From: Acidobacteriota bacterium
GTDB taxonomy: Bacteria; Acidobacteriota; Terriglobia; Acidiferrales; UBA7541
NCBI GenBank assembly: GCA_013289585.1
Contig: JABCZR010000001.1
Location: 310,001-374,000, forward strand
DNA: 64,000 nucleotides
Direction of reading: 5' to 3'
In this document: in pieces, positions 1 to 64,000 of the stretch
Layout: every line of letters starts with the position of its first letter
How positions within the stretch are numbered: position 1 is the stretch's first letter
Notes under the pieces: generated by a model
What the model saw: the letters and a program-made list of their open reading frames with translations, nothing else
Told to the model about the DNA's origin: nothing
The model's database searches: none
Translations under genes and position numbers: made by a program

Positions 1-531
1 CCGGACCGCGCCGACCCAGTGACGCTGACCGAGGACACAGCGATACACGTGACGCTGGACCAAGCCCTGTCCAGTAACCGGAGCAACCCGGGAGACCATT
101 TTGAGGCCACGGTCTCCGAGCCGGTCGTTGTAGACGGCAAGACGGTAATTCCACAGGGTGCTCACGCCGAGGGGTTAGTCGTTGACGCCCATCAATCCGG
201 CAGGCTGATGGGCCGAGCGCGGTTGCAGCTTGCGCTGCAGTCCGTGGCGGTGGACGGGCAGAACTACGATGTTCGGACCATCCCACATCCGCGCGTTGGC
301 CACGGCCATGCAAAACATAACCTCGGCTGGATTGGCGGTGGAGCGGCTGGAGGAGCTGTAATTGGCGCGCTGGCCGGAGGAGGAACGGGCGCGCTGATCG
401 GCGGACCGATAGGTGCGGGAGCCGGAACGACGGTCGCCCTTTTAACGGGAAAGAAGGACATCAAACTCGCCCCCGAGACTCCGATGACGTTTAAGCTGGC
501 GGAACCAGTGACGATCAACGTGAAAGGCTGA
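1..531 (+). CDS. Glycine-zipper protein of unknown function (5' end outside window)
   Basis: The frame is open back to base 1, so the true N-terminus probably lies outside the window; the first internal start is GTG at 19. The visible part has a beta-rich region, roughly residues 20-90, with a pattern of an IPxG-type turn followed by a SGRLMGRARL segment. A long Gly/Ala stretch follows (residues about 103-143, with GGGAAGGAVIGAL and IGGPIGAGAG), typical of glycine-zipper membrane-associating segments, and the end is a short beta-rich tail. No enzymatic motif is seen. Related proteins appear common in acidobacterial envelopes, but the role is unknown. Confidence 0.7.
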   Translation, partial: PDRADPVTLTEDTAIHVTLDQALSSNRSNPGDHFEATVSEPVVVDGKTVIPQGAHAEGLVVDAHQSGRLMGRARLQLALQSVAVDGQNYDVRTIPHPRVGHGHAKHNLGWIGGGAAGGAVIGALAGGGTGALIGGPIGAGAGTTVALLTGKKDIKLAPETPMTFKLAEPVTINVKG

Positions 532-650
532 CAGTTCGTCTAGCCTCCTATCTATAATGTGAAAAAGGCGGGCGCGATTCGTGCCGAAATTTGGCCGAGG
601 GCGCTCGCCTGCCTTTTCTTCCGAACCAAACTGCGCCGATAGGGTGCGGG

Positions 651-1322
651 CTAGAACTGATTGAGGCGTTTGGCGGGTTGGAGGAAGGCGACGCCGCAGC
701 GGAAGAGTTTTTCTTCGGGAAGTTCGACGACGGAGATGATCTGCGCGGGAATGAAAATGGAGATTTGGCCGACGACGTAAGGAACGGCGATTTCGATGAG
801 CGAGCGTTTGTAGTAGGACTTTTTGCTTTTGAAGCGCAGCCCGCCGCGGGACATGTCCTCGCAGAGGACGATGTCGTCTCCGCGCTCTGGATGGCGGACG
901 AGGGCGGTGTAGTTGACCTTGGCGCGAGGATGCTGGCGGCGCTCCTTGCGAGGAGCGTCGGGCTCTTGGACAGGGGGCAGAGGCATGGTGAGAACCGCGG
1001 CGCGCGAAAGCGGGGGAAATTCCACGCTCCAAAAATTCAGGTTGGGATCAACGAAGGCGAGGCCGTAAGTATGGATGCCATTGGAGGAGCCCATTTCGCC
1101 GACGATGCGGACGGCAGTTTCGCTGTTGCGATCGGGGCAACGAAGGATGAGCTCCTGTTCGGGAGAAAGCTCGTGATGAGAAACGATGCCGGCGCCGTGG
1201 AGGCTGAGGAGGACGGTGTTGGTAGGCTCAGAGAAGACTTTGCCGTCGAGATCGCTGCCGATCAGGAGGATGGGAACTTCTTTAGGGATGCGGCCAGTGA
1301 TACGCACAACCTGCAGTGGCAA
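651..1322 (-). CDS. PilZ-domain protein (putative c-di-GMP receptor)
   Basis: This is a 223-residue protein starting at TTG; no ATG occurs in frame before an upstream stop. The C-terminal half carries PilZ hallmarks: an RxxxR-type element (RRQHPR, about residues 128-133) and a DMSRGG motif (156-161), the residues that grip cyclic di-GMP in this family. The N-terminal 100 residues resemble a degenerate second PilZ or YcgR-N-like beta barrel with LSLHGAGI but no RxxxR. No signal peptide or membrane segment is seen, so it is likely cytosolic. The target process (motility, polysaccharide) cannot be told from the neighbours. Confidence 0.8.
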   Translation of the reverse strand: MPLQVVRITGRIPKEVPILLIGSDLDGKVFSEPTNTVLLSLHGAGIVSHHELSPEQELILRCPDRNSETAVRIVGEMGSSNGIHTYGLAFVDPNLNFWSVEFPPLSRAAVLTMPLPPVQEPDAPRKERRQHPRAKVNYTALVRHPERGDDIVLCEDMSRGGLRFKSKKSYYKRSLIEIAVPYVVGQISIFIPAQIISVVELPEEKLFRCGVAFLQPAKRLNQF

Positions 1323-1545
1323 GTGACCAGCCAGAGGAGAGGGCGCGGCGGGACATTCTGGTACCTAATCGTGTGAGGGAGGAAGGATTGACGAGCCCGT
1401 GGCCTTATTTAGTGGGAGCGAATGCTTCGGGAGAACGTGCGGCGAGGCAGGAAACGTTCCAGATTGGGATTCGTGGACTGAAATGAAATGTGGGCGCGTG
1501 GAAAGAGGAGCACCACTCATCGACGACGAGATGGAGCCCGATAGG

Positions 1546-3171
1546 TTAGGGCTGTGACGTCGATGCTGAGGTTGCAGAAGCGTTGCCGATGGCGTCGCCG
1601 TTGACGACGAGCTCGACGCGGCGGTTGCGCTGGCGGCCTTCGGGAGTGTCATTCGAAGCGACCGGCTGCGTCCGGCCAAAGCCGCGCGCGGCAATCGAGG
1701 AAGGCGGGACACCCTCTTCCGCGAGAAAATCGCGCACGGAATCGGCGCGGCGCTCGGAGAGCTGCTGATTGAAATCGTCACCGCCGACACTGTCCGTGTG
1801 ACCTTCAATCTGCAGAGACAGGCCGGGATGGGCGAGAACGATGCCGGAAATTTTCGCTAGCTTCTCGCGGGCGCCCGGCTTGAGCGTATAACTGCCGGTG
1901 TCGAAGAGGACGTCGGACATGTTGACGATAAGGCCGCGGGCGGAATCGCGCGTCTGCAAAATGGAATTCAGCTGGTTGAGGAGTTGCGCGCGAAGCTGGG
2001 CTTTTTCGGCTTCGGCCTGTTCGGCAGCCTGACGCGCTTTTTGCGCTTCGGCTTCGGCGGCAGCGCGGTCTTTTGTGGCTTGTGCGGCGGCGGCTTGCGC
2101 GGCCTGCTGTTGCGCGATGGCAGCGGCAGTGGCTTGATCGGCTTCCTGCTTCTGGCGGGCGGCATCGGCGGCGGCCTTTTGCGCTTCGAGCTTCATGCGT
2201 TCCGCTTCGGCCTTGGCGGCTTCAGCTTGCGCGCGAGCCTGATCGGCTTCCTGGCGGCGCTTAATTTCGGCGGCAGCGTCAGCGCGGGCCTGGGCTTCGC
2301 GGGCTTCCGCGGCGCGCTTATCCGCGGCGATTTTCGCGTTGGCGTCTTCTTCGGCTTTTTGTTTTACGGCCATGACACGAGCTTCTTCCGCGGTGCCAAC
2401 GACTTCGCGAGCGGCGGCTTCGATGGATTTCTTGTCGCTCTTGCGGGCGTAGACTTCTTCCGCGTTGCGGAGCTGCTGCTCGGCTTTGCCGAAGGTGGAA
2501 GCAGCGTACTTGTCGGCCTGGGCGATGCGCGCGATTCGAACGGAATTGCGCGCTTCGAAAAGTTCGAGCGGCGTCTTGCGGTCGATGCCGAAAATGGCGT
2601 TTTCGATTTTTGTGTTGGAAGAAGAGTAGATGCCGCGGCCGAGGAGTTCGAAACTGGCGTCAATGTTTTCAACTTTGCCGAGCGTGGCGGGACCGAAAAC
2701 GTTTTCGAGGACAACGGTGTTGCCCGGCTGAGTGACGGCGAAATAGGGTTCGGCGGTGACGATCATGCCGAAGGTCTGCATGTCGGTGATGGCCTTAACT
2801 TCGCCGTTGCCGCTCTTTAGAACCAGTTCACCGAGGTTTACGGCGCGGCCCTGCGGAGAGACAGCCCACAAAACATAAGTAAGATATTCGAGGCCGAACT
2901 TGGTGGCATCGTCGAGGCCGATAAATCTTGCTTCGATTTCGATGCGATTGCCCTTGTTCTGGACTTTGGCTTCGCCGCTGGACTGCTGCATCAGTTCCGT
3001 GCCCTGAAAATCGATCTTGGTATTGCCCCCGGCACGGCGGTAGTTGACCGCTTTGGTGGTGCGGGAAACACTTCCGGTGGCACTGGCGGCAGGAAGCGAC
3101 TGAGCGTGCGTGGGAGCCCCCAAAACGCCGAGAAAACCGGTAAGCGTGAGACACGCGGAAGCGAGCTTCAT
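1546..3171 (-). CDS. OmpA-family peptidoglycan-binding lipoprotein-like protein with long coiled coil
   Basis: The 541-residue protein has a signal peptide (about residues 1-23, ending in THAQ). A beta-rich domain of about 180 residues follows, then an Ala/Glu/Lys/Gln-rich coiled coil at about 215-400. The C-terminal OmpA domain (about 415-525) includes VLFDTGSYTL, the GHTDSVG loop and a NRRVEL end. The OmpA fold binds diaminopimelate in peptidoglycan, so the protein probably spans the periplasm and tethers the outer membrane to the wall. A good Shine-Dalgarno (GGGAGG) precedes the ATG. There is no lipobox cysteine, so a soluble periplasmic form is possible. Confidence 0.85.
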   Translation of the reverse strand: MKLASACLTLTGFLGVLGAPTHAQSLPAASATGSVSRTTKAVNYRRAGGNTKIDFQGTELMQQSSGEAKVQNKGNRIEIEARFIGLDDATKFGLEYLTYVLWAVSPQGRAVNLGELVLKSGNGEVKAITDMQTFGMIVTAEPYFAVTQPGNTVVLENVFGPATLGKVENIDASFELLGRGIYSSSNTKIENAIFGIDRKTPLELFEARNSVRIARIAQADKYAASTFGKAEQQLRNAEEVYARKSDKKSIEAAAREVVGTAEEARVMAVKQKAEEDANAKIAADKRAAEAREAQARADAAAEIKRRQEADQARAQAEAAKAEAERMKLEAQKAAADAARQKQEADQATAAAIAQQQAAQAAAAQATKDRAAAEAEAQKARQAAEQAEAEKAQLRAQLLNQLNSILQTRDSARGLIVNMSDVLFDTGSYTLKPGAREKLAKISGIVLAHPGLSLQIEGHTDSVGGDDFNQQLSERRADSVRDFLAEEGVPPSSIAARGFGRTQPVASNDTPEGRQRNRRVELVVNGDAIGNASATSASTSQP

Positions 3172-3454
3172 TTGAACCTCCCGAAATCGCTACTAGGGCG
3201 ATGCCGTTCCCCAGGCCGCCGTGCGGCCGTAATTCAAAAGCTGAGCTTGCGTCCCTATTCCGTGAACGATCAGGATTCGGCCAGGGCGCGGATGTCCTTA
3301 CTTATCTATAGGCTAGCAAAAGAGGATGCAGGGTGGCGACGGCAAGGAAAGGGGCTTTGCGCAAATAATTACCACCAGATCAGGCAGGCGGTCCGGGGGA
3401 TGCAGGAACCTCTAGTAATAGTACTCAGTGAAGATTGAAACGCGCGCGAGTCAC

Positions 3455-4756
3455 TCAGAGCGAGCGAAGAAACGCGAACACCGCTTCCTTTTCCGCGGGC
3501 TTGAGCTTTTCAAACTTATCGGTCACCTGCTCGGCTTCGCCGCGGTGGCGCGCGATGGCGTCCAGAAACGTGAGTGAGGCGCCGTCGTGCATCAGACGCG
3601 GCCGCAAGCGGACCCCCCACAAGGGAGCAGTGCGGATCTTATTGCGGCTGCTCTCGAAATCCTGTTTCGAGAGATAGCCGGACATCTGCTGAAAGACTTT
3701 GCGCCCGTAGTGCTCGGGAATGGTCTGCAAGATTCCGTCCCCGGTGCCGACGTTGTGCATGAGGAAGTCGCCCCAAGGATGGAAGGTGATCGAGCCGAGG
3801 GCTGACGGAATCGTGAAGGTTCCACCATTAATCTTTGTTCCCGCGGGAGCAGTGGTCAGTGCCGCCACATGGCATGTTGCGCAGCCGATCTTCTCGAAAA
3901 GAGCGCGACCTTGCTGTGCGACGGCGCCGCCGGCGAGCTGCGCATCGGGCGCGGGCGCCTTGGTAGCGCGAATGAATCGGGCAAAGTGGTCGATATCGGC
4001 GAGGCCGTCAGGACCGGGGGTGTCGTTGGGCTCCGAGACGGTATTGCAGATTTTGGTGACTTCGTCAGGCTGGAGGCGGTTGGTAATGCCCATTTCGTTG
4101 AGGTAGGCATCGCCGGCGAACGATAGCAGGCTGGCGTGCTGATCTTTCCAGCCGAAACGGCCTACGCCCATTTGTCCGGGCGCTTCCACGACGGGCACAA
4201 AGAGAACCTGACCGCAGATTTTCCCATGCGAGTTTTTGCATTGCTGCTTCGCGAGATCGGTAAGGGATTGGTCGGCGACGGCCTCCACGAAGCCGTCTCC
4301 CAATAGGTTCAGAGAGAGACGAAACGTGCGGATGTTCTCCGTGTCTGGAACGCGTTCCTGGATTTCCTTGTCCGGAAAGGCCGCGTTAGGACAAATTGCA
4401 CGGTCGTTCACCAGGGAGCGGCCGGTGATCACTTCGGTTCCGTGAGCAATCGGAATGCTCGGAGTTTCGAATTGTCCGTGCGGGCCGTTGTGACCGACGC
4501 GCAATTCGGTCACCTGGCTGGAAGCGCCGGAGACGGGACTCTGATGGCACTCGCGGCAGGATTGCGCGTTATACAACGGGCCCAGACCGTCGGCGAGTTG
4601 CTCGATTTCATCAAACTTCACTTGATCGGCGGTGTGCGTGGCGTCGTCCACCAAGCCATTGCTCTTATTGTCGAAGCCCGTGGGCGCGTCGGAAAGCGGC
4701 GGCGCGAAGAAGAAGAGGGCCAGCAAGAACGCAGGAATACCGATGAGGATCTTCAT
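3455..4756 (-). CDS. Di-heme cytochrome, DHOR/DUF1111 family (putative thiol oxidoreductase or peroxidase)
   Basis: The 433-residue secreted protein starts with a hydrophobic signal peptide (residues 1-24). It has two c-type heme sites: CRECH near residue 67 and CATCH near residue 291. The spacing, the later LMHDG segment and the C-terminal AVFAFLRSL match the DHOR family of di-heme proteins, which resemble MauG and cytochrome c peroxidase. These act in the periplasm on unknown electron donors. It stands alone, with no cognate transporter or maturation gene nearby, so its substrate is unknown. Confidence 0.85.
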   Translation of the reverse strand: MKILIGIPAFLLALFFFAPPLSDAPTGFDNKSNGLVDDATHTADQVKFDEIEQLADGLGPLYNAQSCRECHQSPVSGASSQVTELRVGHNGPHGQFETPSIPIAHGTEVITGRSLVNDRAICPNAAFPDKEIQERVPDTENIRTFRLSLNLLGDGFVEAVADQSLTDLAKQQCKNSHGKICGQVLFVPVVEAPGQMGVGRFGWKDQHASLLSFAGDAYLNEMGITNRLQPDEVTKICNTVSEPNDTPGPDGLADIDHFARFIRATKAPAPDAQLAGGAVAQQGRALFEKIGCATCHVAALTTAPAGTKINGGTFTIPSALGSITFHPWGDFLMHNVGTGDGILQTIPEHYGRKVFQQMSGYLSKQDFESSRNKIRTAPLWGVRLRPRLMHDGASLTFLDAIARHRGEAEQVTDKFEKLKPAEKEAVFAFLRSL

Positions 4757-4860
4757 GGAGACCTCGCAGGGCTGGTTAGCAGAAATCTACTGAAATGCTG
4801 AGTAAAAACCAAGAGAAAAGAAGTTAGGGAAAGATCGAGGTAATTTGATTTTTGGTGCGA

Positions 4861-7005
<2,145 letters not shown>

Positions 7006-7110
7006 ACGCGTCAGGATAACACCCGCGTCGGGGATGGCTCAACCTGGGGCGAGGTGCCAGGGCGTAGTTTCAGATGTGGTGCAGTGAGAATTCGCTGGAA
7101 CAAATTCGTA

Positions 7111-8427
7111 CTATGGCTTGCGTTGACCGAGGGCTCTCATTTCACTCCAGAGGACGAATAGGAAATAGATCGAGAGCAAGAGAAGTTCGGGCTCGATGGC
7201 GTGGCGATACTTGGCGACCGGATAGACGAAGTAATAGGGGATGGGGTAGACGATGAGCGCGGAGGCGAAGAGAAGCCAGCCGCGGGGACGACGGGTCAGC
7301 AGAAAAAGTAGGCCCAGCCAGCCGCCGAGGGATAGCGGCCAGAACTCCCAGGGCTGCCACCATTCGCGAGACTGATAGAGCAGCGGCGTGCCATCCCAGA
7401 ACCACCACGCACGGTGGAACGTGAGTTCGCGGAATTCGGCGGGATATTGACGCACAAAACGAAGGCCGTCTTGCTTGTAGTATTCGAGAAACTGAAGTTC
7501 TCCCATGGAGGCATATTGTTTGAACACGGCGGCATTGGAGTCTGGATGCTTGCCGCTGTAACCCATTCCGTTGCTGAAGTGATAGTTGCCGAGATGGAAT
7601 TCGAACCAGAAATTGCTGCGGAAGAAAACCGGCCGGCCGAAGACAAGTTCGTTGCGAATCAGCCAGGGCGAAACCAGCACGGCGAAGAGAAGGCCGGCAA
7701 GAGCCATAGAAGCGAACCAGGGGCGGAAGGCGCGATGGTTGACGTAAGCCACGTAGAGAAAGGTGAATGCCATCACGCTGAGCAGGGCGGGATTGGTGAG
7801 CGCGATCACGGCCCACAGCGCGCCGAGAGCGAGCCAGAGTTTTCGCGTGTCTTTTTCCGCGACATCGAGAGTGATGATGAAGACGGCGGAAAGAAGAAAC
7901 GCGCTGGCGGTGAAATCCCAAATCCAGGAAACGGGCCAGCGGAAGAAAATAGGGCTGAGAGTCCAGATCCATGCGGCGCAGAATCCCACTTGTGCACCGA
8001 AAGTGCGGCGGCCCAAGGCGTAGATGGTGATGCCCGTTGCGGCGGCAATGATGCATTGGATGCCGAGGAGCACGAGCGCGGAGGCCGTGGAATAGATGCC
8101 GAAGATTCGAAAGACCAGGGCGCATAAATAAGGATAGATGGGAGCGATCCAGGCGGTAGGGCCGGTGTCCTGGTAAAAGGGCGAACTGAAACCTTGCCCC
8201 CGGACGATATGCTCGGCGATGCTGCAAATTTCCGCTCCGAAAGGAAGAATCGAGCCGGGGGAACGGACGTAGGTTTTTTTCCAGAGGACGAAACCAAAGC
8301 GCAGAACGAATCCGCAAAATAAAAGCAAAATGTGCAAGTTGCGATCGGAAGTTTTCTGTGGAGGCGAGTCGGGAATCTCGGGAGCTTCCGGCGCGATGAC
8401 GGGCATAGTGTTTATTGTGGGAGACAA
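7111..8427 (-). CDS. GT39/ArnT-like membrane glycosyltransferase or polyprenol-phosphate-sugar transferase
   Basis: The 438-residue polytopic protein has about nine to eleven hydrophobic segments after a Pro-rich cytosolic start. The first periplasmic loop holds an acidic/aromatic region and PFYQDTGPTAWIAPIYPYL, which resembles the catalytic first loop of GT-C enzymes such as ArnT and PMT. These enzymes move a sugar from a lipid carrier to lipid A, protein or polymer on the outer face of the inner membrane. The exact donor and acceptor cannot be inferred. It is a lone gene, separated from the upstream tRNA by 140 bases. Confidence 0.7.
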   Translation of the reverse strand: MSPTINTMPVIAPEAPEIPDSPPQKTSDRNLHILLLFCGFVLRFGFVLWKKTYVRSPGSILPFGAEICSIAEHIVRGQGFSSPFYQDTGPTAWIAPIYPYLCALVFRIFGIYSTASALVLLGIQCIIAAATGITIYALGRRTFGAQVGFCAAWIWTLSPIFFRWPVSWIWDFTASAFLLSAVFIITLDVAEKDTRKLWLALGALWAVIALTNPALLSVMAFTFLYVAYVNHRAFRPWFASMALAGLLFAVLVSPWLIRNELVFGRPVFFRSNFWFEFHLGNYHFSNGMGYSGKHPDSNAAVFKQYASMGELQFLEYYKQDGLRFVRQYPAEFRELTFHRAWWFWDGTPLLYQSREWWQPWEFWPLSLGGWLGLLFLLTRRPRGWLLFASALIVYPIPYYFVYPVAKYRHAIEPELLLLSIYFLFVLWSEMRALGQRKP

Positions 8428-8567
8428 TCGGAAAGGCTCGCAAGGTGGAGTTTGCTAAGCACACTCCTACTCGGCACTACGAAGACTAGGGTATGAACTG
8501 AATGCCAGGATGCGGACCGCGGAAAGTCAACGTGGGACGCCAAAGCCGATAACGGAAAACGGGAGAA

Positions 8568-8644
8568 TGGTAGGCCCGTGGGGACTCGAACCCCAGACCT
8601 CTACCGTGTCAAGGTAGCGCTCTAACCAACTGAGCTACGGGCCT
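8568..8644 (-). tRNA. tRNA-Val (GAC anticodon)
   Basis: The 77-base sequence on the minus strand folds as a cloverleaf. The 7-bp acceptor stem AGGCCCG/CGGGCCT has discriminator A and an encoded CCA. The D arm is GCTC...GAGC. The anticodon stem CTACC/GGTAG encloses loop TTGACAC, giving anticodon GAC, which reads GUC and GUU valine codons. The T arm carries GGTTCGAGTCC. All key invariant positions are present. Confidence 0.97.
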
Positions 8645-8766
8645 AGAATCCGTAAAGTTTAGCATGACTGGTGCAGCAAAGCTGCGGCCAGGCTCACGAG
8701 ATTTGGGATGCTGCTGTAGAATGCGGCAGGCATTCGCAAGATCGTGCGGGCGGGAGCGCATCCAGC

Positions 8767-9426
8767 GTGAACGTGAAAATCGATGAGGGGTTGAAGAAGA
8801 AATGTCCGCGCGTGGCGCTGGGATGCGTGACGGCGCGCGTGGAGGCGGGGGTGTCGCCGGCGGCGCTGACGGAAGAGATGAAGACGCGGGACGCGGAGAT
8901 CCAGAAATTGCCGTTTCCGCGCGGGGTGCTGGCGTCGCCGCAAGTGGAAGCGACGCGCGCGGCGTACAAGGCGCTGGGAAAAGATCCGGCGCGATATCGC
9001 AACTCGGCGGAAGCGCTGCTGCGGCGCGTGGTGGGTGGAAAAGGATTGCCGGTGATCAACGCGGTTGTGGATGTGATCAACCTGGTGTCGGTGGAGAGCC
9101 GAATGCCGGTGGGGCTGTATGACCTGGGGCATGTGGTGGGAGAGATTGTTTTTCGCGCGGGGCGCGCGGGGGAAACGTACAAGGGAATCGGGAAGTACGA
9201 TTTGAATCTGGAGGGATTGCCGGTATTTGTGGATACGGTTGGGCCGCATGGGAGCGCGACGAGCGATTCGGAACGGACGATGGTGACGGCCGAGACGCGC
9301 GAGATTCTTGCGGTGATTGTTTCGTTTGGCGGGGCGGAAAATCTGGAACGGTGGACGCAGAGACTTGGGGCGCTCTTGCAGCTGTATGCTGCGGGGACGG
9401 AGATAGTGACGAAGATAGTGGTTTGA
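8767..9426 (+). CDS. Stand-alone B3/B4-domain protein (PheT-like tRNA-binding/editing fold)
   Basis: The GTG at 8767 begins a 219-residue protein; an in-frame extension back to 8671 exists, but its residues look non-coding and overlap tRNA-flanking DNA. The sequence around LPVINAVVDVINLVSVESRMPVGLYDLG and the later TSDSERTMVTAETREIL match B3/4 proteins. In phenylalanyl-tRNA synthetase beta the B3/4 domain edits mischarged Tyr-tRNA(Phe). Free-standing versions are widespread and may act as trans-editing or tRNA-binding factors. It is far from the pheST genes at 53-56 kb. Exact function is unproven. Confidence 0.8.
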   Translation: MNVKIDEGLKKKCPRVALGCVTARVEAGVSPAALTEEMKTRDAEIQKLPFPRGVLASPQVEATRAAYKALGKDPARYRNSAEALLRRVVGGKGLPVINAVVDVINLVSVESRMPVGLYDLGHVVGEIVFRAGRAGETYKGIGKYDLNLEGLPVFVDTVGPHGSATSDSERTMVTAETREILAVIVSFGGAENLERWTQRLGALLQLYAAGTEIVTKIVV

Positions 9427-9718
9427 GGAGTCGTTGGAACGTTGGGACGTTGGAAGGTTGGGGGAATTGGAGTAAGAATCGAACGCAGAGACGCAGAAGC
9501 GCAGAGGGCCAGAAGAAACGCAGAGCGAGGGGCGCGTTCCAGAATGGGAATTGCTGGGTGCGACACCCAGGCAGTTTTTGAGGAAGAGTGTGGAAGATCT
9601 TGATTGGAAAAGAGTTGTGAAACACTCTGGAGGCGAAAAGGGACAGAAGAGCGTTGGGAAAATACGGGCGGCGGCCCCCTCCCCACGCCGTCACCTAATC
9701 AGCCGACTGGCAGGTCGG
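9427..9718 (+). other. Intergenic region with small hairpins and purine-rich near-repeats
   Basis: The stretch holds repeated GTTGGA/ACGTTGG units near 9430-9460 and CGCAGAGACGCAGAAGCGCAG near 9483-9505, both simple-sequence-like. A perfect 7-bp hairpin CTGGGTG-cga-CACCCAG lies at 9554-9570. Another hairpin, CCGAC/GTCGG, sits at about 9703-9718, just past the receptor gene's stop. Neither is followed by a T-run, so terminator status is doubtful. No gene is seen. Confidence 0.5.
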
Positions 9719-12700
9719 TTACCAAAGAAGTTTGAGGCCGAACTGGACCTGGCGGGAGGTGCTGGAGGTGCTGGTGATGATGCCGGCGGTGGGGGAGACG
9801 CCGGTAGGGGTGAAGACGACGGCGTTGGGCTGGTTGAAATTCGCGCGATTGAGAAGGTTGAAAATTTCGGCGCGAAACTGAAGATTCAAGCGCTCACGAA
9901 TTCGCGTGTCTTTGAGCACGGAGAAATCCCAGGTTGCCAGGCCGGGCCCGATCAAGGTGTCTCGCCCTACGTTTCCGTAGAACCCGCCGTTTGATTTCAT
10001 GAGCGCCGCCGTTGAGAACGCGGGGGCGAGAAAGGCGGCGGGGTTGAACCATTCGGTAGGTTTGCCGAGGATGACCGGCCCCGTGAAAGCCGGATTGGCG
10101 AACGGGCGCACGGGATTGCGGGTGTCGCCGTTGTTGGAGGGGTTGTAGCTGAGCTGCGGCGAGAACGGGAAGCCGTTCTGCAGAGTCACGATGGAGTTCA
10201 CCGTCCAACCGCTGGCCATGACGTTTGCAAATCCCTGCGCGTCACCGAGAAAACGTTTCCCGTGCCCGATGGGCAGCGCATAAGTCCCACTGACTACGGC
10301 AACGTTCCGGACGTCGAAGCTCCCCAAGCCCCAGTCCGATTTCAGGTTGAAGGGATTCGAAGCAAGCGCCGGTCCGCCTCCCGACGTCGTGGCATTGAGA
10401 GAGTCGCCGTCGTCGAGAACTTTCGAAAAGGTGTAGACGCCACGCAGCGTCAAGCCTTCGCTAAGGCGGCGATTCACGTCCACCTGGAGGGCGTTGTACG
10501 AGCTGGTTCCCTCCGAAAACCACGTCCAAGTATTCGCGATGGTGGGATTGGCCTTCGTCGTTGTGGGAACAAAGTAAGCTCCCGCCGGCACGGGCGTGTT
10601 TGCAAGTCCCGTCGGAAAAGTCCCGGGATAAATTGCGGGACACGGCGACGCCGGACAAATCACGGGAAAAGGCTGGTTGGCGTCAATGCCGATCAGTTCG
10701 TGATAACCGTGGGAGCCGACGTAGCCCACCGTCAGCGAGGTGTTCGGCGAAAGTTCCCGCTGGATTCGCAGCGAATAGGAAATCAGCGTGGGCGTATACA
10801 TATCTGGCTGAACACCGCCGGGGATGAGCTTGGCCGTCGCTGGGATCTGCCCGGGCTTGATCGGGAGCTGCGCCACCGTGAACGGCGTGGTGTAAGTCGC
10901 ATTGAATGGCGCGTTCTGGTCCGCGCGATATCCCAAGGCATCCTGAAGATCGTTGTACATCCCGAAGCCGGCGCGAATTACGGTCTTCGAGCTGAGTGGA
11001 CTCCAGGCCACGGCGATGCGCGGTTGCGGCAAGAAGTTCGCGTTATTCAAGGTGAACAGAGAATCCGCGACGCGCGGCTGGTTCGAGATGATGCCATTCG
11101 GATACGTATAGTTCGCGGCGCGGCCGTGAGCCTCATTCCAGCCGCTGGTAAACTCGGCGCGAAACCCGAGGGTCAGCGTGAGTTTCGAATTGACGCGAAT
11201 AGTGTCCTGCGCGTGCAACGCGCCCAGAAAGGAGCGCCAGTTCATCTCCGTGGGCGCGGGATCGAACAAGAAACTGGAAATTGTTCCCGCCAAGAAGGTT
11301 GTGAGGCTGGTGAATGTCGCTTGCCCGAACTGGCTGAGCGCGATAGTTTCGTTGGATTGAAATTGCTGGAACCATGCGCCGAATTCGAGCTGGTGCTTGC
11401 CGCGCGTCAGCGTCAGGTGATCCTCGTAGGTGTAGAGATTCCGCGCGATGCGTAGATTACTTCCGTTATTACTTCCCGCGAGGCCGATCTGCGCCTGAGG
11501 ATTCGATGCCGCACTGCCTCCAACTACTACCGCTCCGACGATATGTCCCGTCAGAAACCCGGGAACGGTTGCCGCGGGAGTCCCCGGAGTGGGCTCTCCG
11601 GTAAAAAAATAGCCGGCGCGCGAATACCCGAAGCGGGCGGTGTTCAACAAGGTAGGAGAGAAGACGTGCGTTTCCTCGAGACTCAAAACTTGCTCACGGA
11701 GGGTAACGATGTCCGTGCTGAATGGATTGGCCGGCGTCGCGGTGACGTCACCGCCATCGTCGATGGTGTAAATGGCCGCGAGGGAGTCTTTCTGGGAAAA
11801 CGTATGGTCGACGCGGACGGTGCCGAAATCCTCGCGAATCGTTTGCAGCGGACTGCTGAAAAACTGGGATATGCCGATGGGGCTGCCGGGAGCTAGGGGT
11901 AGTTCAGCAGTGCCGGGAGGAGGAGTGGGCCACAAATTCAGCAGTGGCTGAACGCTTGGCGCGGCGGATGCTCGGGCGGCCAGGCCTGGAACGAAAGCCA
12001 CGGAAGTCTGATGGAGGTTCTGGCGGAATCCTTCGTAATTTCCGAAGACGAATGTCTTGTCTTTCTGGATAGGACCGCCGAGAGAAGCTCCAAACTGGTT
12101 GCGTTGGAACGGCGGAGCGGAACCCTGGTCAAAGTAATTCGGTGCGTCGAGCGCGTTGTTGCGCAGGAACTCGTAGACGGCTCCGTGAAACTGGTTGCTG
12201 CCGGACTGTGTGACGATGATCACCTGGCCGCCGGGGCGTTTGCCAAGTTCGGCACTGTAGGAATCACGCTGGACATTAAATTCGCGCACGGCGTCGACAC
12301 CCAGCAACATTCCGCTGGTGCCGCCCGGTTGCATGTTGTTCTCGGCCGCTCCGGTATACTCGACGCCGTTCAGCAGGAAAATATTCTGCTGCGGGCGATT
12401 GCCGGAGACGGCGAAGTTATTCGCTGTCGTGGAATTGGAAATTCCCGTGCCGCCGGTCTTCTGCGAAGTGAAATTGACGATGCCCGGATTGAGAGGGAGG
12501 AGCAGGTCGTAGCTGCGTCCGTTCAAAGGAAGTTCCTTGATGGCCACTTCTCCGACCAGGCCGCTGATGTCCGTGGTGGTTGTGCTTACGATCGGAGCGT
12601 CGCCGGTGACGGTGATTTCTGATTTTACATCGCCCACTTGCAATCGAAGATCGACGCTGGCTTCTTCGCCCACAACCAGATGGATTCCGCTGCGGATGGC

Positions 12701-13039
12701 ATCTTGAAAGCCGGATTTAGTGACTCGCACTTCGTACTCGCCGACAGACAGCGACACTACGAGATAGCGGCCGGCAGAGTCGGTGATGGTGGTGCGAACA
12801 GCTCCGGTCTCGCGATTCATCGACTTTACGGTTGCTGACGGAACGGGCGCACCCGACGGGTCGGTGACGATGCCTTTGATACTCGCGGAGGTTTGCGCAT
12901 GGGCCGAAGGCAAACACAAGAGGGGAATGAAAAACGTCAGTAGCGCGAGACAAAACCGTGGCCAGTTGGACCTGGCCGTGGAACGCCGGTACTCCGGAAG
13001 CAGTTTTGGACAAATAGCCAACGACAAATAGACGCTCAT
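9719..13039 (-). CDS. Oar-like TonB-dependent receptor with N-terminal carboxypeptidase-regulatory domain
   Basis: The 1,106-residue outer-membrane protein has a signal peptide ending near residue 49 (LPSAHAQ). A carboxypeptidase-D-regulatory-like beta sandwich follows at about 51-135 (IKGIVTDPSGAPVPSATV). The plug domain is at about 150-290 (FLLNGVEYTGAAENN, GGQVIIVTQSGSNQFHG) and the rest is a long beta barrel ending in an aromatic residue (KLLW). This is the large acidobacterial receptor type, usually thought to import carbohydrates or other polymers with energy from TonB. No substrate-degrading enzyme adjoins it, so its cargo is unknown. A TonB-like protein lies at 25392, but not in an operon with it. 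Confidence 0.92.
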   Translation of the reverse strand: MSVYLSLAICPKLLPEYRRSTARSNWPRFCLALLTFFIPLLCLPSAHAQTSASIKGIVTDPSGAPVPSATVKSMNRETGAVRTTITDSAGRYLVVSLSVGEYEVRVTKSGFQDAIRSGIHLVVGEEASVDLRLQVGDVKSEITVTGDAPIVSTTTTDISGLVGEVAIKELPLNGRSYDLLLPLNPGIVNFTSQKTGGTGISNSTTANNFAVSGNRPQQNIFLLNGVEYTGAAENNMQPGGTSGMLLGVDAVREFNVQRDSYSAELGKRPGGQVIIVTQSGSNQFHGAVYEFLRNNALDAPNYFDQGSAPPFQRNQFGASLGGPIQKDKTFVFGNYEGFRQNLHQTSVAFVPGLAARASAAPSVQPLLNLWPTPPPGTAELPLAPGSPIGISQFFSSPLQTIREDFGTVRVDHTFSQKDSLAAIYTIDDGGDVTATPANPFSTDIVTLREQVLSLEETHVFSPTLLNTARFGYSRAGYFFTGEPTPGTPAATVPGFLTGHIVGAVVVGGSAASNPQAQIGLAGSNNGSNLRIARNLYTYEDHLTLTRGKHQLEFGAWFQQFQSNETIALSQFGQATFTSLTTFLAGTISSFLFDPAPTEMNWRSFLGALHAQDTIRVNSKLTLTLGFRAEFTSGWNEAHGRAANYTYPNGIISNQPRVADSLFTLNNANFLPQPRIAVAWSPLSSKTVIRAGFGMYNDLQDALGYRADQNAPFNATYTTPFTVAQLPIKPGQIPATAKLIPGGVQPDMYTPTLISYSLRIQRELSPNTSLTVGYVGSHGYHELIGIDANQPFPVICPASPCPAIYPGTFPTGLANTPVPAGAYFVPTTTKANPTIANTWTWFSEGTSSYNALQVDVNRRLSEGLTLRGVYTFSKVLDDGDSLNATTSGGGPALASNPFNLKSDWGLGSFDVRNVAVVSGTYALPIGHGKRFLGDAQGFANVMASGWTVNSIVTLQNGFPFSPQLSYNPSNNGDTRNPVRPFANPAFTGPVILGKPTEWFNPAAFLAPAFSTAALMKSNGGFYGNVGRDTLIGPGLATWDFSVLKDTRIRERLNLQFRAEIFNLLNRANFNQPNAVVFTPTGVSPTAGIITSTSSTSRQVQFGLKLLW

Positions 13040-13370
13040 TTTGGAATCCCCTGAACTGCGGAAGGGAGGCCCGCGGGCCGCCCGATCACCCCATCAAGAT
13101 CCAACGCCACTCGGTGGGAGACAATTCAATACAGTTCATATCGTTATGTCAAACCGACTTAATCCGACTATGCTCTGGATGAATTTATATGGATTGGGGC
13201 CGTAAGAAACGGCGGAGAAATAGAAAACCAAGCGATTGGCCCAGAATGGGATCGCACAATCCTCATACGAAAGGACTTAGCAACTCCCTGGGTGGCAGTC
13301 AATTTTCAGGAAAGCCTGACATTCTCGCTCCCTCTGGACTCCTGTGGGAACGAGGCGTATTCTTTGCCGC
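13040..13370 (+). other. Divergent intergenic region between the receptor and the Mop gene
   Basis: These 331 bases separate the leftward receptor gene from the rightward Mop gene. A 12-base palindrome GGCCCGCGGGCC lies at 13068-13079, inside the receptor's predicted leader. AT-rich DNA at 13120-13190 contains the candidate promoter given separately. No convincing gene is seen in the remainder. Confidence 0.5.
13124..13152 (-). promoter_or_regulatory. Candidate sigma-70-type promoter for the TonB-dependent receptor
   Basis: On the minus strand a consensus -35 TTGACA (13152-13147) is followed after 15-17 bases by a weak -10 (TATTGA or TTGAAT, 13131-13124). It lies about 85 bases upstream of the receptor start in an AT-rich pocket. 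The -10 is poor, so the call is tentative. Confidence 0.3.
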
Positions 13371-13577
13371 ATGACACTCTCAGCGCGAAATCGTCTTGAA
13401 GGAAAAGTTGTCGAAATTCAGTTTGGCGGCGTCATGGCTCACGTGGTGATGCGCGTCGGCAAGCATCTGATCGAAAGCGTGATCACCAAGCGCAGCGCGG
13501 ATGAAATGAAATTGAAGGTGGGAGACAAGGTTTCCGCGGTCATCAAGTCCACGGAAGTGATGCTGGAAAAAGGCTGA
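13371..13577 (+). CDS. Mop/TOBE-domain molybdopterin-binding (molbindin-like) protein
   Basis: The 68-residue protein starts at the ATG at 13371; an upstream GTG frame adds unlikely residues. It is a single TOBE/Mop domain with the RNRLEGKVVEIQFGGVMAHVVMRVG opening and the closing KVGDKVSAVIKSTEVMLEKG shared with molbindins. The family binds molybdate or tungstate as oligomers, for storage or homeostasis in the cytoplasm. The next gene on the same strand encodes a sulfite-oxidase-fold protein 41 bases away, which fits a molybdenum theme. Confidence 0.88.
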   Translation: MTLSARNRLEGKVVEIQFGGVMAHVVMRVGKHLIESVITKRSADEMKLKVGDKVSAVIKSTEVMLEKG

Positions 13578-13618
13578 GACTCACTCCGGGACCCCAGCGC
13601 TCGAAAGCAGGCTCCATC

Positions 13619-14152
13619 GTGCATCGCAATATCCGGGCGTGTGTGGCTGTGCTGCTTGCAGCGGTCGGCGCCCAAGTTCTTCCTTCTGCGCCACCGGCGC
13701 AGGCGCAAACTGCTCCAACTGCTGCAGAACTGCGAATTAATGGCGCGGTTTCCACTCCACTGGTCTTAACCGTTTCCGATCTGAAAAAGATGCCGCGCAA
13801 AACAATTTCGGTAATGAATCCGCACAACAAGAAGACGGAAATGTACGAGGGCGTGCTTCTGGAAGAACTCCTTCGCAGAGCCGGCGTTGCGCAAGGCGAA
13901 CAACTTCGTGGGGCGTCGATGGCCACGTACGTAATCGCGGGAGCGGAAGACGGTTATCGCGTGGTGTTTTCCCTGGCAGAACTGGATTCGGGGATTCTCG
14001 AATCCGAAGTGATGGTGGCGGATACCATGGACGGAGCTCCTCTCGGGGCGAAAGAAGGCCCATTCCGGCTTGTCGCGCCGCATGAGAAGCGTCCCGCCCG
14101 CTGGGTCCGCATGCTCAAGTCCATCACTGTCGTCCGCGCTGAAGCTCAATAA
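13619..14152 (+). CDS. Secreted sulfite-oxidase-fold protein without the molybdenum-ligating cysteine
   Basis: The GTG at 13619 starts a 177-residue protein with a signal peptide cut near residue 30 (PPAQAQ). The mature part resembles the oxidoreductase molybdopterin-binding domain: LRINGAVSTPLVLTVSDLKKMP at its start, GYRVVFSLAELDSG in the middle, and GPFRLVAPHEKRPARWVRMLKSITV near the end. The only cysteine is in the signal peptide, so the usual Cys ligand to Mo is missing. The full-length enzyme family is larger. It may bind a pterin or related ligand without Mo catalysis. It probably forms an operon with the Mop gene. Confidence 0.78.
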   Translation: MHRNIRACVAVLLAAVGAQVLPSAPPAQAQTAPTAAELRINGAVSTPLVLTVSDLKKMPRKTISVMNPHNKKTEMYEGVLLEELLRRAGVAQGEQLRGASMATYVIAGAEDGYRVVFSLAELDSGILESEVMVADTMDGAPLGAKEGPFRLVAPHEKRPARWVRMLKSITVVRAEAQ

Positions 14153-14194
14153 CAATTCTGGATAGCGTGTTGCGCTCGAATTTGAGCCGGCAGT

Positions 14195-16681
14195 TTAGTC
14201 GGAGCGCAAGGCTTCCATTACGTTGATGCGGGCGGCGCGTGCGGCCGGGAGCGCGGACGCGACAACCGCAGCCGCGAGCAGGATCAGTGCTGAGGCGACG
14301 ACGGGCACGGGGCTGGGCATGCGCACGTCCAGGAAATAGCTGCCGGCAAAGCGGGCCAGGAGATATCCGCCGGCTGCGCCCACGAGGACTCCGGCAATGG
14401 CCATGATGGCGCCTTCGCCGATGACTCCGGCGAGGAGACGGCGGGGCGGCGAGCCGAGAGCGAGGCGGATGCCAAATTCGCGAGTGCGCGCGCTAACGGA
14501 GAAAGCCAGAACACCTGCGACGCCGACAAGCGCGATGGCCAGCGCGACTCCGGCAAAGACGCCGAAAACGACCGTGTTGAGACGATCCGGAGTGAGGACT
14601 TCGGCACGAACGTCCTCAAGAGTAGCGGCGCGTTCCACAGGCTGGTCGACGGACATATCACGAACAATGCGAGTGACCGGCGTGACGAGCGAATAAGGAT
14701 TTGCGCTGGTGTGGATGAAAAGGCGACCGCCAAAAATGGGACCTTCATCAATCGGGCTATAGACGGTGAGGATGGGCCCGGGAACGACGTGTTCGTCGTC
14801 AATATCGGCGGTGACGCCGATGATGCGGTGGGGCGCAGTGCTAATTCCGGGAATGAATTTGATCACGGGATCCGTCCAGTAGACATGGCGATTGACGGCA
14901 TCCTGATTGGGGAACATGCGCTTGGCGAGAGTCTCACTGACGATGACGACGGGATCGTTGTTCTTGCCGTCAAGTTCATTGAAATCGCGCCCCGCGATGA
15001 TGGGAACGCCAAGCGCGGCAAAAAATCCAGGAGAAATGGTGCGCAACTGGGCGCGAGGATCCTCTTCGCCAGGACCTTTAACGTGGAGGTCCGCGGAAAA
15101 GGCAAAACCCGGGCCAAAGCTGCCGGCATCACGCCAGGGAACGACAATGCCAAAGGCGGTCTTGTTCACACCGGGCAGGGCGTCAATGCGGCGCATGGAC
15201 TCCTTGTAGAAATCGACGATTTGCTGAGGCGTTTTTCCGTAAGAGATAGCGGGAACGTTGATGGCGAGAACGTGGCGCGTATCGAGGCCGGTCTGCGCGG
15301 CCTGCATGGCAAGGAGCGTTTTGAGAAGCATGCTGGCGCCGGCGAGGAGCATGAAAGACGCCGCGATCTGAGTAATAGCGAAGATGCGAAGTCGGCGGCT
15401 AGTGCTGCCGGTGATGCGGACACCGCCGCTGGTGAGGCCGGGCGTTTGCGCGGAGTTGGCATTCGGAAGGTGTGGCACATAGGCCAGCAGGACTGCGGCG
15501 ATGACCGCCAGGATGGCGCCGACCCAGAGCATGCTGGAATCCACAGTAAGGTCGAGGGCGCGGACGGAAAAGCGGGAGGCGTAGCGCGCGAGAACAGCCA
15601 GGAGCGGGCGCGCGGTGATGACTCCCAGAGTGGCGCCGACAACGCAGAGGATCAGACTCTCCGCGAGCAAGGTCCGGCGCAAAGCGCTGGGGCTGGCTCC
15701 GAGTGCGGCGCGAATCGCGAGTTCGCTTTCACGGCGAACGGTGCGCGCGAGAATCAGATTGGCGACGTTCGAGCAGGCGATGATGAACACCAAGCCGGAA
15801 GCAGCGAGCAAAACCAGAAGGACGGTGCGGGCACCGGAAGTGATTTGGTCGCGCAGGAGGACGGCGCTGATCTGCGAGCTACCATCTTTCGAGTAGTCCG
15901 CGGGATACTGGCTGACCATCGAGGCGTAGACGGTGCGAAGCTCGGCGCGGGCCTGGTCAACAGTTGCGCCCGGAGCGAGACGGCCGAAAAGTTCGGTCAT
16001 GCGGTGAACGCGGCCGGTGACCATGGTGGCCGAGAGGTGGTGAGGGCTGGTCACAATGTTGGCGATGATTTCCGTGTCCGCTGGATAAGGAACAGAGGGT
16101 TCGAGGACGCCGATGATGGTGGCGGAGCGATCTCCCATGCCGCCGCTGCCGAGGCGAAGCGTCTTGCCGAGGACGGAAGGATCGCTCTTGAGAGCGGTGG
16201 ACCAAAAGCGATAGGTCAGCACGACCACGCCATCAGCCTTGGGACCGTCGTCTTGCGGGCCGATGAGACGACCGAGAACGGGATGAAGGCCCATAACCTC
16301 GAAATACGTTCCGCCGACAACGCCTGCGCGGACTTCGCGGGGTTCGCCGAGACCGATCATGGTGAAGCCGACGACAGAGAAATCACCGAATTCGCTGACT
16401 GTGTGGATGCCCGACTTGATGTCCTGAATCTCTGGTACGGAGAAATTGGCGTTTTCGACGCCGAGGCTGGGCGCGCTTTGGCGAATGTAGATCAGGCGGT
16501 CCTCGTCCGCATTGACGAGCGGACGCAGAAGGACGCCGCGCACCAGACTGAAGATGGCGGCGTTGGCGCCTATGCCGAGAGCCAAAGTGAGAACCACGGT
16601 GATGGCCAAGCCCTTGGCGCGCGCGAGGGAACGGACGGCAACTTTCAAATCCTGGAGGAACAAGTCGGGTTTGAGATTCAT
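14195..16681 (-). CDS. ADOP-family MacB/FtsX-like permease (no PadR partner)
   Basis: The ATG at 16681 has an AAGGGG Shine-Dalgarno; an extension upstream overlaps non-coding DNA. The 828-residue protein has two tandem permease units. Each unit has one N-terminal membrane helix, a large periplasmic MacB_PCD domain and three helices of the FtsX domain. Hallmarks are ALGIGANAAIFSLVRGVLLRPL near residue 30, ACSNVANLILARTVRRESELAIRAALGA in the middle and FGIRLALGSPPRRLL near the end. ADOPs carry no ATPase domain and usually pair with a separate one. This copy lacks the N-terminal cap seen in the two other window copies. Confidence 0.9.
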   Translation of the reverse strand: MNLKPDLFLQDLKVAVRSLARAKGLAITVVLTLALGIGANAAIFSLVRGVLLRPLVNADEDRLIYIRQSAPSLGVENANFSVPEIQDIKSGIHTVSEFGDFSVVGFTMIGLGEPREVRAGVVGGTYFEVMGLHPVLGRLIGPQDDGPKADGVVVLTYRFWSTALKSDPSVLGKTLRLGSGGMGDRSATIIGVLEPSVPYPADTEIIANIVTSPHHLSATMVTGRVHRMTELFGRLAPGATVDQARAELRTVYASMVSQYPADYSKDGSSQISAVLLRDQITSGARTVLLVLLAASGLVFIIACSNVANLILARTVRRESELAIRAALGASPSALRRTLLAESLILCVVGATLGVITARPLLAVLARYASRFSVRALDLTVDSSMLWVGAILAVIAAVLLAYVPHLPNANSAQTPGLTSGGVRITGSTSRRLRIFAITQIAASFMLLAGASMLLKTLLAMQAAQTGLDTRHVLAINVPAISYGKTPQQIVDFYKESMRRIDALPGVNKTAFGIVVPWRDAGSFGPGFAFSADLHVKGPGEEDPRAQLRTISPGFFAALGVPIIAGRDFNELDGKNNDPVVIVSETLAKRMFPNQDAVNRHVYWTDPVIKFIPGISTAPHRIIGVTADIDDEHVVPGPILTVYSPIDEGPIFGGRLFIHTSANPYSLVTPVTRIVRDMSVDQPVERAATLEDVRAEVLTPDRLNTVVFGVFAGVALAIALVGVAGVLAFSVSARTREFGIRLALGSPPRRLLAGVIGEGAIMAIAGVLVGAAGGYLLARFAGSYFLDVRMPSPVPVVASALILLAAAVVASALPAARAARINVMEALRSD

Positions 16682-16755
16682 GGTGCGACACCCCTTAAGT
16701 TGATGACGCGGGACCGAGAGAAACGTTTCAGAATTCTTTCGAGCGACCCCGCAAT

Positions 16756-17154
16756 CTAGCTGCGCAGGGGAACAAGGGAGCGCAGCCGTGCGTCGCGCAA
16801 ATAGAGTCCCAACCAAAGCAAAACACCGCATAGCACGGGCCCTATGAAGGCTGGATCACCCACGCGCGCGTGAGTGGCGGTGGCACCGCCAAGATAGGCC
16901 GTCAGCAGAATCGCGCCGAAAATGGCCGTGCGCGGGATCAGGTAGATGGCGGTAAAAGTGAGCTCGATGATGGTGAGCTTCAGAATGATGCTCTCGGAAT
17001 AGCCCAACTGAGCGAAGCCCCGCAAAACCGGGGGCGGCTTCAGTATCTTCGCAGTGGCGCTGGTGAGTAGCAGCAACACGGGTATGATGCTGAGGATGCG
17101 TCCGGCCCAGAGCGCGCCCTTCGGGATGGGAGCTGCTTGCGTAGCAGAATCCAT
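16756..17154 (-). CDS. DoxX-family membrane protein
   Basis: The ATG at 17154 is preceded by a strong AGGAGGAAAA Shine-Dalgarno, which decides the start against a longer upstream frame. The 132-residue protein has four hydrophobic helices with the DoxX pattern GRILSIIPVLLLLTSATAKI, then ELTFTAIYLIPRTAIFGAILLTAYLGGATATH. DoxX-like proteins act in inner-membrane redox chemistry, often linked to thiosulfate or quinone use, but most are uncharacterised. It lies 85 bases downstream of the MoaD-like gene on the same strand, so it may belong to the HxlR-controlled unit. Confidence 0.85.
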   Translation of the reverse strand: MDSATQAAPIPKGALWAGRILSIIPVLLLLTSATAKILKPPPVLRGFAQLGYSESIILKLTIIELTFTAIYLIPRTAIFGAILLTAYLGGATATHARVGDPAFIGPVLCGVLLWLGLYLRDARLRSLVPLRS

Positions 17155-17239
17155 GCGATTTTCCTCCTGATGCGCAACATAAAATACCAAAAAACCGAAA
17201 TCGTTTCCGGTGCTGCGAAACTTGCAGCACCCCTGGCCC

Positions 17240-17536
17240 CTAGCCGCCGGCAATGGCGCCGATGATGAGGAGAGGTTCGGCGCCCGACGCGATTTTGTCT
17301 GGAAGCGGAGTATCGGGCGGCTCGAGGGAATAATCCTCCTCGCATGCGAAGAAACGCAAGAACGGGCGGCGCTCGTGCGTGACATGATCGCGGATGGTAC
17401 CTCGCAACATGGGATATTGTGCTTCGAGCGCGTCGAGCACGGAACGCTGTGTGACCGTGCCCTCAATGTGAAGCTGCACTTCGGCACCGACGCGCGCGAG
17501 TGCGCGCAAGTGCCCGGGAAGCACGACGCGGATCAT
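17240..17536 (-). CDS. MoaD/ThiS-like ubiquitin-fold sulfur carrier
   Basis: The 98-residue protein begins [14 protein letters not shown] and ends in Gly-Gly (IIGAIAGG), the C-terminal tail that is adenylated and thiocarboxylated in MoaD and ThiS. Its ATG overlaps the TGA of the upstream Asp-box gene (ATGA), so the two are translationally coupled. No MoaE, ThiG or E1-like partner is near. Pairing with a BNR-repeat protein recurs in several phyla, but its purpose is not known. A conventional molybdopterin role is possible but not supported by neighbours. Confidence 0.85.
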
Positions 17537-18720
17537 GCGAGCGTCTGGACCTCAACGGAAAGAACAGCCGGAAGATGTTCCACAATGGGGGTCCAACTGT
17601 CGCCGGCATCGGGGGAGCAGTACACCTGACCGCCGGTGGTGCCGAAATAGACGCCGCATTTATCGAGTGAATCAACGGTCATGGCATCACGCAAAACGTT
17701 CACATAGCAGTTGCTTTGGGGCAGGCCCTTGGTCAGGGCTTCCCACTCGTTTCCACCGGACTTGCTGCGGTAGACACGCAGCTTGCCCTCGGGTGGGTAA
17801 TGCTCACCGTCGCTTTTGATTGGGACGACGTAGATGGTCTCCGGGTCGTGCGCATGAACGTCGATCACAAACCCGAAGTCGGTGGGCAAATTGCCACTGA
17901 TTTCCTTCCAGGAATCGCCGGCGTTATCGCTGCGCATGACGTCCCAATGCTTTTGCATGAAGAGTACATTGGGACGCGAGCGGTGCATGGCGACGTGGTG
18001 CACGCAGTGGCCGACTTCGGCCGTGGGTTCGGGAATGTATGGTGAGACCAGACCCTTGTTGATAGGCTTCCAGGTGTTGCCGCCGTCGTCGGTGCGGAAA
18101 GCACCCGCGGCGGAAATGGCGATGTAAATGCGGTTCGGATTGGCCGGATCCAGAATTACGGTGTGCAGGCACATTCCCCCGGCACCCGGCTGCCACTTGG
18201 GACCAGTGCCATGACCGCGCAAGCCGGAGAGTTCTTTCCAGTTCTGCCCGCCATCCGTTGAACGGAAAAGAGCTGCGTCTTCCACTCCGGCGTAGACGGT
18301 ATCCGGATCGGTGGGCGAGGGTTCGATGTGCCAGACGCGCTTGAATTCCCAGGGATGCTGGTTGCCGTCGTAGAACTGATGAGTGGTGAGGGGTTTCCCT
18401 GTTTCCGCGGAGGTATCGTAGACGAACTTGTTGCTTTCGCCTTTGGGCATTCCTCCTGGTCCGGTGGTCGATTCGCCGGGAGGCGTGCCCGGTTGCGTCC
18501 AAGTTTTGCCACCGTCATCCGAGCGCTGAATGACCTGCCCGAACCAGCCGCTGGTCTGGGAGGCAAAGATGCGATTCGGGTCGGCAGGCGATCCCTTGAG
18601 GTGATAGATCTCCCAACCGGCAAAGTGCGGGCCGCTGACGCCCCACTTTTCGCGCTTGCCGTCCGAAGTCAGGACGAATGCGCCCTTTCGTGTACCTACC
18701 AGTAGTCGTACGCCGCTCAT
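17533..18720 (-). CDS. Asp-box (BNR/sialidase-like) beta-propeller protein
   Basis: The 395-residue protein opens with [14 protein letters not shown] and has at least six Asp-box-like turns, among them [32 protein letters not shown] and PDAGDSW. These mark a six- or seven-bladed propeller of the sortilin/exo-sialidase type. No signal peptide is visible, so it is probably cytosolic. The catalytic Arg triad of true sialidases is not evident, so hydrolase activity is doubtful. It has an AGGAG Shine-Dalgarno and overlaps the MoaD-like gene by four bases. Transcription probably starts at the HxlR-controlled region at 18720-18875. Confidence 0.85.
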
Positions 18721-18832
18721 CTCATGCTCCTCTCGTCGCTATGCGCCCTGGCTTGGTGGACTGCGCAGCAGTTCTTGCCAGTAGGGTGAACCGGGCGAGC
18801 CAAAATTTCCACAACGAAAGCAAGTCTGCTCA

Positions 18833-18857
18833 TTTTACTTGCAAAATGCAAGTTAAA
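18833..18857. promoter_or_regulatory. Operator-like dyad between hxlR-type regulator and Asp-box operon
   Basis: A perfect 7-bp inverted repeat ACTTGCA-aaa-TGCAAGT (18837-18853) extends with TTTT/AAAA flanks to 18833-18857 with one mismatch. An extra GCAAGT half-site lies at 18820-18825. The dyad ends 17 bases before the HxlR gene's GTG and lies about 110 bases from the divergent Asp-box gene. HxlR proteins bind such dyads as dimers, so this is the likely autoregulatory site. Confidence 0.7.
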
Positions 18858-18874
18858 AATGTTAGGCTATCTAC

Positions 18875-19381
18875 GTGGCAAAGAAGAAGCCCAGTACAAA
18901 GTGGCGGTCGGGGTGTCCCTTGAACGCTTCGGTGGAGATATTGGGGGACCGCTGGTCGCTGCTGATTATTCGCGACATGGTGTTGCGCGGATTCCGAAGC
19001 TACAAGGAATTCCTGGAGTCCTATGAAGGAATCGCAACAAACATTCTGGCGGACCGCCTGCAAAAACTGATGGCTCATGGAATCATCTCCAGCCAACCAG
19101 ACCCTTTGGACGGACGAAAACTGATTTATTCGCTTACAGCCAAGGGCATCGATCTTGCGCCCGTACTCACGGAAATGGTGCTATGGGCCGCGGCACACGA
19201 AGAGACCGAAAATCCAGGGCTTGTCCGTCAAATAAAAATGGACAAGAAGCAATTTCTGGCTGCCGCGCGCCGACGCTGGACGGAAAGCGTTAGAAACGAT
19301 CGGCGCATGCTTGAGGTCACAAAGGAGGACGAAAGAGTCTCGCGTGAGAACCGCGCCGGGGATATCAAGAGCCTGGTTTGA
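18875..19381 (+). CDS. HxlR-family winged-helix transcriptional regulator
   Basis: The GTG at 18875 starts a 168-residue protein. The HxlR signature is clear: an early CPLNASVEILGDRW (Cys at about residue 14), the recognition region FLESYEGIATNILADRLQKLMAHGII, and the wing PDPLDGRKLIYSLTAKG. HxlR proteins often sense electrophiles or redox stress through the N-terminal Cys and control divergent oxidoreductase or DoxX genes. A perfect dyad lies in its promoter region. The divergent Asp-box, MoaD and DoxX genes are the likely targets. A Lys/Arg-rich C-terminal tail of about 50 residues is longer than in typical members. Confidence 0.9.
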   Translation: MAKKKPSTKWRSGCPLNASVEILGDRWSLLIIRDMVLRGFRSYKEFLESYEGIATNILADRLQKLMAHGIISSQPDPLDGRKLIYSLTAKGIDLAPVLTEMVLWAAAHEETENPGLVRQIKMDKKQFLAAARRRWTESVRNDRRMLEVTKEDERVSRENRAGDIKSLV

Positions 19382-19385
19382 ACGG

Positions 19386-22055
19386 CTACTCCCGCAAAGC
19401 TCTGGCGGGATCGATGTGTGATGCGCGCCAGGCAGGCAAGAGACATGCGGCCACGCTTACGACGGTCAAGATCATAAATGCGGAACCGAAGGCCAGGGGA
19501 TCGCGTGGGCTGACCTTATATAAGAGGTTCCCGAGCAGGCGCGTCAATGCAAAGGCCGCTACCGCGCCGAGGGCCACACCGCCAGCGGTCAACGCCAGAC
19601 CACGCGACAGAACCAGCTTAAGCAGATTGGAAGCGCCGGCGCCGAGCGCCATGCGCAACCCCATCTCTCGCGTGCTTTGCGACACCGTGTAAGACATGAC
19701 GCCATAGAGTCCGATGGCAGACAGAAGCAGCGCCAATCCGCCCAAGACCCCGACTAAAGTTACGGCCACCTGCTGCGGGGAGGTGGAGCGATCCAGCTGC
19801 TCTTGCAGCGTGATCACCTCGAAGAGGGCCAGGCCAGGGTCCAGCGCGTGCACTTCGCGGGTCAGTGCTGCCGCCATGGTCTCCGGGCTCAGCGGGGTTC
19901 GGATGTACAAGCCCGCGCCGCGGGAGAAATTCTGGCGCAGCGGAACATAGAAAAAGGACTTGGGCGCTTCGCGAACGCTTTCGTATTTGGAATCTTTTGC
20001 CACGCCGACCACCTGCATCCATCGGTCCTTGACCTGAACGCGCTCGCCAATCGGATTCCTGCCACGCCAATATTGCGCGGCCATAGTTTCATTCACGACG
20101 GCTACCAGAGCGGCCTTTTCGTCGTCCGCTCGGGTGAATTCGCGGCCGGATACCAGGAGTACGCCCATGGTCGCGAAATAATCCGGCCCCACTTCGTTGT
20201 ACTCCACGATGGGTTGCTCCTCCGGCGGAGGTTGATACCCGTCAACGGTAATCGGGGCCGAGGAATAACTACCGTAGCTCAGAGGCGTCATTCGCGCGAA
20301 GGCCGCGGACTCCACGCCGGGAAGCGCCTTCACGCGAGTGAGCAGCTCGTCCTGGAAACTCTGGGCGCGCGGAGCGTCGTATCCCGCGGCTGTCAAATTG
20401 ACGGCGGTGTCCAGCACGCCGCGCGTCGAAAAACCCGGGCTGGTATTTCGGATTTTCTGCAGGCTTTGCAGCAGCAGCCCCGCCCCAACCAGCAGAAGGA
20501 AACTTAGCGAAACCTGAACCATCACCAGGCCCGAGCGGACCCAGGCTCTTCCACCGCCGCCAACAACCCCTGCGGAATCGGATTTCAACGCGGCGGCAAG
20601 ATTGATCTTGCCGGTCTGCATGGCGGGAACCAGGCCGAGCAGAAGCGTGGCGAGAAAGCAAACGCCGCCGCTCACGGCCAGTACGCGCCAATCGATTTCT
20701 CCCGGCAGGTGCATGGCCACGCCACCCCGTGCTGGGAAGAGCAGCACGAGCGCATGACGGCACCAGTGCGCCACGAGGAGTCCTCCAGCTGCGCCGAAAG
20801 CCGACAGAATCAAGCCTTCGGTGAAAAGTTGCTTCAACAGCCGGCCGCGACCGGCGCCGATGGCGAGGCGCACGGTCATTTCATGCCGCCGCGCGAACGA
20901 CCTGACTAGCAGCAGATTGCCGACGTTGGCACAGGCGATGAGCAGAACAAAAACAACCACAGCAAGCATAATTTCGAGCGTGGGGAGCAGAGCGCCGGCA
21001 TTGTTGAACGGCGTTTCCCATAGCGGCCAAAGTCTTATGCCGCGACCTCGATTGGTATCCGGATAGTCCGTTTCCAGATGTTTGGCGACGGCGGCAATCT
21101 CCTGCTGCGCCTGTTCGCGGCTAACGCCGGGCTTCAGCCGCACGTAAGATTCAATCCAGCGCGCGCCGCGATCCTCGAGTTTGTAGCCACCGGCTTCAAA
21201 AATCTCCTCCATCGACGCGGGGACCCAGAACTGCATGGCCCAGCCAACAAACGTCCCGTAGAAACCTTCCGGCATGACGCCGACAATGGTATGTACTACG
21301 TTATTGAGCCGCTGCGTTTTCCCGATGATTTGCGGATCGCCCTTGAAGCGCCCTTTCCAGAGCTGGTAGCTAATCACCGTCACGGGATGGGCGTTGCGTC
21401 CCACGTCTTCGCCGGGCACGAATCCGCGTCCGAGAATGGGATGGACTCCGATGGCGTCAAAATAGTTTGCCGATACGATGCTACCTGTGGTGACCTCGGC
21501 GCGGTCGCCGATGCTGAGAGTGGTGCCCATGATTTTGCTCACGAAAAACGAGTCAATGAGCGTGCAATTCCTTTGCAAATCGAGAAAATCCGGCCAGGAA
21601 ACACCGGTTGGGCCGGATTCGCCGCGCGCCGTTCCCGTGAGAGCGAGAAGTTGCTCCTGATGGGTTACCGCCGGGTACGGACGGAATAAGATGCCTTCGA
21701 TCCAACTGAAAACGGCGGCATTCGCGCCGATGCCTAAGGTCAGACAAAGAATGGCGAGAAGAGAAAAACCGGGATTGCGGCGGACCGTACGAAGGCCAAA
21801 ACGGAGGTCTTGCAGAGCGGTTTCGATCATGGGAAGTCCTCTCTGATCGCGGAAGAGTTCCTTGGTCTGCTCGATGCCGCCAAAGCCGCGAAATGCCTCG
21901 CCGCGGGCCTCCTCGGGGGACATTCCTTTGCGGAGGTTCAGCTCCACTGCCATCTCCAGGTGCGAGCGCAGTTCTTCGTCCAGGTCGCTTTCGAGACGCC
22001 GGCGCTGGAGAAGCGCGGCGAGACGATGGATGAAAACGCGGATCGATTCGCGCAT
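19386..22055 (-). CDS. ADOP-family permease with N-terminal cap, paired with PadR
   Basis: The 889-residue protein begins with a cytosolic cap of about 80 residues (RRRLESDLDEELRSHLEMAV...EEARGEAFRGFGG) typical of ADOPs. Two permease units follow, with LTLGIGANAAVFSWIEGILFRPY, ACANVGNLLLVRSFARRHEMTVRLAIGA and MGLRMALGAGASNLL. There is no ATPase domain. It starts two bases after the PadR stop, so both are one transcription unit. ADOPs resemble MacB and LolCE permeases and may export or extract lipids or peptides under PadR control. Substrate unknown. Confidence 0.93.
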   Translation of the reverse strand: MRESIRVFIHRLAALLQRRRLESDLDEELRSHLEMAVELNLRKGMSPEEARGEAFRGFGGIEQTKELFRDQRGLPMIETALQDLRFGLRTVRRNPGFSLLAILCLTLGIGANAAVFSWIEGILFRPYPAVTHQEQLLALTGTARGESGPTGVSWPDFLDLQRNCTLIDSFFVSKIMGTTLSIGDRAEVTTGSIVSANYFDAIGVHPILGRGFVPGEDVGRNAHPVTVISYQLWKGRFKGDPQIIGKTQRLNNVVHTIVGVMPEGFYGTFVGWAMQFWVPASMEEIFEAGGYKLEDRGARWIESYVRLKPGVSREQAQQEIAAVAKHLETDYPDTNRGRGIRLWPLWETPFNNAGALLPTLEIMLAVVVFVLLIACANVGNLLLVRSFARRHEMTVRLAIGAGRGRLLKQLFTEGLILSAFGAAGGLLVAHWCRHALVLLFPARGGVAMHLPGEIDWRVLAVSGGVCFLATLLLGLVPAMQTGKINLAAALKSDSAGVVGGGGRAWVRSGLVMVQVSLSFLLLVGAGLLLQSLQKIRNTSPGFSTRGVLDTAVNLTAAGYDAPRAQSFQDELLTRVKALPGVESAAFARMTPLSYGSYSSAPITVDGYQPPPEEQPIVEYNEVGPDYFATMGVLLVSGREFTRADDEKAALVAVVNETMAAQYWRGRNPIGERVQVKDRWMQVVGVAKDSKYESVREAPKSFFYVPLRQNFSRGAGLYIRTPLSPETMAAALTREVHALDPGLALFEVITLQEQLDRSTSPQQVAVTLVGVLGGLALLLSAIGLYGVMSYTVSQSTREMGLRMALGAGASNLLKLVLSRGLALTAGGVALGAVAAFALTRLLGNLLYKVSPRDPLAFGSAFMILTVVSVAACLLPAWRASHIDPARALRE

Positions 22056-22057
22056 GG

Positions 22058-22393
22058 CTAGCTCGTCCTCAGCACCCGGTTGATCATTGTGGACATGCGA
22101 TCCCAGCTTTCGGCTTCCTGCGCGAGTTGTTTGCGTCCGGCGCGGGTCAGCGAATAAAACTTGGCCTTGCGGTTATTCTCGGAAACACCCCACTTGGAGG
22201 CAATCCAGCCACGCTGCTCGAGGCGCAGCAAGGCGGGATAGAGGGTGCCCTGATTCAATTGCAGCAGGTCCTGGGAGACCTGCTGGATGCGCAAGGCGAT
22301 CCCGAAGCCGTGCATGGGGCCCATGGAATCGAGGGTCTTCAGCACCAGCAAATCGAGCGTTCCCTGCAAGACTTCGGATTTGGAAGTTGGCAT
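22058..22393 (-). CDS. PadR-family transcriptional regulator
   Basis: The ATG at 22393 has an AAAGGA Shine-Dalgarno; a longer frame upstream is less likely. The 111-residue protein has the PadR winged helix: VLQGTLDLLVLKTLDSMGPMHGFGIA, LNQGTLYPALLRLEQRGWI, and a wing with AKFYSLTRAGRKQL. The short C-terminal helix is used for dimerisation. Placement directly upstream of an ADOP permease is the standard acidobacterial PadR-ADOP arrangement, and it probably represses that operon in response to a small toxic ligand. Confidence 0.93.
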   Translation of the reverse strand: MPTSKSEVLQGTLDLLVLKTLDSMGPMHGFGIALRIQQVSQDLLQLNQGTLYPALLRLEQRGWIASKWGVSENNRKAKFYSLTRAGRKQLAQEAESWDRMSTMINRVLRTS

Positions 22394-22546
22394 ACATTCC
22401 TTTAGACGTTCAACAGGAGAGAACGAGAGCATAGCACATTCTTGTTGGCCGTCAACAGAGGTTTGCGGGCCGGTGAACGCGGCCAAGCCGGAGTCAACGA
22501 AACGATGCCTTGAACTAAGTCGCGCGTGTGGACGGTTGATCGACTC

Positions 22547-23701
22547 TCAGCGCGAGACGGGCTCGGCGAGTTGAGATCCGCTCGGGGCGACACGCTGCTT
22601 GAGGAAGCCGCGCGCAGCGAGTAGCTCGGCGTTGAGCAAGGAGGCGCCGGCGGCGCCGCGGACTAGATTGTGCGAGAGCAGCGTAAGTTTGACGTCGAGC
22701 AAGGGGCATTCGCGGACGCGGCCGACGACAGCGGCCATGCCGTTGCCGGCGTTAACGTCGCGGCGCGGCTGCGGACGGTTTTCCTCGTCGAGGACGATGA
22801 TCGGATTTCGCAAGGCGGTGGGGAGCGAGGCCAATTCGGCATCGACTTCGAAATTTCGCAGGGCTTCGCGGACTTCGTCGAGCGAGGCGATTTTCTTGAG
22901 GCCAACGGAGACGCATTCGAGGTGGCCGTCCACGACGGGCACGCGGTTGCAGTGTGCGCTGAGGCCCAGGCCGGCGTCCACGAAGCGCGAGCCGTCCCAT
23001 TTGCCGAGCAGCTTCTGAGGCTCGGACTCCATTTTTTCTTCTTCGCCGCTGATGAAGGGGACGACGTTGCCTTGAATATCCAAGGAGGCGACACCGGGAT
23101 AGCCAGCGCCGGAGATCGCCTGGAGTGTAACGACAAAAGCTTTCTCCAAACCAAACGCATCAGCGAGAGGCTTTAGGACAAGAACCAGTCCGGCGGTCGA
23201 ACAATTGGGATTGGTGACGATGAAACCGGTGTCATAGCCGCGATTCTTCTGCTGCCGCGGGATGGCATCGAGATGCGCGGCATTCACTTCGGGGATGAGC
23301 AAGGGAACATCGGGGTCGGTGCGGTGGTTGCGCGAATTGCTGACGACAGGGTATCCCGCGCGAGCGAACTCTTCTTCGGCTGCTCCCGCGACGGAAGAAT
23401 CGAGCGCGGAGAAAACGAAGTCGCAATCGAGAGAAGGATCGAGACCTTTGACGACGAGATCGCGGGCCGCGCCGGGAATCGGCGCGTCGAGATGCCAGCG
23501 AGCGGCTTCGGCGTAAGTCTTGCCGGAGGAGCGCTCGGAAGCGGCAACTTCGGTCAGCTCAAACCAGGGATGATCGGCGAGCAGGCTCACCAGGCGCTGG
23601 CCGACGATGCCGGTGGCGCCGAGGACGCCGGCCCTGATTTTCTTTCTCTGGCCCCTCAGCGGGGCGCCGGCGTGACTTGGTAGTGGTTGCTGAGCGCTCA
23701 T
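22547..23701 (-). CDS. asd: Aspartate-semialdehyde dehydrogenase
   Basis: The enzyme reduces aspartyl phosphate to aspartate semialdehyde with NADPH, the branch point to Lys, Thr, Met and Ile. The 384-residue protein has GATGIVGQ (28-35) for NADP, the catalytic Cys in NPNCST (Cys about 167) and AISGAGYPGV. The closing LTLLSHNLVRGAAGASLLNAELL matches the archaeal/fungal-type ASADH branch rather than the short E. coli type. It overlaps the upstream aspartokinase by four bases (ATGA), so it is translationally coupled to it and shares the attenuated transcript. Confidence 0.95.
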   Translation of the reverse strand: MSAQQPLPSHAGAPLRGQRKKIRAGVLGATGIVGQRLVSLLADHPWFELTEVAASERSSGKTYAEAARWHLDAPIPGAARDLVVKGLDPSLDCDFVFSALDSSVAGAAEEEFARAGYPVVSNSRNHRTDPDVPLLIPEVNAAHLDAIPRQQKNRGYDTGFIVTNPNCSTAGLVLVLKPLADAFGLEKAFVVTLQAISGAGYPGVASLDIQGNVVPFISGEEEKMESEPQKLLGKWDGSRFVDAGLGLSAHCNRVPVVDGHLECVSVGLKKIASLDEVREALRNFEVDAELASLPTALRNPIIVLDEENRPQPRRDVNAGNGMAAVVGRVRECPLLDVKLTLLSHNLVRGAAGASLLNAELLAARGFLKQRVAPSGSQLAEPVSR

Positions 23702-24765
23702 GCTAATTCCTCCTGTTGGACCATACTCCGCAAGGATCGGGGCGAGCCGATACGAGTGCCTCGCGCCTGCGGATTAAATGTGTTGCGAACCCAAACGACC
23801 ATTTCTGTTTCTGCGGCGAGGGGCAGAACTTTTGCATGAAGGACTTTGGCTCCACTTGCGGCGAGGGCGTGCGCGTCGTCGTAGCTGAGTTCATGCAGAA
23901 GTTGCGCTTCGACGGATTCGTTGGGGTTGGCGCTGTAAATGCCATCGACGTCGGTCCAGATGACCAGTTCGGCGGCGTCGACAACGTGAGCGATGATGGC
24001 TCCGGAAAAATCGGAGCTGTTGCGACCGAGGGTGGTGATGCGGCCGTCGGGTGTGGCCCCGATGAAACCGGTCACGACGGGCACGAGGCCATCTTCGAGT
24101 AAGGGGAGAAGAACTTCCCGGCCACGTTCTTTCGTTTGCTCAAGGTGGGGCTGGGCGTCGCGAAACGTGTCGCAGGTAAGGACAAAATCAGAAGAAGACA
24201 CGGGGACCGCGGCGACTCCGGATTTTCCCAGCGCAGCTGCAAAGAGCCGAGCGCTAAAGCGTTCTCCAAAAGACGCGAGGCGATCGAAAAGCTCGGCGCT
24301 GGCGGAAGGGCGGCTCTGGGAAGATACTTCGTAAAGGAGGTCGCGGCCGAGAAGCTCCAGGTCGTGGCAAACCCGAAGAACTTCCTCCTCTTCCAAACCT
24401 AGATCGCGCAAGACATCAAGATGGAGCTGGAGAAGAAACCCTGCTTCGCGTTGAGCCCGAACGCAGTTCCCATTGGCAAAGGCGCGGGCGATGGAAAGAA
24501 GATGATCGGTAACGCCTTTCATGGCGGAAACCACCACCGTGACACTGACCTTTTGCGCGGCTGCTCGGACAAGGGACGAGGCATGAAGCATGCGGTCCGC
24601 GCCGAGGAGCGAGCTGCCACCAAACTTGAAGGCCACAACGTTCAGCGGCATGCTGCTTGCCCCGCTCCTCCGCTGCACGGCTTCTGCGACTACGACTCCG
24701 GTCAAGCTGGAGGAGGCGGGGCAACGTTCTGCGGCGACTTCATCCTGTACATTTTCAAGGCTCAT
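23698..24765 (-). CDS. Aspartate kinase catalytic domain without ACT regulatory domains
   Basis: It phosphorylates aspartate, the first step of the aspartate family pathway. Catalytic marks are KFGGSSL (47-53) and TTLGRNSSDFSGA; the latter resembles the LGRNGSDYSAA of E. coli ThrA more than LysC-type TLGRGGSD. The protein has only 355 residues and stops after NPQARGTRIG, where normal enzymes continue with two ACT domains of about 150 residues. Feedback sites are therefore absent. AGGAG eight bases before the ATG supports the start, giving an unusual 38-residue extension before the kinase fold. An attenuator precedes it. Confidence 0.92.
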   Translation of the reverse strand: MSLENVQDEVAAERCPASSSLTGVVVAEAVQRRSGASSMPLNVVAFKFGGSSLLGADRMLHASSLVRAAAQKVSVTVVVSAMKGVTDHLLSIARAFANGNCVRAQREAGFLLQLHLDVLRDLGLEEEEVLRVCHDLELLGRDLLYEVSSQSRPSASAELFDRLASFGERFSARLFAAALGKSGVAAVPVSSSDFVLTCDTFRDAQPHLEQTKERGREVLLPLLEDGLVPVVTGFIGATPDGRITTLGRNSSDFSGAIIAHVVDAAELVIWTDVDGIYSANPNESVEAQLLHELSYDDAHALAASGAKVLHAKVLPLAAETEMVVWVRNTFNPQARGTRIGSPRSLRSMVQQEELA

Positions 24766-24810
24766 GACCGTTGCTCCTGATCCCGCTGGAGCGTCTCTGG
24801 AGGGGGCTTA

Positions 24811-24852
24811 AAAGAAGAAACCCACCGCCAGTTTCGCTTCTGGCGGTGGTTT
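24811..24852 (-). terminator. Intrinsic terminator of the aspartokinase-asd attenuator
   Basis: On the minus strand a perfect 10-bp stem CCACCGCCAG (24849-24840) / CTGGCGGTGG (24831-24822) closes an 8-base loop. It is extended by AA/TT and followed by a pyrimidine-rich GTTTCTTCTTTT. It lies between the Thr-rich leader peptide and the aspartokinase start, some 46 bases before the ATG. It can only serve as a premature terminator for this operon. Confidence 0.88.
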
Positions 24853-24898
24853 GGAAACTTTTGCTAGCTTGCTAGCTGTTTCTCCACGCACCAGAAGC
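24836..24898 (-). promoter_or_regulatory. Antiterminator pairing of the threonine-type attenuator
   Basis: GCTTCTGG plus GTGG (24898-24891 and 24887-24884, minus strand) lie in the last codons of the leader peptide. They pair with the 5' arm of the terminator: CCAGAAGC and CCAC (24849-24836). Forming this pairing excludes the terminator. A ribosome that reaches the leader stop at 24872 covers the 5' segment and favours termination. One stalled at the Thr/Ile codons just upstream leaves it free. The geometry matches amino-acid operon attenuation. Confidence 0.8.
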
Positions 24899-24979
24899 GG
24901 TAATAGTGGTCTTAGTCGTAGTCGAGGTAATCGACATGGACGACGTGGACGTAATTCGCTTTGTGGCGGTGGACAACAT
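24872..24979 (-). CDS. Threonine/isoleucine-rich leader peptide of the aspartokinase-asd operon
   Basis: The 35-codon reading frame runs from ATG 24979 to TAG 24872 on the minus strand. It contains 11 Thr and 3 Ile codons, densest in ITSTTTKTTIT just before the antiterminator segment. The TKRITST start recalls the E. coli thr leader MKRISTTITTTITITT. No strong Shine-Dalgarno precedes the ATG, and an internal ATG at codon 15 could also start translation; both retain the control codons. Its product is presumably only a sensor of charged tRNA-Thr and tRNA-Ile. Confidence 0.8.
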   Translation of the reverse strand: MLSTATKRITSTSSMSITSTTTKTTITASGAWRNS

Positions 24980-25391
24980 TACGGGGAAAGCGTAACACAG
25001 GCTACCTGGCGATAAAAGTCGAAATTCTGCGCAACCGGGCGAGTGTGCGGAAAGGGTAACTCAGCGCAGAAAACGGCTTAAATCGTTGTAAAGGGGAGAG
25101 GTCAGAGCTTGATGACGAACACACGGAATGACGGCACGCTATTTCCGGGTTCTCAAATACCCATTCTCGACACGTCGCGCCAAGGCTAGATCTCGCTAAC
25201 AACGATCCTTCCCGACCCATCTACAGTTTTTTCCCTAGACCGCACGAACAGTTTTCCGTCACAACACGCAAGAAAAGAAAAGGGGTGGTGCAGAATTCTC
25301 CGCTCGCTGATGCTAGTAACCGAAACTTTTGCAGCATGGAAAAGCCAGAATAAACAGAAATTTCATTCCGAACCAAAAGGTGAAAGGGATC
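24980..25391 (+). other. Divergent intergenic region upstream of attenuator and TonB-like gene
   Basis: About 410 bases lie between the leader peptide (leftward) and the TonB-like gene (rightward). The promoter for the attenuated operon must lie here, but I see no clear -35/-10 pair. The rightward gene's Shine-Dalgarno AAAGGG is at about 25382. No other gene or repeat is visible. Confidence 0.5.
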
Positions 25392-25730
25392 ATGGGGAAA
25401 ACGGCAAAAGCGGGAAAGCAAGCGGTTGTGGCGTTCGGGCTGGTGTTGAGCCTTGGAAGCGCCACTTTGTTTGCACAGCAAGGGCAACAAGACAGAAGGG
25501 CCATTTCGAAACCGGCGCCAGAATATCCCGCACTGGCAAAACAGATGCGCTTGAGCGGTGTAGTCAAGGTCAGCGTGGTGATTGGCACGGATGGCCTGGT
25601 CAGGGATGTACAGGTCCTTGGAGGGCATCCGATTCTGGTTCAGCAAGTGGAAGATACACTCAAGAAGTGGAAATATGCGCCGGCGAGCGTTGAGACCAAG
25701 GTGCAACTGGAGTTCAAGTTCGACCGCTGA
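25392..25730 (+). CDS. Short secreted TonB C-terminal-domain protein
   Basis: The ATG at 25392 follows AAAGGG. The 112-residue protein has a signal peptide (AFGLVLSLGSATLFAQ) and then a TonB_C domain: ISKPAPEYPALAKQMRLSGVVKVSVVIGTDGLVRDVQVL and the KKWKYAPA box. It has no membrane anchor or Pro-rich spanning arm, so it is not a normal energy transducer linked to ExbBD. Such short free TonB domains are abundant in Acidobacteriota. Its function is unknown; it may bind TonB boxes or envelope partners. Confidence 0.85.
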   Translation: MGKTAKAGKQAVVAFGLVLSLGSATLFAQQGQQDRRAISKPAPEYPALAKQMRLSGVVKVSVVIGTDGLVRDVQVLGGHPILVQQVEDTLKKWKYAPASVETKVQLEFKFDR

Positions 25731-25821
25731 GACAGAGGCGCGGCCGCAAGCGCCGATTCCACTTAAAACCAAACATTTGGTAAGTAAGGAAGACGGCACT
25801 TCTCTTAATAAGAATGGAACG

Positions 25822-25860
25822 AAACGGCCACACGGCGAGCGCTGCGTGGCCGTTTTGTTT
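25822..25860 (+). terminator. Rho-independent terminator after the TonB-like gene
   Basis: AAACGGCCAC (25822-25831) pairs perfectly with GTGGCCGTTT (25846-25855), followed by TTTTGTTT. It lies between two convergent genes and could serve both, though the T-run favours the plus-strand transcript. Confidence 0.85.
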
Positions 25861-25924
25861 GTGCGAGTCCGAGAATGTATTTATTCGGGACCGCGGGCGG
25901 GCGCGCGCGAGCCGGTGCTCGTGA

Positions 25925-26698
25925 TTAGTCCTGAAAAGTTTCGAACAACAGGCTCGAGCAGGTGAGGCCGGACTCGGCTTTTTGGAGTTCGGAAATATCG
26001 AGCGGCGCGACGTGAAAGCCGCCGGCTTCGATGCGCGCGCGCGTTCGCGGGAAAGAAGCCGGGAAAATGACGGTACCGCCGAAGACGAGTGCGTTCGCGG
26101 CGTGGGGCTCGGCGGGATCCACGTCGATCCAGTCGTAGCTCGCCAGCGGTGCGGCGTCAAACATGGCGCGATTGGCGAGGAGCGTGTTGCCGCCGATGTG
26201 GGTAACGGCGGACTTGAGATGCAGGCATCCGCTGACAGGAACGGGGATCACTTCGTAATTGTGCGGGGCGAGAATGGCAGCAAGCTGGCGAATGCCTTCG
26301 GCGTTGCTGCGCCTGGTGAGACCCACAAAAAGTTTTCGGCCGATGCGAAGAACGTCGCCGCCTTCGAGGGTGCCGGGTAGAGTGACGTAAGCGAGGTCGC
26401 GAAAACGGGAGAGAGCTTTCGCAAGAGACGCAGCCTCAGGCCGGCGCGAATCGGTGCCGAGCGGCAGGATGACTGCGAGCTCATCGAGAACGACGGCGGG
26501 ATCTTCGACGAACATGGAGTCGGGAAGCGCGGGCTCGGCCGGTAGCGAGATGACGCGAGCGCCCAGTTTTTCCAGCAGCTTTTCGTAAGCGCGGTGCTGC
26601 TCCTGGGCTCTCGCCAGATCGATGGGGCGGCGATCGATGAAGGAAATTTCGCAGTTAATGATGGCCGGACTAACGGCGCGCGTGATGGCGTTGAGCAT
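25925..26698 (-). CDS. Dimethylarginine dimethylaminohydrolase-like guanidino hydrolase
   Basis: DDAH enzymes hydrolyse methylated arginines to citrulline. The start chosen is the ATG at 26698 (a TTG lies three codons upstream). The 257-residue protein has the family's substrate loop DSMFVEDPAVV, the GTLEGGDVL segment, the catalytic His region CLHLKSAVTHIGG, and the nucleophile Cys near the end in LTCSSLLFE. Length matches bacterial DDAH (about 255). It is a single gene, convergent with the TonB-like gene and divergent from a serine hydrolase. A related amidinotransferase-fold activity cannot be excluded. Confidence 0.9.
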   Translation of the reverse strand: MLNAITRAVSPAIINCEISFIDRRPIDLARAQEQHRAYEKLLEKLGARVISLPAEPALPDSMFVEDPAVVLDELAVILPLGTDSRRPEAASLAKALSRFRDLAYVTLPGTLEGGDVLRIGRKLFVGLTRRSNAEGIRQLAAILAPHNYEVIPVPVSGCLHLKSAVTHIGGNTLLANRAMFDAAPLASYDWIDVDPAEPHAANALVFGGTVIFPASFPRTRARIEAGGFHVAPLDISELQKAESGLTCSSLLFETFQD

Positions 26699-26784
26699 GG
26701 CAGGCAAGGCAGTCTACACGAGATTCTGTTGAGAGGCAGCGAAGGAGTGTATAGACTCGCCAGCGAAATTGCCCGAGGGAGCGA

Positions 26785-28254
26785 ATGCAAATGGCGATTC
26801 GGAGCAGGATGAGCAGCGGATTTTGGGCCGGCGCGATGATTTTCAGCATGCTAGCTGTTGCAACAGAGAGCCACGCCCAGGACAAAAAAACGGCCGCGGT
26901 GGATGAGGTTTTTTCCGACCTGACAAAGACAGGTTCGCCGGGATGCGCGCTGGGCGTCTACCGCGACGGAAAAATCGTTTATTCGAAGGGATATGGACTG
27001 GCGAATCTCGAGGAGAACGTGGCGATCACGCCGCAGAGCGTGTTCGACATCGGATCGACGTCGAAACAATTCACGGCGGCGAGTATTCTGCTCCTGGAGA
27101 AACAGGGAAAACTTTCCATCAGTGACGACATCCGGAAATATCTTCCGGAACTTCCTGATTACGGGCAGAAGATCACCGTCCTGCAGCTGCTCAACCACAC
27201 CAGCGGGCTGCGCGATTATTTGACGCTGATGGAACTGGCGGGGATCAACATAGACGGCGTAACCACAGACGAAGACGCGTTACAGATGATTGTGCGGCAG
27301 AAGGCTCTTAATTTCGCGCCGGGAAGCGACTGGCTCTACAGCAACACGGGATTTTTCCTTCTGTCCGTTATTGTGAAGCGCGTGAGCGGAAAGTCGCTGC
27401 GTGAATTCGCAGGGGAGAATATTTTCACGCCGCTGGAGATGACGCACACGCAGTATCGCGACGATCATACGTCGCTGATCGCAAATCGCGCGATGGCCTA
27501 CGACGTAAAGGAAAAAGGCGGAGGGTACAGCTTGGATGTTTCCTACTTCGAACAGACCGGGGATGGCGCGGTACACACTTCGGTGGAGGATCTGCAGAAG
27601 TGGGATGAGAATTTCTACAACGGGCGGATCGGAGGCAAGGATTTTCTGACCGAGATTCAGGAAGTGGGCAAGCTCAACAACGGAAAGTTGCTGCTATACG
27701 CGAAGGGATTACGCATTGAGGATTACCGCGGATTGCACACCGTGAGCCATGGCGGGTCCTGGGGCGGATACCGGGCGGAATTGCTGCGTTTTCCGGAGCA
27801 GCATTTTTCGGTGGCTTGCCTGTGCAATGTGGAAAGCGCGAATCCGTCGAAGCGCGCGCACCAGGTTGCGGACGTTTTTCTAGGTGAGTTGATGAAGCCG
27901 CGATCGGCTGCTCCGCAAACGGAGGAGAGGAACGGGTTCATCGATAAAGTTGAAATGAGATCCGACGATATGTCCGCTTTCGCGGGAGATTTTTGGAGTG
28001 ATGAATTGAGGGTGACATATCGCCTTGAGAACGTAAAAGGCAGGCTGATGCTGAACGTCATCGGCGCCGATGGGACACGGCGCGCGACGAGCATTTCAGG
28101 CAAGGAACTAGTCCCAGGGATGCATGACATATTCAGAACACCCAATCAAAAATTCACCTTTCACTTTAGCCGAGACGCGAAGGGTGAAGTGAATGGATTC
28201 ACGCTGGATGCCGGGCGAACACGCGGATTGGTTTTTGGGCGCGTTTCCCGGTAG
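26785..28254 (+). CDS. Secreted serine hydrolase of the class C beta-lactamase/PBP4* family
   Basis: The ATG follows a GAGGGAG Shine-Dalgarno. The 489-residue protein has a signal peptide (residues 1-32). The beta-lactamase fold follows, with the SxxK nucleophile STSK (91-94), the YxN motif in WLYSNTGFF and a C-terminal HGG (VSHGGSWGGYRAEL). A beta-rich tail of about 110 residues follows the catalytic domain. Such enzymes are peptidases or esterases in the periplasm; clinical beta-lactam hydrolysis is not implied. It stands alone with no regulator of the AmpR type. Confidence 0.92.
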   Translation: MQMAIRSRMSSGFWAGAMIFSMLAVATESHAQDKKTAAVDEVFSDLTKTGSPGCALGVYRDGKIVYSKGYGLANLEENVAITPQSVFDIGSTSKQFTAASILLLEKQGKLSISDDIRKYLPELPDYGQKITVLQLLNHTSGLRDYLTLMELAGINIDGVTTDEDALQMIVRQKALNFAPGSDWLYSNTGFFLLSVIVKRVSGKSLREFAGENIFTPLEMTHTQYRDDHTSLIANRAMAYDVKEKGGGYSLDVSYFEQTGDGAVHTSVEDLQKWDENFYNGRIGGKDFLTEIQEVGKLNNGKLLLYAKGLRIEDYRGLHTVSHGGSWGGYRAELLRFPEQHFSVACLCNVESANPSKRAHQVADVFLGELMKPRSAAPQTEERNGFIDKVEMRSDDMSAFAGDFWSDELRVTYRLENVKGRLMLNVIGADGTRRATSISGKELVPGMHDIFRTPNQKFTFHFSRDAKGEVNGFTLDAGRTRGLVFGRVSR

Positions 28255-28305
28255 TTTGGCTGGACAGAGTTTCCGTGCCGCCTGCGCGGAAAAATTGGGC
28301 GAGGC

Positions 28306-28950
28306 TTAAAGCGCCGGCGGCACGGACGCGAACGACAAGAGAATGGACAGAGGGAAAGGACTCGACTGAACGGAGTGGGAAATCCAGAGCCGCGTGATTC
28401 CCGCGCCAAGCAGCATGCCGGCAAGAATCAGACCGATCACGCCGAGGATGACCCAGACATCCGACTTGGAAAAATCCAGGCTACTCACGGATGGTGAGAC
28501 TGGTTTCGCGGAAGCTGAGGATGATTCATTGTGCGCCATCGGTACAGTTCCGGACTTGTGCGAGATTTCCGGCTGAACCAGCAGGCAATAGCCACGCCGC
28601 GGGATGGTCTCGATGTAAAGCGGCTTGTCGGAAGAGTCGCCGAGAGCCTGGCGCAACTTGTTGACGGTGGTGTTTACGTTGGCGTCGTAATTGACATACG
28701 TATCGGAAGGCCAGAGACGGATGCGCAATTCCTCGCGCGTCACTACCTCGCCCGGTTTCTCGAGCAGCGTGAGCAACACCTGATAAACCTTTCCCTGAAG
28801 TTTCAGCCGGGAACCATTGCGCGTCACTTCCTGCCGCTGCTGATCAATCTGGAACGGACCAAAATGGACATAGCGGGCAGAGGAGAGCATCAGCCGCTCC
28901 GAAGCCGTCGGTCGCTCCGGTTCCCGCATGGAAATCACTTCCGGTGACAT
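28306..28950 (-). CDS. CadC/ToxR-like membrane-anchored winged-helix regulator (short)
   Basis: The 214-residue protein has an OmpR-type winged helix at about 25-125 (FGPFQIDQQRQEVTRNG, the VVTREELRIRLWP box, and the wing IETIPRRGYCLL). A Ser/Lys linker is followed by one membrane helix (about 165-190, VWVILGVIGLILAGMLLGAGI) and a short periplasmic tail. The layout is that of CadC/ToxR one-component regulators, but the usual large periplasmic or TPR/WD40 sensor is missing. It may be a truncated family member or signal through a partner protein. Confidence 0.85.
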   Translation of the reverse strand: MSPEVISMREPERPTASERLMLSSARYVHFGPFQIDQQRQEVTRNGSRLKLQGKVYQVLLTLLEKPGEVVTREELRIRLWPSDTYVNYDANVNTTVNKLRQALGDSSDKPLYIETIPRRGYCLLVQPEISHKSGTVPMAHNESSSASAKPVSPSVSSLDFSKSDVWVILGVIGLILAGMLLGAGITRLWISHSVQSSPFPLSILLSFASVPPAL

Positions 28951-29468
28951 AGACGCCCACCCTTAATTACATATAGACGCATAAACCCGTCAGGTGTTTT
29001 CCTAAGTTACGAAAAATATGGACGTTTGTTTCAATAAAACCTGTTCATGCAGAGGACAAATTGAGACGCCGGAGGACCAATACAGAAATTGGGTTTTCCT
29101 GACCCGAGAACATCTAAATTTAGATACAAGTTATATGGTTTAGTGGAAGCTTCCTACAAACAGTGGTAGCAGGAACACCTTCACCCACGTCTAAGACGGC
29201 GATTCCAAGCGATGCACCGCCAAGCGAGGTGGAGAGCATGAGGCGTGTAACGACGGATTTGGTCGCAATTTTGATTTTCGGTCCGCCAATTCAGCCGCGG
29301 TTCGAATGACAACGGCAAGACCTGGTTTGTCGAATACGACTTCACCTACAACCGGAAAAAATAGGGCTTCCTCCGCGGAGGATGGCCGCGTCGATTTCTA
29401 TTGACACTATGGCGTGAGACGATATAGCGTATGACGATAGAATTTCGTTCTCGCAGGAGCCGATTCTT
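28951..29468 (+). other. AT-richer intergenic region (518 bases) with a possible gene remnant
   Basis: The region separates the leftward CadC-like gene from the rightward PadR gene. It is less GC-rich than neighbours, with TTTAGATACAAG and TATATGG tracts near 29115-29135. A 29-codon open tail near 29275-29364 is listed separately. A run of ACGATA/ATAG repeats at 29415-29440 lies in the likely PadR promoter. No complete gene is seen. Confidence 0.5.
29275..29364 (+). pseudogene. Possible 3' remnant of a lost gene
   Basis: After a TGA at 29272-29274, an open frame encodes 29 residues ending NGKTWFVEYDFTYNRKK and TAG at 29364. The composition (Asn, Gly, aromatic residues) looks like the end of a beta-rich secreted protein rather than random GC-rich DNA. 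There is no start codon or Shine-Dalgarno. It could be chance. Confidence 0.2.
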
Positions 29469-29837
29469 TTGAGCGCTGGCCTGAACAACCCCGATTCCCA
29501 TGAACCACTGACGCCAGCCATGTTTCATGTGCTGCTGGCGCTGGCCGGAGAGGACCTCCATGGCTACGCGATTTTGAAGGAAGTGGAGTTGCGCACCAGC
29601 GGCAAAGTCAAGCTAAGCACGGGAACGCTTTATGGAATCATCAAGCGCTTACTCGCCGATGGGCTGATCATCGAGCGCCGTTCGCGCCCGGCCGAAGCCG
29701 ATGACGACGAACGCCGGCGCTACTACCGATTGACGACGCAAGGCCGTGAAGTTGCCGCCGCCGAAGCGGAGCGGATGGATGAATTGCTCTCCGTCGCGCG
29801 GGCGAGGAATTTACTCAAGAGGCCGCGGCCGGCGTAA
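29469..29837 (+). CDS. PadR-family regulator paired with the third ADOP permease
   Basis: A TTG at 29469 with AGGAG nine bases upstream starts a 122-residue PadR protein. It shows TPAMFHVLLALAGEDLHGYAILKEVE, LSTGTLYGIIKRLLADGLI and the wing RYYRLTTQGREVAAAEA. The ADOP gene begins 86 bases downstream on the same strand, so the pair is probably co-transcribed. An AT-rich segment with ACGATA repeats just upstream may be its operator. Confidence 0.9.
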   Translation: MSAGLNNPDSHEPLTPAMFHVLLALAGEDLHGYAILKEVELRTSGKVKLSTGTLYGIIKRLLADGLIIERRSRPAEADDDERRRYYRLTTQGREVAAAEAERMDELLSVARARNLLKRPRPA

Positions 29838-29923
29838 GGGGATCTTCGGAGCTGCACGATGCAGTTCCAGACTTACCGAGTGGTCCGAACCGCGGTGCTG
29901 TGGTGGCGCCGCTGGAGGACATC

Positions 29924-32566
29924 ATGGATGCAACAGATTCCCGCGCAACACGCTTCTATCGAGCCCTTCTGCGGCTTTTGCCATTCGATTTTCGCGGCGA
30001 TTTCGGCCCGGAAATGGAAACGGTCTTCCACGAACAGCGAAAAGAAGCGGCGCGCCGTGGCGGAGCGGCGGGTGTACTGCGGCTATGGTGGGAAACGATC
30101 GTGGGAATTTTCAAGACCGCGCCGAGCGAGCACGTTGCGATGTTCGCGCAGGACGCCGGATTTGCGCTGCGCATGATGCGCAAAAATCCCGGATTCACGC
30201 TGGCGGCGGTTCTCACCCTGGGTCTGGGCATCGGCGCGAACTCGGCGATCTTCAGCGTGGTCAACGCGGTGCTGCTGAAACCACTGCCTTACGAACACGG
30301 CGACCGCCTGGTGACGCTGCAGCAGCAGGCGCCGCGCGCGGGAATGCTGCGTCAACCCTTTTCGGTGGCGGAAATCAACGACTACCGCAGCCAAAGCCAT
30401 TCTCTCGATGGTTTGGTCGAATATCACAACATGAACTTTATTCTGCTCGGGCGTAGCGAACCGGAACGCGTGGAGACGGGCGTGGTCAGCTGGAATTATT
30501 TCGATGTCTTCGGCGTAAAGCCTCTGTTTGGGCGGAGTTTTCGCGCGGATGACGAACAGCCGGGCGCTCCGGCTGTGTTGATGCTCAGCTACGAATACTG
30601 GATTAGAAGTTTTGGCGGCGATCCCACAGTGGTGAACAAAAAGTTCACGATGAATGACAGAGTTCATACTGTCGTGGGCGTGTTGCCGCCGGTGCCGCAA
30701 TATCCAGACGAGAACGACGTGTACATGCCGACGACGGCGTGCCCGTTCCGTTCACGTCCCGCGTTTATCGCAAACCGGCAAGCGCGCATGATGCAAGTGT
30801 TCGGCCGAATGAAACCGGGAATGAGCGTAAGCCATTCGGGGGCTGATTTGAACGCAGTCGCGGCAAATTTGCAGCGGGCGTACCCGAACGATTATCCGCC
30901 GGCCATCGACTACTCCATTCGAACGGCTTCGCTTGAGGAAGAGCTCACGCACAATGCGCGTCCAACGATGCTGGTGCTCCTCGGTGCGGCGGGATTCGTG
31001 CTGCTCATCGCGTGCGCCAACGTGGCGAATCTGAATCTCGCGCGCATGGTGCGGCGAGAACGGGAGTTGGCCGTCCGAGCAGCGCTGGGTGCGGGGCGCG
31101 TACGCATGTTCCGCCAATTGCTGACAGAAAGTTCGTTGCTGGCATTAATCGGCGGTGGGCTGGGTTTGCTTTTTTCGTGGGGTGCGCTGGACCTTCTGGT
31201 TAATTTTGCAACGCGGTTCACGCCGCGGGCGAGGGAAATTCATCTGGATAGCACGGTGCTGCTGTTTACGCTGGCGGTTGCGGTACTGACCAGCGTGCTT
31301 TCCGGAACGGCGCCGGCGCTGGCGGCGCGTGACACTGTCGTGGACGGGTTGAAAGAAGGCAGCGCGCAATCGACGATTGGAATCGGCCGGCGGAGGATGC
31401 GCAGCCTGCTGATTGTGGCGCAGGTGGCGGTTTCGTTTCTCCTTCTGATTGGCGCGGGATTGATGCTGCGCAGTTTCCAAAAGCTGCAGCGCGTGGACCC
31501 GGGATTCCAGCCGGAAAACGTTCTGACCATGCAGATTGGCCTGGACTTCACCAAGTACAACACCAACGACAAGCAGCGCGCGTTCTTCGAGAATTTTCTA
31601 GAAAAAGTGCAGGCGCAAAGCGGAGTGAAATCGGCGGCGGCCTCCATGATGATTCCGCTGACCAACAACATGCAGATGCCGGGAGATTTCCAGATCGAAG
31701 GGCAGGCACCCGTTCCCGGACAGGCACTTCCCGTCGCGGACTTTAGAGTCGTAAGCGAAAGCTATTTCGATACGCTGCACGTTCCCGTTCTCGATGGGCG
31801 CGCCTTCACGCGCATCGACCGTCCGGAGAGTCCGCTGGTGGCGGTGGTGAATCACGCGGCGGCGCGGCATTTCTGGGGCGAACAGGAGGCGGTCGGAAAG
31901 CGCTTCTCGTTGGATAGCGGCAAGACCTGGACACAGATTGTCGGAGTTGTCGGCGACGTGAAGCAGTACGGCCTAGACAAAGACGCGGTCGATGAGATTT
32001 ACATGCCGCTGGCACAGAGTCCGCTACTGGATGCGATTGTGGTGGTTAAAACGACGGTCGAACCGATGAGTGTCGCGCGGGGAATTATCGAATTGCTGTA
32101 TGCGGTGGATCCCAACCAGCCGGCGGCGCGCGTGCGTTCCATGGAACAGGTGCGCGCGGAATCAGTCGCGGCTCCGCGGCTGACGTCGAATCTGTTGAGT
32201 ATTTTTGCGTTGCTGGCGCTGACGATTGCCGCAACAGGGATCGGCGGAGTGATGGCGCTGGCGGTTGGGCAACGCAGGCATGAGATTGGTGTGCGCATGG
32301 CCGTCGGCGCGCGCCCGGGAGAAATCCTGCGTATGATTTTGGGGCAAGGCATGGCTCTCGCCGGGGTGGGCATTGTACTGGGTCTGATCGGGGCGTTTGC
32401 GCTCACACGGCTTTTGCAAACACTCCTATTCGAAGTGGGGCCGACGGATCTACTGACGTTTGTGGGAGTAGCCATTGTGCTGAGCGCGGCCACGCTGTTG
32501 GCCTGCTACGTGCCGGCGCGGCGTGCGGCACGCGTCGATCCGATCATCGCTCTTCGCGTCGAGTAA
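29924..32566 (+). CDS. ADOP-family permease with a distinct N-terminal cap
   Basis: The ATG at 29924 follows GGAGG by six bases and begins an 880-residue protein. Its N-terminal cap (FYRALLRLLPFDFRGDFGPEMETVF) differs from that of the copy at 19386 and resembles the cap of other PadR-linked ADOPs. The permease units follow: LGLGIGANSAIFSVVNAVLLKPL, ACANVANLNLARMVRRERELAVRAALGA and IGVRMAVGARPGEIL. There is no ATPase domain. Probable role is envelope export or lipid handling under PadR control. Confidence 0.93.
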   Translation: MDATDSRATRFYRALLRLLPFDFRGDFGPEMETVFHEQRKEAARRGGAAGVLRLWWETIVGIFKTAPSEHVAMFAQDAGFALRMMRKNPGFTLAAVLTLGLGIGANSAIFSVVNAVLLKPLPYEHGDRLVTLQQQAPRAGMLRQPFSVAEINDYRSQSHSLDGLVEYHNMNFILLGRSEPERVETGVVSWNYFDVFGVKPLFGRSFRADDEQPGAPAVLMLSYEYWIRSFGGDPTVVNKKFTMNDRVHTVVGVLPPVPQYPDENDVYMPTTACPFRSRPAFIANRQARMMQVFGRMKPGMSVSHSGADLNAVAANLQRAYPNDYPPAIDYSIRTASLEEELTHNARPTMLVLLGAAGFVLLIACANVANLNLARMVRRERELAVRAALGAGRVRMFRQLLTESSLLALIGGGLGLLFSWGALDLLVNFATRFTPRAREIHLDSTVLLFTLAVAVLTSVLSGTAPALAARDTVVDGLKEGSAQSTIGIGRRRMRSLLIVAQVAVSFLLLIGAGLMLRSFQKLQRVDPGFQPENVLTMQIGLDFTKYNTNDKQRAFFENFLEKVQAQSGVKSAAASMMIPLTNNMQMPGDFQIEGQAPVPGQALPVADFRVVSESYFDTLHVPVLDGRAFTRIDRPESPLVAVVNHAAARHFWGEQEAVGKRFSLDSGKTWTQIVGVVGDVKQYGLDKDAVDEIYMPLAQSPLLDAIVVVKTTVEPMSVARGIIELLYAVDPNQPAARVRSMEQVRAESVAAPRLTSNLLSIFALLALTIAATGIGGVMALAVGQRRHEIGVRMAVGARPGEILRMILGQGMALAGVGIVLGLIGAFALTRLLQTLLFEVGPTDLLTFVGVAIVLSAATLLACYVPARRAARVDPIIALRVE

Positions 32567-32570
32567 CGCC

Positions 32571-32648
32571 GTAGGACAGACATTCTTGTCTGTCCAGTTT
32601 CGTACACCGAGACCACTACGAGAGGACAGGCAGGAATGCCAGTCCTAC
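32571..32648. repeat. BIME-like pair of inverted GTAG-headed palindromes
   Basis: The left unit is GTA followed by GGACAGACA-ttct-TGTCTGTCC (32571-32595, perfect 9-bp arms). The right unit, read on the minus strand, is GTAG followed by a near-identical stem with one T-T mismatch (32625-32648). The two face each other across about 30 bases. This is the form of a bacterial interspersed mosaic element made of two REP units. It begins four bases after the ADOP stop. Confidence 0.8.
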
Positions 32649-32836
32649 TTTGCTAGCTGCAATGGGAGCGAGTCTGCTAAACTAAGCGTTGCTGCACCGC
32701 ACCTAAGGATGTGTGACCGCCGGGCGGTCAACCTACAGATAGGTACATTCGTCAAGGCTGCTGGTTGTTTCAGCAGCTATTTTTGTCTTTAGAGGACTTG
32801 AGCCCGGCTTGGCCGGGATCATACGAAGCAGAAACC

Positions 32837-34669
32837 ATGAGTCAAGATATTCGCAACATCGCCATCATCGCGCACGTGGACCACGGCAAAACGACGCTGG
32901 TCGACGCCATGCTGCGGCAAAGCGGGATTTTCCGCGCTAACGAAGCGCTTGTAGAGCGTGTGATGGATTCGAACGACCTGGAACGTGAGCGCGGCATCAC
33001 TATTCTGGCCAAGAATACGGCGCTCTTTTTCCACGACACGAAGATCAACATCGTTGACACGCCGGGCCACAGCGATTTTGGCGGCGAAGTGGAACGCGCG
33101 CTGCGCATGGTGGACGGCGTCGTGGTGCTGGTGGACGCCAGCGAAGGGCCGCTGCCGCAAACGCGCTACGTGCTGCAGAAGGCGCTGGCGGCAAAGCTGC
33201 CTCCGGTGATCGTGCTGAACAAGATCGACCGCGTGGACGCGCGCGCCAAAGAAGTCCTGGACGAAATCTACGACCTCTTTATTGATCTGGATGCCACGGA
33301 GGACCAGCTCGACTTTCCGGTGGTGTACACCAACGCGCGCGACGGCGTGGCGCACCGCACGCCGGGTGACGATTCGAAAGATTTGCTCCCGCTGTTCGAA
33401 ACCATCGTGAAGTCCATTCCCAAGCCGCCGGGCGATCCGGAAGGCGTGCTGCAAATCCAGGTAATGAACCTGGATTACAGCGAATTCCTGGGACGCATCG
33501 CCATCGGACGCGTTTTTAGCGGCACGCTGAAGCGCGGCGCCGACGTGGGCATCGTCAAGCTGGACGGCAAGCTGGTACCCACGCGCATCACCAAGCTGTA
33601 TACCTTCCGCGGGCTAGAACGGGATGAAGCGGAAGCTGTCGGCGCGGGCGACCTGGTCGCGATTGCTGGAGTCGAGGGCATCAACATCGGCGAGAGCATC
33701 ACGGATTTGGCCGACCCCATGCCTCTGGAACCGCTGCTGATCGACGAGCCGACGCTGGCCATGATTTTTACGGTCAACAGCAGCCCGCTTTCCGGCAGGG
33801 ACGGCACGTATCTCACTTCGCGCGATCTGCGCGACCGCCTGCAAAAAGAGTTGCTGACCAACGTGTCCATCCGCGTGGAAGACACGGACACGCCGGAGTC
33901 TTTCCGTGTGCTGGGTCGCGGCGAACTGCAGCTGGCTATTCTAATTGAGACTATGCGGCGCGAAGGATTCGAATTGATGGTCGGCAAGCCGGAGATCGTC
34001 ACGCGCACGGAAAACGGCAAAAAACTGGAACCGCTGGAACGCCTGGTCATCGACGTCCCGGAAAATTTTATCGGCATCATCATGGAAACGACGGGCAGCC
34101 GGCGCGGCGAGATGATCAAGATGAGCAATCACGGCTCCGGCCGCGTTCGAATGGACTTCAAGATTCCTTCACGCGGGCTCATCGGGCTCCGCAGCCAGTT
34201 GCTGACGGACACGCGCGGCACGGCGCTGATTCATTCGATTTTCGAAGGTTGGATGGAATACGGCGGAGAGATGGCGCTTCGTCCCACCGGTGCGCTGGTG
34301 GCGGACCGCAGCGGCCCTTCCACCGCATTTGCGCTTTGGAACATCCAGGAGCGCGGGGAACTGTTCATCGGGCCAGCGATCGATGTCTACGAAGGCATGA
34401 TCGTGGGCGAGAATTCGCGCGAGCAGGACATGGACGTGAACGTCACCAAGGAAAAGAAGCAGACCAACATGCGCTCGTCCAGCGCCGACGAAGCCATCCG
34501 CTTGATTCCGCATCGCGAACTGAGCCTGGAGCAGGCCATCGAATTCATCGCCGACGACGAGTTTGTGGAAATCACGCCAAAGTCGATCCGCCTACGCAAG
34601 AAAGTTCTGCAGGCCAACAAGCGCCCGCGCCGGTGGCAAGAAATCCGCGCCAGCCAGGCAACTACTTAA
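32837..34669 (+). CDS. typA: Translational GTPase TypA/BipA
   Basis: The start chosen is ATG 32837 ([21 protein letters not shown]); upstream codons are leader DNA. The 610-residue protein has the G1 AHVDHGKT, switch I RGITI, G3 DTPGH and G4 NKID motifs. It also has the BipA-specific C-terminal domain with [23 protein letters not shown] and [13 protein letters not shown]. BipA binds ribosomes and helps assembly and stress or low-temperature translation. Its stop overlaps by four bases the stop of the convergent hydrolase gene. Confidence 0.97.
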
Positions 34670-35787
34670 TCGAAAAATACAATCGAGAGCTTTTCAGTGG
34701 CTGATTTCGCGAGCAGTTCCGCCAGGTACTGCTTCCAGACGATAGCGCGCGTGTGGGTGCCGTGGCCGCGGGTTTCGTCGCTAACGGGAATCAGAATAAA
34801 TTTTCCGTTCTTCACTCGTTTGATTTCACGGTCGGCAATTCCGAGTTCGGGCGGATTGATGAAGTCATCCGCGGAATTGATGTACATGACCTGCGCGGTG
34901 ATTTTCTCGAGCTGGGGCGACGGGTCGTAATTGCGCGACGCATTTACCTGGTACAGGAAGTCGTTGGCATCCAGGCCCGCGAGACGCGCCTTGAAATAAT
35001 CGTCGAGATATTTGTCCGCGGCGTCGCGCGTGGGCAGAGTTTTCTGCATGTACAGGGGCGCACTTCCGGCAATCAGCAGAAAATCGAGCGCCGTGCGCAT
35101 AGCCTGCTGCGGCTCCGTCGAATACTCCCCACCTTTCCATTCGGGATCGTTGCGAATCGCGTCCATCACCATTTTGCGCCAGATGCGGTTGCGCCCGGCG
35201 ATCTGCACCGGCTGGCACGCCAGCGGCATCAGCGCATCCATGAAATCTGGATAGGTTTCTCCCCACACAAACGAATGCATGCAGCCCATCGACGTGCCGA
35301 GGATGAGGCGCAAGTGGTTTACGCCGAGGCCTTCGGTGAGAAGTTTGTAGTGTGCCGCGACCATGTCGTCATAGTCGTACTGCGGAAAATGCGCGTGCAA
35401 TCCATCGCTGGGCTTTGACGATTTTCCGTGGCCGACGCCGTCGGGGAGGATGATGTAATAGCGCGTGATATCGAGAAGCTGCCCCAGCCCAAAAAGCTCG
35501 CCGGCAAATTGCGGCGAGAGGAATTGCTGGCCCGTGCCGCCGGTGCCGTGAAGGACCAGTACCGCATTCGTGACGCGGCCCTGCGAGTCGCGTGCAGGCT
35601 TGCCGAGCGTCGTATAGTGGAGTCGGAGTTCCGGCAGCGTCTCGCCTGAATGGAATTTGAAATTCTTGACCGTGAAATCGCCTTCCGTCGTCGCCAGCGC
35701 CGGATTCTGCTGTCCAAACAAAGAAAGACTTGCAAATGGGAAAACAGCCGCCAGCAAAACGGAAAATCGAAGCAACCATGCCTTCAT
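34666..35787 (-). CDS. Secreted MetX-like alpha/beta hydrolase
   Basis: The ATG at 35787 is used (a frame 10 codons longer exists). The 373-residue protein has a signal peptide ([22 protein letters not shown]). The alpha/beta-hydrolase core is like homoserine O-acetyltransferase: [14 protein letters not shown], nucleophile [10 protein letters not shown], and a final GHGTHT with the catalytic His. True MetX is cytosolic, so an exported member is more likely an esterase or acyltransferase of another substrate. It is not linked to methionine genes. Confidence 0.85.
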
Positions 35788-35878
35788 CCTGCACCTCGCC
35801 GAACGAAAATCTAGCACACTTCAGCAAAACTCCGTTGCCGAGCAGCAGTAAAATGAAGATCCCGCGGAAAAAATCGGT

Positions 35879-37291
35879 TCAGGGCAGCAGATTCTTCCCA
35901 TCCGCGGTGGGAAGAGACAAACCGGCAAGGTGCGCAAGCGTGGGTGCGACTTCGCGCATGTCAATCAAGCCCAATGACCTGCCCGCGGAAACTCCGGGAC
36001 CTATCACAAAGAAGGCTGCGCGAAGATCAGGGAGATCGGGAAGCTCGCCGTGCGTGCCACCCGGCTTTGTTTTTGAGAGGACCGGGCCGGTGAGCGGCGA
36101 ACCGGTTCTCCAGCCGGGCTTCAGGCTGACAAAAAAGGATGCCGTCGGATAACCGCCGCGATCGTGAAGTTCCTGCGCTTCGAGGATGCGGTCGATGCCG
36201 TTGGCGGGGTCGCCGGCCAGCTTTGCAAGCAGCTCGCGCACTTGAGCGAGCGTCGCGGAGTCTTTCGGGTCCTTCAAGACAATGGCGGAGGAGCCCCCCG
36301 TCTCCCAGGGCATCGCCTTCCAGTCCGTCACTTTTCCTTTGTCGTCCAAGGTGAAGAGCTTCGCTTCGCAAAACGCGGCAAATAAATTCAACTGAGCGTC
36401 CACCTTTACGAACCCGTGGTCGGAAACGATGGCGATGATCGCACGGCCTGGCGAGAGGCGTTCCGCAGTTTCTCGCAAATTTCCGATGACGGCGTCCAAC
36501 CGCTCCAGAAGCGCCAACGCTTCGGGGCTGAAGGGCCCCATCTGATGTTCGACGTGATCGAGCGCGGTAAGATGAAGCGTCATCAGAGCCGGCTTCTTTT
36601 TCTCCAAAATCCACTGCGCGTAGCGGCCGCGTATTTCGTCGTCTCTGGCGGAGGTCTCGATTCCGCCATGGTACTCGCCCAGTTCGGCCTCCATCTCCGC
36701 AAGCAGGCCGGGAGTGGCGACGGAACGCAAAAGTTTCGAATCATCGGGAGTGCTGGCGCGCCAGTATTCCGGAATGTTCCAGGTAATAGGCGCGCCGACG
36801 GTAACCGGCCATTGAATACTGGCCGTAGTGCGGCCTGCTTGCGCGGCCGCATCCCAAAGTGTGGGCACACGAATGTCTTGCGTGTACCAATACCAGCCCT
36901 GTTCGTTTTTTTGCAAAGGGTCAAACGTGGTGTTGGCAAGAATGCCGTGCTTCGCGGGCCAGACGCCGGTGACCAACGTGGTGTGACTCGGATAAGTCAC
37001 CGTGGGGATTATGCCCTGGACTCCTTCGGCGTATGTTCCGTCCTTCAGGAAACGCCGCAAATTTGGAATTTTGGAGCCATGTGCGTCGGCAGCCGTCACG
37101 TAATCCGGCCGAAGCCCATCGACAGAAATGACCAGAAGGAGTGGAGCAGGAGCTTTCTCCTGCGCCCGGGAGACAGGGGCCAGCAAGCTCGCGATTGTTA
37201 GAAGAACTATAAAAGAAAAATGACATTGAAACATACGATGCAGCGCGGGGCGTTGGTTCATGGCGGCAAAAAGGATACCGCAACTCTTCAC
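35879..37291 (-). CDS. Secreted alkaline-phosphatase-superfamily phosphodiesterase (PF01663-like)
   Basis: The 470-residue protein belongs to the type I phosphodiesterase/nucleotide pyrophosphatase family. SVDGLRPDYV carries the first metal-binding Asp, TVTYPSHT holds the Thr nucleophile, and DHVEHQMG, SDHGF and GTHG supply the other metal ligands. The start is uncertain: GTG 37291 has an AAGG nearby, while ATG 37261 or 37234 would put a signal peptide (FIVLLTIASLLAPVSRA) closer to the N-terminus. It acts in the periplasm on phosphodiesters or phosphonates; exact substrate unknown. Confidence 0.9.
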   Translation of the reverse strand: MKSCGILFAAMNQRPALHRMFQCHFSFIVLLTIASLLAPVSRAQEKAPAPLLLVISVDGLRPDYVTAADAHGSKIPNLRRFLKDGTYAEGVQGIIPTVTYPSHTTLVTGVWPAKHGILANTTFDPLQKNEQGWYWYTQDIRVPTLWDAAAQAGRTTASIQWPVTVGAPITWNIPEYWRASTPDDSKLLRSVATPGLLAEMEAELGEYHGGIETSARDDEIRGRYAQWILEKKKPALMTLHLTALDHVEHQMGPFSPEALALLERLDAVIGNLRETAERLSPGRAIIAIVSDHGFVKVDAQLNLFAAFCEAKLFTLDDKGKVTDWKAMPWETGGSSAIVLKDPKDSATLAQVRELLAKLAGDPANGIDRILEAQELHDRGGYPTASFFVSLKPGWRTGSPLTGPVLSKTKPGGTHGELPDLPDLRAAFFVIGPGVSAGRSLGLIDMREVAPTLAHLAGLSLPTADGKNLLP

Positions 37292-37497
37292 TTCTACCTT
37301 ACAAAGTCAGCAATGCCTCGAGAATTGTGTAAGCACGTTAGAAGGAAACAATGTGCTGCTTGGCTGTACATTAGTGTACTCCCTATAGGATGATATAAAG
37401 TTATCGGCCCAAGCACAGGGGCACTCATAAATCTACCTCCCAACCAGTTTCTGGGCGGTAAGACCGCCGTATTCGGCATTGTTCGTCAAGGAGACTG

Positions 37498-38592
37498 ATG
37501 GAATCCGCGCTTATTCAACAGCCAGAAACGGCCGCAACGTTGCACCCCACGATCGTCGCCACGGCGACGGCGTTGCCTCCCCATTTAATGACTCGGGATG
37601 ACATGAAGGTCTATTTGGGGCGCGTGTTTGACATTCCCGAACGCCGGCTCGAAGCGATGATGAGCATCGTCGACAATGCGCAGGTGAACCAGCGCCACTC
37701 GATTTTCCCCATTGACTACACCATCGAGGCGCGGCCGCTTTCCAAGACCAACGACGAATACATCGAACACGCCGTGAAGCTCGGCCGCGAAGTCGCGGAG
37801 AAATGCCTGGAGCGCGCGGGGATGCGCGCGGATGAGATTGACCTGATTATCACGGTGTCCTGCACCGGCTTCATGATCCCGTCTTTGGATGCGCACCTCA
37901 TCAATTTGATGGGCTTTCGTTCGAATGTACGGAGAATGCCCTTTACGGAATTGGGCTGCGCCGCGGGAGCCATGGCCCTGGGCCGCGCGGCGGAATTTCT
38001 TACCGCTCGTCCCGGCGGAAATGTCCTGATCATCGCTGTCGAATTGCCATCGCTCACCTTTCAGCGAAAAGATATCTCGCAGGCGAATCTGATTTCGTCG
38101 ATTCTGTTCGGCGACGGCGCGGCCGCCGTGATCGTCAGCGGAAAAACGGCGCCTGGCCCGAAGATCCTGGTTTCGGAGACTTACACGTTTCCCGATTCAC
38201 TCGGCGCAATGGGCTTTGACCTGAAAGATTCAGGTTTCCACATTCTGCTGGCCAAGGACGTCCCGGAAATGATTGGCGCGAAGATCGGCTGCCTGGTTTC
38301 CGGCTTTCTGAAACGCCATGGCCGGACGCGCGAAGACATTAAAGGATGGATCCTGCATCCCGGCGGCGCGCGGCTGCTGGGGAATGTGGAAACGCAGCTG
38401 GGTTTGAAAAAAAGCGATACCCAGCCGTCCTGGGACATCCTCGGCAGTGTGGGCAATCTCTCCAGCGCCACCATCCTTTTCATTTTGCAGGAGTGGCTGG
38501 AAAAGAGGCCGCTCAAGTCCGGGGAATACGCCATGGCGGCGGCATTCGGACCTGGCTTTAGCGCTGAATTTCTGTTGCTGCAATGGACCTAA
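37498..38592 (+). CDS. Type III polyketide synthase (alkylpyrone/alkylresorcinol type)
   Basis: AAGGAG precedes the ATG. The 364-residue protein has the chalcone-synthase-fold Cys-His-Asn triad: Cys122 in TVSCTGFMIPS, His in ILHPGGARLL and Asn in SVGNLSSATILF. It condenses a starter acyl-CoA with malonyl-CoA to make pyrones or resorcinols, probably with long acyl chains as in BpsA and ArsB. The next gene, overlapping by 10 bases, is an ICMT-type methyltransferase, as in Bacillus bpsAB, which methylates the alkylpyrone. Confidence 0.95.
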   Translation: MESALIQQPETAATLHPTIVATATALPPHLMTRDDMKVYLGRVFDIPERRLEAMMSIVDNAQVNQRHSIFPIDYTIEARPLSKTNDEYIEHAVKLGREVAEKCLERAGMRADEIDLIITVSCTGFMIPSLDAHLINLMGFRSNVRRMPFTELGCAAGAMALGRAAEFLTARPGGNVLIIAVELPSLTFQRKDISQANLISSILFGDGAAAVIVSGKTAPGPKILVSETYTFPDSLGAMGFDLKDSGFHILLAKDVPEMIGAKIGCLVSGFLKRHGRTREDIKGWILHPGGARLLGNVETQLGLKKSDTQPSWDILGSVGNLSSATILFILQEWLEKRPLKSGEYAMAAAFGPGFSAEFLLLQWT

Positions 38593-39155
38593 GCACGATC
38601 GCATTTCTCGCCTTGCTCGTCCTCGTGGCCTTGCTGCGTTTCGTGGAGTTGGGCATTTCCAAGCGTCACCAGACGGAGATGATCGCTCGGGGCGCTGCAA
38701 AAATTGACGAACCAAGATTTCGCTGGATGGTCGCCCTGCACACTGCCGTGCTGATCGGAGCGGCGGTCGAAGTCGTCCTTTTGAAGCGCCCCTTCCTCCC
38801 CTGGCTTGCTGCGCCCATGTTCGTGGTGTTCCTGGCGGCAAACGCCGTCCGATGGTGGGTCATTCGAACGCTCGGAGATCACTGGAATGTTCAGGTCATG
38901 GACTCAACGCGCCTTGGCGTCGTGACTTCGGGACCTTTTCGCTTCGTCCGGCATCCAAACTACGCGGCCGTCTTCGCGGAATTGCTGGCTCTGCCTCTCA
39001 TTCATACGGCCTGGATCACGGCAACGGCGGGAGCTCTCGCGCACATCGGAGTCCTGACGCAACGCCTCTCGACCGAGGAGCGCGTGCTGTTCGCAAATCC
39101 TGAATATCGCGCGGCGATGTCCGGCAAGCCGAGGTTCTTGCCCGGGCTATTTTAA
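38583..39155 (+). CDS. ICMT-like membrane methyltransferase (BpsB-type)
   Basis: The ATG overlaps the polyketide synthase stop by 10 bases, so translation is coupled. The 190-residue protein has about four membrane helices and the isoprenylcysteine methyltransferase signature GPFRFVRHPNY, followed by EERVLF near the end. In bpsAB-type operons this enzyme O-methylates the alkylpyrone product using SAM. The neighbour relation supports that job more than action on prenylated protein. Confidence 0.9.
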   Translation: MDLSTIAFLALLVLVALLRFVELGISKRHQTEMIARGAAKIDEPRFRWMVALHTAVLIGAAVEVVLLKRPFLPWLAAPMFVVFLAANAVRWWVIRTLGDHWNVQVMDSTRLGVVTSGPFRFVRHPNYAAVFAELLALPLIHTAWITATAGALAHIGVLTQRLSTEERVLFANPEYRAAMSGKPRFLPGLF

Positions 39156-39169
39156 AGAAAAGGTGTCCA

Positions 39170-40051
39170 ATGCGGTGGCGAATCCACAGCGCGCTAGGCC
39201 TCCTGCTGCTCGCGGCAGCCGCGTGCCCTGCGGGCGCGGCCCAGGATGGAGCCGGCCCGGCATTTACATCCGTGCCGGAACTCGCGGCGGGATTTCATTC
39301 CCTCTACGCGCAGAACTTTACCGAAGCACGCGAAAAATTCGATGCCTGGAAATCACAGCATCCCGAAGAACCCTTTGGGGATATCGCCATCGCAGCCAGC
39401 TATCTGTTTGAGGAGCTTTACCGCCAGGGCGTACTGAGCAGCGATTACTTCCTCAACGAAAAAAGATTTTTGAATGGCATTGACGGCAAGCCGGATCCCG
39501 CGCGCATGAAAAGTTTTGATGATTCCATCGCAGTTGCCCGAAAACTTGCCAGGAAACGAATGACGGCAAACGCCAAGGATGCGGAAGCTCTTTTTGCCTT
39601 GACGATGGCCGCGGGGATGGAATCCGACGCCGACCTGATGCTCAGGAAGCAGCATATGGAGAGTCTGAAGAGGCTCAAGGAAGCCAACGAATATGCCAAG
39701 GTTCTGTTGGTGGAGCGGCCGAACGCCAACGATGCCTACGTCGCCCTGGGCTCGGCCAATTACATCATCGGGAGCCTCTCCGGAGGCGCGCGGTTTATGT
39801 TGTGGTTCGGCGGAATCCACGGCGACAAAAAGCTGGGCATGGACCAGCTTGGAAAAACGATTGATGGCGGGCTGTACCTGCAGTCGTACGCCAAGATTTT
39901 ACTGGCCCTCGCCGCGCGAAGAGAAAAACAGGACGCGCTGGCACAAAAGCTTCTTCTCGAATTAAGCGAGGAGTATCCGGAAAGCTCGCTGTTTGCCTCA
40001 GAGTACGCGAAATCGATGGGCCGCATCATTCCCGCCCAGATGCATCCTTGA
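39170..40051 (+). CDS. Secreted TPR-like protein in the polyketide cluster
   Basis: The ATG follows AAAAGGTG and lies 14 bases after the methyltransferase gene. The 293-residue protein has a signal peptide (LGLLLLAAAACPAGAAQ). It is helical throughout, with TPR-like repeats such as LAAGFHSLYAQNFTEAREKFDAW, NANDAYVALGSANYIIG and LAAREEKQDALAQKLLLEL. A SANYIIGSLSGGARFMLWF segment might contact membrane. Function unknown; position suggests a role in placing or exporting the lipid product. Confidence 0.75.
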   Translation: MRWRIHSALGLLLLAAAACPAGAAQDGAGPAFTSVPELAAGFHSLYAQNFTEAREKFDAWKSQHPEEPFGDIAIAASYLFEELYRQGVLSSDYFLNEKRFLNGIDGKPDPARMKSFDDSIAVARKLARKRMTANAKDAEALFALTMAAGMESDADLMLRKQHMESLKRLKEANEYAKVLLVERPNANDAYVALGSANYIIGSLSGGARFMLWFGGIHGDKKLGMDQLGKTIDGGLYLQSYAKILLALAARREKQDALAQKLLLELSEEYPESSLFASEYAKSMGRIIPAQMHP

Positions 40052-40171
40052 CGTCGTTTCCTGTCCCGCCACCAAGTATCTCTCGAAAAAAGAATCGAAA
40101 TTCTCCCTGATGGAATAGAATCGCGCTTGCATAGACGGGAAATCGCAATCCACTGTGCCGGGCGGTGAATC

Positions 40172-41026
40172 GTGTTCCAGGAAAACTTGCTCAAGGGCCG
40201 TGCCATTTTCTTGACCGGCGGCGGAACGGGACTCGGCCGGTCGATGGCCTTGCGATTTGCAGAGCTGGGCGCCCGCATGTTTCTCGTCGGACGGCGTGAG
40301 GAGCCGCTGCGCGAAACCTGCGAAGAGATTCACCGCGCCGGGGGCTCGGCGGCATTCACGACGTGTGATGTTCGTGATTACGCCGCGGTGGAAGCGGCTG
40401 CGGCGAAGGCCGAGGAACAGTTCGGCGAAATCAACGCGCTGGTCAACAATGCCGCGGGAAATTTCATGGCGCGCACCGAAAAGCTTACGCCCAACGCATT
40501 CAACGCCGTCGTAGGCATCGTGCTCCACGGTTCCTTTCACTGCACGCAGGTTTTTGGCAAGCGCTGGATTTCACAGAAACTGGGCGGCAACGTTCTCAAC
40601 ATCGTGACCACTTACGCGGCCGCGAATTGCGGCTCAGGATTTGTGGTTCCCTCGGCCTGCGCGAAAGCCGGCGTGCTGGCGATGACCACTTCGCTTGCCG
40701 TGGAGTGGGCGAAATATCACATTCGCCTGAACGCCATTGCGCCCGGGCCCTTTCCGACCGAAGGCGCGTGGTCCCGCCTGATGCCTTCGAAGCCGTTCGA
40801 GGACCACGCCAGGGACAAACATCCGATGAAGCGCTTCGGAAAGCACGCGGAACTCGCCAACCTCGCCGCATTTCTTCTCAGCGACATGGCGGAATATATC
40901 AACGGCGAATGCGTGGTCATTGACGGCGGGCAGTGGCTTCGTGGCGCCGGCGAATTCAACGATCTGCTCCTGCTCCCGGAAGACGCCTGGGAAGCCATGG
41001 AGTCCGCGCGTGCAAAAAAATCCTGA
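40172..41026 (+). CDS. Short-chain dehydrogenase/reductase (2,4-dienoyl-CoA reductase-like)
   Basis: A GTG starts this 284-residue Rossmann enzyme. It has TGGGTGLG for NAD(P), NNAAGNF, and a substrate segment with S-x-K-type residues (SACAKAGV in the active-site region). The C-terminal part EDHARDKHPMKRFG and DGGQWLRGAGEF resembles peroxisomal-type 2,4-dienoyl-CoA reductases. The classical SDR Tyr appears replaced by Ala/Cys context here, as in DECR enzymes. It could reduce acyl-CoA starters for the polyketide synthase or serve beta-oxidation. Confidence 0.85.
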   Translation: MFQENLLKGRAIFLTGGGTGLGRSMALRFAELGARMFLVGRREEPLRETCEEIHRAGGSAAFTTCDVRDYAAVEAAAAKAEEQFGEINALVNNAAGNFMARTEKLTPNAFNAVVGIVLHGSFHCTQVFGKRWISQKLGGNVLNIVTTYAAANCGSGFVVPSACAKAGVLAMTTSLAVEWAKYHIRLNAIAPGPFPTEGAWSRLMPSKPFEDHARDKHPMKRFGKHAELANLAAFLLSDMAEYINGECVVIDGGQWLRGAGEFNDLLLLPEDAWEAMESARAKKS

Positions 41027-41032
41027 GGTCCG

Positions 41033-42427
41033 CTATTGAGGTAGCGCGCGCTTGCGAAGTTCGACGCGCAGCTTGAGGTCGCCGACGTTCTGCCCGTTCG
41101 ATTCCGCGTGAACCGTGACTTCCTGCGCCTCGCTCTTTCGCGGCGCATTTTCTGCGAGCGCCGGTAAGTTTATTTCAATGCGCGACGCAGCCACCTGTTT
41201 CGCCGCTACAGAAAACTTTCCTGTCCCGTATTGCGCGGTCCATCCGGCCGGCAGGCTCACCGTCAGTGTAACTTCTTGTGCCTTCGCGGTTCGATTACGA
41301 ATCCAGAGGGGAATCACGAGCGTGCCGGGAGCCTGAAGGGCAATCTCCGGCGGCTCCGGATGTGGAAGATTCGTGAGCCCATGGGCGCGCCGAAATTCAC
41401 CGTAAAAACTCCATGGCCCGGCAAGTTCAACCGATAATTCAGGCCGCGCGGGTTCCACCGAAACTTCCGGCCGCGCAAATGAAATGGCGGCCGGGGTAAC
41501 GCCGTCAAAAATATCTCCGGTCACGCTGCCGCCGACCAGCGATTTGCCGAGCACGAATTGCAACTCGTCCGTCCAGCCGCCATCCGCGGTGACCAGTTTT
41601 TCCAGTTGCGCTTCGTCCATGGCGGCGATGGTATCGAGAAAAGACTTCGCCTGCGTCTGGTGCGAGCGGAAGGAATCGAGCGCCATCCGCCAGTAAGGCT
41701 GCTTCGTTGACTTGGAAAGGTCTTTCACGGAATAGCGCGGCCCTTTGCCGCGAAAAATATCTTCGCGGTCCGCGTCGGCAAAATAGTAGATTTTCTTAAT
41801 CTGCCACGGCCGCAGGTTTTCGAGATAGGGTTCCAGCCGCTTCATCGGGCCGGCAACTTGCTCCGGGAAAGCCGTGGGATCGCCGGCGAGATCGAAGGCT
41901 TCCGTGGCCAGCAAACCAGAAGCTTGATGGTCACCGTGGTCTTCGCCGATAAATGTGCCCGGCAGAAAAGTGAGTATCACTTCCGGACGCGTCAGCCGCA
42001 CGATGCGCACGAGCTGCTCGAGCGAACTGCCGTGCCCCCAGTTCGCCAGCGACTGCAACACATTTTGCGACGCGGTGTCCTTGCCGCCGAGGAACCAGAC
42101 ATTCGTAATTCCCAGCGTGGCCAGCGCATTGCGCGCCTCGATCTCGCGGACATCGCCGAGGGCCGCGGCTTGCTCGGCACCCGCTTCATTCGCGCCGCTG
42201 CTGCCATGCGTGCCAAAGACCACCGCAACGCGTTTCCCCTCATCCAGCGCGCGCGCGAGGTAAGGCGTGGCCGCACCCTCGTCGTCGGGATGCGCCACCA
42301 CCAGCAGAATATCCACTTTGTAGCGCCCGTCCGGCAACGGAAGCGCCTTCGGCTCCTGCGCCGCGCTCGCCAGCCCCGGGCAAAGAAGGATTAATGCGAA
42401 AATCAGTTGCATCGCGATCCGTTGCAT
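41033..42427 (-). CDS. Secreted PIG-L/LmbE-like deacetylase with NEW3-type C-terminal domain
   Basis: AGGGG precedes the ATG. The 464-residue protein has a signal peptide (LIFALILLCPGLASAA). The zinc deacetylase core has VVAHPDDEGAATPY and GEDHGDHQASGLLA, followed by a beta domain (RNRTAKAQEVTLTVSLPAGW) resembling NEW3. PIG-L enzymes remove acetyl groups from N-acetylglucosaminyl or related sugars. An exported version probably acts on polysaccharide or glycoconjugates. The gene converges with the SDR, six bases apart. Confidence 0.9.
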   Translation of the reverse strand: MQRIAMQLIFALILLCPGLASAAQEPKALPLPDGRYKVDILLVVAHPDDEGAATPYLARALDEGKRVAVVFGTHGSSGANEAGAEQAAALGDVREIEARNALATLGITNVWFLGGKDTASQNVLQSLANWGHGSSLEQLVRIVRLTRPEVILTFLPGTFIGEDHGDHQASGLLATEAFDLAGDPTAFPEQVAGPMKRLEPYLENLRPWQIKKIYYFADADREDIFRGKGPRYSVKDLSKSTKQPYWRMALDSFRSHQTQAKSFLDTIAAMDEAQLEKLVTADGGWTDELQFVLGKSLVGGSVTGDIFDGVTPAAISFARPEVSVEPARPELSVELAGPWSFYGEFRRAHGLTNLPHPEPPEIALQAPGTLVIPLWIRNRTAKAQEVTLTVSLPAGWTAQYGTGKFSVAAKQVAASRIEINLPALAENAPRKSEAQEVTVHAESNGQNVGDLKLRVELRKRALPQ

Positions 42428-42634
42428 TCACCGGCCCCTGAGTTTCTCAATTTCCACGAATAATACCGTTCAGTTTACCTTGGAGAACTGTGTGGGCAAA
42501 ACGAGGGCGCAAGGCGGCCACCATCTTCGCGAACCTGCATGGCACCCGGAGTTTGCTGCCTCTGCTCAAAGCATCTCCCCAACCTTGATAATTCGTCCAG
42601 TTTTCCTGCGTAATAGGAGAGGAGGGACACTTCA

Positions 42635-43378
42635 ATGCGTTTGTCGAAAAAACCCTACTATCCCCTCGTGGCAATACTGGCGATAGTCATCTTCGCTCTT
42701 TCTTCCGGCGCCAGCTTTCCCCTGGGGGCCACCGATGATTCGTTTGCGCCGGCGATCGAGGCCGCGCGAAAAACCCGCGATGAGCCGCAGTTACAGTCGT
42801 TGACGACGCGACTCGAAGAGAGCATCACACGGAATGCCGCCGATGCCGTGACCTATTTCGACTTGGCCCTGGTGCGGAGCTATCTCATGGATGTCTACGA
42901 AATGCGCAAGGACAAGAAGGCGGCGGCGGTCGCGGTAGACAAGGCCATTGAAGCAGTGCAGCACTCCATCCAGCTCAATGACAAGTCAGCGGGCGCGCAT
43001 AGCTTGCTCGCCGATCTCTATGGCAGAAAAATTCCGCTGGGGAATGCGATGTTAGCCGGCCCCAAGTTCGGCCCGAAGGTCAAAGAGGAGAATACCAAAG
43101 CCATGGCCCTCGACGACAAGAGCCCGCACGTTTGGGCCAGCCTTGGCCGCCAGTACCTGCTGGCCCCGAAGATGTTTGGCGGCGACGCCACCAAAGCCAT
43201 CGAGAGCTTCCAGAAGTCCTTGGCCATCGATCCTTCTCAGGATGAAACTTGGGTCTGGCTCGCGAGGGCCTACGAAAAGCAAGGCGATAAGACCAAATCT
43301 CAAGGTGCCATCCAGCACGCTCTCGCCTTAGATCCTGACTCTCCTTGGGTCAAAGACGCAGCCAACTCGCTGAATTAA
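42635..43378 (+). CDS. Secreted tetratricopeptide-repeat protein
   Basis: GGAGAGGAGG lies just ahead of the ATG. The 247-residue protein has an N-terminal hydrophobic segment (LVAILAIVIFALSSGASF), probably a signal anchor. TPRs follow, with the clearest copies at ATKAIESFQKSLAIDPSQDETWVWLARAYEK and GAIQHALALDPDSPW. No catalytic residues are seen. It sits alone upstream of a toxin-antitoxin pair. Confidence 0.85.
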   Translation: MRLSKKPYYPLVAILAIVIFALSSGASFPLGATDDSFAPAIEAARKTRDEPQLQSLTTRLEESITRNAADAVTYFDLALVRSYLMDVYEMRKDKKAAAVAVDKAIEAVQHSIQLNDKSAGAHSLLADLYGRKIPLGNAMLAGPKFGPKVKEENTKAMALDDKSPHVWASLGRQYLLAPKMFGGDATKAIESFQKSLAIDPSQDETWVWLARAYEKQGDKTKSQGAIQHALALDPDSPWVKDAANSLN

Positions 43379-43415
43379 AATGGATTACGAGGTCGACCAG
43401 GAGTGCGTAATACTG

Positions 43416-43445
43416 TTTCCATATCGATAGATGATGAGATATAAT
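43416..43445 (+). promoter_or_regulatory. Candidate promoter of the first toxin-antitoxin pair
   Basis: A perfect -10 TATAAT (43440-43445) has a weak -35 (TTTCCA, about 43416-43421) 18 bases upstream. It lies about 43 bases before the antitoxin ATG. Two ATCGAT words at 43423-43428 and 43454-43459 flank the -10 and could be half-sites for autorepression by the antitoxin. Confidence 0.5.
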
Positions 43446-43487
43446 CAGCTTTGATCGATGTGCTCTCCAGGGGAGACACTCAAAGCT

Positions 43488-43706
43488 ATGGAAAAACTCA
43501 AAGTCAAGGTTTCTCCCAAGTATCAAGTGGTCATCCCGAAGCAGATTCGCGAGGAGCTCCAGCTCCTGCCTGGCCAGGAACTCATCGTTTACATAATGGA
43601 TGGAAGCGTTCGCTTTACCAAGCTGCGATCCATCAAAGATCTCCGTGGCATCGCCAAAGGCATGAAATGGAAGGATGACTACCGCGATCGCAATGACCGG
43701 TTCTGA
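43488..43706 (+). CDS. AbrB/MazE-type antitoxin
   Basis: The ATG at 43488 starts a 72-residue swapped-hairpin protein, with the AbrB DNA-binding core KVSPKYQVVIPKQIREELQLLPGQELIVY. The C-terminal tail (LRGIAKGMKWKDDYRD) is the likely toxin-neutralising part. It overlaps the PIN toxin gene by about 32 bases, which ensures coupled translation. It should repress its own promoter together with the toxin. Confidence 0.9.
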   Translation: MEKLKVKVSPKYQVVIPKQIREELQLLPGQELIVYIMDGSVRFTKLRSIKDLRGIAKGMKWKDDYRDRNDRF

Positions 43707-44073
43707 AATTGTCCTGATTGATTCATCCGGCTGGCTGGAATATATCACCGGCGATGAGAAAGCCGATGCGTTCGGGGCAATCTTCCAGAAGGACGTTCAA
43801 GTTCTGGTTCCTACAATCGTTCTTTATGAAGTCTTGAAGATTCTGCTGCTTCGAGCGGGGGGATCTCAGGCAAACGTTTTTCTCTCCGAGGCGCTGCGTC
43901 GGAGTGTCGTGGATCTCACGGACACGATTGCGCTGTCCGCCGCGTCGCTGAGTATCGACCATAAGCTGACGATGGCCGATGCGATCATCTACGCAACCGC
44001 ACAGTCGCATCATGCGGAGCTAATTACTTCGGACGCTCATTTCACGGGTTTGCCTGGCGTTACCGTTCTCTAG
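43675..44073 (+). CDS. PIN-domain toxin (VapC-like ribonuclease)
   Basis: The 132-residue PIN protein has the acidic residues IDSSGW, VLYEVL, MADAIIYATA and SDAHF expected for a metal-dependent RNase. ATG 43675 overlaps the antitoxin; ATG 43693 (MTGSEIVLIDSSGW) gives a more usual VapC N-terminus and is equally possible. It is likely an RNase against tRNA or rRNA held in check by the upstream AbrB-type protein. Confidence 0.9.
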   Translation: MTTAIAMTGSEIVLIDSSGWLEYITGDEKADAFGAIFQKDVQVLVPTIVLYEVLKILLLRAGGSQANVFLSEALRRSVVDLTDTIALSAASLSIDHKLTMADAIIYATAQSHHAELITSDAHFTGLPGVTVL

Positions 44074-44183
44074 CTCACCAAACTCCTTGTTTTTTCTTGT
44101 TAGTGATTCGCGCAAAAAGTTGACGTTCGCTCCCACGCCGCGTAGCATGCGCTTCAATCTTCAGCCAGAGTCACAGAGGCGCT

Positions 44184-45842
44184 ATGACCAATGGGACGAC
44201 TCGCCGCGAGTTTCTCGGCTCGCTTGCTGCCTTCTCGCTTTTCCCTCTCGAACAGGAAAAGCCGGACCTGATTCTCCACAACGGCCATGTGGTGACTGTA
44301 AATCCTGCCGAGCCAACCGCGGAAGCGGTGGCCATCGCCCGCGGCCAATTTTTTGCCGTGGGAAAAAACGCAGACGTTTTGAATCTCGCGACACCCGGCG
44401 TTCGAAAGATCGACCTCAGCGGAAAAACAGTGCTCCCGGGTTTCATCGACGCCCATTCGCATCCGGCACAGGCTGGCCTGATGCACCTACGCATGGTGGA
44501 TTGCGACCTCCGCTCGATCTCCGCAATTCAGGTGGCCTTGCGTGAACGCGCCGCGAAGACTTCCCCCGGAGATTGGGTTCTCGGCTTCAAGTATGACGAC
44601 ACAAAAACCGAAGAAGTCCGGCCACTCAGCGTTGCGGATCTGGACGCCGCTGTTCCCGATCATCCCGTTCACATCCAGCACCGCGGCGGCCACACCACGT
44701 ATTCGAATTCCCTCGCGTTTCGAAAAGCCGGGATCGACGACAAAACTGCCGATCCTCCGGGCGGAAAAATCGATCGCGACCCGGCAACAGGAAAACCAAG
44801 TGGCCGCGTCGCCGAAGCGGCCAACGCACTCTTTGAGAAAGCAATTCCATCCAATTTCTCCCGTGACGACTATCGCGAAGGCGTGAAACTCATCTCCAAA
44901 ATGCTCGCCAAGTCCGGAATCACTTCCGCAACGGAAGCACAGGGAAACCCGACCGATCTGCGCGCCTATCAGGATGCCCGCGACTCCGGCGAACTCCTCT
45001 ATCGCGCCTACTGCTTCATCAACTACCACTACATCGATGCGATGATCGCGGCCGGCGTTCGCACCGGACTAGGCGACGAGTGGGTCCGCGTCGGCGCGAT
45101 GAAGCTCGTCTGCGACGGTTCGATCTCCGAACGCACCGCGCGTCTATCCACGCCGTACGAAGGCCGTCCCAATGACTTCGGCATTCTCGTTATGACCGAA
45201 GAAGAGCTCTACACCTATGGGCGCAAAGCGCATCTCGCGGGCTGGCAGATCGGCACGCACGCCAACGGCGACGTGGGCATTGACACTACACTCCGCGTCT
45301 ACGAACGGTTGCAGCGCGAAAGTCCGCGCCACGATCCGCGCTTTCGTCTCGAACATTGCACTGTCGTCAACGACAGCTTGATCGCCCGCATCAAGACGCT
45401 TGGCGCCATCCCCACGCCCTTTTCCACCTACGTCTACTATCACGGCGAAAAAATGCGCTATTACGGCGCGGAACGACTCAATCAAATGTTCGCTCTGCGC
45501 AGCTTCCTCGATGCCGGTATTCGCGCCACGCAGGCTTCCGATTACCCGCCGGGAGAGTTTATTCCCATGATGGCCTTGCAATCCGAAGTGACCCGCACCG
45601 ACACCAAGGGAAACGTCTGGGGACCAAAACAGAAAATTACGGTGGAAGAGGCAATTCGCGTGGGCACCATCAACGGCGCCTACGCCTCCTATGAAGAAAA
45701 TCTCAAAGGTTCCATCGAAGCCGGCAAGCTCGCCGATCTCGTCGTCCTCGGCCGCGATCCTCTCAAGGAAAATCCCTCGACGCTTGTCACCATCCCCGTC
45801 GAACGCACCATGGCCGGCGGCCGCTGGACATTCGAATCGTAG
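44184..45842 (+). CDS. Tat-exported amidohydrolase (YtcJ-like, amidohydrolase-3 family)
   Basis: The 552-residue protein begins with a twin-arginine-type signal TRREFLGSLAAF. The metal-dependent hydrolase core has DAHSHPAQAG (two His ligands), RLEHCTVVND and ATQASDYPPGEF, ending with GKLADLVVLGRDPL. YtcJ-type enzymes are putative metallo-amidohydrolases of unknown substrate, often secreted. The upstream 110 bases hold no clear promoter. Confidence 0.9.
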   Translation: MTNGTTRREFLGSLAAFSLFPLEQEKPDLILHNGHVVTVNPAEPTAEAVAIARGQFFAVGKNADVLNLATPGVRKIDLSGKTVLPGFIDAHSHPAQAGLMHLRMVDCDLRSISAIQVALRERAAKTSPGDWVLGFKYDDTKTEEVRPLSVADLDAAVPDHPVHIQHRGGHTTYSNSLAFRKAGIDDKTADPPGGKIDRDPATGKPSGRVAEAANALFEKAIPSNFSRDDYREGVKLISKMLAKSGITSATEAQGNPTDLRAYQDARDSGELLYRAYCFINYHYIDAMIAAGVRTGLGDEWVRVGAMKLVCDGSISERTARLSTPYEGRPNDFGILVMTEEELYTYGRKAHLAGWQIGTHANGDVGIDTTLRVYERLQRESPRHDPRFRLEHCTVVNDSLIARIKTLGAIPTPFSTYVYYHGEKMRYYGAERLNQMFALRSFLDAGIRATQASDYPPGEFIPMMALQSEVTRTDTKGNVWGPKQKITVEEAIRVGTINGAYASYEENLKGSIEAGKLADLVVLGRDPLKENPSTLVTIPVERTMAGGRWTFES

Positions 45843-45969
45843 ATTTTTTGTAAATTGCGCTCCGGCCCAGCGCGTCAGGGCAGGTGTAGCGGGCGAGTTT
45901 CCGACGATCCGACCGATCGGGACTTAGTCGAATTCACGGGTGTACAGTAAGGAGGACTGGAGGAAGGCG

Positions 45970-46551
45970 ATGAAAAAAGAATGGATTTGGGCGGGGATAG
46001 TAGCCTCGGCAGGAATAACGGCGCTGGCGTCAGGGCAAGGACTGCCGCCGGGACCGATGCCGACGCCAACCGTGAACGTGGGTCCGGTCGCGGCGGCGAA
46101 GGCAGCGAATCCCACCCCGAGTGCAGCGGCAAAAAATCAGGGTCAAAAAACGGCGATAGGAGTGGGACCGGCGTCCGTGAAGGCTTCGGGGCCCTCGGCA
46201 TACTGGACGGACCTGGTGGACATCGACGGCGATGGAGTCGAAGAGGACACGCAGTTTCTGTACGATAAGCAGCGCGGAATCCTGTACACCTATAAACAGG
46301 ACAACTACCAGTGTGCGGACGGGACCTCGCAAGATGGGGACGTGCTGATGGGAATTTACACGCAGGGAAATACCGCGGGAAATCCGTCGGGGTCGGGATG
46401 GTTCGTGGTTGCGGTGAAGGCCGGGCAATGCGGCGAAAAAAAGGCGGGCCTTTTCGGGTGCCGTTTCAACGCCAGCGGAAAGCCCACGACCTGCGGCACT
46501 GCGAGAGTGCGGGAAGAGTCAGGCGAGGTAGAGGTAATGGTCAAGAAGTAG
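45970..46551 (+). CDS. Secreted hypothetical protein with acidic Asp-rich loop
   Basis: The ATG at 45970 follows GGAGGAAGG. The 193-residue protein has a signal peptide (IWAGIVASAGITALASG) and a Pro/Ala/Thr-rich linker. A domain starting at YWTDLVDIDGDGVEEDTQFLYD resembles a calcium-binding FG-GAP-like turn (DxDGDG). Four Cys residues later could form disulfides. No family is recognised. Confidence 0.75.
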   Translation: MKKEWIWAGIVASAGITALASGQGLPPGPMPTPTVNVGPVAAAKAANPTPSAAAKNQGQKTAIGVGPASVKASGPSAYWTDLVDIDGDGVEEDTQFLYDKQRGILYTYKQDNYQCADGTSQDGDVLMGIYTQGNTAGNPSGSGWFVVAVKAGQCGEKKAGLFGCRFNASGKPTTCGTARVREESGEVEVMVKK

Positions 46552-46684
46552 TGGAAAGCCTGGACCACAGTGATTGTCTCTTGCATACCTGGGGTCGCGT
46601 TGACGGGTACCGATGCGGGATGTAGACTCCCGCCAACCCTACGGGGCGCAACTCCATCCATCGAATAAAAAATCAGGAGGCAAC

Positions 46685-47125
46685 ATGAGGAAAGTTTTAT
46701 GGGTCACTCTTTTTGTCGCCACATTGTTGGCAGCACTCCCTGCCCGCGCGCAGAATCCGAACTATGACGTCGGCCCAGTGTGGCGCGTCACCTATTACCA
46801 CATCATTCCCGGTCAGGGAGAAGCGTTCTGGAAAGATTTTCGCGAGAACTTGAAGCCCATATACGAATCGTTGAAGAAAGAAGGCTTGATCAGCGATTAC
46901 AAAGTCTGGGTGAACGTAACCACCGATCACCCAGGCGACTGGGACGTTGCCTTGGGACTGCTGGTCGCGAACTATGCGGCGATCGATCAGCTCGACGCCA
47001 AAGCCGCGACCAGTGTCGCCAAGCATTACGGCTCGCGAGACGCCATGATCGAAGCAGGAAGGAAACGCAATGCGCTCCGCGAAGTCGTGGCAAGTAAGTT
47101 GGCTCGCGAAGTGATGCCCAAGTAG
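46685..47125 (+). CDS. Secreted hypothetical protein, possibly a dimeric alpha-beta barrel
   Basis: AGGAGG sits just before the ATG at 46685. The 146-residue protein has a signal peptide (LFVATLLAALPARAQ). The fold has a central WRVTYYHIIPGQGEAFWKDFRENLKPIYESLK and a C-terminal REVVASKLAREV helix. The YYxxxPGxxxxFWKDF arrangement is typical of ferredoxin-like dimeric alpha-beta barrels, but no ligand residues are clear. Function unknown. Confidence 0.75.
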   Translation: MRKVLWVTLFVATLLAALPARAQNPNYDVGPVWRVTYYHIIPGQGEAFWKDFRENLKPIYESLKKEGLISDYKVWVNVTTDHPGDWDVALGLLVANYAAIDQLDAKAATSVAKHYGSRDAMIEAGRKRNALREVVASKLAREVMPK

Positions 47126-47226
47126 CAGTCGGATCTCGTGTAAAACGAGACGCGTGGGACAACGCTCCAGAGGGTGGCGACAGGAGGCGAGAGGAGGAAT
47201 AAAACAAAAAGCGCGCAATTTGCCCG

Positions 47227-47275
47227 TTGACACGACAGCCATCTCCTTGACCCTACGGGGACCCGCCGATAAGCT
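47227..47275 (+). promoter_or_regulatory. Candidate promoter region of thrS
   Basis: Two -35-like hexamers, TTGACA (47227-47232) and TTGACC (47247-47252), lie upstream of GATAAG/TAAGCT (47268-47275), 15-17 bases after the second. Spacing fits a weak sigma-70 promoter for thrS. No T-box or thrS operator-like tRNA mimic is seen. Confidence 0.35.
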
Positions 47276-47305
47276 TAGTGTTTCTCCTTCCAGGTGAACA
47301 CGAAC

Positions 47306-49282
47306 ATGGAGCAGATTCACATCACATTGCCCGACGGCAGCGTTCAGGAAATGCCCAAGGGCACCACGCCTGCCGATATCGCGCGCAAGATTTCGCCCCG
47401 GCTGGCCGATGCCGCGCTTGTCGCACATGTCACTGCGACCAATGGAGCGCCGCTGCCGAATGCGCCTGATCAAGGCGAACTCGTCGACCTGCGTCGACCG
47501 CTCGATCACGACGTGAAGATCAAGATCCTCACAGACAGGGACCCCGATGCGCTGTTCGTCTTCCGGCATTCCGCTGCGCATCTTCTCGCCGCCGCGGTGA
47601 TGGAACTCTATCCCAATGTAAAGCTCGGCATTGGCCCGCCGATCGACACCGGCTTTTTCTACGAATTCTTGCGCGAGGAACCGTTCACGCAAGAGGACCT
47701 GGCGAAAATTGAAAAAAAGATGCACGAACTTGCCGCGCAGGATCTTCCGAACGAACGCAAACTCATCCCGAAACCGGAAGCGCTCGATCTCTACAAGAAG
47801 AGCAATCAAATCTTCAAGTGCGAATTGGTGGAAGAAAAAGCCAACGAGCTGATGGTCTCGTTTTACAGCACCGGCAAGTTCATGGACTTCTGCCGCGGCC
47901 CGCACATCCCCTCAACGAAGCGCATTCAAGCCTTCAAACTGATGAGCGTTGCCGGCGCATACTGGAAGGGCCAGGAAGGCAATCCGCAGCTTCAGCGGAT
48001 TTATGCCGCCGCTTTTTTCACCCAAAAAGAGTTGGATGAATATCTGCACCGCCTCGAGGAAGCCAAGCGCCGCGATCATCGCAAGCTTGGCACGGAGCTC
48101 GACCTCTTCAGCATTCAGGAAGAAGCCGGCCCCGGCCTGGTTTTCTGGCACCCCAAAGGCGGCTTGATTCGAAAGATCGTCGAGGACTGGCTGCGTGAAG
48201 AACTGCTCAAGCGCGGCTACGATCTCGTTTACACCCCGCACATCATGCGCCTCGACCTCTGGAAAACCAGCGGACACACCGGCTTTTATAAGGACAGCAT
48301 GTTCGGGCCCGTCGAAGTCGAAAAGGCCGACTATCAGCTCAAGCCCATGAATTGCCCCGGCCACATTTTGATTTACAAATCGAAGCTCCACAGTTATCGC
48401 GAGCTTCCCGTGCGCCTCGCTGAGCTTGGCACCGTCTACCGTTACGAGCGCAGCGGCGTGCTCCACGGCTTGCTCCGCGTCCGAGGCTTCACGCAAGACG
48501 ACGCGCACATCTTCTGTATGCCCTCGCAAATCGAAGCCGAAGTCGAAGCCTGCGTCGATTTCGCGTTCGCGGTCATGAAGAATTTCGGCTTCGACAAATT
48601 CGAAGTCGAGCTTTCCGATTGGGACGAATCGCATCCGGAAAATTACGCCGGCAAACCGGAAGACTGGCACCGCGCCACCGCCGCGCTCGCGGAAACCATG
48701 CAGCGCATGAATATTCCCTACAAAACAATGTCAGGGGAAGCCGCATTCTACGGCCCGAAAATCGACGTCAAGCTCATCGACGCCATCGGCCGTTCCTGGC
48801 AGCTCACCACCGTGCAGTTTGATTTCAATCTCCCCGCCCGCTTCGGCCTGCAGTATATTGGCGAGGACGGCGCCAAGCATCAGCCGCTCATGGTTCACCG
48901 CGCGCTGCTCGGCTCCGTCGAGCGCTTCTTCGGCATTCTGATCGAGCACTACGCCGGCGCCTTCCCGCTCTGGCTCGCGCCCGTGCAAGTGGAAATCTGT
49001 CCCGTTAGCGAAAAAGTCGCAGACTATTCCAATCACGTCACCGAGACATTGAAGCGCCACAACATCCGCGTCCATCTCGACGACCGCAACGAAAAATTGC
49101 CCGCGAAAATCCGCGATGCGCAAATGCAGAAAATTCCTTACATGCTCGTCGTCGGTCCCAAGGAAGCCGAAGCCGGCACCGTCTCTGTCCGCCACCGTTC
49201 GAAAGGCGACCTCGGCCCCAAGCCCCTAGCCGAAGTCGTCGAATCGCTCCGCCAAGAAGTCGAGACTCGCGCGACAACCTGA
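47306..49282 (+). CDS. thrS: Threonyl-tRNA synthetase
   Basis: The ATG at 47306 follows AGGTGA by eight bases; a GTG at 47294 adds four residues. The 658-residue enzyme charges tRNA-Thr. Domains in order are the TGS (1-62), the editing domain with HSAAHLLA, the catalytic core with MNCPGH and FWHPKG, and the C-terminal anticodon-binding domain ending in EVVESLRQEVETRATT. Length matches family norms (about 640). It opens the translation block that extends to pheT. Confidence 0.97.
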   Translation: MEQIHITLPDGSVQEMPKGTTPADIARKISPRLADAALVAHVTATNGAPLPNAPDQGELVDLRRPLDHDVKIKILTDRDPDALFVFRHSAAHLLAAAVMELYPNVKLGIGPPIDTGFFYEFLREEPFTQEDLAKIEKKMHELAAQDLPNERKLIPKPEALDLYKKSNQIFKCELVEEKANELMVSFYSTGKFMDFCRGPHIPSTKRIQAFKLMSVAGAYWKGQEGNPQLQRIYAAAFFTQKELDEYLHRLEEAKRRDHRKLGTELDLFSIQEEAGPGLVFWHPKGGLIRKIVEDWLREELLKRGYDLVYTPHIMRLDLWKTSGHTGFYKDSMFGPVEVEKADYQLKPMNCPGHILIYKSKLHSYRELPVRLAELGTVYRYERSGVLHGLLRVRGFTQDDAHIFCMPSQIEAEVEACVDFAFAVMKNFGFDKFEVELSDWDESHPENYAGKPEDWHRATAALAETMQRMNIPYKTMSGEAAFYGPKIDVKLIDAIGRSWQLTTVQFDFNLPARFGLQYIGEDGAKHQPLMVHRALLGSVERFFGILIEHYAGAFPLWLAPVQVEICPVSEKVADYSNHVTETLKRHNIRVHLDDRNEKLPAKIRDAQMQKIPYMLVVGPKEAEAGTVSVRHRSKGDLGPKPLAEVVESLRQEVETRATT

Positions 49283-49311
49283 AGATTCCTCGGACCGGAC
49301 GCAAACCAGCC

Positions 49312-49968
49312 GTGCGACTCGCACAAACCATCTTGAACGAAAACGTCTTCGCTGAAGGTGTGCGCGCGCTGGCGGATCACGACTCGCATTTGGCCGAGGT
49401 AGTGCAAAAATATGGCCATCCCCCTCTTTGGGTCCGCGAACCCGGTTTCCCCACGCTCGTCTACATCATCCTCGAGCAGCAAGTCTCTCTCGCCTCCGCA
49501 AAAGCCGCCTTCGACCGCCTGAACGCCGCCGTCCGCCCACTCACTCCACGACGGTTTCTAAAACTCACCGACCCCAATCTTCTGCGCATCGGCTTCAGCC
49601 GCCAGAAAACTCTCTACACCCGCCTCCTCGCCGAATCGCTCTCCCGCCGCCACTTCGATCTCCGTTATCTCCAGGAACTCCACGACGATGCCGCGCGCAA
49701 AATGCTCACCGCCTTCAAAGGCATCGGTAACTGGACCGCCGACATCTATCTATTGAGCGCCCTGCGCCGGCCCGACATCTGGCCCGTCGGCGATCTCGCG
49801 CTGGCCGCCGCTGTCCAAGAGGTGAAGCATCTTCGCCACCGCCCTTCGCCGGAACGCCTGGAAAAACTCAGCCAGTCCTGGCGCCCCTACCGTGCCGTCG
49901 CCGCCCGCCTCTTCTGGCACGCCTACCTGTCCAAGCGCGGCCAGAACAGCGCTACTATCAGTCTTTGA
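49312..49968 (+). CDS. HhH-GPD DNA glycosylase (AlkA-like)
   Basis: The GTG at 49312 starts a 218-residue protein. A helix-hairpin-helix (LTAFKGIGNWTADIYLL) and a downstream Asp in WPVGDLALA mark the HhH-GPD superfamily. The PTLVYIILEQQVSLASAKAAFDRL motif is AlkA-type. It probably removes alkylated purines from DNA. It lies 29 bases after thrS and abuts the next gene, suggesting co-transcription. Confidence 0.92.
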   Translation: MRLAQTILNENVFAEGVRALADHDSHLAEVVQKYGHPPLWVREPGFPTLVYIILEQQVSLASAKAAFDRLNAAVRPLTPRRFLKLTDPNLLRIGFSRQKTLYTRLLAESLSRRHFDLRYLQELHDDAARKMLTAFKGIGNWTADIYLLSALRRPDIWPVGDLALAAAVQEVKHLRHRPSPERLEKLSQSWRPYRAVAARLFWHAYLSKRGQNSATISL

Positions 49969-49976
49969 GGGAGCTC

Positions 49977-50699
49977 ATGCCTGACCACGTTTCTCGCCGC
50001 TTGTTTCTCGCGCTCACCGGCGCCGCGCTCGTCGCGCCTTCCCTCACCTTCGGCGAGGAACAGGAAGAGGATGACGTGCCCGCCTTGCTCGACCACATTC
50101 TTCTAGGCTGCAGCGATCTCGATCGCGGCATTGCTTTCGTCGAAGACAACGCCGGAGTGCGCGCCGCCGTCGGCGGAGTCCATCCCGGCCGCGGCACGCG
50201 CAACGCACTGCTCTCGCTTGGCGAGCGTCGCTATCTCGAAATCATTGCGCCCGATCCGCGCCAGCCCGGCGCGAAGGATCCTCTCAATTTGTATCAGCTC
50301 ACCCAGCCGCGCCTCGTCGGCTGGGCCGCGCACCCCGGCGACCTCGATGCCTTCGCCAAAAAACTCCGCGAAGCCGGTGTCGCCTTTGAAGGGCCAACAC
50401 CGGGCTCGCGCGCCCGCCCCGATGGCCGCGTCCTCCGCTGGAAAACCATCAACCTCGCCGACGACCGCCACGGCCTCCTGCCCTTCTTCATCGAATGGAG
50501 CGCCGACTCCGTCCATCCTTCCGCTGACGCCCCAAAAGGCTGCACTCTCGATTACTTCGAACTGAACAGCACCAACCCCGACGAACTGACTCCCATCATC
50601 CAGAAGCTCGACATCCAACTGCCCGTCGACCGCAGCGATAAGACCAGGCTCCGCGCGCTCTTCACCGGCCCAAAAGGCGATCTCGGCCTGAGTTCTTGA
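49977..50699 (+). CDS. VOC/glyoxalase-like protein with a signal sequence
   Basis: The chosen start ATG 49977 follows GAGGGAG; a TTG at 49965 overlaps the glycosylase stop. The 240-residue protein begins RRLFLALTGAALVAP, a possible Tat-like signal. A VOC fold follows with LLDHILLGCSDLDRGIAFVEDNAGVRAAVGGVHPGRGTRNALLSLGERRYLEI. VOC proteins bind metal or small molecules (dioxygenases, isomerases, resistance proteins). The substrate is unknown. Confidence 0.8.
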   Translation: MPDHVSRRLFLALTGAALVAPSLTFGEEQEEDDVPALLDHILLGCSDLDRGIAFVEDNAGVRAAVGGVHPGRGTRNALLSLGERRYLEIIAPDPRQPGAKDPLNLYQLTQPRLVGWAAHPGDLDAFAKKLREAGVAFEGPTPGSRARPDGRVLRWKTINLADDRHGLLPFFIEWSADSVHPSADAPKGCTLDYFELNSTNPDELTPIIQKLDIQLPVDRSDKTRLRALFTGPKGDLGLSS

Positions 50700-50732
50700 G
50701 GCCTTGGAGTATCTGCGAAAGGAGAGCAATTC

Positions 50733-51125
50733 ATGATTCGGCCACTTCTTCTGCTCACATTTCTTTCAATCATCACTATCAGTAGTTCGATATCTGTTCG
50801 TCTTACGAACGCGGCGAGCCAGGATTCATGCGCGCAAGCCCACGAAGATTGGGTGACCAATGCTTTGGTGAAAATGGAGAGCATTAAACCGGGCATGGCA
50901 CGGGAGGACCTTCTGAGGGTTTTCACGACCGAAGGCGGCCTGTCCACAGGTTCACATCGCACATTCGTCAGTCGGGACTGCCCTTATTTCAAAGTTGACG
51001 TCGAGTTCAAGGCTGTCGGTCGACCCGACCGCGACAACGAAGGACGAGGGACACTGGACGAAGACAGCCGCGACATAATCGTCAAACTGTCCAGGCCATA
51101 CTTACAGTTCAGTGTTCTGGATTAG
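50733..51125 (+). CDS. Small secreted hypothetical protein
   Basis: GAAAGGAG precedes the ATG. The 130-residue protein has a signal peptide (LLLLTFLSIITISSSI) and about 100 residues without recognised domain. It carries WVTNALVKMESIKPGMAREDLLRVF, resembling the short repeat of SmpA/BamE-like small envelope proteins, followed by beta strands. Function unknown. Confidence 0.7.
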   Translation: MIRPLLLLTFLSIITISSSISVRLTNAASQDSCAQAHEDWVTNALVKMESIKPGMAREDLLRVFTTEGGLSTGSHRTFVSRDCPYFKVDVEFKAVGRPDRDNEGRGTLDEDSRDIIVKLSRPYLQFSVLD

Positions 51126-51240
51126 GCGCTCGGCAGATCACGAAAATTTGTTCGCAAACCCCCATTTAGTGTGCCTCTCACAGGCTGAGTCCCACTGAGT
51201 CAAATAATCGGAAACTTGCTTGCCTCACGCGTTTTGCCCC

Positions 51241-51271
51241 TTGCTGTGCTCCCGCGAGCGCGTGCTATACT
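51241..51271 (+). promoter_or_regulatory. Candidate promoter of the infC operon
   Basis: TTGCTG (51241-51246) is followed after 19 bases by a near-consensus -10 TATACT (51266-51271). The predicted transcript would carry a leader of about 100 bases before the infC start. The spacing is longer than ideal. Confidence 0.5.
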
Positions 51272-51380
51272 TTGAGGCCCGTCCCCCGGCTCTTTTGCGC
51301 CGTGTGGGGCCGGGGTGGGTCAAACGCTTGGCGGCGATGTGTGGGTCAGCCGCGATTACCAAAGCGTCCGAGGGGGATTT

Positions 51381-51968
51381 ATCGCAGAACGCAGCTTCCG
51401 GCAGAGCGACCGTATTCGCGTCAACGAACGAATAAGGGCTCGCGAGATCCGGGTGATTGATGAAGAGGGCGGCCAGCTCGGCGTCATGCAGCCGTTTGAG
51501 GCCATCAAGCGGGCCAAGGAAAAAGGGCTCGACCTGGTGGAAATTTCGCCCACGGCCGATCCGCCGGTTTGCAAAATCACCGACTACGGCAAGTATCTCT
51601 ATCAGGCCAACAAGAAGGCTCACGAGCAGCGCAAGAGCAGCCGTGGCTCGCAATTAAAGGAAGTCAAGTTTCGGCCCGCCACCGCGGAACACGACTATCA
51701 GGTTCGCAAGAATCAGATCATCCGATTCCTAGGCGAAGGCCATAAAGTCCGCGCCATGATTTTCCATCGCGGACGCGAAATGGCGCACCAGGAAGTGGGC
51801 CGCGCCAAGATGAATCGCTTGCTGACCGAGATCGTCGAACACGGGCAGATCGAGACCATGCCACGTATGGAAGGCAACGTACTCGTGGCGCTGCTCGCAC
51901 CGAAAAAAGGCGTAAGCGTGGCCAAGCCCGCGGGGCAGCCGTCATCCAGCGCTCAGCAGTCGCAGTAA
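51381..51968 (+). CDS. infC: Translation initiation factor IF-3, probably starting at ATC
   Basis: IF-3 checks start codons on the 30S subunit. The protein shows RVNERIRAREIRVIDEEGGQLGV, DLVEISPTADPPVCKITDYGKYLY, and the C-domain KFRPATAEHDYQVRKNQIIRFLGEGHKVRAMIFHRGREM. The ATC at 51381 stands four bases after AGGGGG and gives an 11-residue lead before the conserved RVNE, like E. coli. In-frame GTGs at 51315 and 51339 would give 22- and 14-residue extensions with poorer Shine-Dalgarno signals. The C-terminal Ser/Gln tail is variable. Confidence 0.92.
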   Translation: MAERSFRQSDRIRVNERIRAREIRVIDEEGGQLGVMQPFEAIKRAKEKGLDLVEISPTADPPVCKITDYGKYLYQANKKAHEQRKSSRGSQLKEVKFRPATAEHDYQVRKNQIIRFLGEGHKVRAMIFHRGREMAHQEVGRAKMNRLLTEIVEHGQIETMPRMEGNVLVALLAPKKGVSVAKPAGQPSSSAQQSQ

Positions 51969-51999
51969 CCGGCGCAATCAATCGCGCAACTGGTATTTT

Positions 52000-52023
52000 G
52001 TAGGGGCGCAGCATGCTGCGCCC
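52000..52023 (+). repeat. GTAG-headed palindrome, family A (infC-rpmI spacer)
   Basis: GTAG is followed directly by a perfect 20-base palindrome GGGCGCAGCATGCTGCGCCC (52004-52023). The same core GCAGCATGCTGC recurs in inverse orientation at 63633-63657. The GTAG head plus stem is the form of REP sequences used by RAYT transposases. Confidence 0.85.
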
Positions 52024-52066
52024 GATTTGGGCAACCAAGATTCAGATCAGGAGAGGATCTGCAGCA

Positions 52067-52288
52067 ATGCCGAGAAACCGATCGAAACCGAAATTGAAGT
52101 TGAAGACCCACCGCGGTGCCAGGAAGCGCTTCAAGTTCACGGCCAATGGCAAAATCAAGCGGGGACATTCCGGCAAGCGCCACTTGATGGGCACCAAAGC
52201 GCCCGGCCGTATGCGCAAGCTCAAGAAGCTGACGCTCGTAAACAAGGCCGACGTGGCCAGCGTCAAGCAAATGCTTCCGTACGGATAA
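52067..52288 (+). CDS. rpmI: Ribosomal protein bL35
   Basis: The 73-residue basic protein starts at ATG 52067, with PRNRSKPKLKLKTHRGARKRFKFTANGKIKRGHSGKRHLMG matching the bL35 family. It lies 98 bases after infC, with a GTAG palindrome in that gap, and is part of the classic infC-rpmI-rplT order. AGGAG lies 14 bases upstream. Confidence 0.97.
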   Translation: MPRNRSKPKLKLKTHRGARKRFKFTANGKIKRGHSGKRHLMGTKAPGRMRKLKKLTLVNKADVASVKQMLPYG

Positions 52289-52461
52289 AGACTTTCTTTG
52301 AAACATGGGCACGGCAGCAAGTGTCCTGCGAAGAAAATGCGGAACGAAAGTTTCGCAACATCGTGCTAGGCAGCGCTTCACGGGTGCCTGCCGGCCGATT
52401 CGCCGCAGAAGTAAACCATTGCCGTAAGGCGATAGCGAAATGCGGCGAGTAGTTCATATCA

Positions 52462-52520
52462 GGAGACAAACCCGTTGCGGTACGGGCTTTTTTGCACGTT
52501 CGCGCACCCTGTTTGTCTCC
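52462..52520 (+). promoter_or_regulatory. Nested hairpins with internal terminator upstream of rplT
   Basis: Outer arms GGAGACAAAC (52462-52471) and GTTTGTCTCC (52511-52520) are perfectly complementary. Between them, CCCGT (52471-52475) and ACGGG (52482-52486) form a short stem followed by CTTTTTTG, an intrinsic-terminator form. The two pairings share base 52471. This could attenuate rplT transcription, perhaps with L20 as effector. Confidence 0.65.
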
Positions 52521-52559
52521 CAAAATAATTAGCCGTGGCCTCGTGAAGGCTGAGGTCTT

Positions 52560-52585
52560 GTAGTGGCGGGTCTTTAGACCCGTCC
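52560..52585 (+). repeat. GTAG-headed palindrome with bulge (rpmI-rplT spacer)
   Basis: GTAG is followed by TGGCGGGTCT-tt-AGACCCGTCC. The 7-bp CGGGTCT/AGACCCG stem is extended by GG/CC across a single bulged T. It lies about 55 bases before rplT. Confidence 0.8.
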
Positions 52586-52640
52586 GAAAGAAACTCCCGC
52601 CTTCTCAACCATCGGCTTAGAAAAGACTAAGGAGAAACCC

Positions 52641-53021
52641 ATGGCTCGCGTAAAACGCGGAACAAAGCGCCGTGCACGGCGCAAAAAGTACCTCAAACGC
52701 ACAAAAGGCTTTTTCTTAACAAAGAGCAAGCTCTACCAGTCGGCGCAGGAAGCCGCCAATCGCGCCGATCGTTACGCCAAGCGCGATCGCCGCGTCAAAA
52801 AGCGCGAGTATCGCAAGCTCTGGATTCAGCGCGTCGGTGCCGCCGCGCGGAACAACGGCTTGACCTATGGCCAGTTGATCCACGGCCTCAAAGCCGCGGG
52901 CGTGGCGCTCGACCGCAAGGTCCTCGCCGATATCGCCGTAAAGGATGCCGCGGCATTCACTTCACTCGTGGCGACCGCCAAAGCTGCTGCCCCGCCTCCA
53001 ACCAAGGCGAAAAAAGCGTAG
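52641..53021 (+). CDS. rplT: Ribosomal protein bL20
   Basis: The 126-residue protein shows [24 protein letters not shown] and [23 protein letters not shown], the bL20 family. AAGGAG precedes the ATG. bL20 is an early 23S-binding assembly protein and the known autoregulator of infC-rpmI-rplT operons in several bacteria, which bears on the hairpins upstream. Confidence 0.97.
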
Positions 53022-53034
53022 CGCCAGCTCTTTG

Positions 53035-53055
53035 TAAGGGCGCATCATTGCCGCA
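53035..53055 (+). repeat. Degenerate copy of a family A palindrome
   Basis: GTAAGGGCGCATCATTGCCGC lies 14 bases after rplT. It matches the 52000 unit in its first half but has lost several right-arm bases, so it appears decayed. Confidence 0.45.
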
Positions 53056-53129
53056 CCTCTTCTCGGCAGGGTGTAGGCCGCTTGGCAAACCGTGGTCAGC
53101 GCCGGCATTTTTACCAACGATTTTCTCCC

Positions 53130-53153
53130 GTAGGGGCACGATAAATCGTGCCC
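53130..53153 (+). repeat. GTAG-headed palindrome (rplT-pheS spacer)
   Basis: GTAG plus GGGCACGAT-aa-ATCGTGCCC (perfect 9-bp arms). It ends 24 bases before the pheS ATG at 53178. Confidence 0.85.
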
Positions 53154-53177
53154 TTCGGTGTAATCTACATCGCGATC

Positions 53178-54314
53178 ATGCCGAACATCGAGAACCCAAC
53201 AGAGAAAACTCTCGCTGCGCTGACAATCAACGATCCTCTAGCGATCGAAGAATTGTTCGCGAACGAAAAAGCGCGTTTCGACAAGCAGCTCGCGGCAAAA
53301 AATCCTGACGAAGTTAACTACGCCTTGATGAAGAATGCTTGGCTGGGCAGGAAAGCTGGCGTGCTCACCCTTATCTCGGAAAACTGGCTCAAGTCTGCCC
53401 CGCCGACTTTGAAACCGATTGTTGGCCAGTCGCTGAATCAGCTCAAGCGCCACATAGAAGAATCGCTTGAATTATTCTGGGTCGCTGCTGAAAAGACTTC
53501 CGAAGAAGCTGCATCGACTCGCGATCGCGTTGACCTCTCCCTCCCAGGTGTCATACGCCCCGCCGGCTCGCATCACCTGATTCGCCAGGTCTTCCAGGAA
53601 ATCGAAGACATCTTCTTCTCCATCGGCTTCTCCGTCGTCGAAGGCCCAGAAATCGAAACGCCTTACTACAATTTCGAAGCCCTCAATATCCCGGAATTCC
53701 ATCCCGTCCGCGACGACATGGATACGTTCTATCTGGAATTGCCGAAAAGCGCTACAACGCCACTCCTTCTTCGCACGCACACTTCTCCGATGCAGATTCG
53801 AACCATGGAAAAGCAAAAACCCCCCGTGCGCGTTATCGTTCCCGGCAAGGTCTATCGCCGCGACAACCCCGACGCCACGCACTCGTTCGCTTTCCACCAG
53901 ATCGAAGGCCTCGCCGTCGATGCCGACATCACCTTCTGCGATTTCACCGGCACCATCGAGTATTTCGTAAAACAGTTTTTTGGCCCCAGTGTCAAAACGC
54001 GCTTTCGGCCCAGCTATTTTCCGTTCACCGAGCCCAGCGTCGAATTCGACGTCTCTTGCCCCTTCTGCGGCGGAATCGGGACTGCGGCGAGCGGCGGCAC
54101 CTGTTCGAAATGCAAAGGCGCGGCCTGGATCGAACTCTTCGGAGCCGGCATGGTCGATCCCGCCGTCTACGGCTTCGTGAATTACGATGCGAAAAAAGTC
54201 AGCGGCTTCGCCTTCGGCATCGGCATCGACCGCCTGGCCATGTTGAAATACGGCATCGACGACATCCAGGTTTTTTTCCAGAACGACGTGCGCTTCCTGA
54301 AGCAGTTTCCATAG
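53178..54314 (+). CDS. pheS: Phenylalanyl-tRNA synthetase alpha chain
   Basis: The ATG at 53178 starts a 378-residue protein. It carries an N-terminal coiled coil and class II motifs: ETPYYNFEALNIPEFHPVRDDMDTFY, RTHTSPMQIRTM, VYRRDNPDATHSFAFHQIEG, and GFAFGIGIDRLAMLKYGI (motif 3). A CPFCGG...CSKCKGAAW four-cysteine knuckle precedes motif 3, as in many bacterial PheS. It pairs with PheT as a heterotetramer. No strong Shine-Dalgarno is seen. Confidence 0.96.
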   Translation: MPNIENPTEKTLAALTINDPLAIEELFANEKARFDKQLAAKNPDEVNYALMKNAWLGRKAGVLTLISENWLKSAPPTLKPIVGQSLNQLKRHIEESLELFWVAAEKTSEEAASTRDRVDLSLPGVIRPAGSHHLIRQVFQEIEDIFFSIGFSVVEGPEIETPYYNFEALNIPEFHPVRDDMDTFYLELPKSATTPLLLRTHTSPMQIRTMEKQKPPVRVIVPGKVYRRDNPDATHSFAFHQIEGLAVDADITFCDFTGTIEYFVKQFFGPSVKTRFRPSYFPFTEPSVEFDVSCPFCGGIGTAASGGTCSKCKGAAWIELFGAGMVDPAVYGFVNYDAKKVSGFAFGIGIDRLAMLKYGIDDIQVFFQNDVRFLKQFP

Positions 54315-54323
54315 GAAGCATGC

Positions 54324-54350
54324 GTAACCGCCGGGCTTTAGCCGGCCGTG
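54324..54350 (+). repeat. GTAA-headed palindrome (pheS-pheT spacer)
   Basis: The core CCGGGCT-tt-AGCCGG has one bulged G. The unit resembles the 52560 one but its head reads GTAA. It starts 10 bases after the pheS stop. Confidence 0.65.
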
Positions 54351-54370
54351 AAATTGGAAGCTCCGGTTTT

Positions 54371-54396
54371 GTAGGGTCCGCCTTCTAAGGCGGACC
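54371..54396 (+). repeat. GTAG-headed palindrome (pheS-pheT spacer)
   Basis: GTAG precedes GGTCCGCCTT-ct-AAGGCGGACC, with perfect 10-bp arms. It ends 23 bases before the pheT ATG. Confidence 0.85.
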
Positions 54397-54419
54397 GTGA
54401 AGGGCTCGATTAAAAATCA

Positions 54420-56504
54420 ATGAAGGTCGTCTACACCTGGCTGAAAGACTTCGTCGACGTCACCGCGACGCCGCAGGAGCTGGCCTCGCGCCTCGCCCTC
54501 TCTGGCACGAACATTGGCGGCGTGGAAAACGGCGCGCACGGTGCGGTCATCGAAGCCGAGGTCAGTTCGAATCGCCCCGATTGTCTCGGCCATCTGGGAA
54601 TCGCCCGCGAAGTAGGCGCCATTTACAAACTCCCGGTGAAACCGGTTTTGCCCAAACCCGCGGAAAGCACGGCCAAAGCCAGCGACGCGGTAAGAGTTGA
54701 AATCCAGACACCCGATCTCTGCGGCCGCTTTACGGCGCGCGTCATTCGAAACGTAAAAATCCAGCCGTCGCCAAAATGGCTCAAGGACCGCCTCGAAGCC
54801 ACCGGCGTCGCCTCCATCAGCAACGTCGTCGACGTTTCAAACTACGTGATGCTCGAGCTGGGCCACCCGCTTCATACGTTCGACTACGACAAAGTGCGCG
54901 ATCACAAAATCGTCGTCCGCAAGGCCAGGCCCGGTGAAAAAATAAGAACACTCGACGGTATTGAGCGCCAGCTGGATCCGAACCTCTGCATGATCAGCGA
55001 TGGCGACAGTTCCCGCGCCGTCGGTATCGGCGGAATTATGGGCGGCGCGGAAACGGAAATCTCCTTTTCCACCAAGAATGTTTTGATCGAGTGCGCTTGG
55101 TTCGAACCGGTCGCCGTCCGCCGCGCCGCCCGTTTTCTCAAATTGCACACCGAAGCCTCCACGCGTTTCGGCCGCGGCGCCGATCCGGAAATGGCCGAGC
55201 TCGCTTCGCGCCGCGCCGCTGAACTGATTCTCCAGCTCGCGGGCGGCGAACTTCTTTCCGGCGTTGTGGACGTTTATCCCGGCAAGCGTACACCGAAGAA
55301 AATCCGCGTGACGCGCGCGGAACTCCTTCGCGTCATGGGCGCGGACGTTCCCGACAAGGAAGTGGAATCCAGCCTGAGCGCTCTCGGATTCGCCCCCATT
55401 CGAATCGACCAGAACCGCGGCGCGGAAGGCTCCATTCTTGCCACGTGGGAATGCACCCAGCCCTCCTGGCGCGCCGAAGTCGAACGCGAAATCGATCTCA
55501 TCGAAGAAATCGCGCGCATTTACGGCCTCGATAAATTTCCGCCGCGTCTACCCGCTGCGCGCCAGGGCGCGGCGCGGCTACCGCATTACGAAGCGGAAAC
55601 GCGTTTGCGTGAACGGCTCATCGGTCTCGGCTATCGCGAAATCCTTACGATTCCGCACGTCGCGGAAGAACGCGACGCGCTGTTTCGCCCCGAAGGCGTC
55701 GCGCCCGCGCGTCTTTCGAATCCTCTTTCCGAAGAGGCCAGCGTCCTGCGTTCGAACGGCCTCGTGACCATGGCCGCCGCGCTCGAATGGAATCTGAATC
55801 ACGGCCAGCGCAATGCCCGGCTCTTCGAAATCGGCCGCCACTATCGCTTGAACGGAAGCGATTCCGTCGAGACACCCGTGCTTACCCTCGGCGCAACTGG
55901 CGAAGGGCGTCAGAAAAATCTTTACGAGCCATCTCGCGAGTTTTCCTTCGCGGACCTCAAAGGCGATCTCGACTCCATCGGTGCGCTGGCAGGCTCATTC
56001 GAATGGCACGAAGGCGGCCCGGCCTGGCTGCACCCCGCACGCCGCGGCCGCCTGCAGCTCCGTTCGAACGAAATCGGCGCCGCTGGCCAGCTCGCCCGGC
56101 AAGTCGCGGAGAAATTCAAATTCCGTCAGGATGTTTTTCTCGCGGAATTCGACCTTGATCGGTTCTGCTCTGCGGTTCGCGCCGCAAAAGAGGCTCGGCG
56201 CTACGAGCCCTTGCCGCGCTTCCCCGGTGTCGAGCGGGATTTTTCGCTGCTCTTGCCAGATGGCACGCATTTCTCCAGCGTCGTGAATGCGATTCAAGCG
56301 CTCAACATTTCTGAAATTTCCGGCATCGAAGCAGCGGATCTTTTTCGCGGCAAGAATGTCCCCGCAGGAAAATATTCCCTGCTCGTTCGAATCACGTTTC
56401 AGAGCCGCGAAGCCACTCTGACCGACGCGCAAATCGGTGATTACAGCGCCAGAATCGTTGCCTCTCTCGAAAATAATTTAGGCGCACAACTCCGCGCGCA
56501 GTAA
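54420..56504 (+). CDS. pheT: Phenylalanyl-tRNA synthetase beta chain lacking the N-terminal tRNA-binding OB domain
   Basis: The 694-residue PheT starts with a normal MKVVYTWLKDFVDVTATPQELASRL but goes directly from GGVENGAHGAVIEA to SNRPDCLGHLGIAREV. Ordinary PheT has about 110 more residues there, forming the EMAPII-like tRNA-binding (B2) domain. B3/4 editing, B5 (FPPRLPA region), catalytic-like domain and the C-terminal anticodon-binding FDX-ACB (YEPLPRFPGVERDFSLLL) are present. Length is short against the normal 790-800 residues. A free B3/4 protein lies elsewhere, at 8767. Confidence 0.95.
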   Translation: MKVVYTWLKDFVDVTATPQELASRLALSGTNIGGVENGAHGAVIEAEVSSNRPDCLGHLGIAREVGAIYKLPVKPVLPKPAESTAKASDAVRVEIQTPDLCGRFTARVIRNVKIQPSPKWLKDRLEATGVASISNVVDVSNYVMLELGHPLHTFDYDKVRDHKIVVRKARPGEKIRTLDGIERQLDPNLCMISDGDSSRAVGIGGIMGGAETEISFSTKNVLIECAWFEPVAVRRAARFLKLHTEASTRFGRGADPEMAELASRRAAELILQLAGGELLSGVVDVYPGKRTPKKIRVTRAELLRVMGADVPDKEVESSLSALGFAPIRIDQNRGAEGSILATWECTQPSWRAEVEREIDLIEEIARIYGLDKFPPRLPAARQGAARLPHYEAETRLRERLIGLGYREILTIPHVAEERDALFRPEGVAPARLSNPLSEEASVLRSNGLVTMAAALEWNLNHGQRNARLFEIGRHYRLNGSDSVETPVLTLGATGEGRQKNLYEPSREFSFADLKGDLDSIGALAGSFEWHEGGPAWLHPARRGRLQLRSNEIGAAGQLARQVAEKFKFRQDVFLAEFDLDRFCSAVRAAKEARRYEPLPRFPGVERDFSLLLPDGTHFSSVVNAIQALNISEISGIEAADLFRGKNVPAGKYSLLVRITFQSREATLTDAQIGDYSARIVASLENNLGAQLRAQ

Positions 56505-56518
56505 GATCGATTCGAATC

Positions 56519-57295
56519 CTACACGCACGCTCCGGCTTTGTTCGACCATTCCAGTTGAATGGTGTAAGCGCCGAGTATCCGCGTCTTCCACGCGCAAATG
56601 TCGCCGATCTCGCCGTTGTTGTCGTCGTACCACCCCTGCCCGGGCACCGGATCGGTGATGGCTTCGCAAAGTTCATGCGAACTGGTGGAAGTGAGCGCGT
56701 CGGCGACGGTGAGTCCGCCGGTGCACCCGGAACATCCGGGGTAAGGCATGACCGCATAGAAAATATTGCCGCTGGTGGAATCGTGATACCCGCAAAAATC
56801 CTGACAGGAAGCGCTACCGCTCTGCACAACCGTCACGCCCGGCGGAAGGAAAAAGAAATAGAGTGAATTAGGGCCGGGAGCGGGGAGATTTTTTGCGGAG
56901 ATCTCCTGCTGCAAAAGTTGTTGAATGGCGCTGTCCTGCACGGACGTTTTTGGAGCAGGCGAAGTCAGAGTCATCGTGCCCGTGCGTTTGCCGTGGCTGA
57001 TCGTTTTTCCGGGGACGTTGTATTCTCCGAGCTGATCGATCAGTGGGCTCGTGAGAATGTAGTCGAAAAACAAATTCATGTTCGTGAGCAGCGCGTTTTG
57101 TGGCGCCTGGTTCCAATCCGCGCCCCAGAAAATTGTGAATACTTCCACGGAAGTGAGCAGCGGCCCGCCACGGTAACTGAGTTTGGGCGCGACTGCGGCG
57201 GCGACGCGATCGATCTCCGGGCGATGGAGCGGCACGACGCGGATAGGATGTTGCGGCACGGCGGCGTATTTCCTGGAACGAGCTTTGGTGGCCAT
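56519..57295 (-). CDS. EXORDIUM-like protein with HELCE motif (putative metallopeptidase)
   Basis: The ATG at 57295 is preceded by AAGGAG. The 258-residue protein has VEVFTIFWGADWNQ, PGVTVVQSGSASCQDFCGYHD, and the C-terminal SSHELCEAITDPVPGQGWYDDNNGEIGDICAW. The HELxE plus GEIGD/DxC pattern recalls plant PHI-1/EXORDIUM proteins (PF04674) and may bind metal in a zincin-like manner. There is no classical signal peptide, yet the many Cys residues suggest an oxidising location. Function unknown; assignment is by motif resemblance. Confidence 0.6.
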   Translation of the reverse strand: MATKARSRKYAAVPQHPIRVVPLHRPEIDRVAAAVAPKLSYRGGPLLTSVEVFTIFWGADWNQAPQNALLTNMNLFFDYILTSPLIDQLGEYNVPGKTISHGKRTGTMTLTSPAPKTSVQDSAIQQLLQQEISAKNLPAPGPNSLYFFFLPPGVTVVQSGSASCQDFCGYHDSTSGNIFYAVMPYPGCSGCTGGLTVADALTSTSSHELCEAITDPVPGQGWYDDNNGEIGDICAWKTRILGAYTIQLEWSNKAGACV

Positions 57296-57486
57296 GAGGC
57301 GCTCCTTGTGCGAACGGACGGATTCAGAATCATGCGGACTGGAGAGACAAAACAGGCTGGAACTCACACGGTACCGAACGGGGCGAAAAAAGTAAATGGG
57401 ACTGCGAGAAAAAAGTCATGCGGCCAGACGGGATTTATTCGGGGAGCAGATGTGATATTGTGCCGGTAAGGACGCGCGGAGATTTC

Positions 57487-57777
57487 ATGAGCGGGCCAGT
57501 GAAAGTGCAGATTTTCGGGCAGTCGTACTCCATCCAGGGAGAACTGGATGGGAAGTACGTGCAGAAGCTCGCGACATTTGTGGATGAAAAAATGCACGCG
57601 ATCGCGGACGTCACCGCGACGGTGGATACGCAAAAAGTCGCGGTACTGGCAGCGCTGGCGATTGCCGACGAACTCCACAGCATGCAGCGTGACCGCAGCG
57701 ACAGCGAAGAATTGTTGCGCGAGCAAGCCGAACGCTGCCTGACGCTCGTCGAGCGCGCCCTGAAAAAAAGCGCGTAG
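57487..57777 (+). CDS. zapA: Cell-division protein ZapA
   Basis: The 96-residue protein starts at ATG 57487 (a longer upstream frame is unlikely). It has the ZapA N-domain KVQIFGQSYSIQGELDGKYVQKLATFVDEKM followed by a helix that forms a coiled-coil tetramer. ZapA cross-links FtsZ protofilaments at the septum. The usual zapA-6S RNA link seen in Gammaproteobacteria was looked for and not found here. Confidence 0.93.
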   Translation: MSGPVKVQIFGQSYSIQGELDGKYVQKLATFVDEKMHAIADVTATVDTQKVAVLAALAIADELHSMQRDRSDSEELLREQAERCLTLVERALKKSA

Positions 57778-57839
57778 AATTCGCAAGCAGAATTCCGTAC
57801 AAACAAAGAGGAATTTCTCCCTCCGCTTGGCTGAGGTCG

Positions 57840-57857
57840 AAATCACGGGTGTGATTT
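57840..57857. terminator. Possible weak bidirectional hairpin between zapA and the reductase gene
   Basis: AAATCAC-gggt-GTGATTT (7-bp perfect stem) lies between the convergent genes. There is no T-run on either side, so it may be a simple stem rather than an intrinsic terminator. Confidence 0.4.
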
Positions 57858-57868
57858 GGGGTGATCAT

Positions 57869-58864
57869 TTATTGGCTCCACTGTGTGGGGGTGCGGTCCC
57901 AGCGGTGGGGGCGGAGTTGGGTGTGGAGCGATGGAGGCAAGGGGCCTTTGTCGCTGGCGGCGAGATTGGCTTCGACGTTGCGGATTTTTCGCATGCCGGG
58001 AATGATGGTGCTGACGTCGGGATTATTGAGGATGAAGCGCAGGGCCATTTCCGGGAGCGTGGAGCCTGCGGGGACGAGGGGCTTGAGGGCGTCGGCGCGA
58101 GCGACGCTGGCTTTGAGATTTTCCGGAACGAAATAGGTGCTGCGCCAATCGTTGGCAGGCCATTTGCTGTCGAGCGTGAGCGTGCCGGTGAGAGTACCTT
58201 CGTCGAAGGGGACGCGGGAGATGACGGCGACATTTTTTTCGCGGCAGGCGGGGAAAAGCTCGTCTTCCGGATTCTGGTCGAAAATATTGTAGATGACCTG
58301 GACGGCGTCGACGAGACCGGCGCGCACGGCGCGAATTCCGTTGGCGGGTTCCCAGCGGTTGAGGCTGATGCCGACGGCGCGGACTTTGCCGCTGGCGCGA
58401 AGTTTTTCGATGGCGCGGGGGAGGCGTTCGTCGTTGAGCCAGATATCTTCCCACGTGTGAAATTGGATGAGGTCGAGCGTGTCGGCACCGATGTTTTTGA
58501 GGCTCTTGTCGACGTACTCGAAGATGTAGTCGGGCGGGTAGGAATCGTCGAGAGAATATTCGGGACGAGCGGGCCAACGGCGATTCTTGGGCGGAATTTT
58601 TGTGGCGGCGTAAAGTTTTTTGTCGGGGCCGCCGGCGGCAGAATTATTTTTGTTGGCGCGCAGGATTTTTCCGAGAAGCTCTTCGCTGTGGCCGCTGCCG
58701 TAAGCCCACGCGGTGTCGAAGAAATTACAGCCGAGATCGACGGCGCGCTGGAGGGCCGCGAGCGATTCGGCGTCGTCGGAGCCGGTCCAGCCGGCCATGC
58801 CCCACATGCCGTAGCCAATTTCGCTGACATTCCATCCCGTGCGGCCAAATTTGCGATAGCGCAT
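57869..58864 (-). CDS. Aldo/keto reductase
   Basis: The ATG at 58864 has AGGAGA upstream. The 331-residue TIM-barrel enzyme has the AKR signature FFDTAWAYGSGHSEELLG (catalytic Asp and Tyr) and IQFHTWEDI (His), with NADPH-binding residues near IPGMRKIRNVEANL. Substrate unknown; it probably reduces sugars or aldehydes in the cytosol. It ends convergent with zapA and starts divergent from the vapBC operon. Confidence 0.93.
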   Translation of the reverse strand: MRYRKFGRTGWNVSEIGYGMWGMAGWTGSDDAESLAALQRAVDLGCNFFDTAWAYGSGHSEELLGKILRANKNNSAAGGPDKKLYAATKIPPKNRRWPARPEYSLDDSYPPDYIFEYVDKSLKNIGADTLDLIQFHTWEDIWLNDERLPRAIEKLRASGKVRAVGISLNRWEPANGIRAVRAGLVDAVQVIYNIFDQNPEDELFPACREKNVAVISRVPFDEGTLTGTLTLDSKWPANDWRSTYFVPENLKASVARADALKPLVPAGSTLPEMALRFILNNPDVSTIIPGMRKIRNVEANLAASDKGPLPPSLHTQLRPHRWDRTPTQWSQ

Positions 58865-59030
58865 GGTGTGCTCTCCTGGAGTGGAGGGCACATTATACGT
58901 GGGTGGCGTGGGATCGTCGAAACGTCCGCAGGTGGCCGGGGCCCCGGGTGCTGGTTGCGGTTACCCCGGCTGGGCCGCACAGACGGAAACAGAGGGATTC
59001 AACAGGGCTATCTGGGGGAGAGCAGTTTTG

Positions 59031-59051
59031 TGTATACTATGCGTATATACA
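59031..59051. promoter_or_regulatory. VapBC promoter/operator dyad
   Basis: TGTATA (59031-59036) and TATACA (59046-59051) form an inverted repeat with a 9-base spacer. The left arm overlaps the -10-like TATACT (59033-59038). It lies 17 bases before the antitoxin ATG, as expected for autorepression by the VapBC complex. Confidence 0.65.
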
Positions 59052-59067
59052 TTAGGGAGCGACGAAA

Positions 59068-59298
59068 ATGGCGACGGCCAAAGTATTCAAATCGGGGAAT
59101 AGCCAGGCGGTACGGCTGCCCAAGCAGTTCCGGCTGAAGAGCAAGGAAGTGGAGATCACGCGCAGGGGAGACGAAATCGTGCTGCGGGAACAGCGAGGGA
59201 ATCTGGTTCGCGCATTCGACCTGCTGGCAGGGCTGCCGAAGGACTTGAAGCTCCCTGGACGAGAGAAGGATAAGCCGCAGAAGCGTAAGGGCCTCTGA
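59068..59298 (+). CDS. VapB-type AbrB/SpoVT-fold antitoxin
   Basis: GGGAGCGACGAAA precedes the ATG. The 76-residue protein has the VapB core AKVFKSGNSQAVRLPKQFRL and the later EVEITRRGDEIVLRE, then a Lys/Arg tail. Its TGA shares one base with the VapC ATG (TGATG), so translation is coupled. Confidence 0.93.
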   Translation: MATAKVFKSGNSQAVRLPKQFRLKSKEVEITRRGDEIVLREQRGNLVRAFDLLAGLPKDLKLPGREKDKPQKRKGL

Positions 59299-59705
59299 TG
59301 GACGCGCGCTACCTGTTGGATACGAATACCTGCATTTACATCCGGCGAAAAAAAACGGAGGAAGTGTTGCGGCGGTTCCGAGCGCTCAGGCCGGGAGAAG
59401 CGGTTCTCTCGGTAATTACATTTGGCGAACTGGTGTACGGGGCGGAGAAAAGCGCGCAACGCGGAGCCGCATTGGAACTCTTGCGGGAGCTAGCCCAAGT
59501 GCTTCTCGTGCAAGGCTTGCCGGAGACGGCGGCAGAGTCGTATGGTGCGATTCGCGCAGAGCTGGAACGCCAGGGAGAAATGATCGGGAACAACGATTTA
59601 TGGATCGCGGCGCATGCCAAGGCCGCAGGTCTGACGCTGGTGACGAACAATGAGAGAGAGTTCCAGCGGGTAAGGGGACTAAGGGTGCAGAACTGGACGA
59701 TTTAG
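59298..59705 (+). CDS. vapC: VapC-type PIN-domain ribonuclease toxin
   Basis: The 135-residue protein has PIN acidic residues: Asp in YLLDTNTCIYI, Glu in FGELVYGAEKS, Asp in GNNDLWIAAHA and a final NNEREFQRV. The VapC family cleaves tRNA or rRNA under stress until VapB binds it. The gene overlaps its antitoxin by one base. Confidence 0.94.
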   Translation: MDARYLLDTNTCIYIRRKKTEEVLRRFRALRPGEAVLSVITFGELVYGAEKSAQRGAALELLRELAQVLLVQGLPETAAESYGAIRAELERQGEMIGNNDLWIAAHAKAAGLTLVTNNEREFQRVRGLRVQNWTI

Positions 59706-59810
59706 ACAGCTACTGCATTTTGTTTGTGAAGAAATGGACGTTGGAATTCTTGCGAATGCCAGACCGCCGCGCGACAATCGACGGCGACTTTCCAGAGGTG
59801 ATAGCCGAGA

Positions 59811-62561
59811 GTGGTGATGCAGCTGCCGGACACAGAAAAACGGGTGAAGACGTTTCCGGCGGAGTTGGCATTTTGCCGACCCTGGCGTAAATACCAAGCG
59901 CGGTTACTTGAGCGGCTGGACGAATACCTGGCGGACGGACGGCTGCACGTCGTTGCGGCGCCTGGGTCGGGAAAGACTGTGCTTGGACTTGAGGTGATCC
60001 GGCGCATCGATGAACCTACATTGGTGCTCGCACCGACTATAACTATTCGAGACCAATGGGTCGACCGGCTAACAACAAACTTTCTTCCTAGTAACAGTTC
60101 ACTCCCCTTGTGGGTCTCAACGGATCTGAGGAAACCAACAGCCCTTACGGTAACTACATATCAGGCGCTGCATTCGATTTGCTGCAGTGAACCCGAGAAA
60201 CATGACGAGACCGATGAGAATGAGGAAGAGAATTCGTCAGCCAATTTCAGCAACCACTACGCAGAGGCTGATGCCGCGACAAGGACCAGCCGACTGCCAG
60301 AAATAGTGGAGAGAGCGGGATTTCGCTTAGTCGTTGTAGACGAGGCCCACCACCTGCGAACGGAATGGTGGCGGACGTTGACGTTTGTGATGGAACGGCT
60401 GAATAAGCCAAGGATCGTGGCGCTGACGGCGACTCCTCCCTATGATGTGTCGCCCTTTGAATGGGAACGGTACCAGGAACTCTGCGGGCCCGTAGATGCT
60501 GAGGTGTCTGTGCCCGAGCTGGTGCAGCAGGGCGATTTGTGCCCTCACCAGGATTACGTCTATTTCAGCACGCCTGCAAACAGAGAGCAGAAAGCGATTT
60601 CGGATTTTCGCGCGCTGGCTTATCAATTTGCGGAACGATTGAAGAAGAATGAGCCGTTTCAAATCGCAATTGCCGCGCACCGGTGGATGCGAACGCCTCG
60701 AATGTTTGTAGAGGAAATTCTAGACGAGCCGGAGTACGCATCGAGCATGTTGATTTACCTTCACGCGAGCGGACGCGAAGTTCCTGAAGATGTACTGAAG
60801 ACGTTAGGACTGCCGGACAGAAAGATCCCGGCATTGGACCTGGAATGGCTCGAGATTCTGCTTTCGCATTGTCTTTACAGCGACGCAGAGAGTTATGGGG
60901 GGAGCCAGGAAACACTCAAAGGTGTGCGACATGAATTGCTAACTATGGGTGCGGTTGAGAGAAGGCGGGTAAGGCTTCGCAATCCGGCGGACCACTTAAA
61001 GCTCTTGACCTCATCGATCACCAAGCTGAAATCAATCGAGACGATCGTGAAACTTGAAGCGGACGCGTGGGGGGAGGCATTGCGCTGCGTGGTGCTGACC
61101 GATTTTATCCGTAAAGGAGAGATGCCAACGGGGAGCGGGGATGTAGCGGCGTTTGAGGACATAGGCATCGTGCCCATTTTCGAGACATTGCGGCGGGCGG
61201 TCCCGCCAGTGGTGGGACTGGGGGTATTAAGCGGTTCGATTGTGGTGGTTCCTCGCAGAGCTGAAGGCATTCTGCGTGATGCGGCGGCAGAATTGGGCCT
61301 GCGTCCTGGCGATCTGGTGCTCACGCCGATGGCACAGGACCAAGACTACTTGATGGTGGAATTGCGCGGGACGTACTACCAAGGGGCGGTACGACTTTTG
61401 ACGTCAGTCTTTGACAAGGGCGGGATCATGGTACTGGTAGGCACGAAGTCCCTGCTAGGAGAGGGATGGGACGCGCCGTGTATCAATACTTTGGTGTTAG
61501 CGAGCTTCGTAGGCTCGTACATGCTGTCGAACCAGATGCGCGGACGATCGATCCGAGTGGATGCGAAGCATCCGGAGAAAACAGCGAATATCTGGCACCT
61601 GGTTTGCGTTGAGCCTGGAATTTTCGGCCCCGGTCCGGACTACGACCTGTTGGTGCGCAGGTGCGGCGCGTTTGCTGGAGTGAGCGCAAAGGACCTGACA
61701 ATTGAGAACGGGACCGCGCGGTTGGGATTTGGACAGCCGCCGTTTAGCTCCGTAGAACTCGCGAAAACCAACACGCAGACGATGGCGAGGGCACTCGACC
61801 GAGCGGGCTTGCGCAAGTGTTGGCGGGAAGCGCTGGAGTCTGGTTCGCGAAAAGAGATGATTGACGGTCTCAAAGCACCGCCAGATATATTGCCGCGTGG
61901 ATTCGTGATGAGCAATACAATTGCGGCGCTGCTCACACAGGCGGGACTTGTGTTTGTGGCCGTGTTCGCGGAAATGATGCGCTTACGTATGCGTGGAGGA
62001 TGGGATTTTTGGCTGTATATCAAGGTCGTGGCTGGAATCTCCGCCATCGTAAGCCTTCCCTGGCTGGCAAGTGCGGTATGGCGTTTCATCCGACACGGAA
62101 CGCCGGAGCGAAGCGTGCGACAGATTGGACAGGCAATCCTGGAAGCGCTGAAGTATGAGGGATCAATCCGGGGGCGGGCACGAGAGCTTGCTGTGTTTGC
62201 CAGCCAGAACCGGGATGGCACCGTATTTTGCTCCGTCACAGGGGGAGGAGGAGCCGAGCAAGCGATTTTTCTTCGAACTTTGGGGGAAGTTCTCGCGCCT
62301 ATCGAGAACCCAAGATATCTGCTGGCACGTACGCGGTTGTGGCGGTTTTTTCGGGAAGACTATTTCGCGGTTCCTGAGGTGCTGGCGCGAAAAAAAGAGT
62401 TTGCAGAAATGTTTGCTAAGAAGTGGCGCCGTTTTGTGGGGCCGGTGGACCTTGTTTACACGCGTGCACCGGAGGGCCGAAGGTCGCTGTTGAGAGCTCG
62501 GATTCATTCTCTTGCGGCCTCATTCCAGAAACGGGCAGAGCGGCTGAGTTGCTGGAAATAA
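59811..62561 (+). CDS. SF2 helicase-like ATPase with two C-terminal membrane helices
   Basis: The 916-residue protein begins at GTG 59811 (or ATG 59817). The SF2 motifs are APGSGKT (about 50-56), VVVDEAHH (DEAH at 177-180), ALTATPP, GEGWDAP and the arginine-finger motif NQMRGRSIR. A 150-residue region follows the helicase core. Near residues 697-760 there are two strong hydrophobic segments (SNTIAALLTQAGLVFVAVFAEM and WLYIKVVAGISAIVSLPWLA) and a further cytosolic domain of about 150 residues. The DNA is less GC-rich than its neighbours. It follows vapBC by 105 bases. It does not match a defined restriction or defence family that I recognise. Confidence 0.85.
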   Translation: MVMQLPDTEKRVKTFPAELAFCRPWRKYQARLLERLDEYLADGRLHVVAAPGSGKTVLGLEVIRRIDEPTLVLAPTITIRDQWVDRLTTNFLPSNSSLPLWVSTDLRKPTALTVTTYQALHSICCSEPEKHDETDENEEENSSANFSNHYAEADAATRTSRLPEIVERAGFRLVVVDEAHHLRTEWWRTLTFVMERLNKPRIVALTATPPYDVSPFEWERYQELCGPVDAEVSVPELVQQGDLCPHQDYVYFSTPANREQKAISDFRALAYQFAERLKKNEPFQIAIAAHRWMRTPRMFVEEILDEPEYASSMLIYLHASGREVPEDVLKTLGLPDRKIPALDLEWLEILLSHCLYSDAESYGGSQETLKGVRHELLTMGAVERRRVRLRNPADHLKLLTSSITKLKSIETIVKLEADAWGEALRCVVLTDFIRKGEMPTGSGDVAAFEDIGIVPIFETLRRAVPPVVGLGVLSGSIVVVPRRAEGILRDAAAELGLRPGDLVLTPMAQDQDYLMVELRGTYYQGAVRLLTSVFDKGGIMVLVGTKSLLGEGWDAPCINTLVLASFVGSYMLSNQMRGRSIRVDAKHPEKTANIWHLVCVEPGIFGPGPDYDLLVRRCGAFAGVSAKDLTIENGTARLGFGQPPFSSVELAKTNTQTMARALDRAGLRKCWREALESGSRKEMIDGLKAPPDILPRGFVMSNTIAALLTQAGLVFVAVFAEMMRLRMRGGWDFWLYIKVVAGISAIVSLPWLASAVWRFIRHGTPERSVRQIGQAILEALKYEGSIRGRARELAVFASQNRDGTVFCSVTGGGGAEQAIFLRTLGEVLAPIENPRYLLARTRLWRFFREDYFAVPEVLARKKEFAEMFAKKWRRFVGPVDLVYTRAPEGRRSLLRARIHSLAASFQKRAERLSCWK

Positions 62562-62602
62562 GGATCGAAGTTCTACGTGTTCTGGACGGGGGCAGGTTGG
62601 TG

Positions 62603-63583
62603 ATGAATACACGACGACAATTCTTGGGACTCGCCGCATGTTCAGCGACCGGTGCATTGGTGTCGCCGGGGCTGAAGAGTGTTTTTGCGAAGGATTGGAG
62701 GAGCGAAACGGCGGTCGCGGCGGAGGCGGGGCCGGGCATGCGGTTCCCGGGGGTGGCACGGGAGCGGATTGCGATTGCTTCGTATCCGTTCCGGCAATTC
62801 ATTATGGGGCGCGATGAAAAGGCCGGGAGCAGCGGCAGCGGGAAGATGGAGTTGACGGAGTTTGCAGGGCATGTAGGGGCGAAATTCAATATCAGGAAGA
62901 TTGAGCCTTGGAGCGAGCATTTCCGGTCGCTGGAGAATGGGTACCTGGAGGAGCTGCGGGCGGCGGTGGCGAAGGCGGGCGGGGCGATCGTGAACATTGC
63001 GGTGGATGGGGAGCACAGTCCGTATGCGGCGGACGCGGCGGAGCGGGAACGGGCGGTGGCGTTCAGCAAGCAGTGGATTGATGCGGCGGTGGCGATCGGG
63101 TCGCCGAGCGTGCGGACGAATATTCCCCCGGCGAAGGATGCGAAGCCGGACGTGGAGCGGACGGCGGCGAGCCTGGCGCGGGTGGCGGAATATGGGGCGG
63201 CGAAGAACGTGGTGGTGAACCTGGAGAACGACAATGCGGTGAGCGAGGATCCGTTCTTCCTGGTGAAGGTGATTGAGAAAGTGAACAGCGCGTGGCTGCA
63301 TGCGTTGCCGGATTTTGCGAATACGCTGGCAGCGTACGACGAGGAGTACGCGTACAAGGGAATCGCGGAGATGTTCGGGCATGCGTACAACATTTCGCAT
63401 GTGAAGGAAACAGAGGTGGGGGACGGGAAGGACAAGGTCGCGCACGTGGACCTGGCGCGGACGTTTGGGATCGCGAAAAAACATGATTACAAAGGATATT
63501 TTTCGATGGAGTGGGACAGCCCGGGTGATCCGTATGCGGGGACGGCAGGGCTGATTGAGAAGACGCTGAAGAACCTTGCCTGA
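62603..63583 (+). CDS. Tat-exported sugar phosphate isomerase/epimerase-like TIM-barrel protein
   Basis: The 326-residue protein starts at ATG 62603 with a twin-arginine signal TRRQFLGLAAC. The TIM barrel shows ARERIAIASYPFRQFIMG, KIEPWSEHFRS, NVVVNLENDNAV and YFSMEWDSPGDPY, the metal-binding pattern of xylose-isomerase-like AP endonuclease 2-fold proteins. Substrate and reaction are unknown. It lies 42 bases after the helicase gene, but the two are probably unrelated. Confidence 0.88.
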   Translation: MNTRRQFLGLAACSATGALVSPGLKSVFAKDWRSETAVAAEAGPGMRFPGVARERIAIASYPFRQFIMGRDEKAGSSGSGKMELTEFAGHVGAKFNIRKIEPWSEHFRSLENGYLEELRAAVAKAGGAIVNIAVDGEHSPYAADAAERERAVAFSKQWIDAAVAIGSPSVRTNIPPAKDAKPDVERTAASLARVAEYGAAKNVVVNLENDNAVSEDPFFLVKVIEKVNSAWLHALPDFANTLAAYDEEYAYKGIAEMFGHAYNISHVKETEVGDGKDKVAHVDLARTFGIAKKHDYKGYFSMEWDSPGDPYAGTAGLIEKTLKNLA

Positions 63584-63632
63584 GAGTTCAGGCAGCATTC
63601 CACCGGAAAAAATACGTTCGCTGCGAGCAAAA

Positions 63633-63657
63633 GGGACGCAGCATGCTGCGCCCCTAC
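63633..63657 (-). repeat. GTAG-headed palindrome, family A, inverse copy
   Basis: Read on the minus strand: GTAG followed by GGGCGCAGCATGCTGCGTCCC, one base from a perfect palindrome. It shares the GCAGCATGCTGC core with the 52000 unit. It lies 118 bases upstream of the DinB-like gene. Confidence 0.85.
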
Positions 63658-63774
63658 ACAGCGTTGGTTTTCCCTACCAACTCTGCGGCAAGTTTAGGGC
63701 GAGGGTGGTGCTTGTTGGAGGAGCGGGACAGGGGTATGCTTTTTTCTGAATTTTGTGGGGAGAGGGGAACAACA

Positions 63775-64000
63775 ATGAAAATACGTGCGAGTTTGATGGT
63801 GGCGGGGATAGCGATGTTGATGGCGGCGGCAGTTGCGAGGGCGCAGCAAGCGGCACCGGCAGCGGGCGCGCCGCCGGACATGTCGCCCGTGGCAAATCCG
63901 GTGAGCGGGTTCGTGAAGGCGGGAGTGACGCGATACGAAAAAAACATGGTGGGAGCGGCCGAGGCGATGCCGGCGGACAAATACAGCTTCAAGCCTTCGC
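63775..64000 (+). CDS. DinB-family protein, exported, truncated by the window end
   Basis: GGGGAGAGGGGAA precedes the ATG at 63775. The 75 visible residues have a signal peptide (MVAGIAMLMAAAVARAQQ) and the start of a DinB helical bundle, with EKNMVGAAEAMPADKYSFKPS as the usual first metal-fold helix and loop. DinB-like proteins often bind metal and act as hydrolases or thiol transferases. The rest lies outside the window. Confidence 0.8.
   Translation, partial: MKIRASLMVAGIAMLMAAAVARAQQAAPAAGAPPDMSPVANPVSGFVKAGVTRYEKNMVGAAEAMPADKYSFKPS

Follow-up and report, generated by a model that had tools for sequence, protein, structure and literature searches.

The closest described relatives of the locus discussed here are the systems built around ubiquitin-like sulfur carriers, in which MoaE, ThiG, CysM and BexX accept sulfur from their own carriers, and an E1 enzyme of the MoeZR kind adenylates the C-terminal glycine of the carrier with its ThiF domain and delivers the sulfur with its rhodanese domain. 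To our knowledge, few acceptors for such carriers are known, and we know of no Asp-box beta-propeller that acts as the partner of one. According to the available part of one report, the mycobacterial MoeZR sulfurates both MoaD and CysO (PMC3227635); thus, one E1 can serve several carriers. MoaX, a fusion of MoaD and MoaE, is described in the available part of another as being cut after its Gly-Gly to work (PMC4326299). On the propeller side, the structure 3b7f is listed in the accessible portion of a 2009 survey as seven-bladed, with the function given as 'Not known' (PMC2716378). For PA1356 of Pseudomonas aeruginosa, the accessible text of one study states that the N-terminus, tested in a reporter assay, did not work as a Tat signal (PMC6085387), which fits a cytoplasmic propeller; a transcriptome paper mentions PA1356 once in its available part (PMC11538994), and the examined part of a further paper (PMC1779556) contains no mention of 'propeller', 'BNR' or 'sialidase'.

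Blunt searches of the mainly open-access literature found no published description of a pair formed by such a carrier and such a propeller. The adjacency itself is already visible in public annotation, where the two genes stand side by side; what we add is the extent of the pairing, the reversal of gene order, the E1 neighbours, the signature of the propeller and the boundary of its family. The window, that is, the whole stretch of 64,000 nucleotides that was analysed, contains the pair together with the following features:

17533..18720, minus strand: gene for an Asp-box (BNR) beta-propeller of 395 aa, with an ATG start (Pfam; signal peptide absent by eye)
17240..17536, minus strand: gene for a MoaD/ThiS-type beta-grasp carrier of 98 aa, with an ATG start and the C-terminus GAIAGG
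17533..17536, minus strand: ATGA overlap between the propeller stop and the carrier start (from the sequence; spacing shared by 60 of 105 carrier rows)
18875..19381, plus strand: divergent HxlR-family regulator, with a Cys in SGCPLNAS (Pfam)
16756..17154, minus strand: DoxX_2 membrane protein, downstream of the pair (Pfam)
18837..18853, no strand assigned: palindrome ACTTGCAAAATGCAAGT in the gap between the HxlR and propeller genes, a candidate HxlR operator (from the sequence; like palindromes in 4 loci)
17194..17231, minus strand: hairpin (17209-17231) and terminator-like site (17194-17211) in the gap between the carrier and DoxX genes, weak (fold z -1.14)

The earlier note had read the two genes as overlapping by ATGA and the carrier as keeping a Gly-Gly tail, and both open reading frames and the terminal GAIAGG bear this out. 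The spacing of -4 seen in the window recurs in 60 of the 105 same-strand carrier rows, which come from 104 of 109 propeller loci, the window and its close relatives included, and the overlap is therefore not a matter of chance. The 109 loci combine the best 80 of 589 confirmed relatives, obtained by scanning contigs with the propeller, with 29 further loci of the same family, and 101 of their 103 complete carrier rows end in GG. Large permeases of the MacB/FtsX type flank the module on both sides (14195-16831 and 19386-22055), and a PadR regulator follows the second of them at 22058.

The best 80 of the 589 relatives are mostly labelled as Acidobacteria, and the other labels among them include Anaeromyxobacter, Chloroflexi, Gemmatimonadetes, Bacteroidetes, Spartobacteria, Nitrospira, Hydrogenedentota and Steroidobacteraceae. 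Most of these 80 loci are from metagenome bins, and identities of 77-83% across differently labelled bins point to recent transfer or misbinning for some of them. Among 297 genomes of the window's own phylum, the carrier profile matched 50 and the propeller profile 263, many of the latter through weak Asp-box hits. When the two match tables are read together, 41 of the 42 carrier rows with E<=1e-30 lie beside a same-strand propeller (at 1.8 kb in genome G172, and split by contig ends in G233), and the 42nd, in G330, starts at a contig edge. Weaker carrier rows without a strong propeller row were those of G112, which has two in-frame stops, and G165, which is partial. For three further phyla, surveyed around Steroidobacteraceae, Anaeromyxobacter and Chloroflexi centre genomes, a broader propeller profile (E 1e-40) matched 12 of 249, 22 of 146 and 73 of 201 genomes, respectively. 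We examined 65 of these loci (35 of the first two surveys and the best 30 of the third), and a same-strand carrier lies within 92 bp in 63, after the propeller in 48 and before it in 15; the two exceptions are L278, which ends at a contig edge, and L221, which has no carrier.

A pool of 164 loci, made up of the best 80 of the 589 scan loci, the 65 from other phyla, 8 from plasmids and 11 own-phylum loci of a second type, and counting three genomes twice (L110/L214, L054/L226 and L064/L251), contains 153 in which a carrier is encoded on the same strand no more than 2.5 kb away; in 135 the distance is at most 200 bp. The propeller comes first in 129 of the 153 and the carrier in 24. From the lower-scoring Chloroflexota rows we took 40 loci, 22 of them from the 43 middle rows (E between 1e-150 and 1e-101) and 18 from the 19 low rows (E between 1e-50 and 1e-41), leaving out four partial rows in between; in the middle rows the carrier is present in 16 of 22, after the propeller in 11 and before it in 5. 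When all family loci are taken together (best-scoring and middle rows), 169 of 186 are paired, counting carriers in either order on the same strand and up to 2.5 kb away. The order is reversed, with the carrier first, in 29 loci in which the pairing is kept, and a quick FastTree phylogeny, which gave long-branch warnings, has at least two changes of order. The divergence of the carriers matches that of the propellers (Mantel r 0.96, 152 pairs), as is also expected of co-inherited genes. The pairing extends across several phyla, and the genome-context survey for which the earlier note had called has thus revealed a conserved association.

The carrier goes with a definite family of propellers and not with Asp-box propellers at large, because a signature of conserved residues (H/H/QxH/R) and the pairing split the groups. 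Related Asp-box propellers without this signature have a carrier in 0 of 32 cases, which comprise 14 other propellers of the window's phylum (0/14, several cut by contig ends) and 18 low-scoring Chloroflexota paralogues (0/18). All 30 scored family members, 16 with and 14 without a carrier, keep 10 to 12 of twelve signature positions, whereas the 18 low rows keep 1 to 4 and the 14 other propellers 0 to 6. The genomes G972, G825, G800 and G843 each contain multiple low-scoring paralogous propellers (L319-L336), which share a different set of residues and have no carrier.

Seventeen of the 186 family propellers lack an adjacent carrier, three of them being cut by contig ends (L040, L057 and L278). 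The His/Gln/Arg set is whole in 13 of the 14 scored carrier-less propellers, with L318 as the exception, so the link between the two genes is strong and not absolute, and this conservation speaks for a propeller that may act, and whose function may not always need the carrier, when none is encoded next to it. The carrier of L061 is on the opposite strand about 5 kb away, that of L079 is elsewhere in the genome, and in the genome of L278 (G840) a carrier is found at the edge of another contig. No carrier was detected in the whole genomes of L084, L221, L177, L040 and L057 with the A1 profile, which could overlook carriers of other types, or in the flanks of L117-L119, L303, L305, L308, L311, L318 and L337; the genome of L177 (G219) gave no ThiF match.

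A model of the window's carrier built from 41 relatives is a confident beta-grasp, ubiquitin-like fold (pLDDT 92, pTM 0.85), and the solved structures closest to it in fold are SAMP1, CysO from a BexX/CysO complex, Mycobacterium CysO and Urm1, with MoaD also matched. In Foldseek, SAMP1 (3po0) was the best match at E 6.5e-5, and CysO (4n6e) was found at E 3.5e-4. By sequence, the carrier had no match in the PDB, neither it nor the carrier of L054 matched Pfam ThiS (PF02597) at the cut-off, and its library matches were weak (Pfam PqqD, E 0.19; NCBIfam SAMP1, E 0.12). The related carriers of L120, L178 and L172 pass the ThiS cut-off, and profile comparison joins the profile of the window's carrier both to a group of nine relatives that includes L120 and L178 (A6, E 2.6e-8) and to three other carriers of the same genome (A7, E 3.6e-6). 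The clade to which the window's carrier belongs has an invariant RR...RFF.C stretch of its own. With tblastn against plasmids, the carrier found no match and the propeller found 16 plasmid records.

Gly-Gly stands exactly at the stop in 144 of the 153 paired carriers and in 12 of the 16 carriers of the mid-scoring Chloroflexota loci. Among the nine paired carriers that end otherwise, those of L073, L174, L269 and L272 have 1 to 11 extra residues, those of L076 and L105 are truncated where their contigs stop, and those of L172 and L173 continue into another protein. In L172, the carrier, an SGG and the propeller follow one another in a single frame without a stop, so that the Gly-Gly is internal, and an assembly error in this single genome is possible. 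Propeller-carrier fusions were also considered for L165, L170 and L175 and rejected; there, the frame of the carrier has no stop across the propeller gene, which is read in a different frame, and only L172 is in frame. In L173 (G225:C227, minus-strand frame 264-2522), a carrier beside a second-type propeller has no stop after SGG and runs in frame into what by eye is a TypA/BipA-like GTPase, and in L304 (G958:C107), the Gly-Gly of a carrier-like match is followed by 203 further in-frame residues. In L122, a carrier-like gene (6081-6392) that adjoins a Nonomuraea propeller lacks the terminal Gly-Gly and ends in ALA, and L051 has one propeller followed by two tandem carrier genes (7885-8178 and 8515-8808).

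Elsewhere in the window's genome, MoaE (G000:C9:35909-36238) adjoins a separate ThiS-family gene, its MoaD (C9:36291-36521), and there are three further ThiS-family genes on C2, C16 and C3. Given these genes, it is most improbable that the paired carrier serves the synthesis of molybdenum cofactor or thiamine and lies beside the propeller for other reasons. What could be said in favour of this is that a protein with a molybdopterin-binding domain (PF00174) is encoded 3.1 kb from the pair (13619-14152), and that MoCF_biosynth genes lie no more than 1.5 kb from the pair in L035 and L036, near relatives of the window. Nevertheless, of one batch of 134 neighbour proteins just 2 match MoCF_biosynth, and this family is not among the 25 commonest for the other 130. 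The view of the earlier note that no molybdopterin partners are near applies to MoaE, which is on another contig, but not to the PF00174 protein or to the surroundings of the L035 and L036 pairs.

The earlier note had also suggested a search for a co-occurring E1-like gene, and such a gene is found directly beside the pair in six genomes. In L164 (=L047) and L091 it follows the carrier, and in L110 it precedes the propeller; it is divergent in L165 and in L166, where its neighbour is a fragment of a propeller at the end of a contig, and convergent in L273. Five of the six match MoeZR; Pfam recognises ThiF and rhodanese domains in L164, L091 and L165 and ThiF alone in L110, and the E1s of L166 and L273 match nearly the full length of MoeZR. 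In the best 80 of the 589 loci, an E1 lies within 500 bp in 3, against 0.058 expected (P 3e-5, for a distance chosen afterwards), and the corresponding P for 2 kb is 1.5e-3, the expectation being taken from the E1 density in 10 genomes of our own choosing that include two of the three positive loci. Most pairs have no adjacent E1. The window's genome encodes two ThiF proteins, both away from the pair, and one of them is a MoeZR in a cluster with a cysteine synthase, a JAMM protein and a CysO-like carrier (L168, G000:C16:112000-122000, at 3244-6247); L171, from another genome, contains a similar cluster. That each of the 50 carrier genomes has ThiF carries little weight, because ThiF occurs in 280 of the 297 own-phylum genomes anyway.

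Taken together, the contrast between 169 paired loci among 186 of the family and none among 32 without the signature, the canonical MoaD-MoaE pair elsewhere in the genome and the E1-like genes adjoining the pair in six genomes support the earlier proposal of a distinct conserved module. Two outcomes had been named as speaking against it, a carrier always accompanied by normal moaE/moaA sets and an absence of conserved pairing, and neither occurred. As for the two chemistries then offered, sulfur transfer and protein tagging, we favour the former because the E1 neighbours are of the MoeZR type, neither chemistry being demonstrated. In the tagging alternative, the C-terminal glycine of the carrier would be attached to target lysines, as with the SAMPs and Urm1, and the propeller would be a substrate adaptor or handle the tag. 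SAMP1 and Urm1 are indeed among the closest folds to the carrier, Urm1 does both jobs according to the available part of PMC8561144, and the Asp-box propellers sortilin, YCF48 and DAIP have been solved with peptides or proteins bound, as far as the accessible sources describe them. However, besides the type of the E1 neighbours, a single JAMM query gave 0 matches in the best 80 of the 589 loci and met only CysO-MoeZ clusters (L171, L168, overlapping L003, L115), and PADLOC returned no match, so we regard tagging as quite unlikely.

The propeller has BNR/Asp-box and Sortilin-type matches in Pfam, and although its model is of moderate quality (pLDDT 80), its relation to 3b7f is close both by profile (A2, E 3.4e-78) and, among the folds listed by VIA-align, by structure (Z 44.3 over 354 residues, rmsd 2.5). 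The sequence of 3b7f is about 36% identical to it, and the conserved H, H, QxH and R are visible in the alignment. The invariant columns of 25 diverse propellers include K12, W130, D156, W176, H186, S203, D212, H241, Q256, H258, W271, R344 and W376, and K12 is lost in some members scored later. We infer from the secondary structure of the model, and not from coordinates, that K12, S203 and Q256/H258 would be at B-C hairpins and W130, H186, H241 and R344 near the starts of inner strands, on the face opposite the Asp-boxes. The propeller frame of L236 (G786:C838:5864-6952) contains one in-frame TAG, from decay or error, beside an intact carrier.

This conservation also bears on whether the propeller could be a sialidase or another glycoside hydrolase, as annotated, and only indirectly linked to the carrier. 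Sialidases (GH33) have an invariant arginine triad, whereas R344 is the only arginine invariant across the 25 propellers (R263 is found in 24 and R318 in 22). The NCBIfam glycosylhydrolase model NF045728 (F510_1955) gives the propeller 81.4 bits, below its curated cut-off of 175, and the failure of the PA1356 N-terminus as a Tat signal, reported in the accessible text of PMC6085387, fits a cytoplasmic protein. Thus, in spite of the database name 'exo-alpha-sialidase' and of the GH74 xyloglucanases that rank after 3b7f (Z 29) among the folds listed by VIA-align, we consider a hydrolase very unlikely.

We therefore return to sulfur transfer. The two genes would encode a two-protein module, probably cytoplasmic, in which an E1 of the MoeZR kind would convert the Gly-Gly end of the carrier to a thiocarboxylate. 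The propeller would be the acceptor enzyme, with the tail of the carrier entering a loop face lined by Trp130, His186, His241, Gln256, His258 and Arg344 and often Lys12, and the sulfur might pass directly to a small molecule or a metal site held in the propeller. We put the chances at about even that MoeZR thiocarboxylates the carrier and that the propeller uses this sulfur in the cytoplasm, a chemistry that we infer from the observed pairing, the modelled fold of the carrier, its free Gly-Gly, the E1 neighbours and the conserved residues. The broader proposal, in which an undescribed sulfur-transfer system, found in the window's phylum and in no fewer than three further ones (labelled Pseudomonadota, Myxococcota and Chloroflexota), has the Asp-box propeller as its dedicated acceptor, perhaps in thiol or electrophile-stress chemistry, is put forward more tentatively and falls somewhat short of an even chance. 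Much of the same evidence could be accommodated by a non-catalytic complex, in which the carrier would serve the propeller as a stable subunit or as a chaperone and its Gly-Gly tail would plug the channel without being activated. Such a complex would fit the strict co-occurrence, the matched divergence (co-inheritance would produce it as well), the single frame of L172 with its internal Gly-Gly and the many invariant columns in carrier and propeller alike; it fits less well with the free terminal Gly-Gly of most carriers and the E1 genes that immediately adjoin the pair in six genomes, and we hold it to be unlikely, if the least unlikely of the alternatives to sulfur transfer.

The sulfur-transfer module may also have a regulator of its own in the window's lineage, where the divergent HxlR gene would probably control it. 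The window's HxlR is of a type linked to electrophile or disulfide stress. Its candidate operator is unique in the window at <=3 mismatches (the pattern was taken from the site, which matches itself by construction), and like palindromes stand upstream of the propeller in L035, L036, L037 and L040, that is, in 4 of 29 loci with an HxlR gene near, the other 25 having none. On the basis of the divergent gene and the shared palindrome, HxlR control of the pair is plausible in this lineage. By raw tblastn counts in the best 80 of the 589 loci, uncorrected for the frequency of these genes elsewhere, an HxlR homologue is near 29 (divergent in 11) and a DoxX homologue near 11; given these numbers, we treat both as associates and not as core parts. 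The earlier suggestion of HxlR control with a DoxX gene behind the pair thus stands as to the places of both genes and the plausibility of control, but the two are frequent and not core neighbours. L037 has a divergent HxlR gene followed by DoxX and then by the propeller. In the window, DoxX may be a unit separate from the pair, from which the weak hairpin and terminator-like site divide it; the stretch has 4 terminator-like sites against 3.0 expected. A search for sigma-70 promoters found none.

The commonest Pfam families among open reading frames within 1.5 kb were HxlR (14), DoxX_2 (10), 3-dmu-9_3-mt (10), DinB_2 (6), DUF4440 (6), YCII (5) and AHSA1 (at least 4), as counted in two batches from the 25 commonest of 93 and of 90 families. 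These frames were picked mechanically, so that some real genes, among them the E1s of L091 and L110, were missed, and 264 of the 272 were scanned, eight being left out. A cysteine synthase is a neighbour only in L082 among the best 80 of the 589 loci. In both L035 (8527-11563) and L036 (8004-11040), the pair has a MoCF_biosynth gene close by, together with a gene that by eye resembles MoeA.

If the sulfur-transfer reading is true, the pair would provide a new acceptor fold for ubiquitin-like sulfur carriers, as well as a function for genes annotated at present as 'exo-alpha-sialidase' and 'MoaD/ThiS family protein' and a correction of a common database name. It would also be a testable target in culturable bacteria, for example Cupriavidus and Pseudomonas, with the structure of one half already solved (3b7f).

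Compared with the described systems, the pair is nearest to those of MoaD, ThiS and CysO with MoeB or MoeZR, with which it shares a beta-grasp carrier, a free Gly-Gly, an adjacent gene for a putative acceptor and, beside some pairs, an E1 of the MoeZR type. In those systems, however, the acceptor is MoaE, ThiG, CysM or BexX, whereas the putative acceptor of the pair is an Asp-box beta-propeller. The carrier clade of the window differs from ThiS and MoaD carriers in general by its RR...RFF.C stretch and the absence of a Pfam ThiS match, and from the MoaD of molybdopterin synthase in that the carrier is not encoded with MoaE. MoaX resembles L172 in that a carrier is joined through Gly-Gly to its partner, but this partner is MoaE in MoaX and the propeller in L172, whose cleavage is only putative. 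Sialidases and GH74 enzymes have the same Asp-box propeller fold; the propeller of the pair has only one Arg that is invariant across the 25 sequences, has a carrier as its partner and is probably cytoplasmic. A plasmid copy of the P. aeruginosa carrier-propeller region, with DUF899, sigma-factor, YciI, VOC and YbaK genes, is found in L120 (1-6643), and its propeller is PA1356. Members of the propeller family itself include 3b7f (Reut_B4987), by both sequence and fold, and PA1356, identified by the N-terminal sequence given in the accessible text of PMC6085387; next to PA1356, as in the window, lies a MoaD/ThiS gene; in P. aeruginosa, unlike in the window, the carrier comes first, the propeller is 27% identical, and the pair is found among YciI, VOC, DUF899 and sigma-factor genes.
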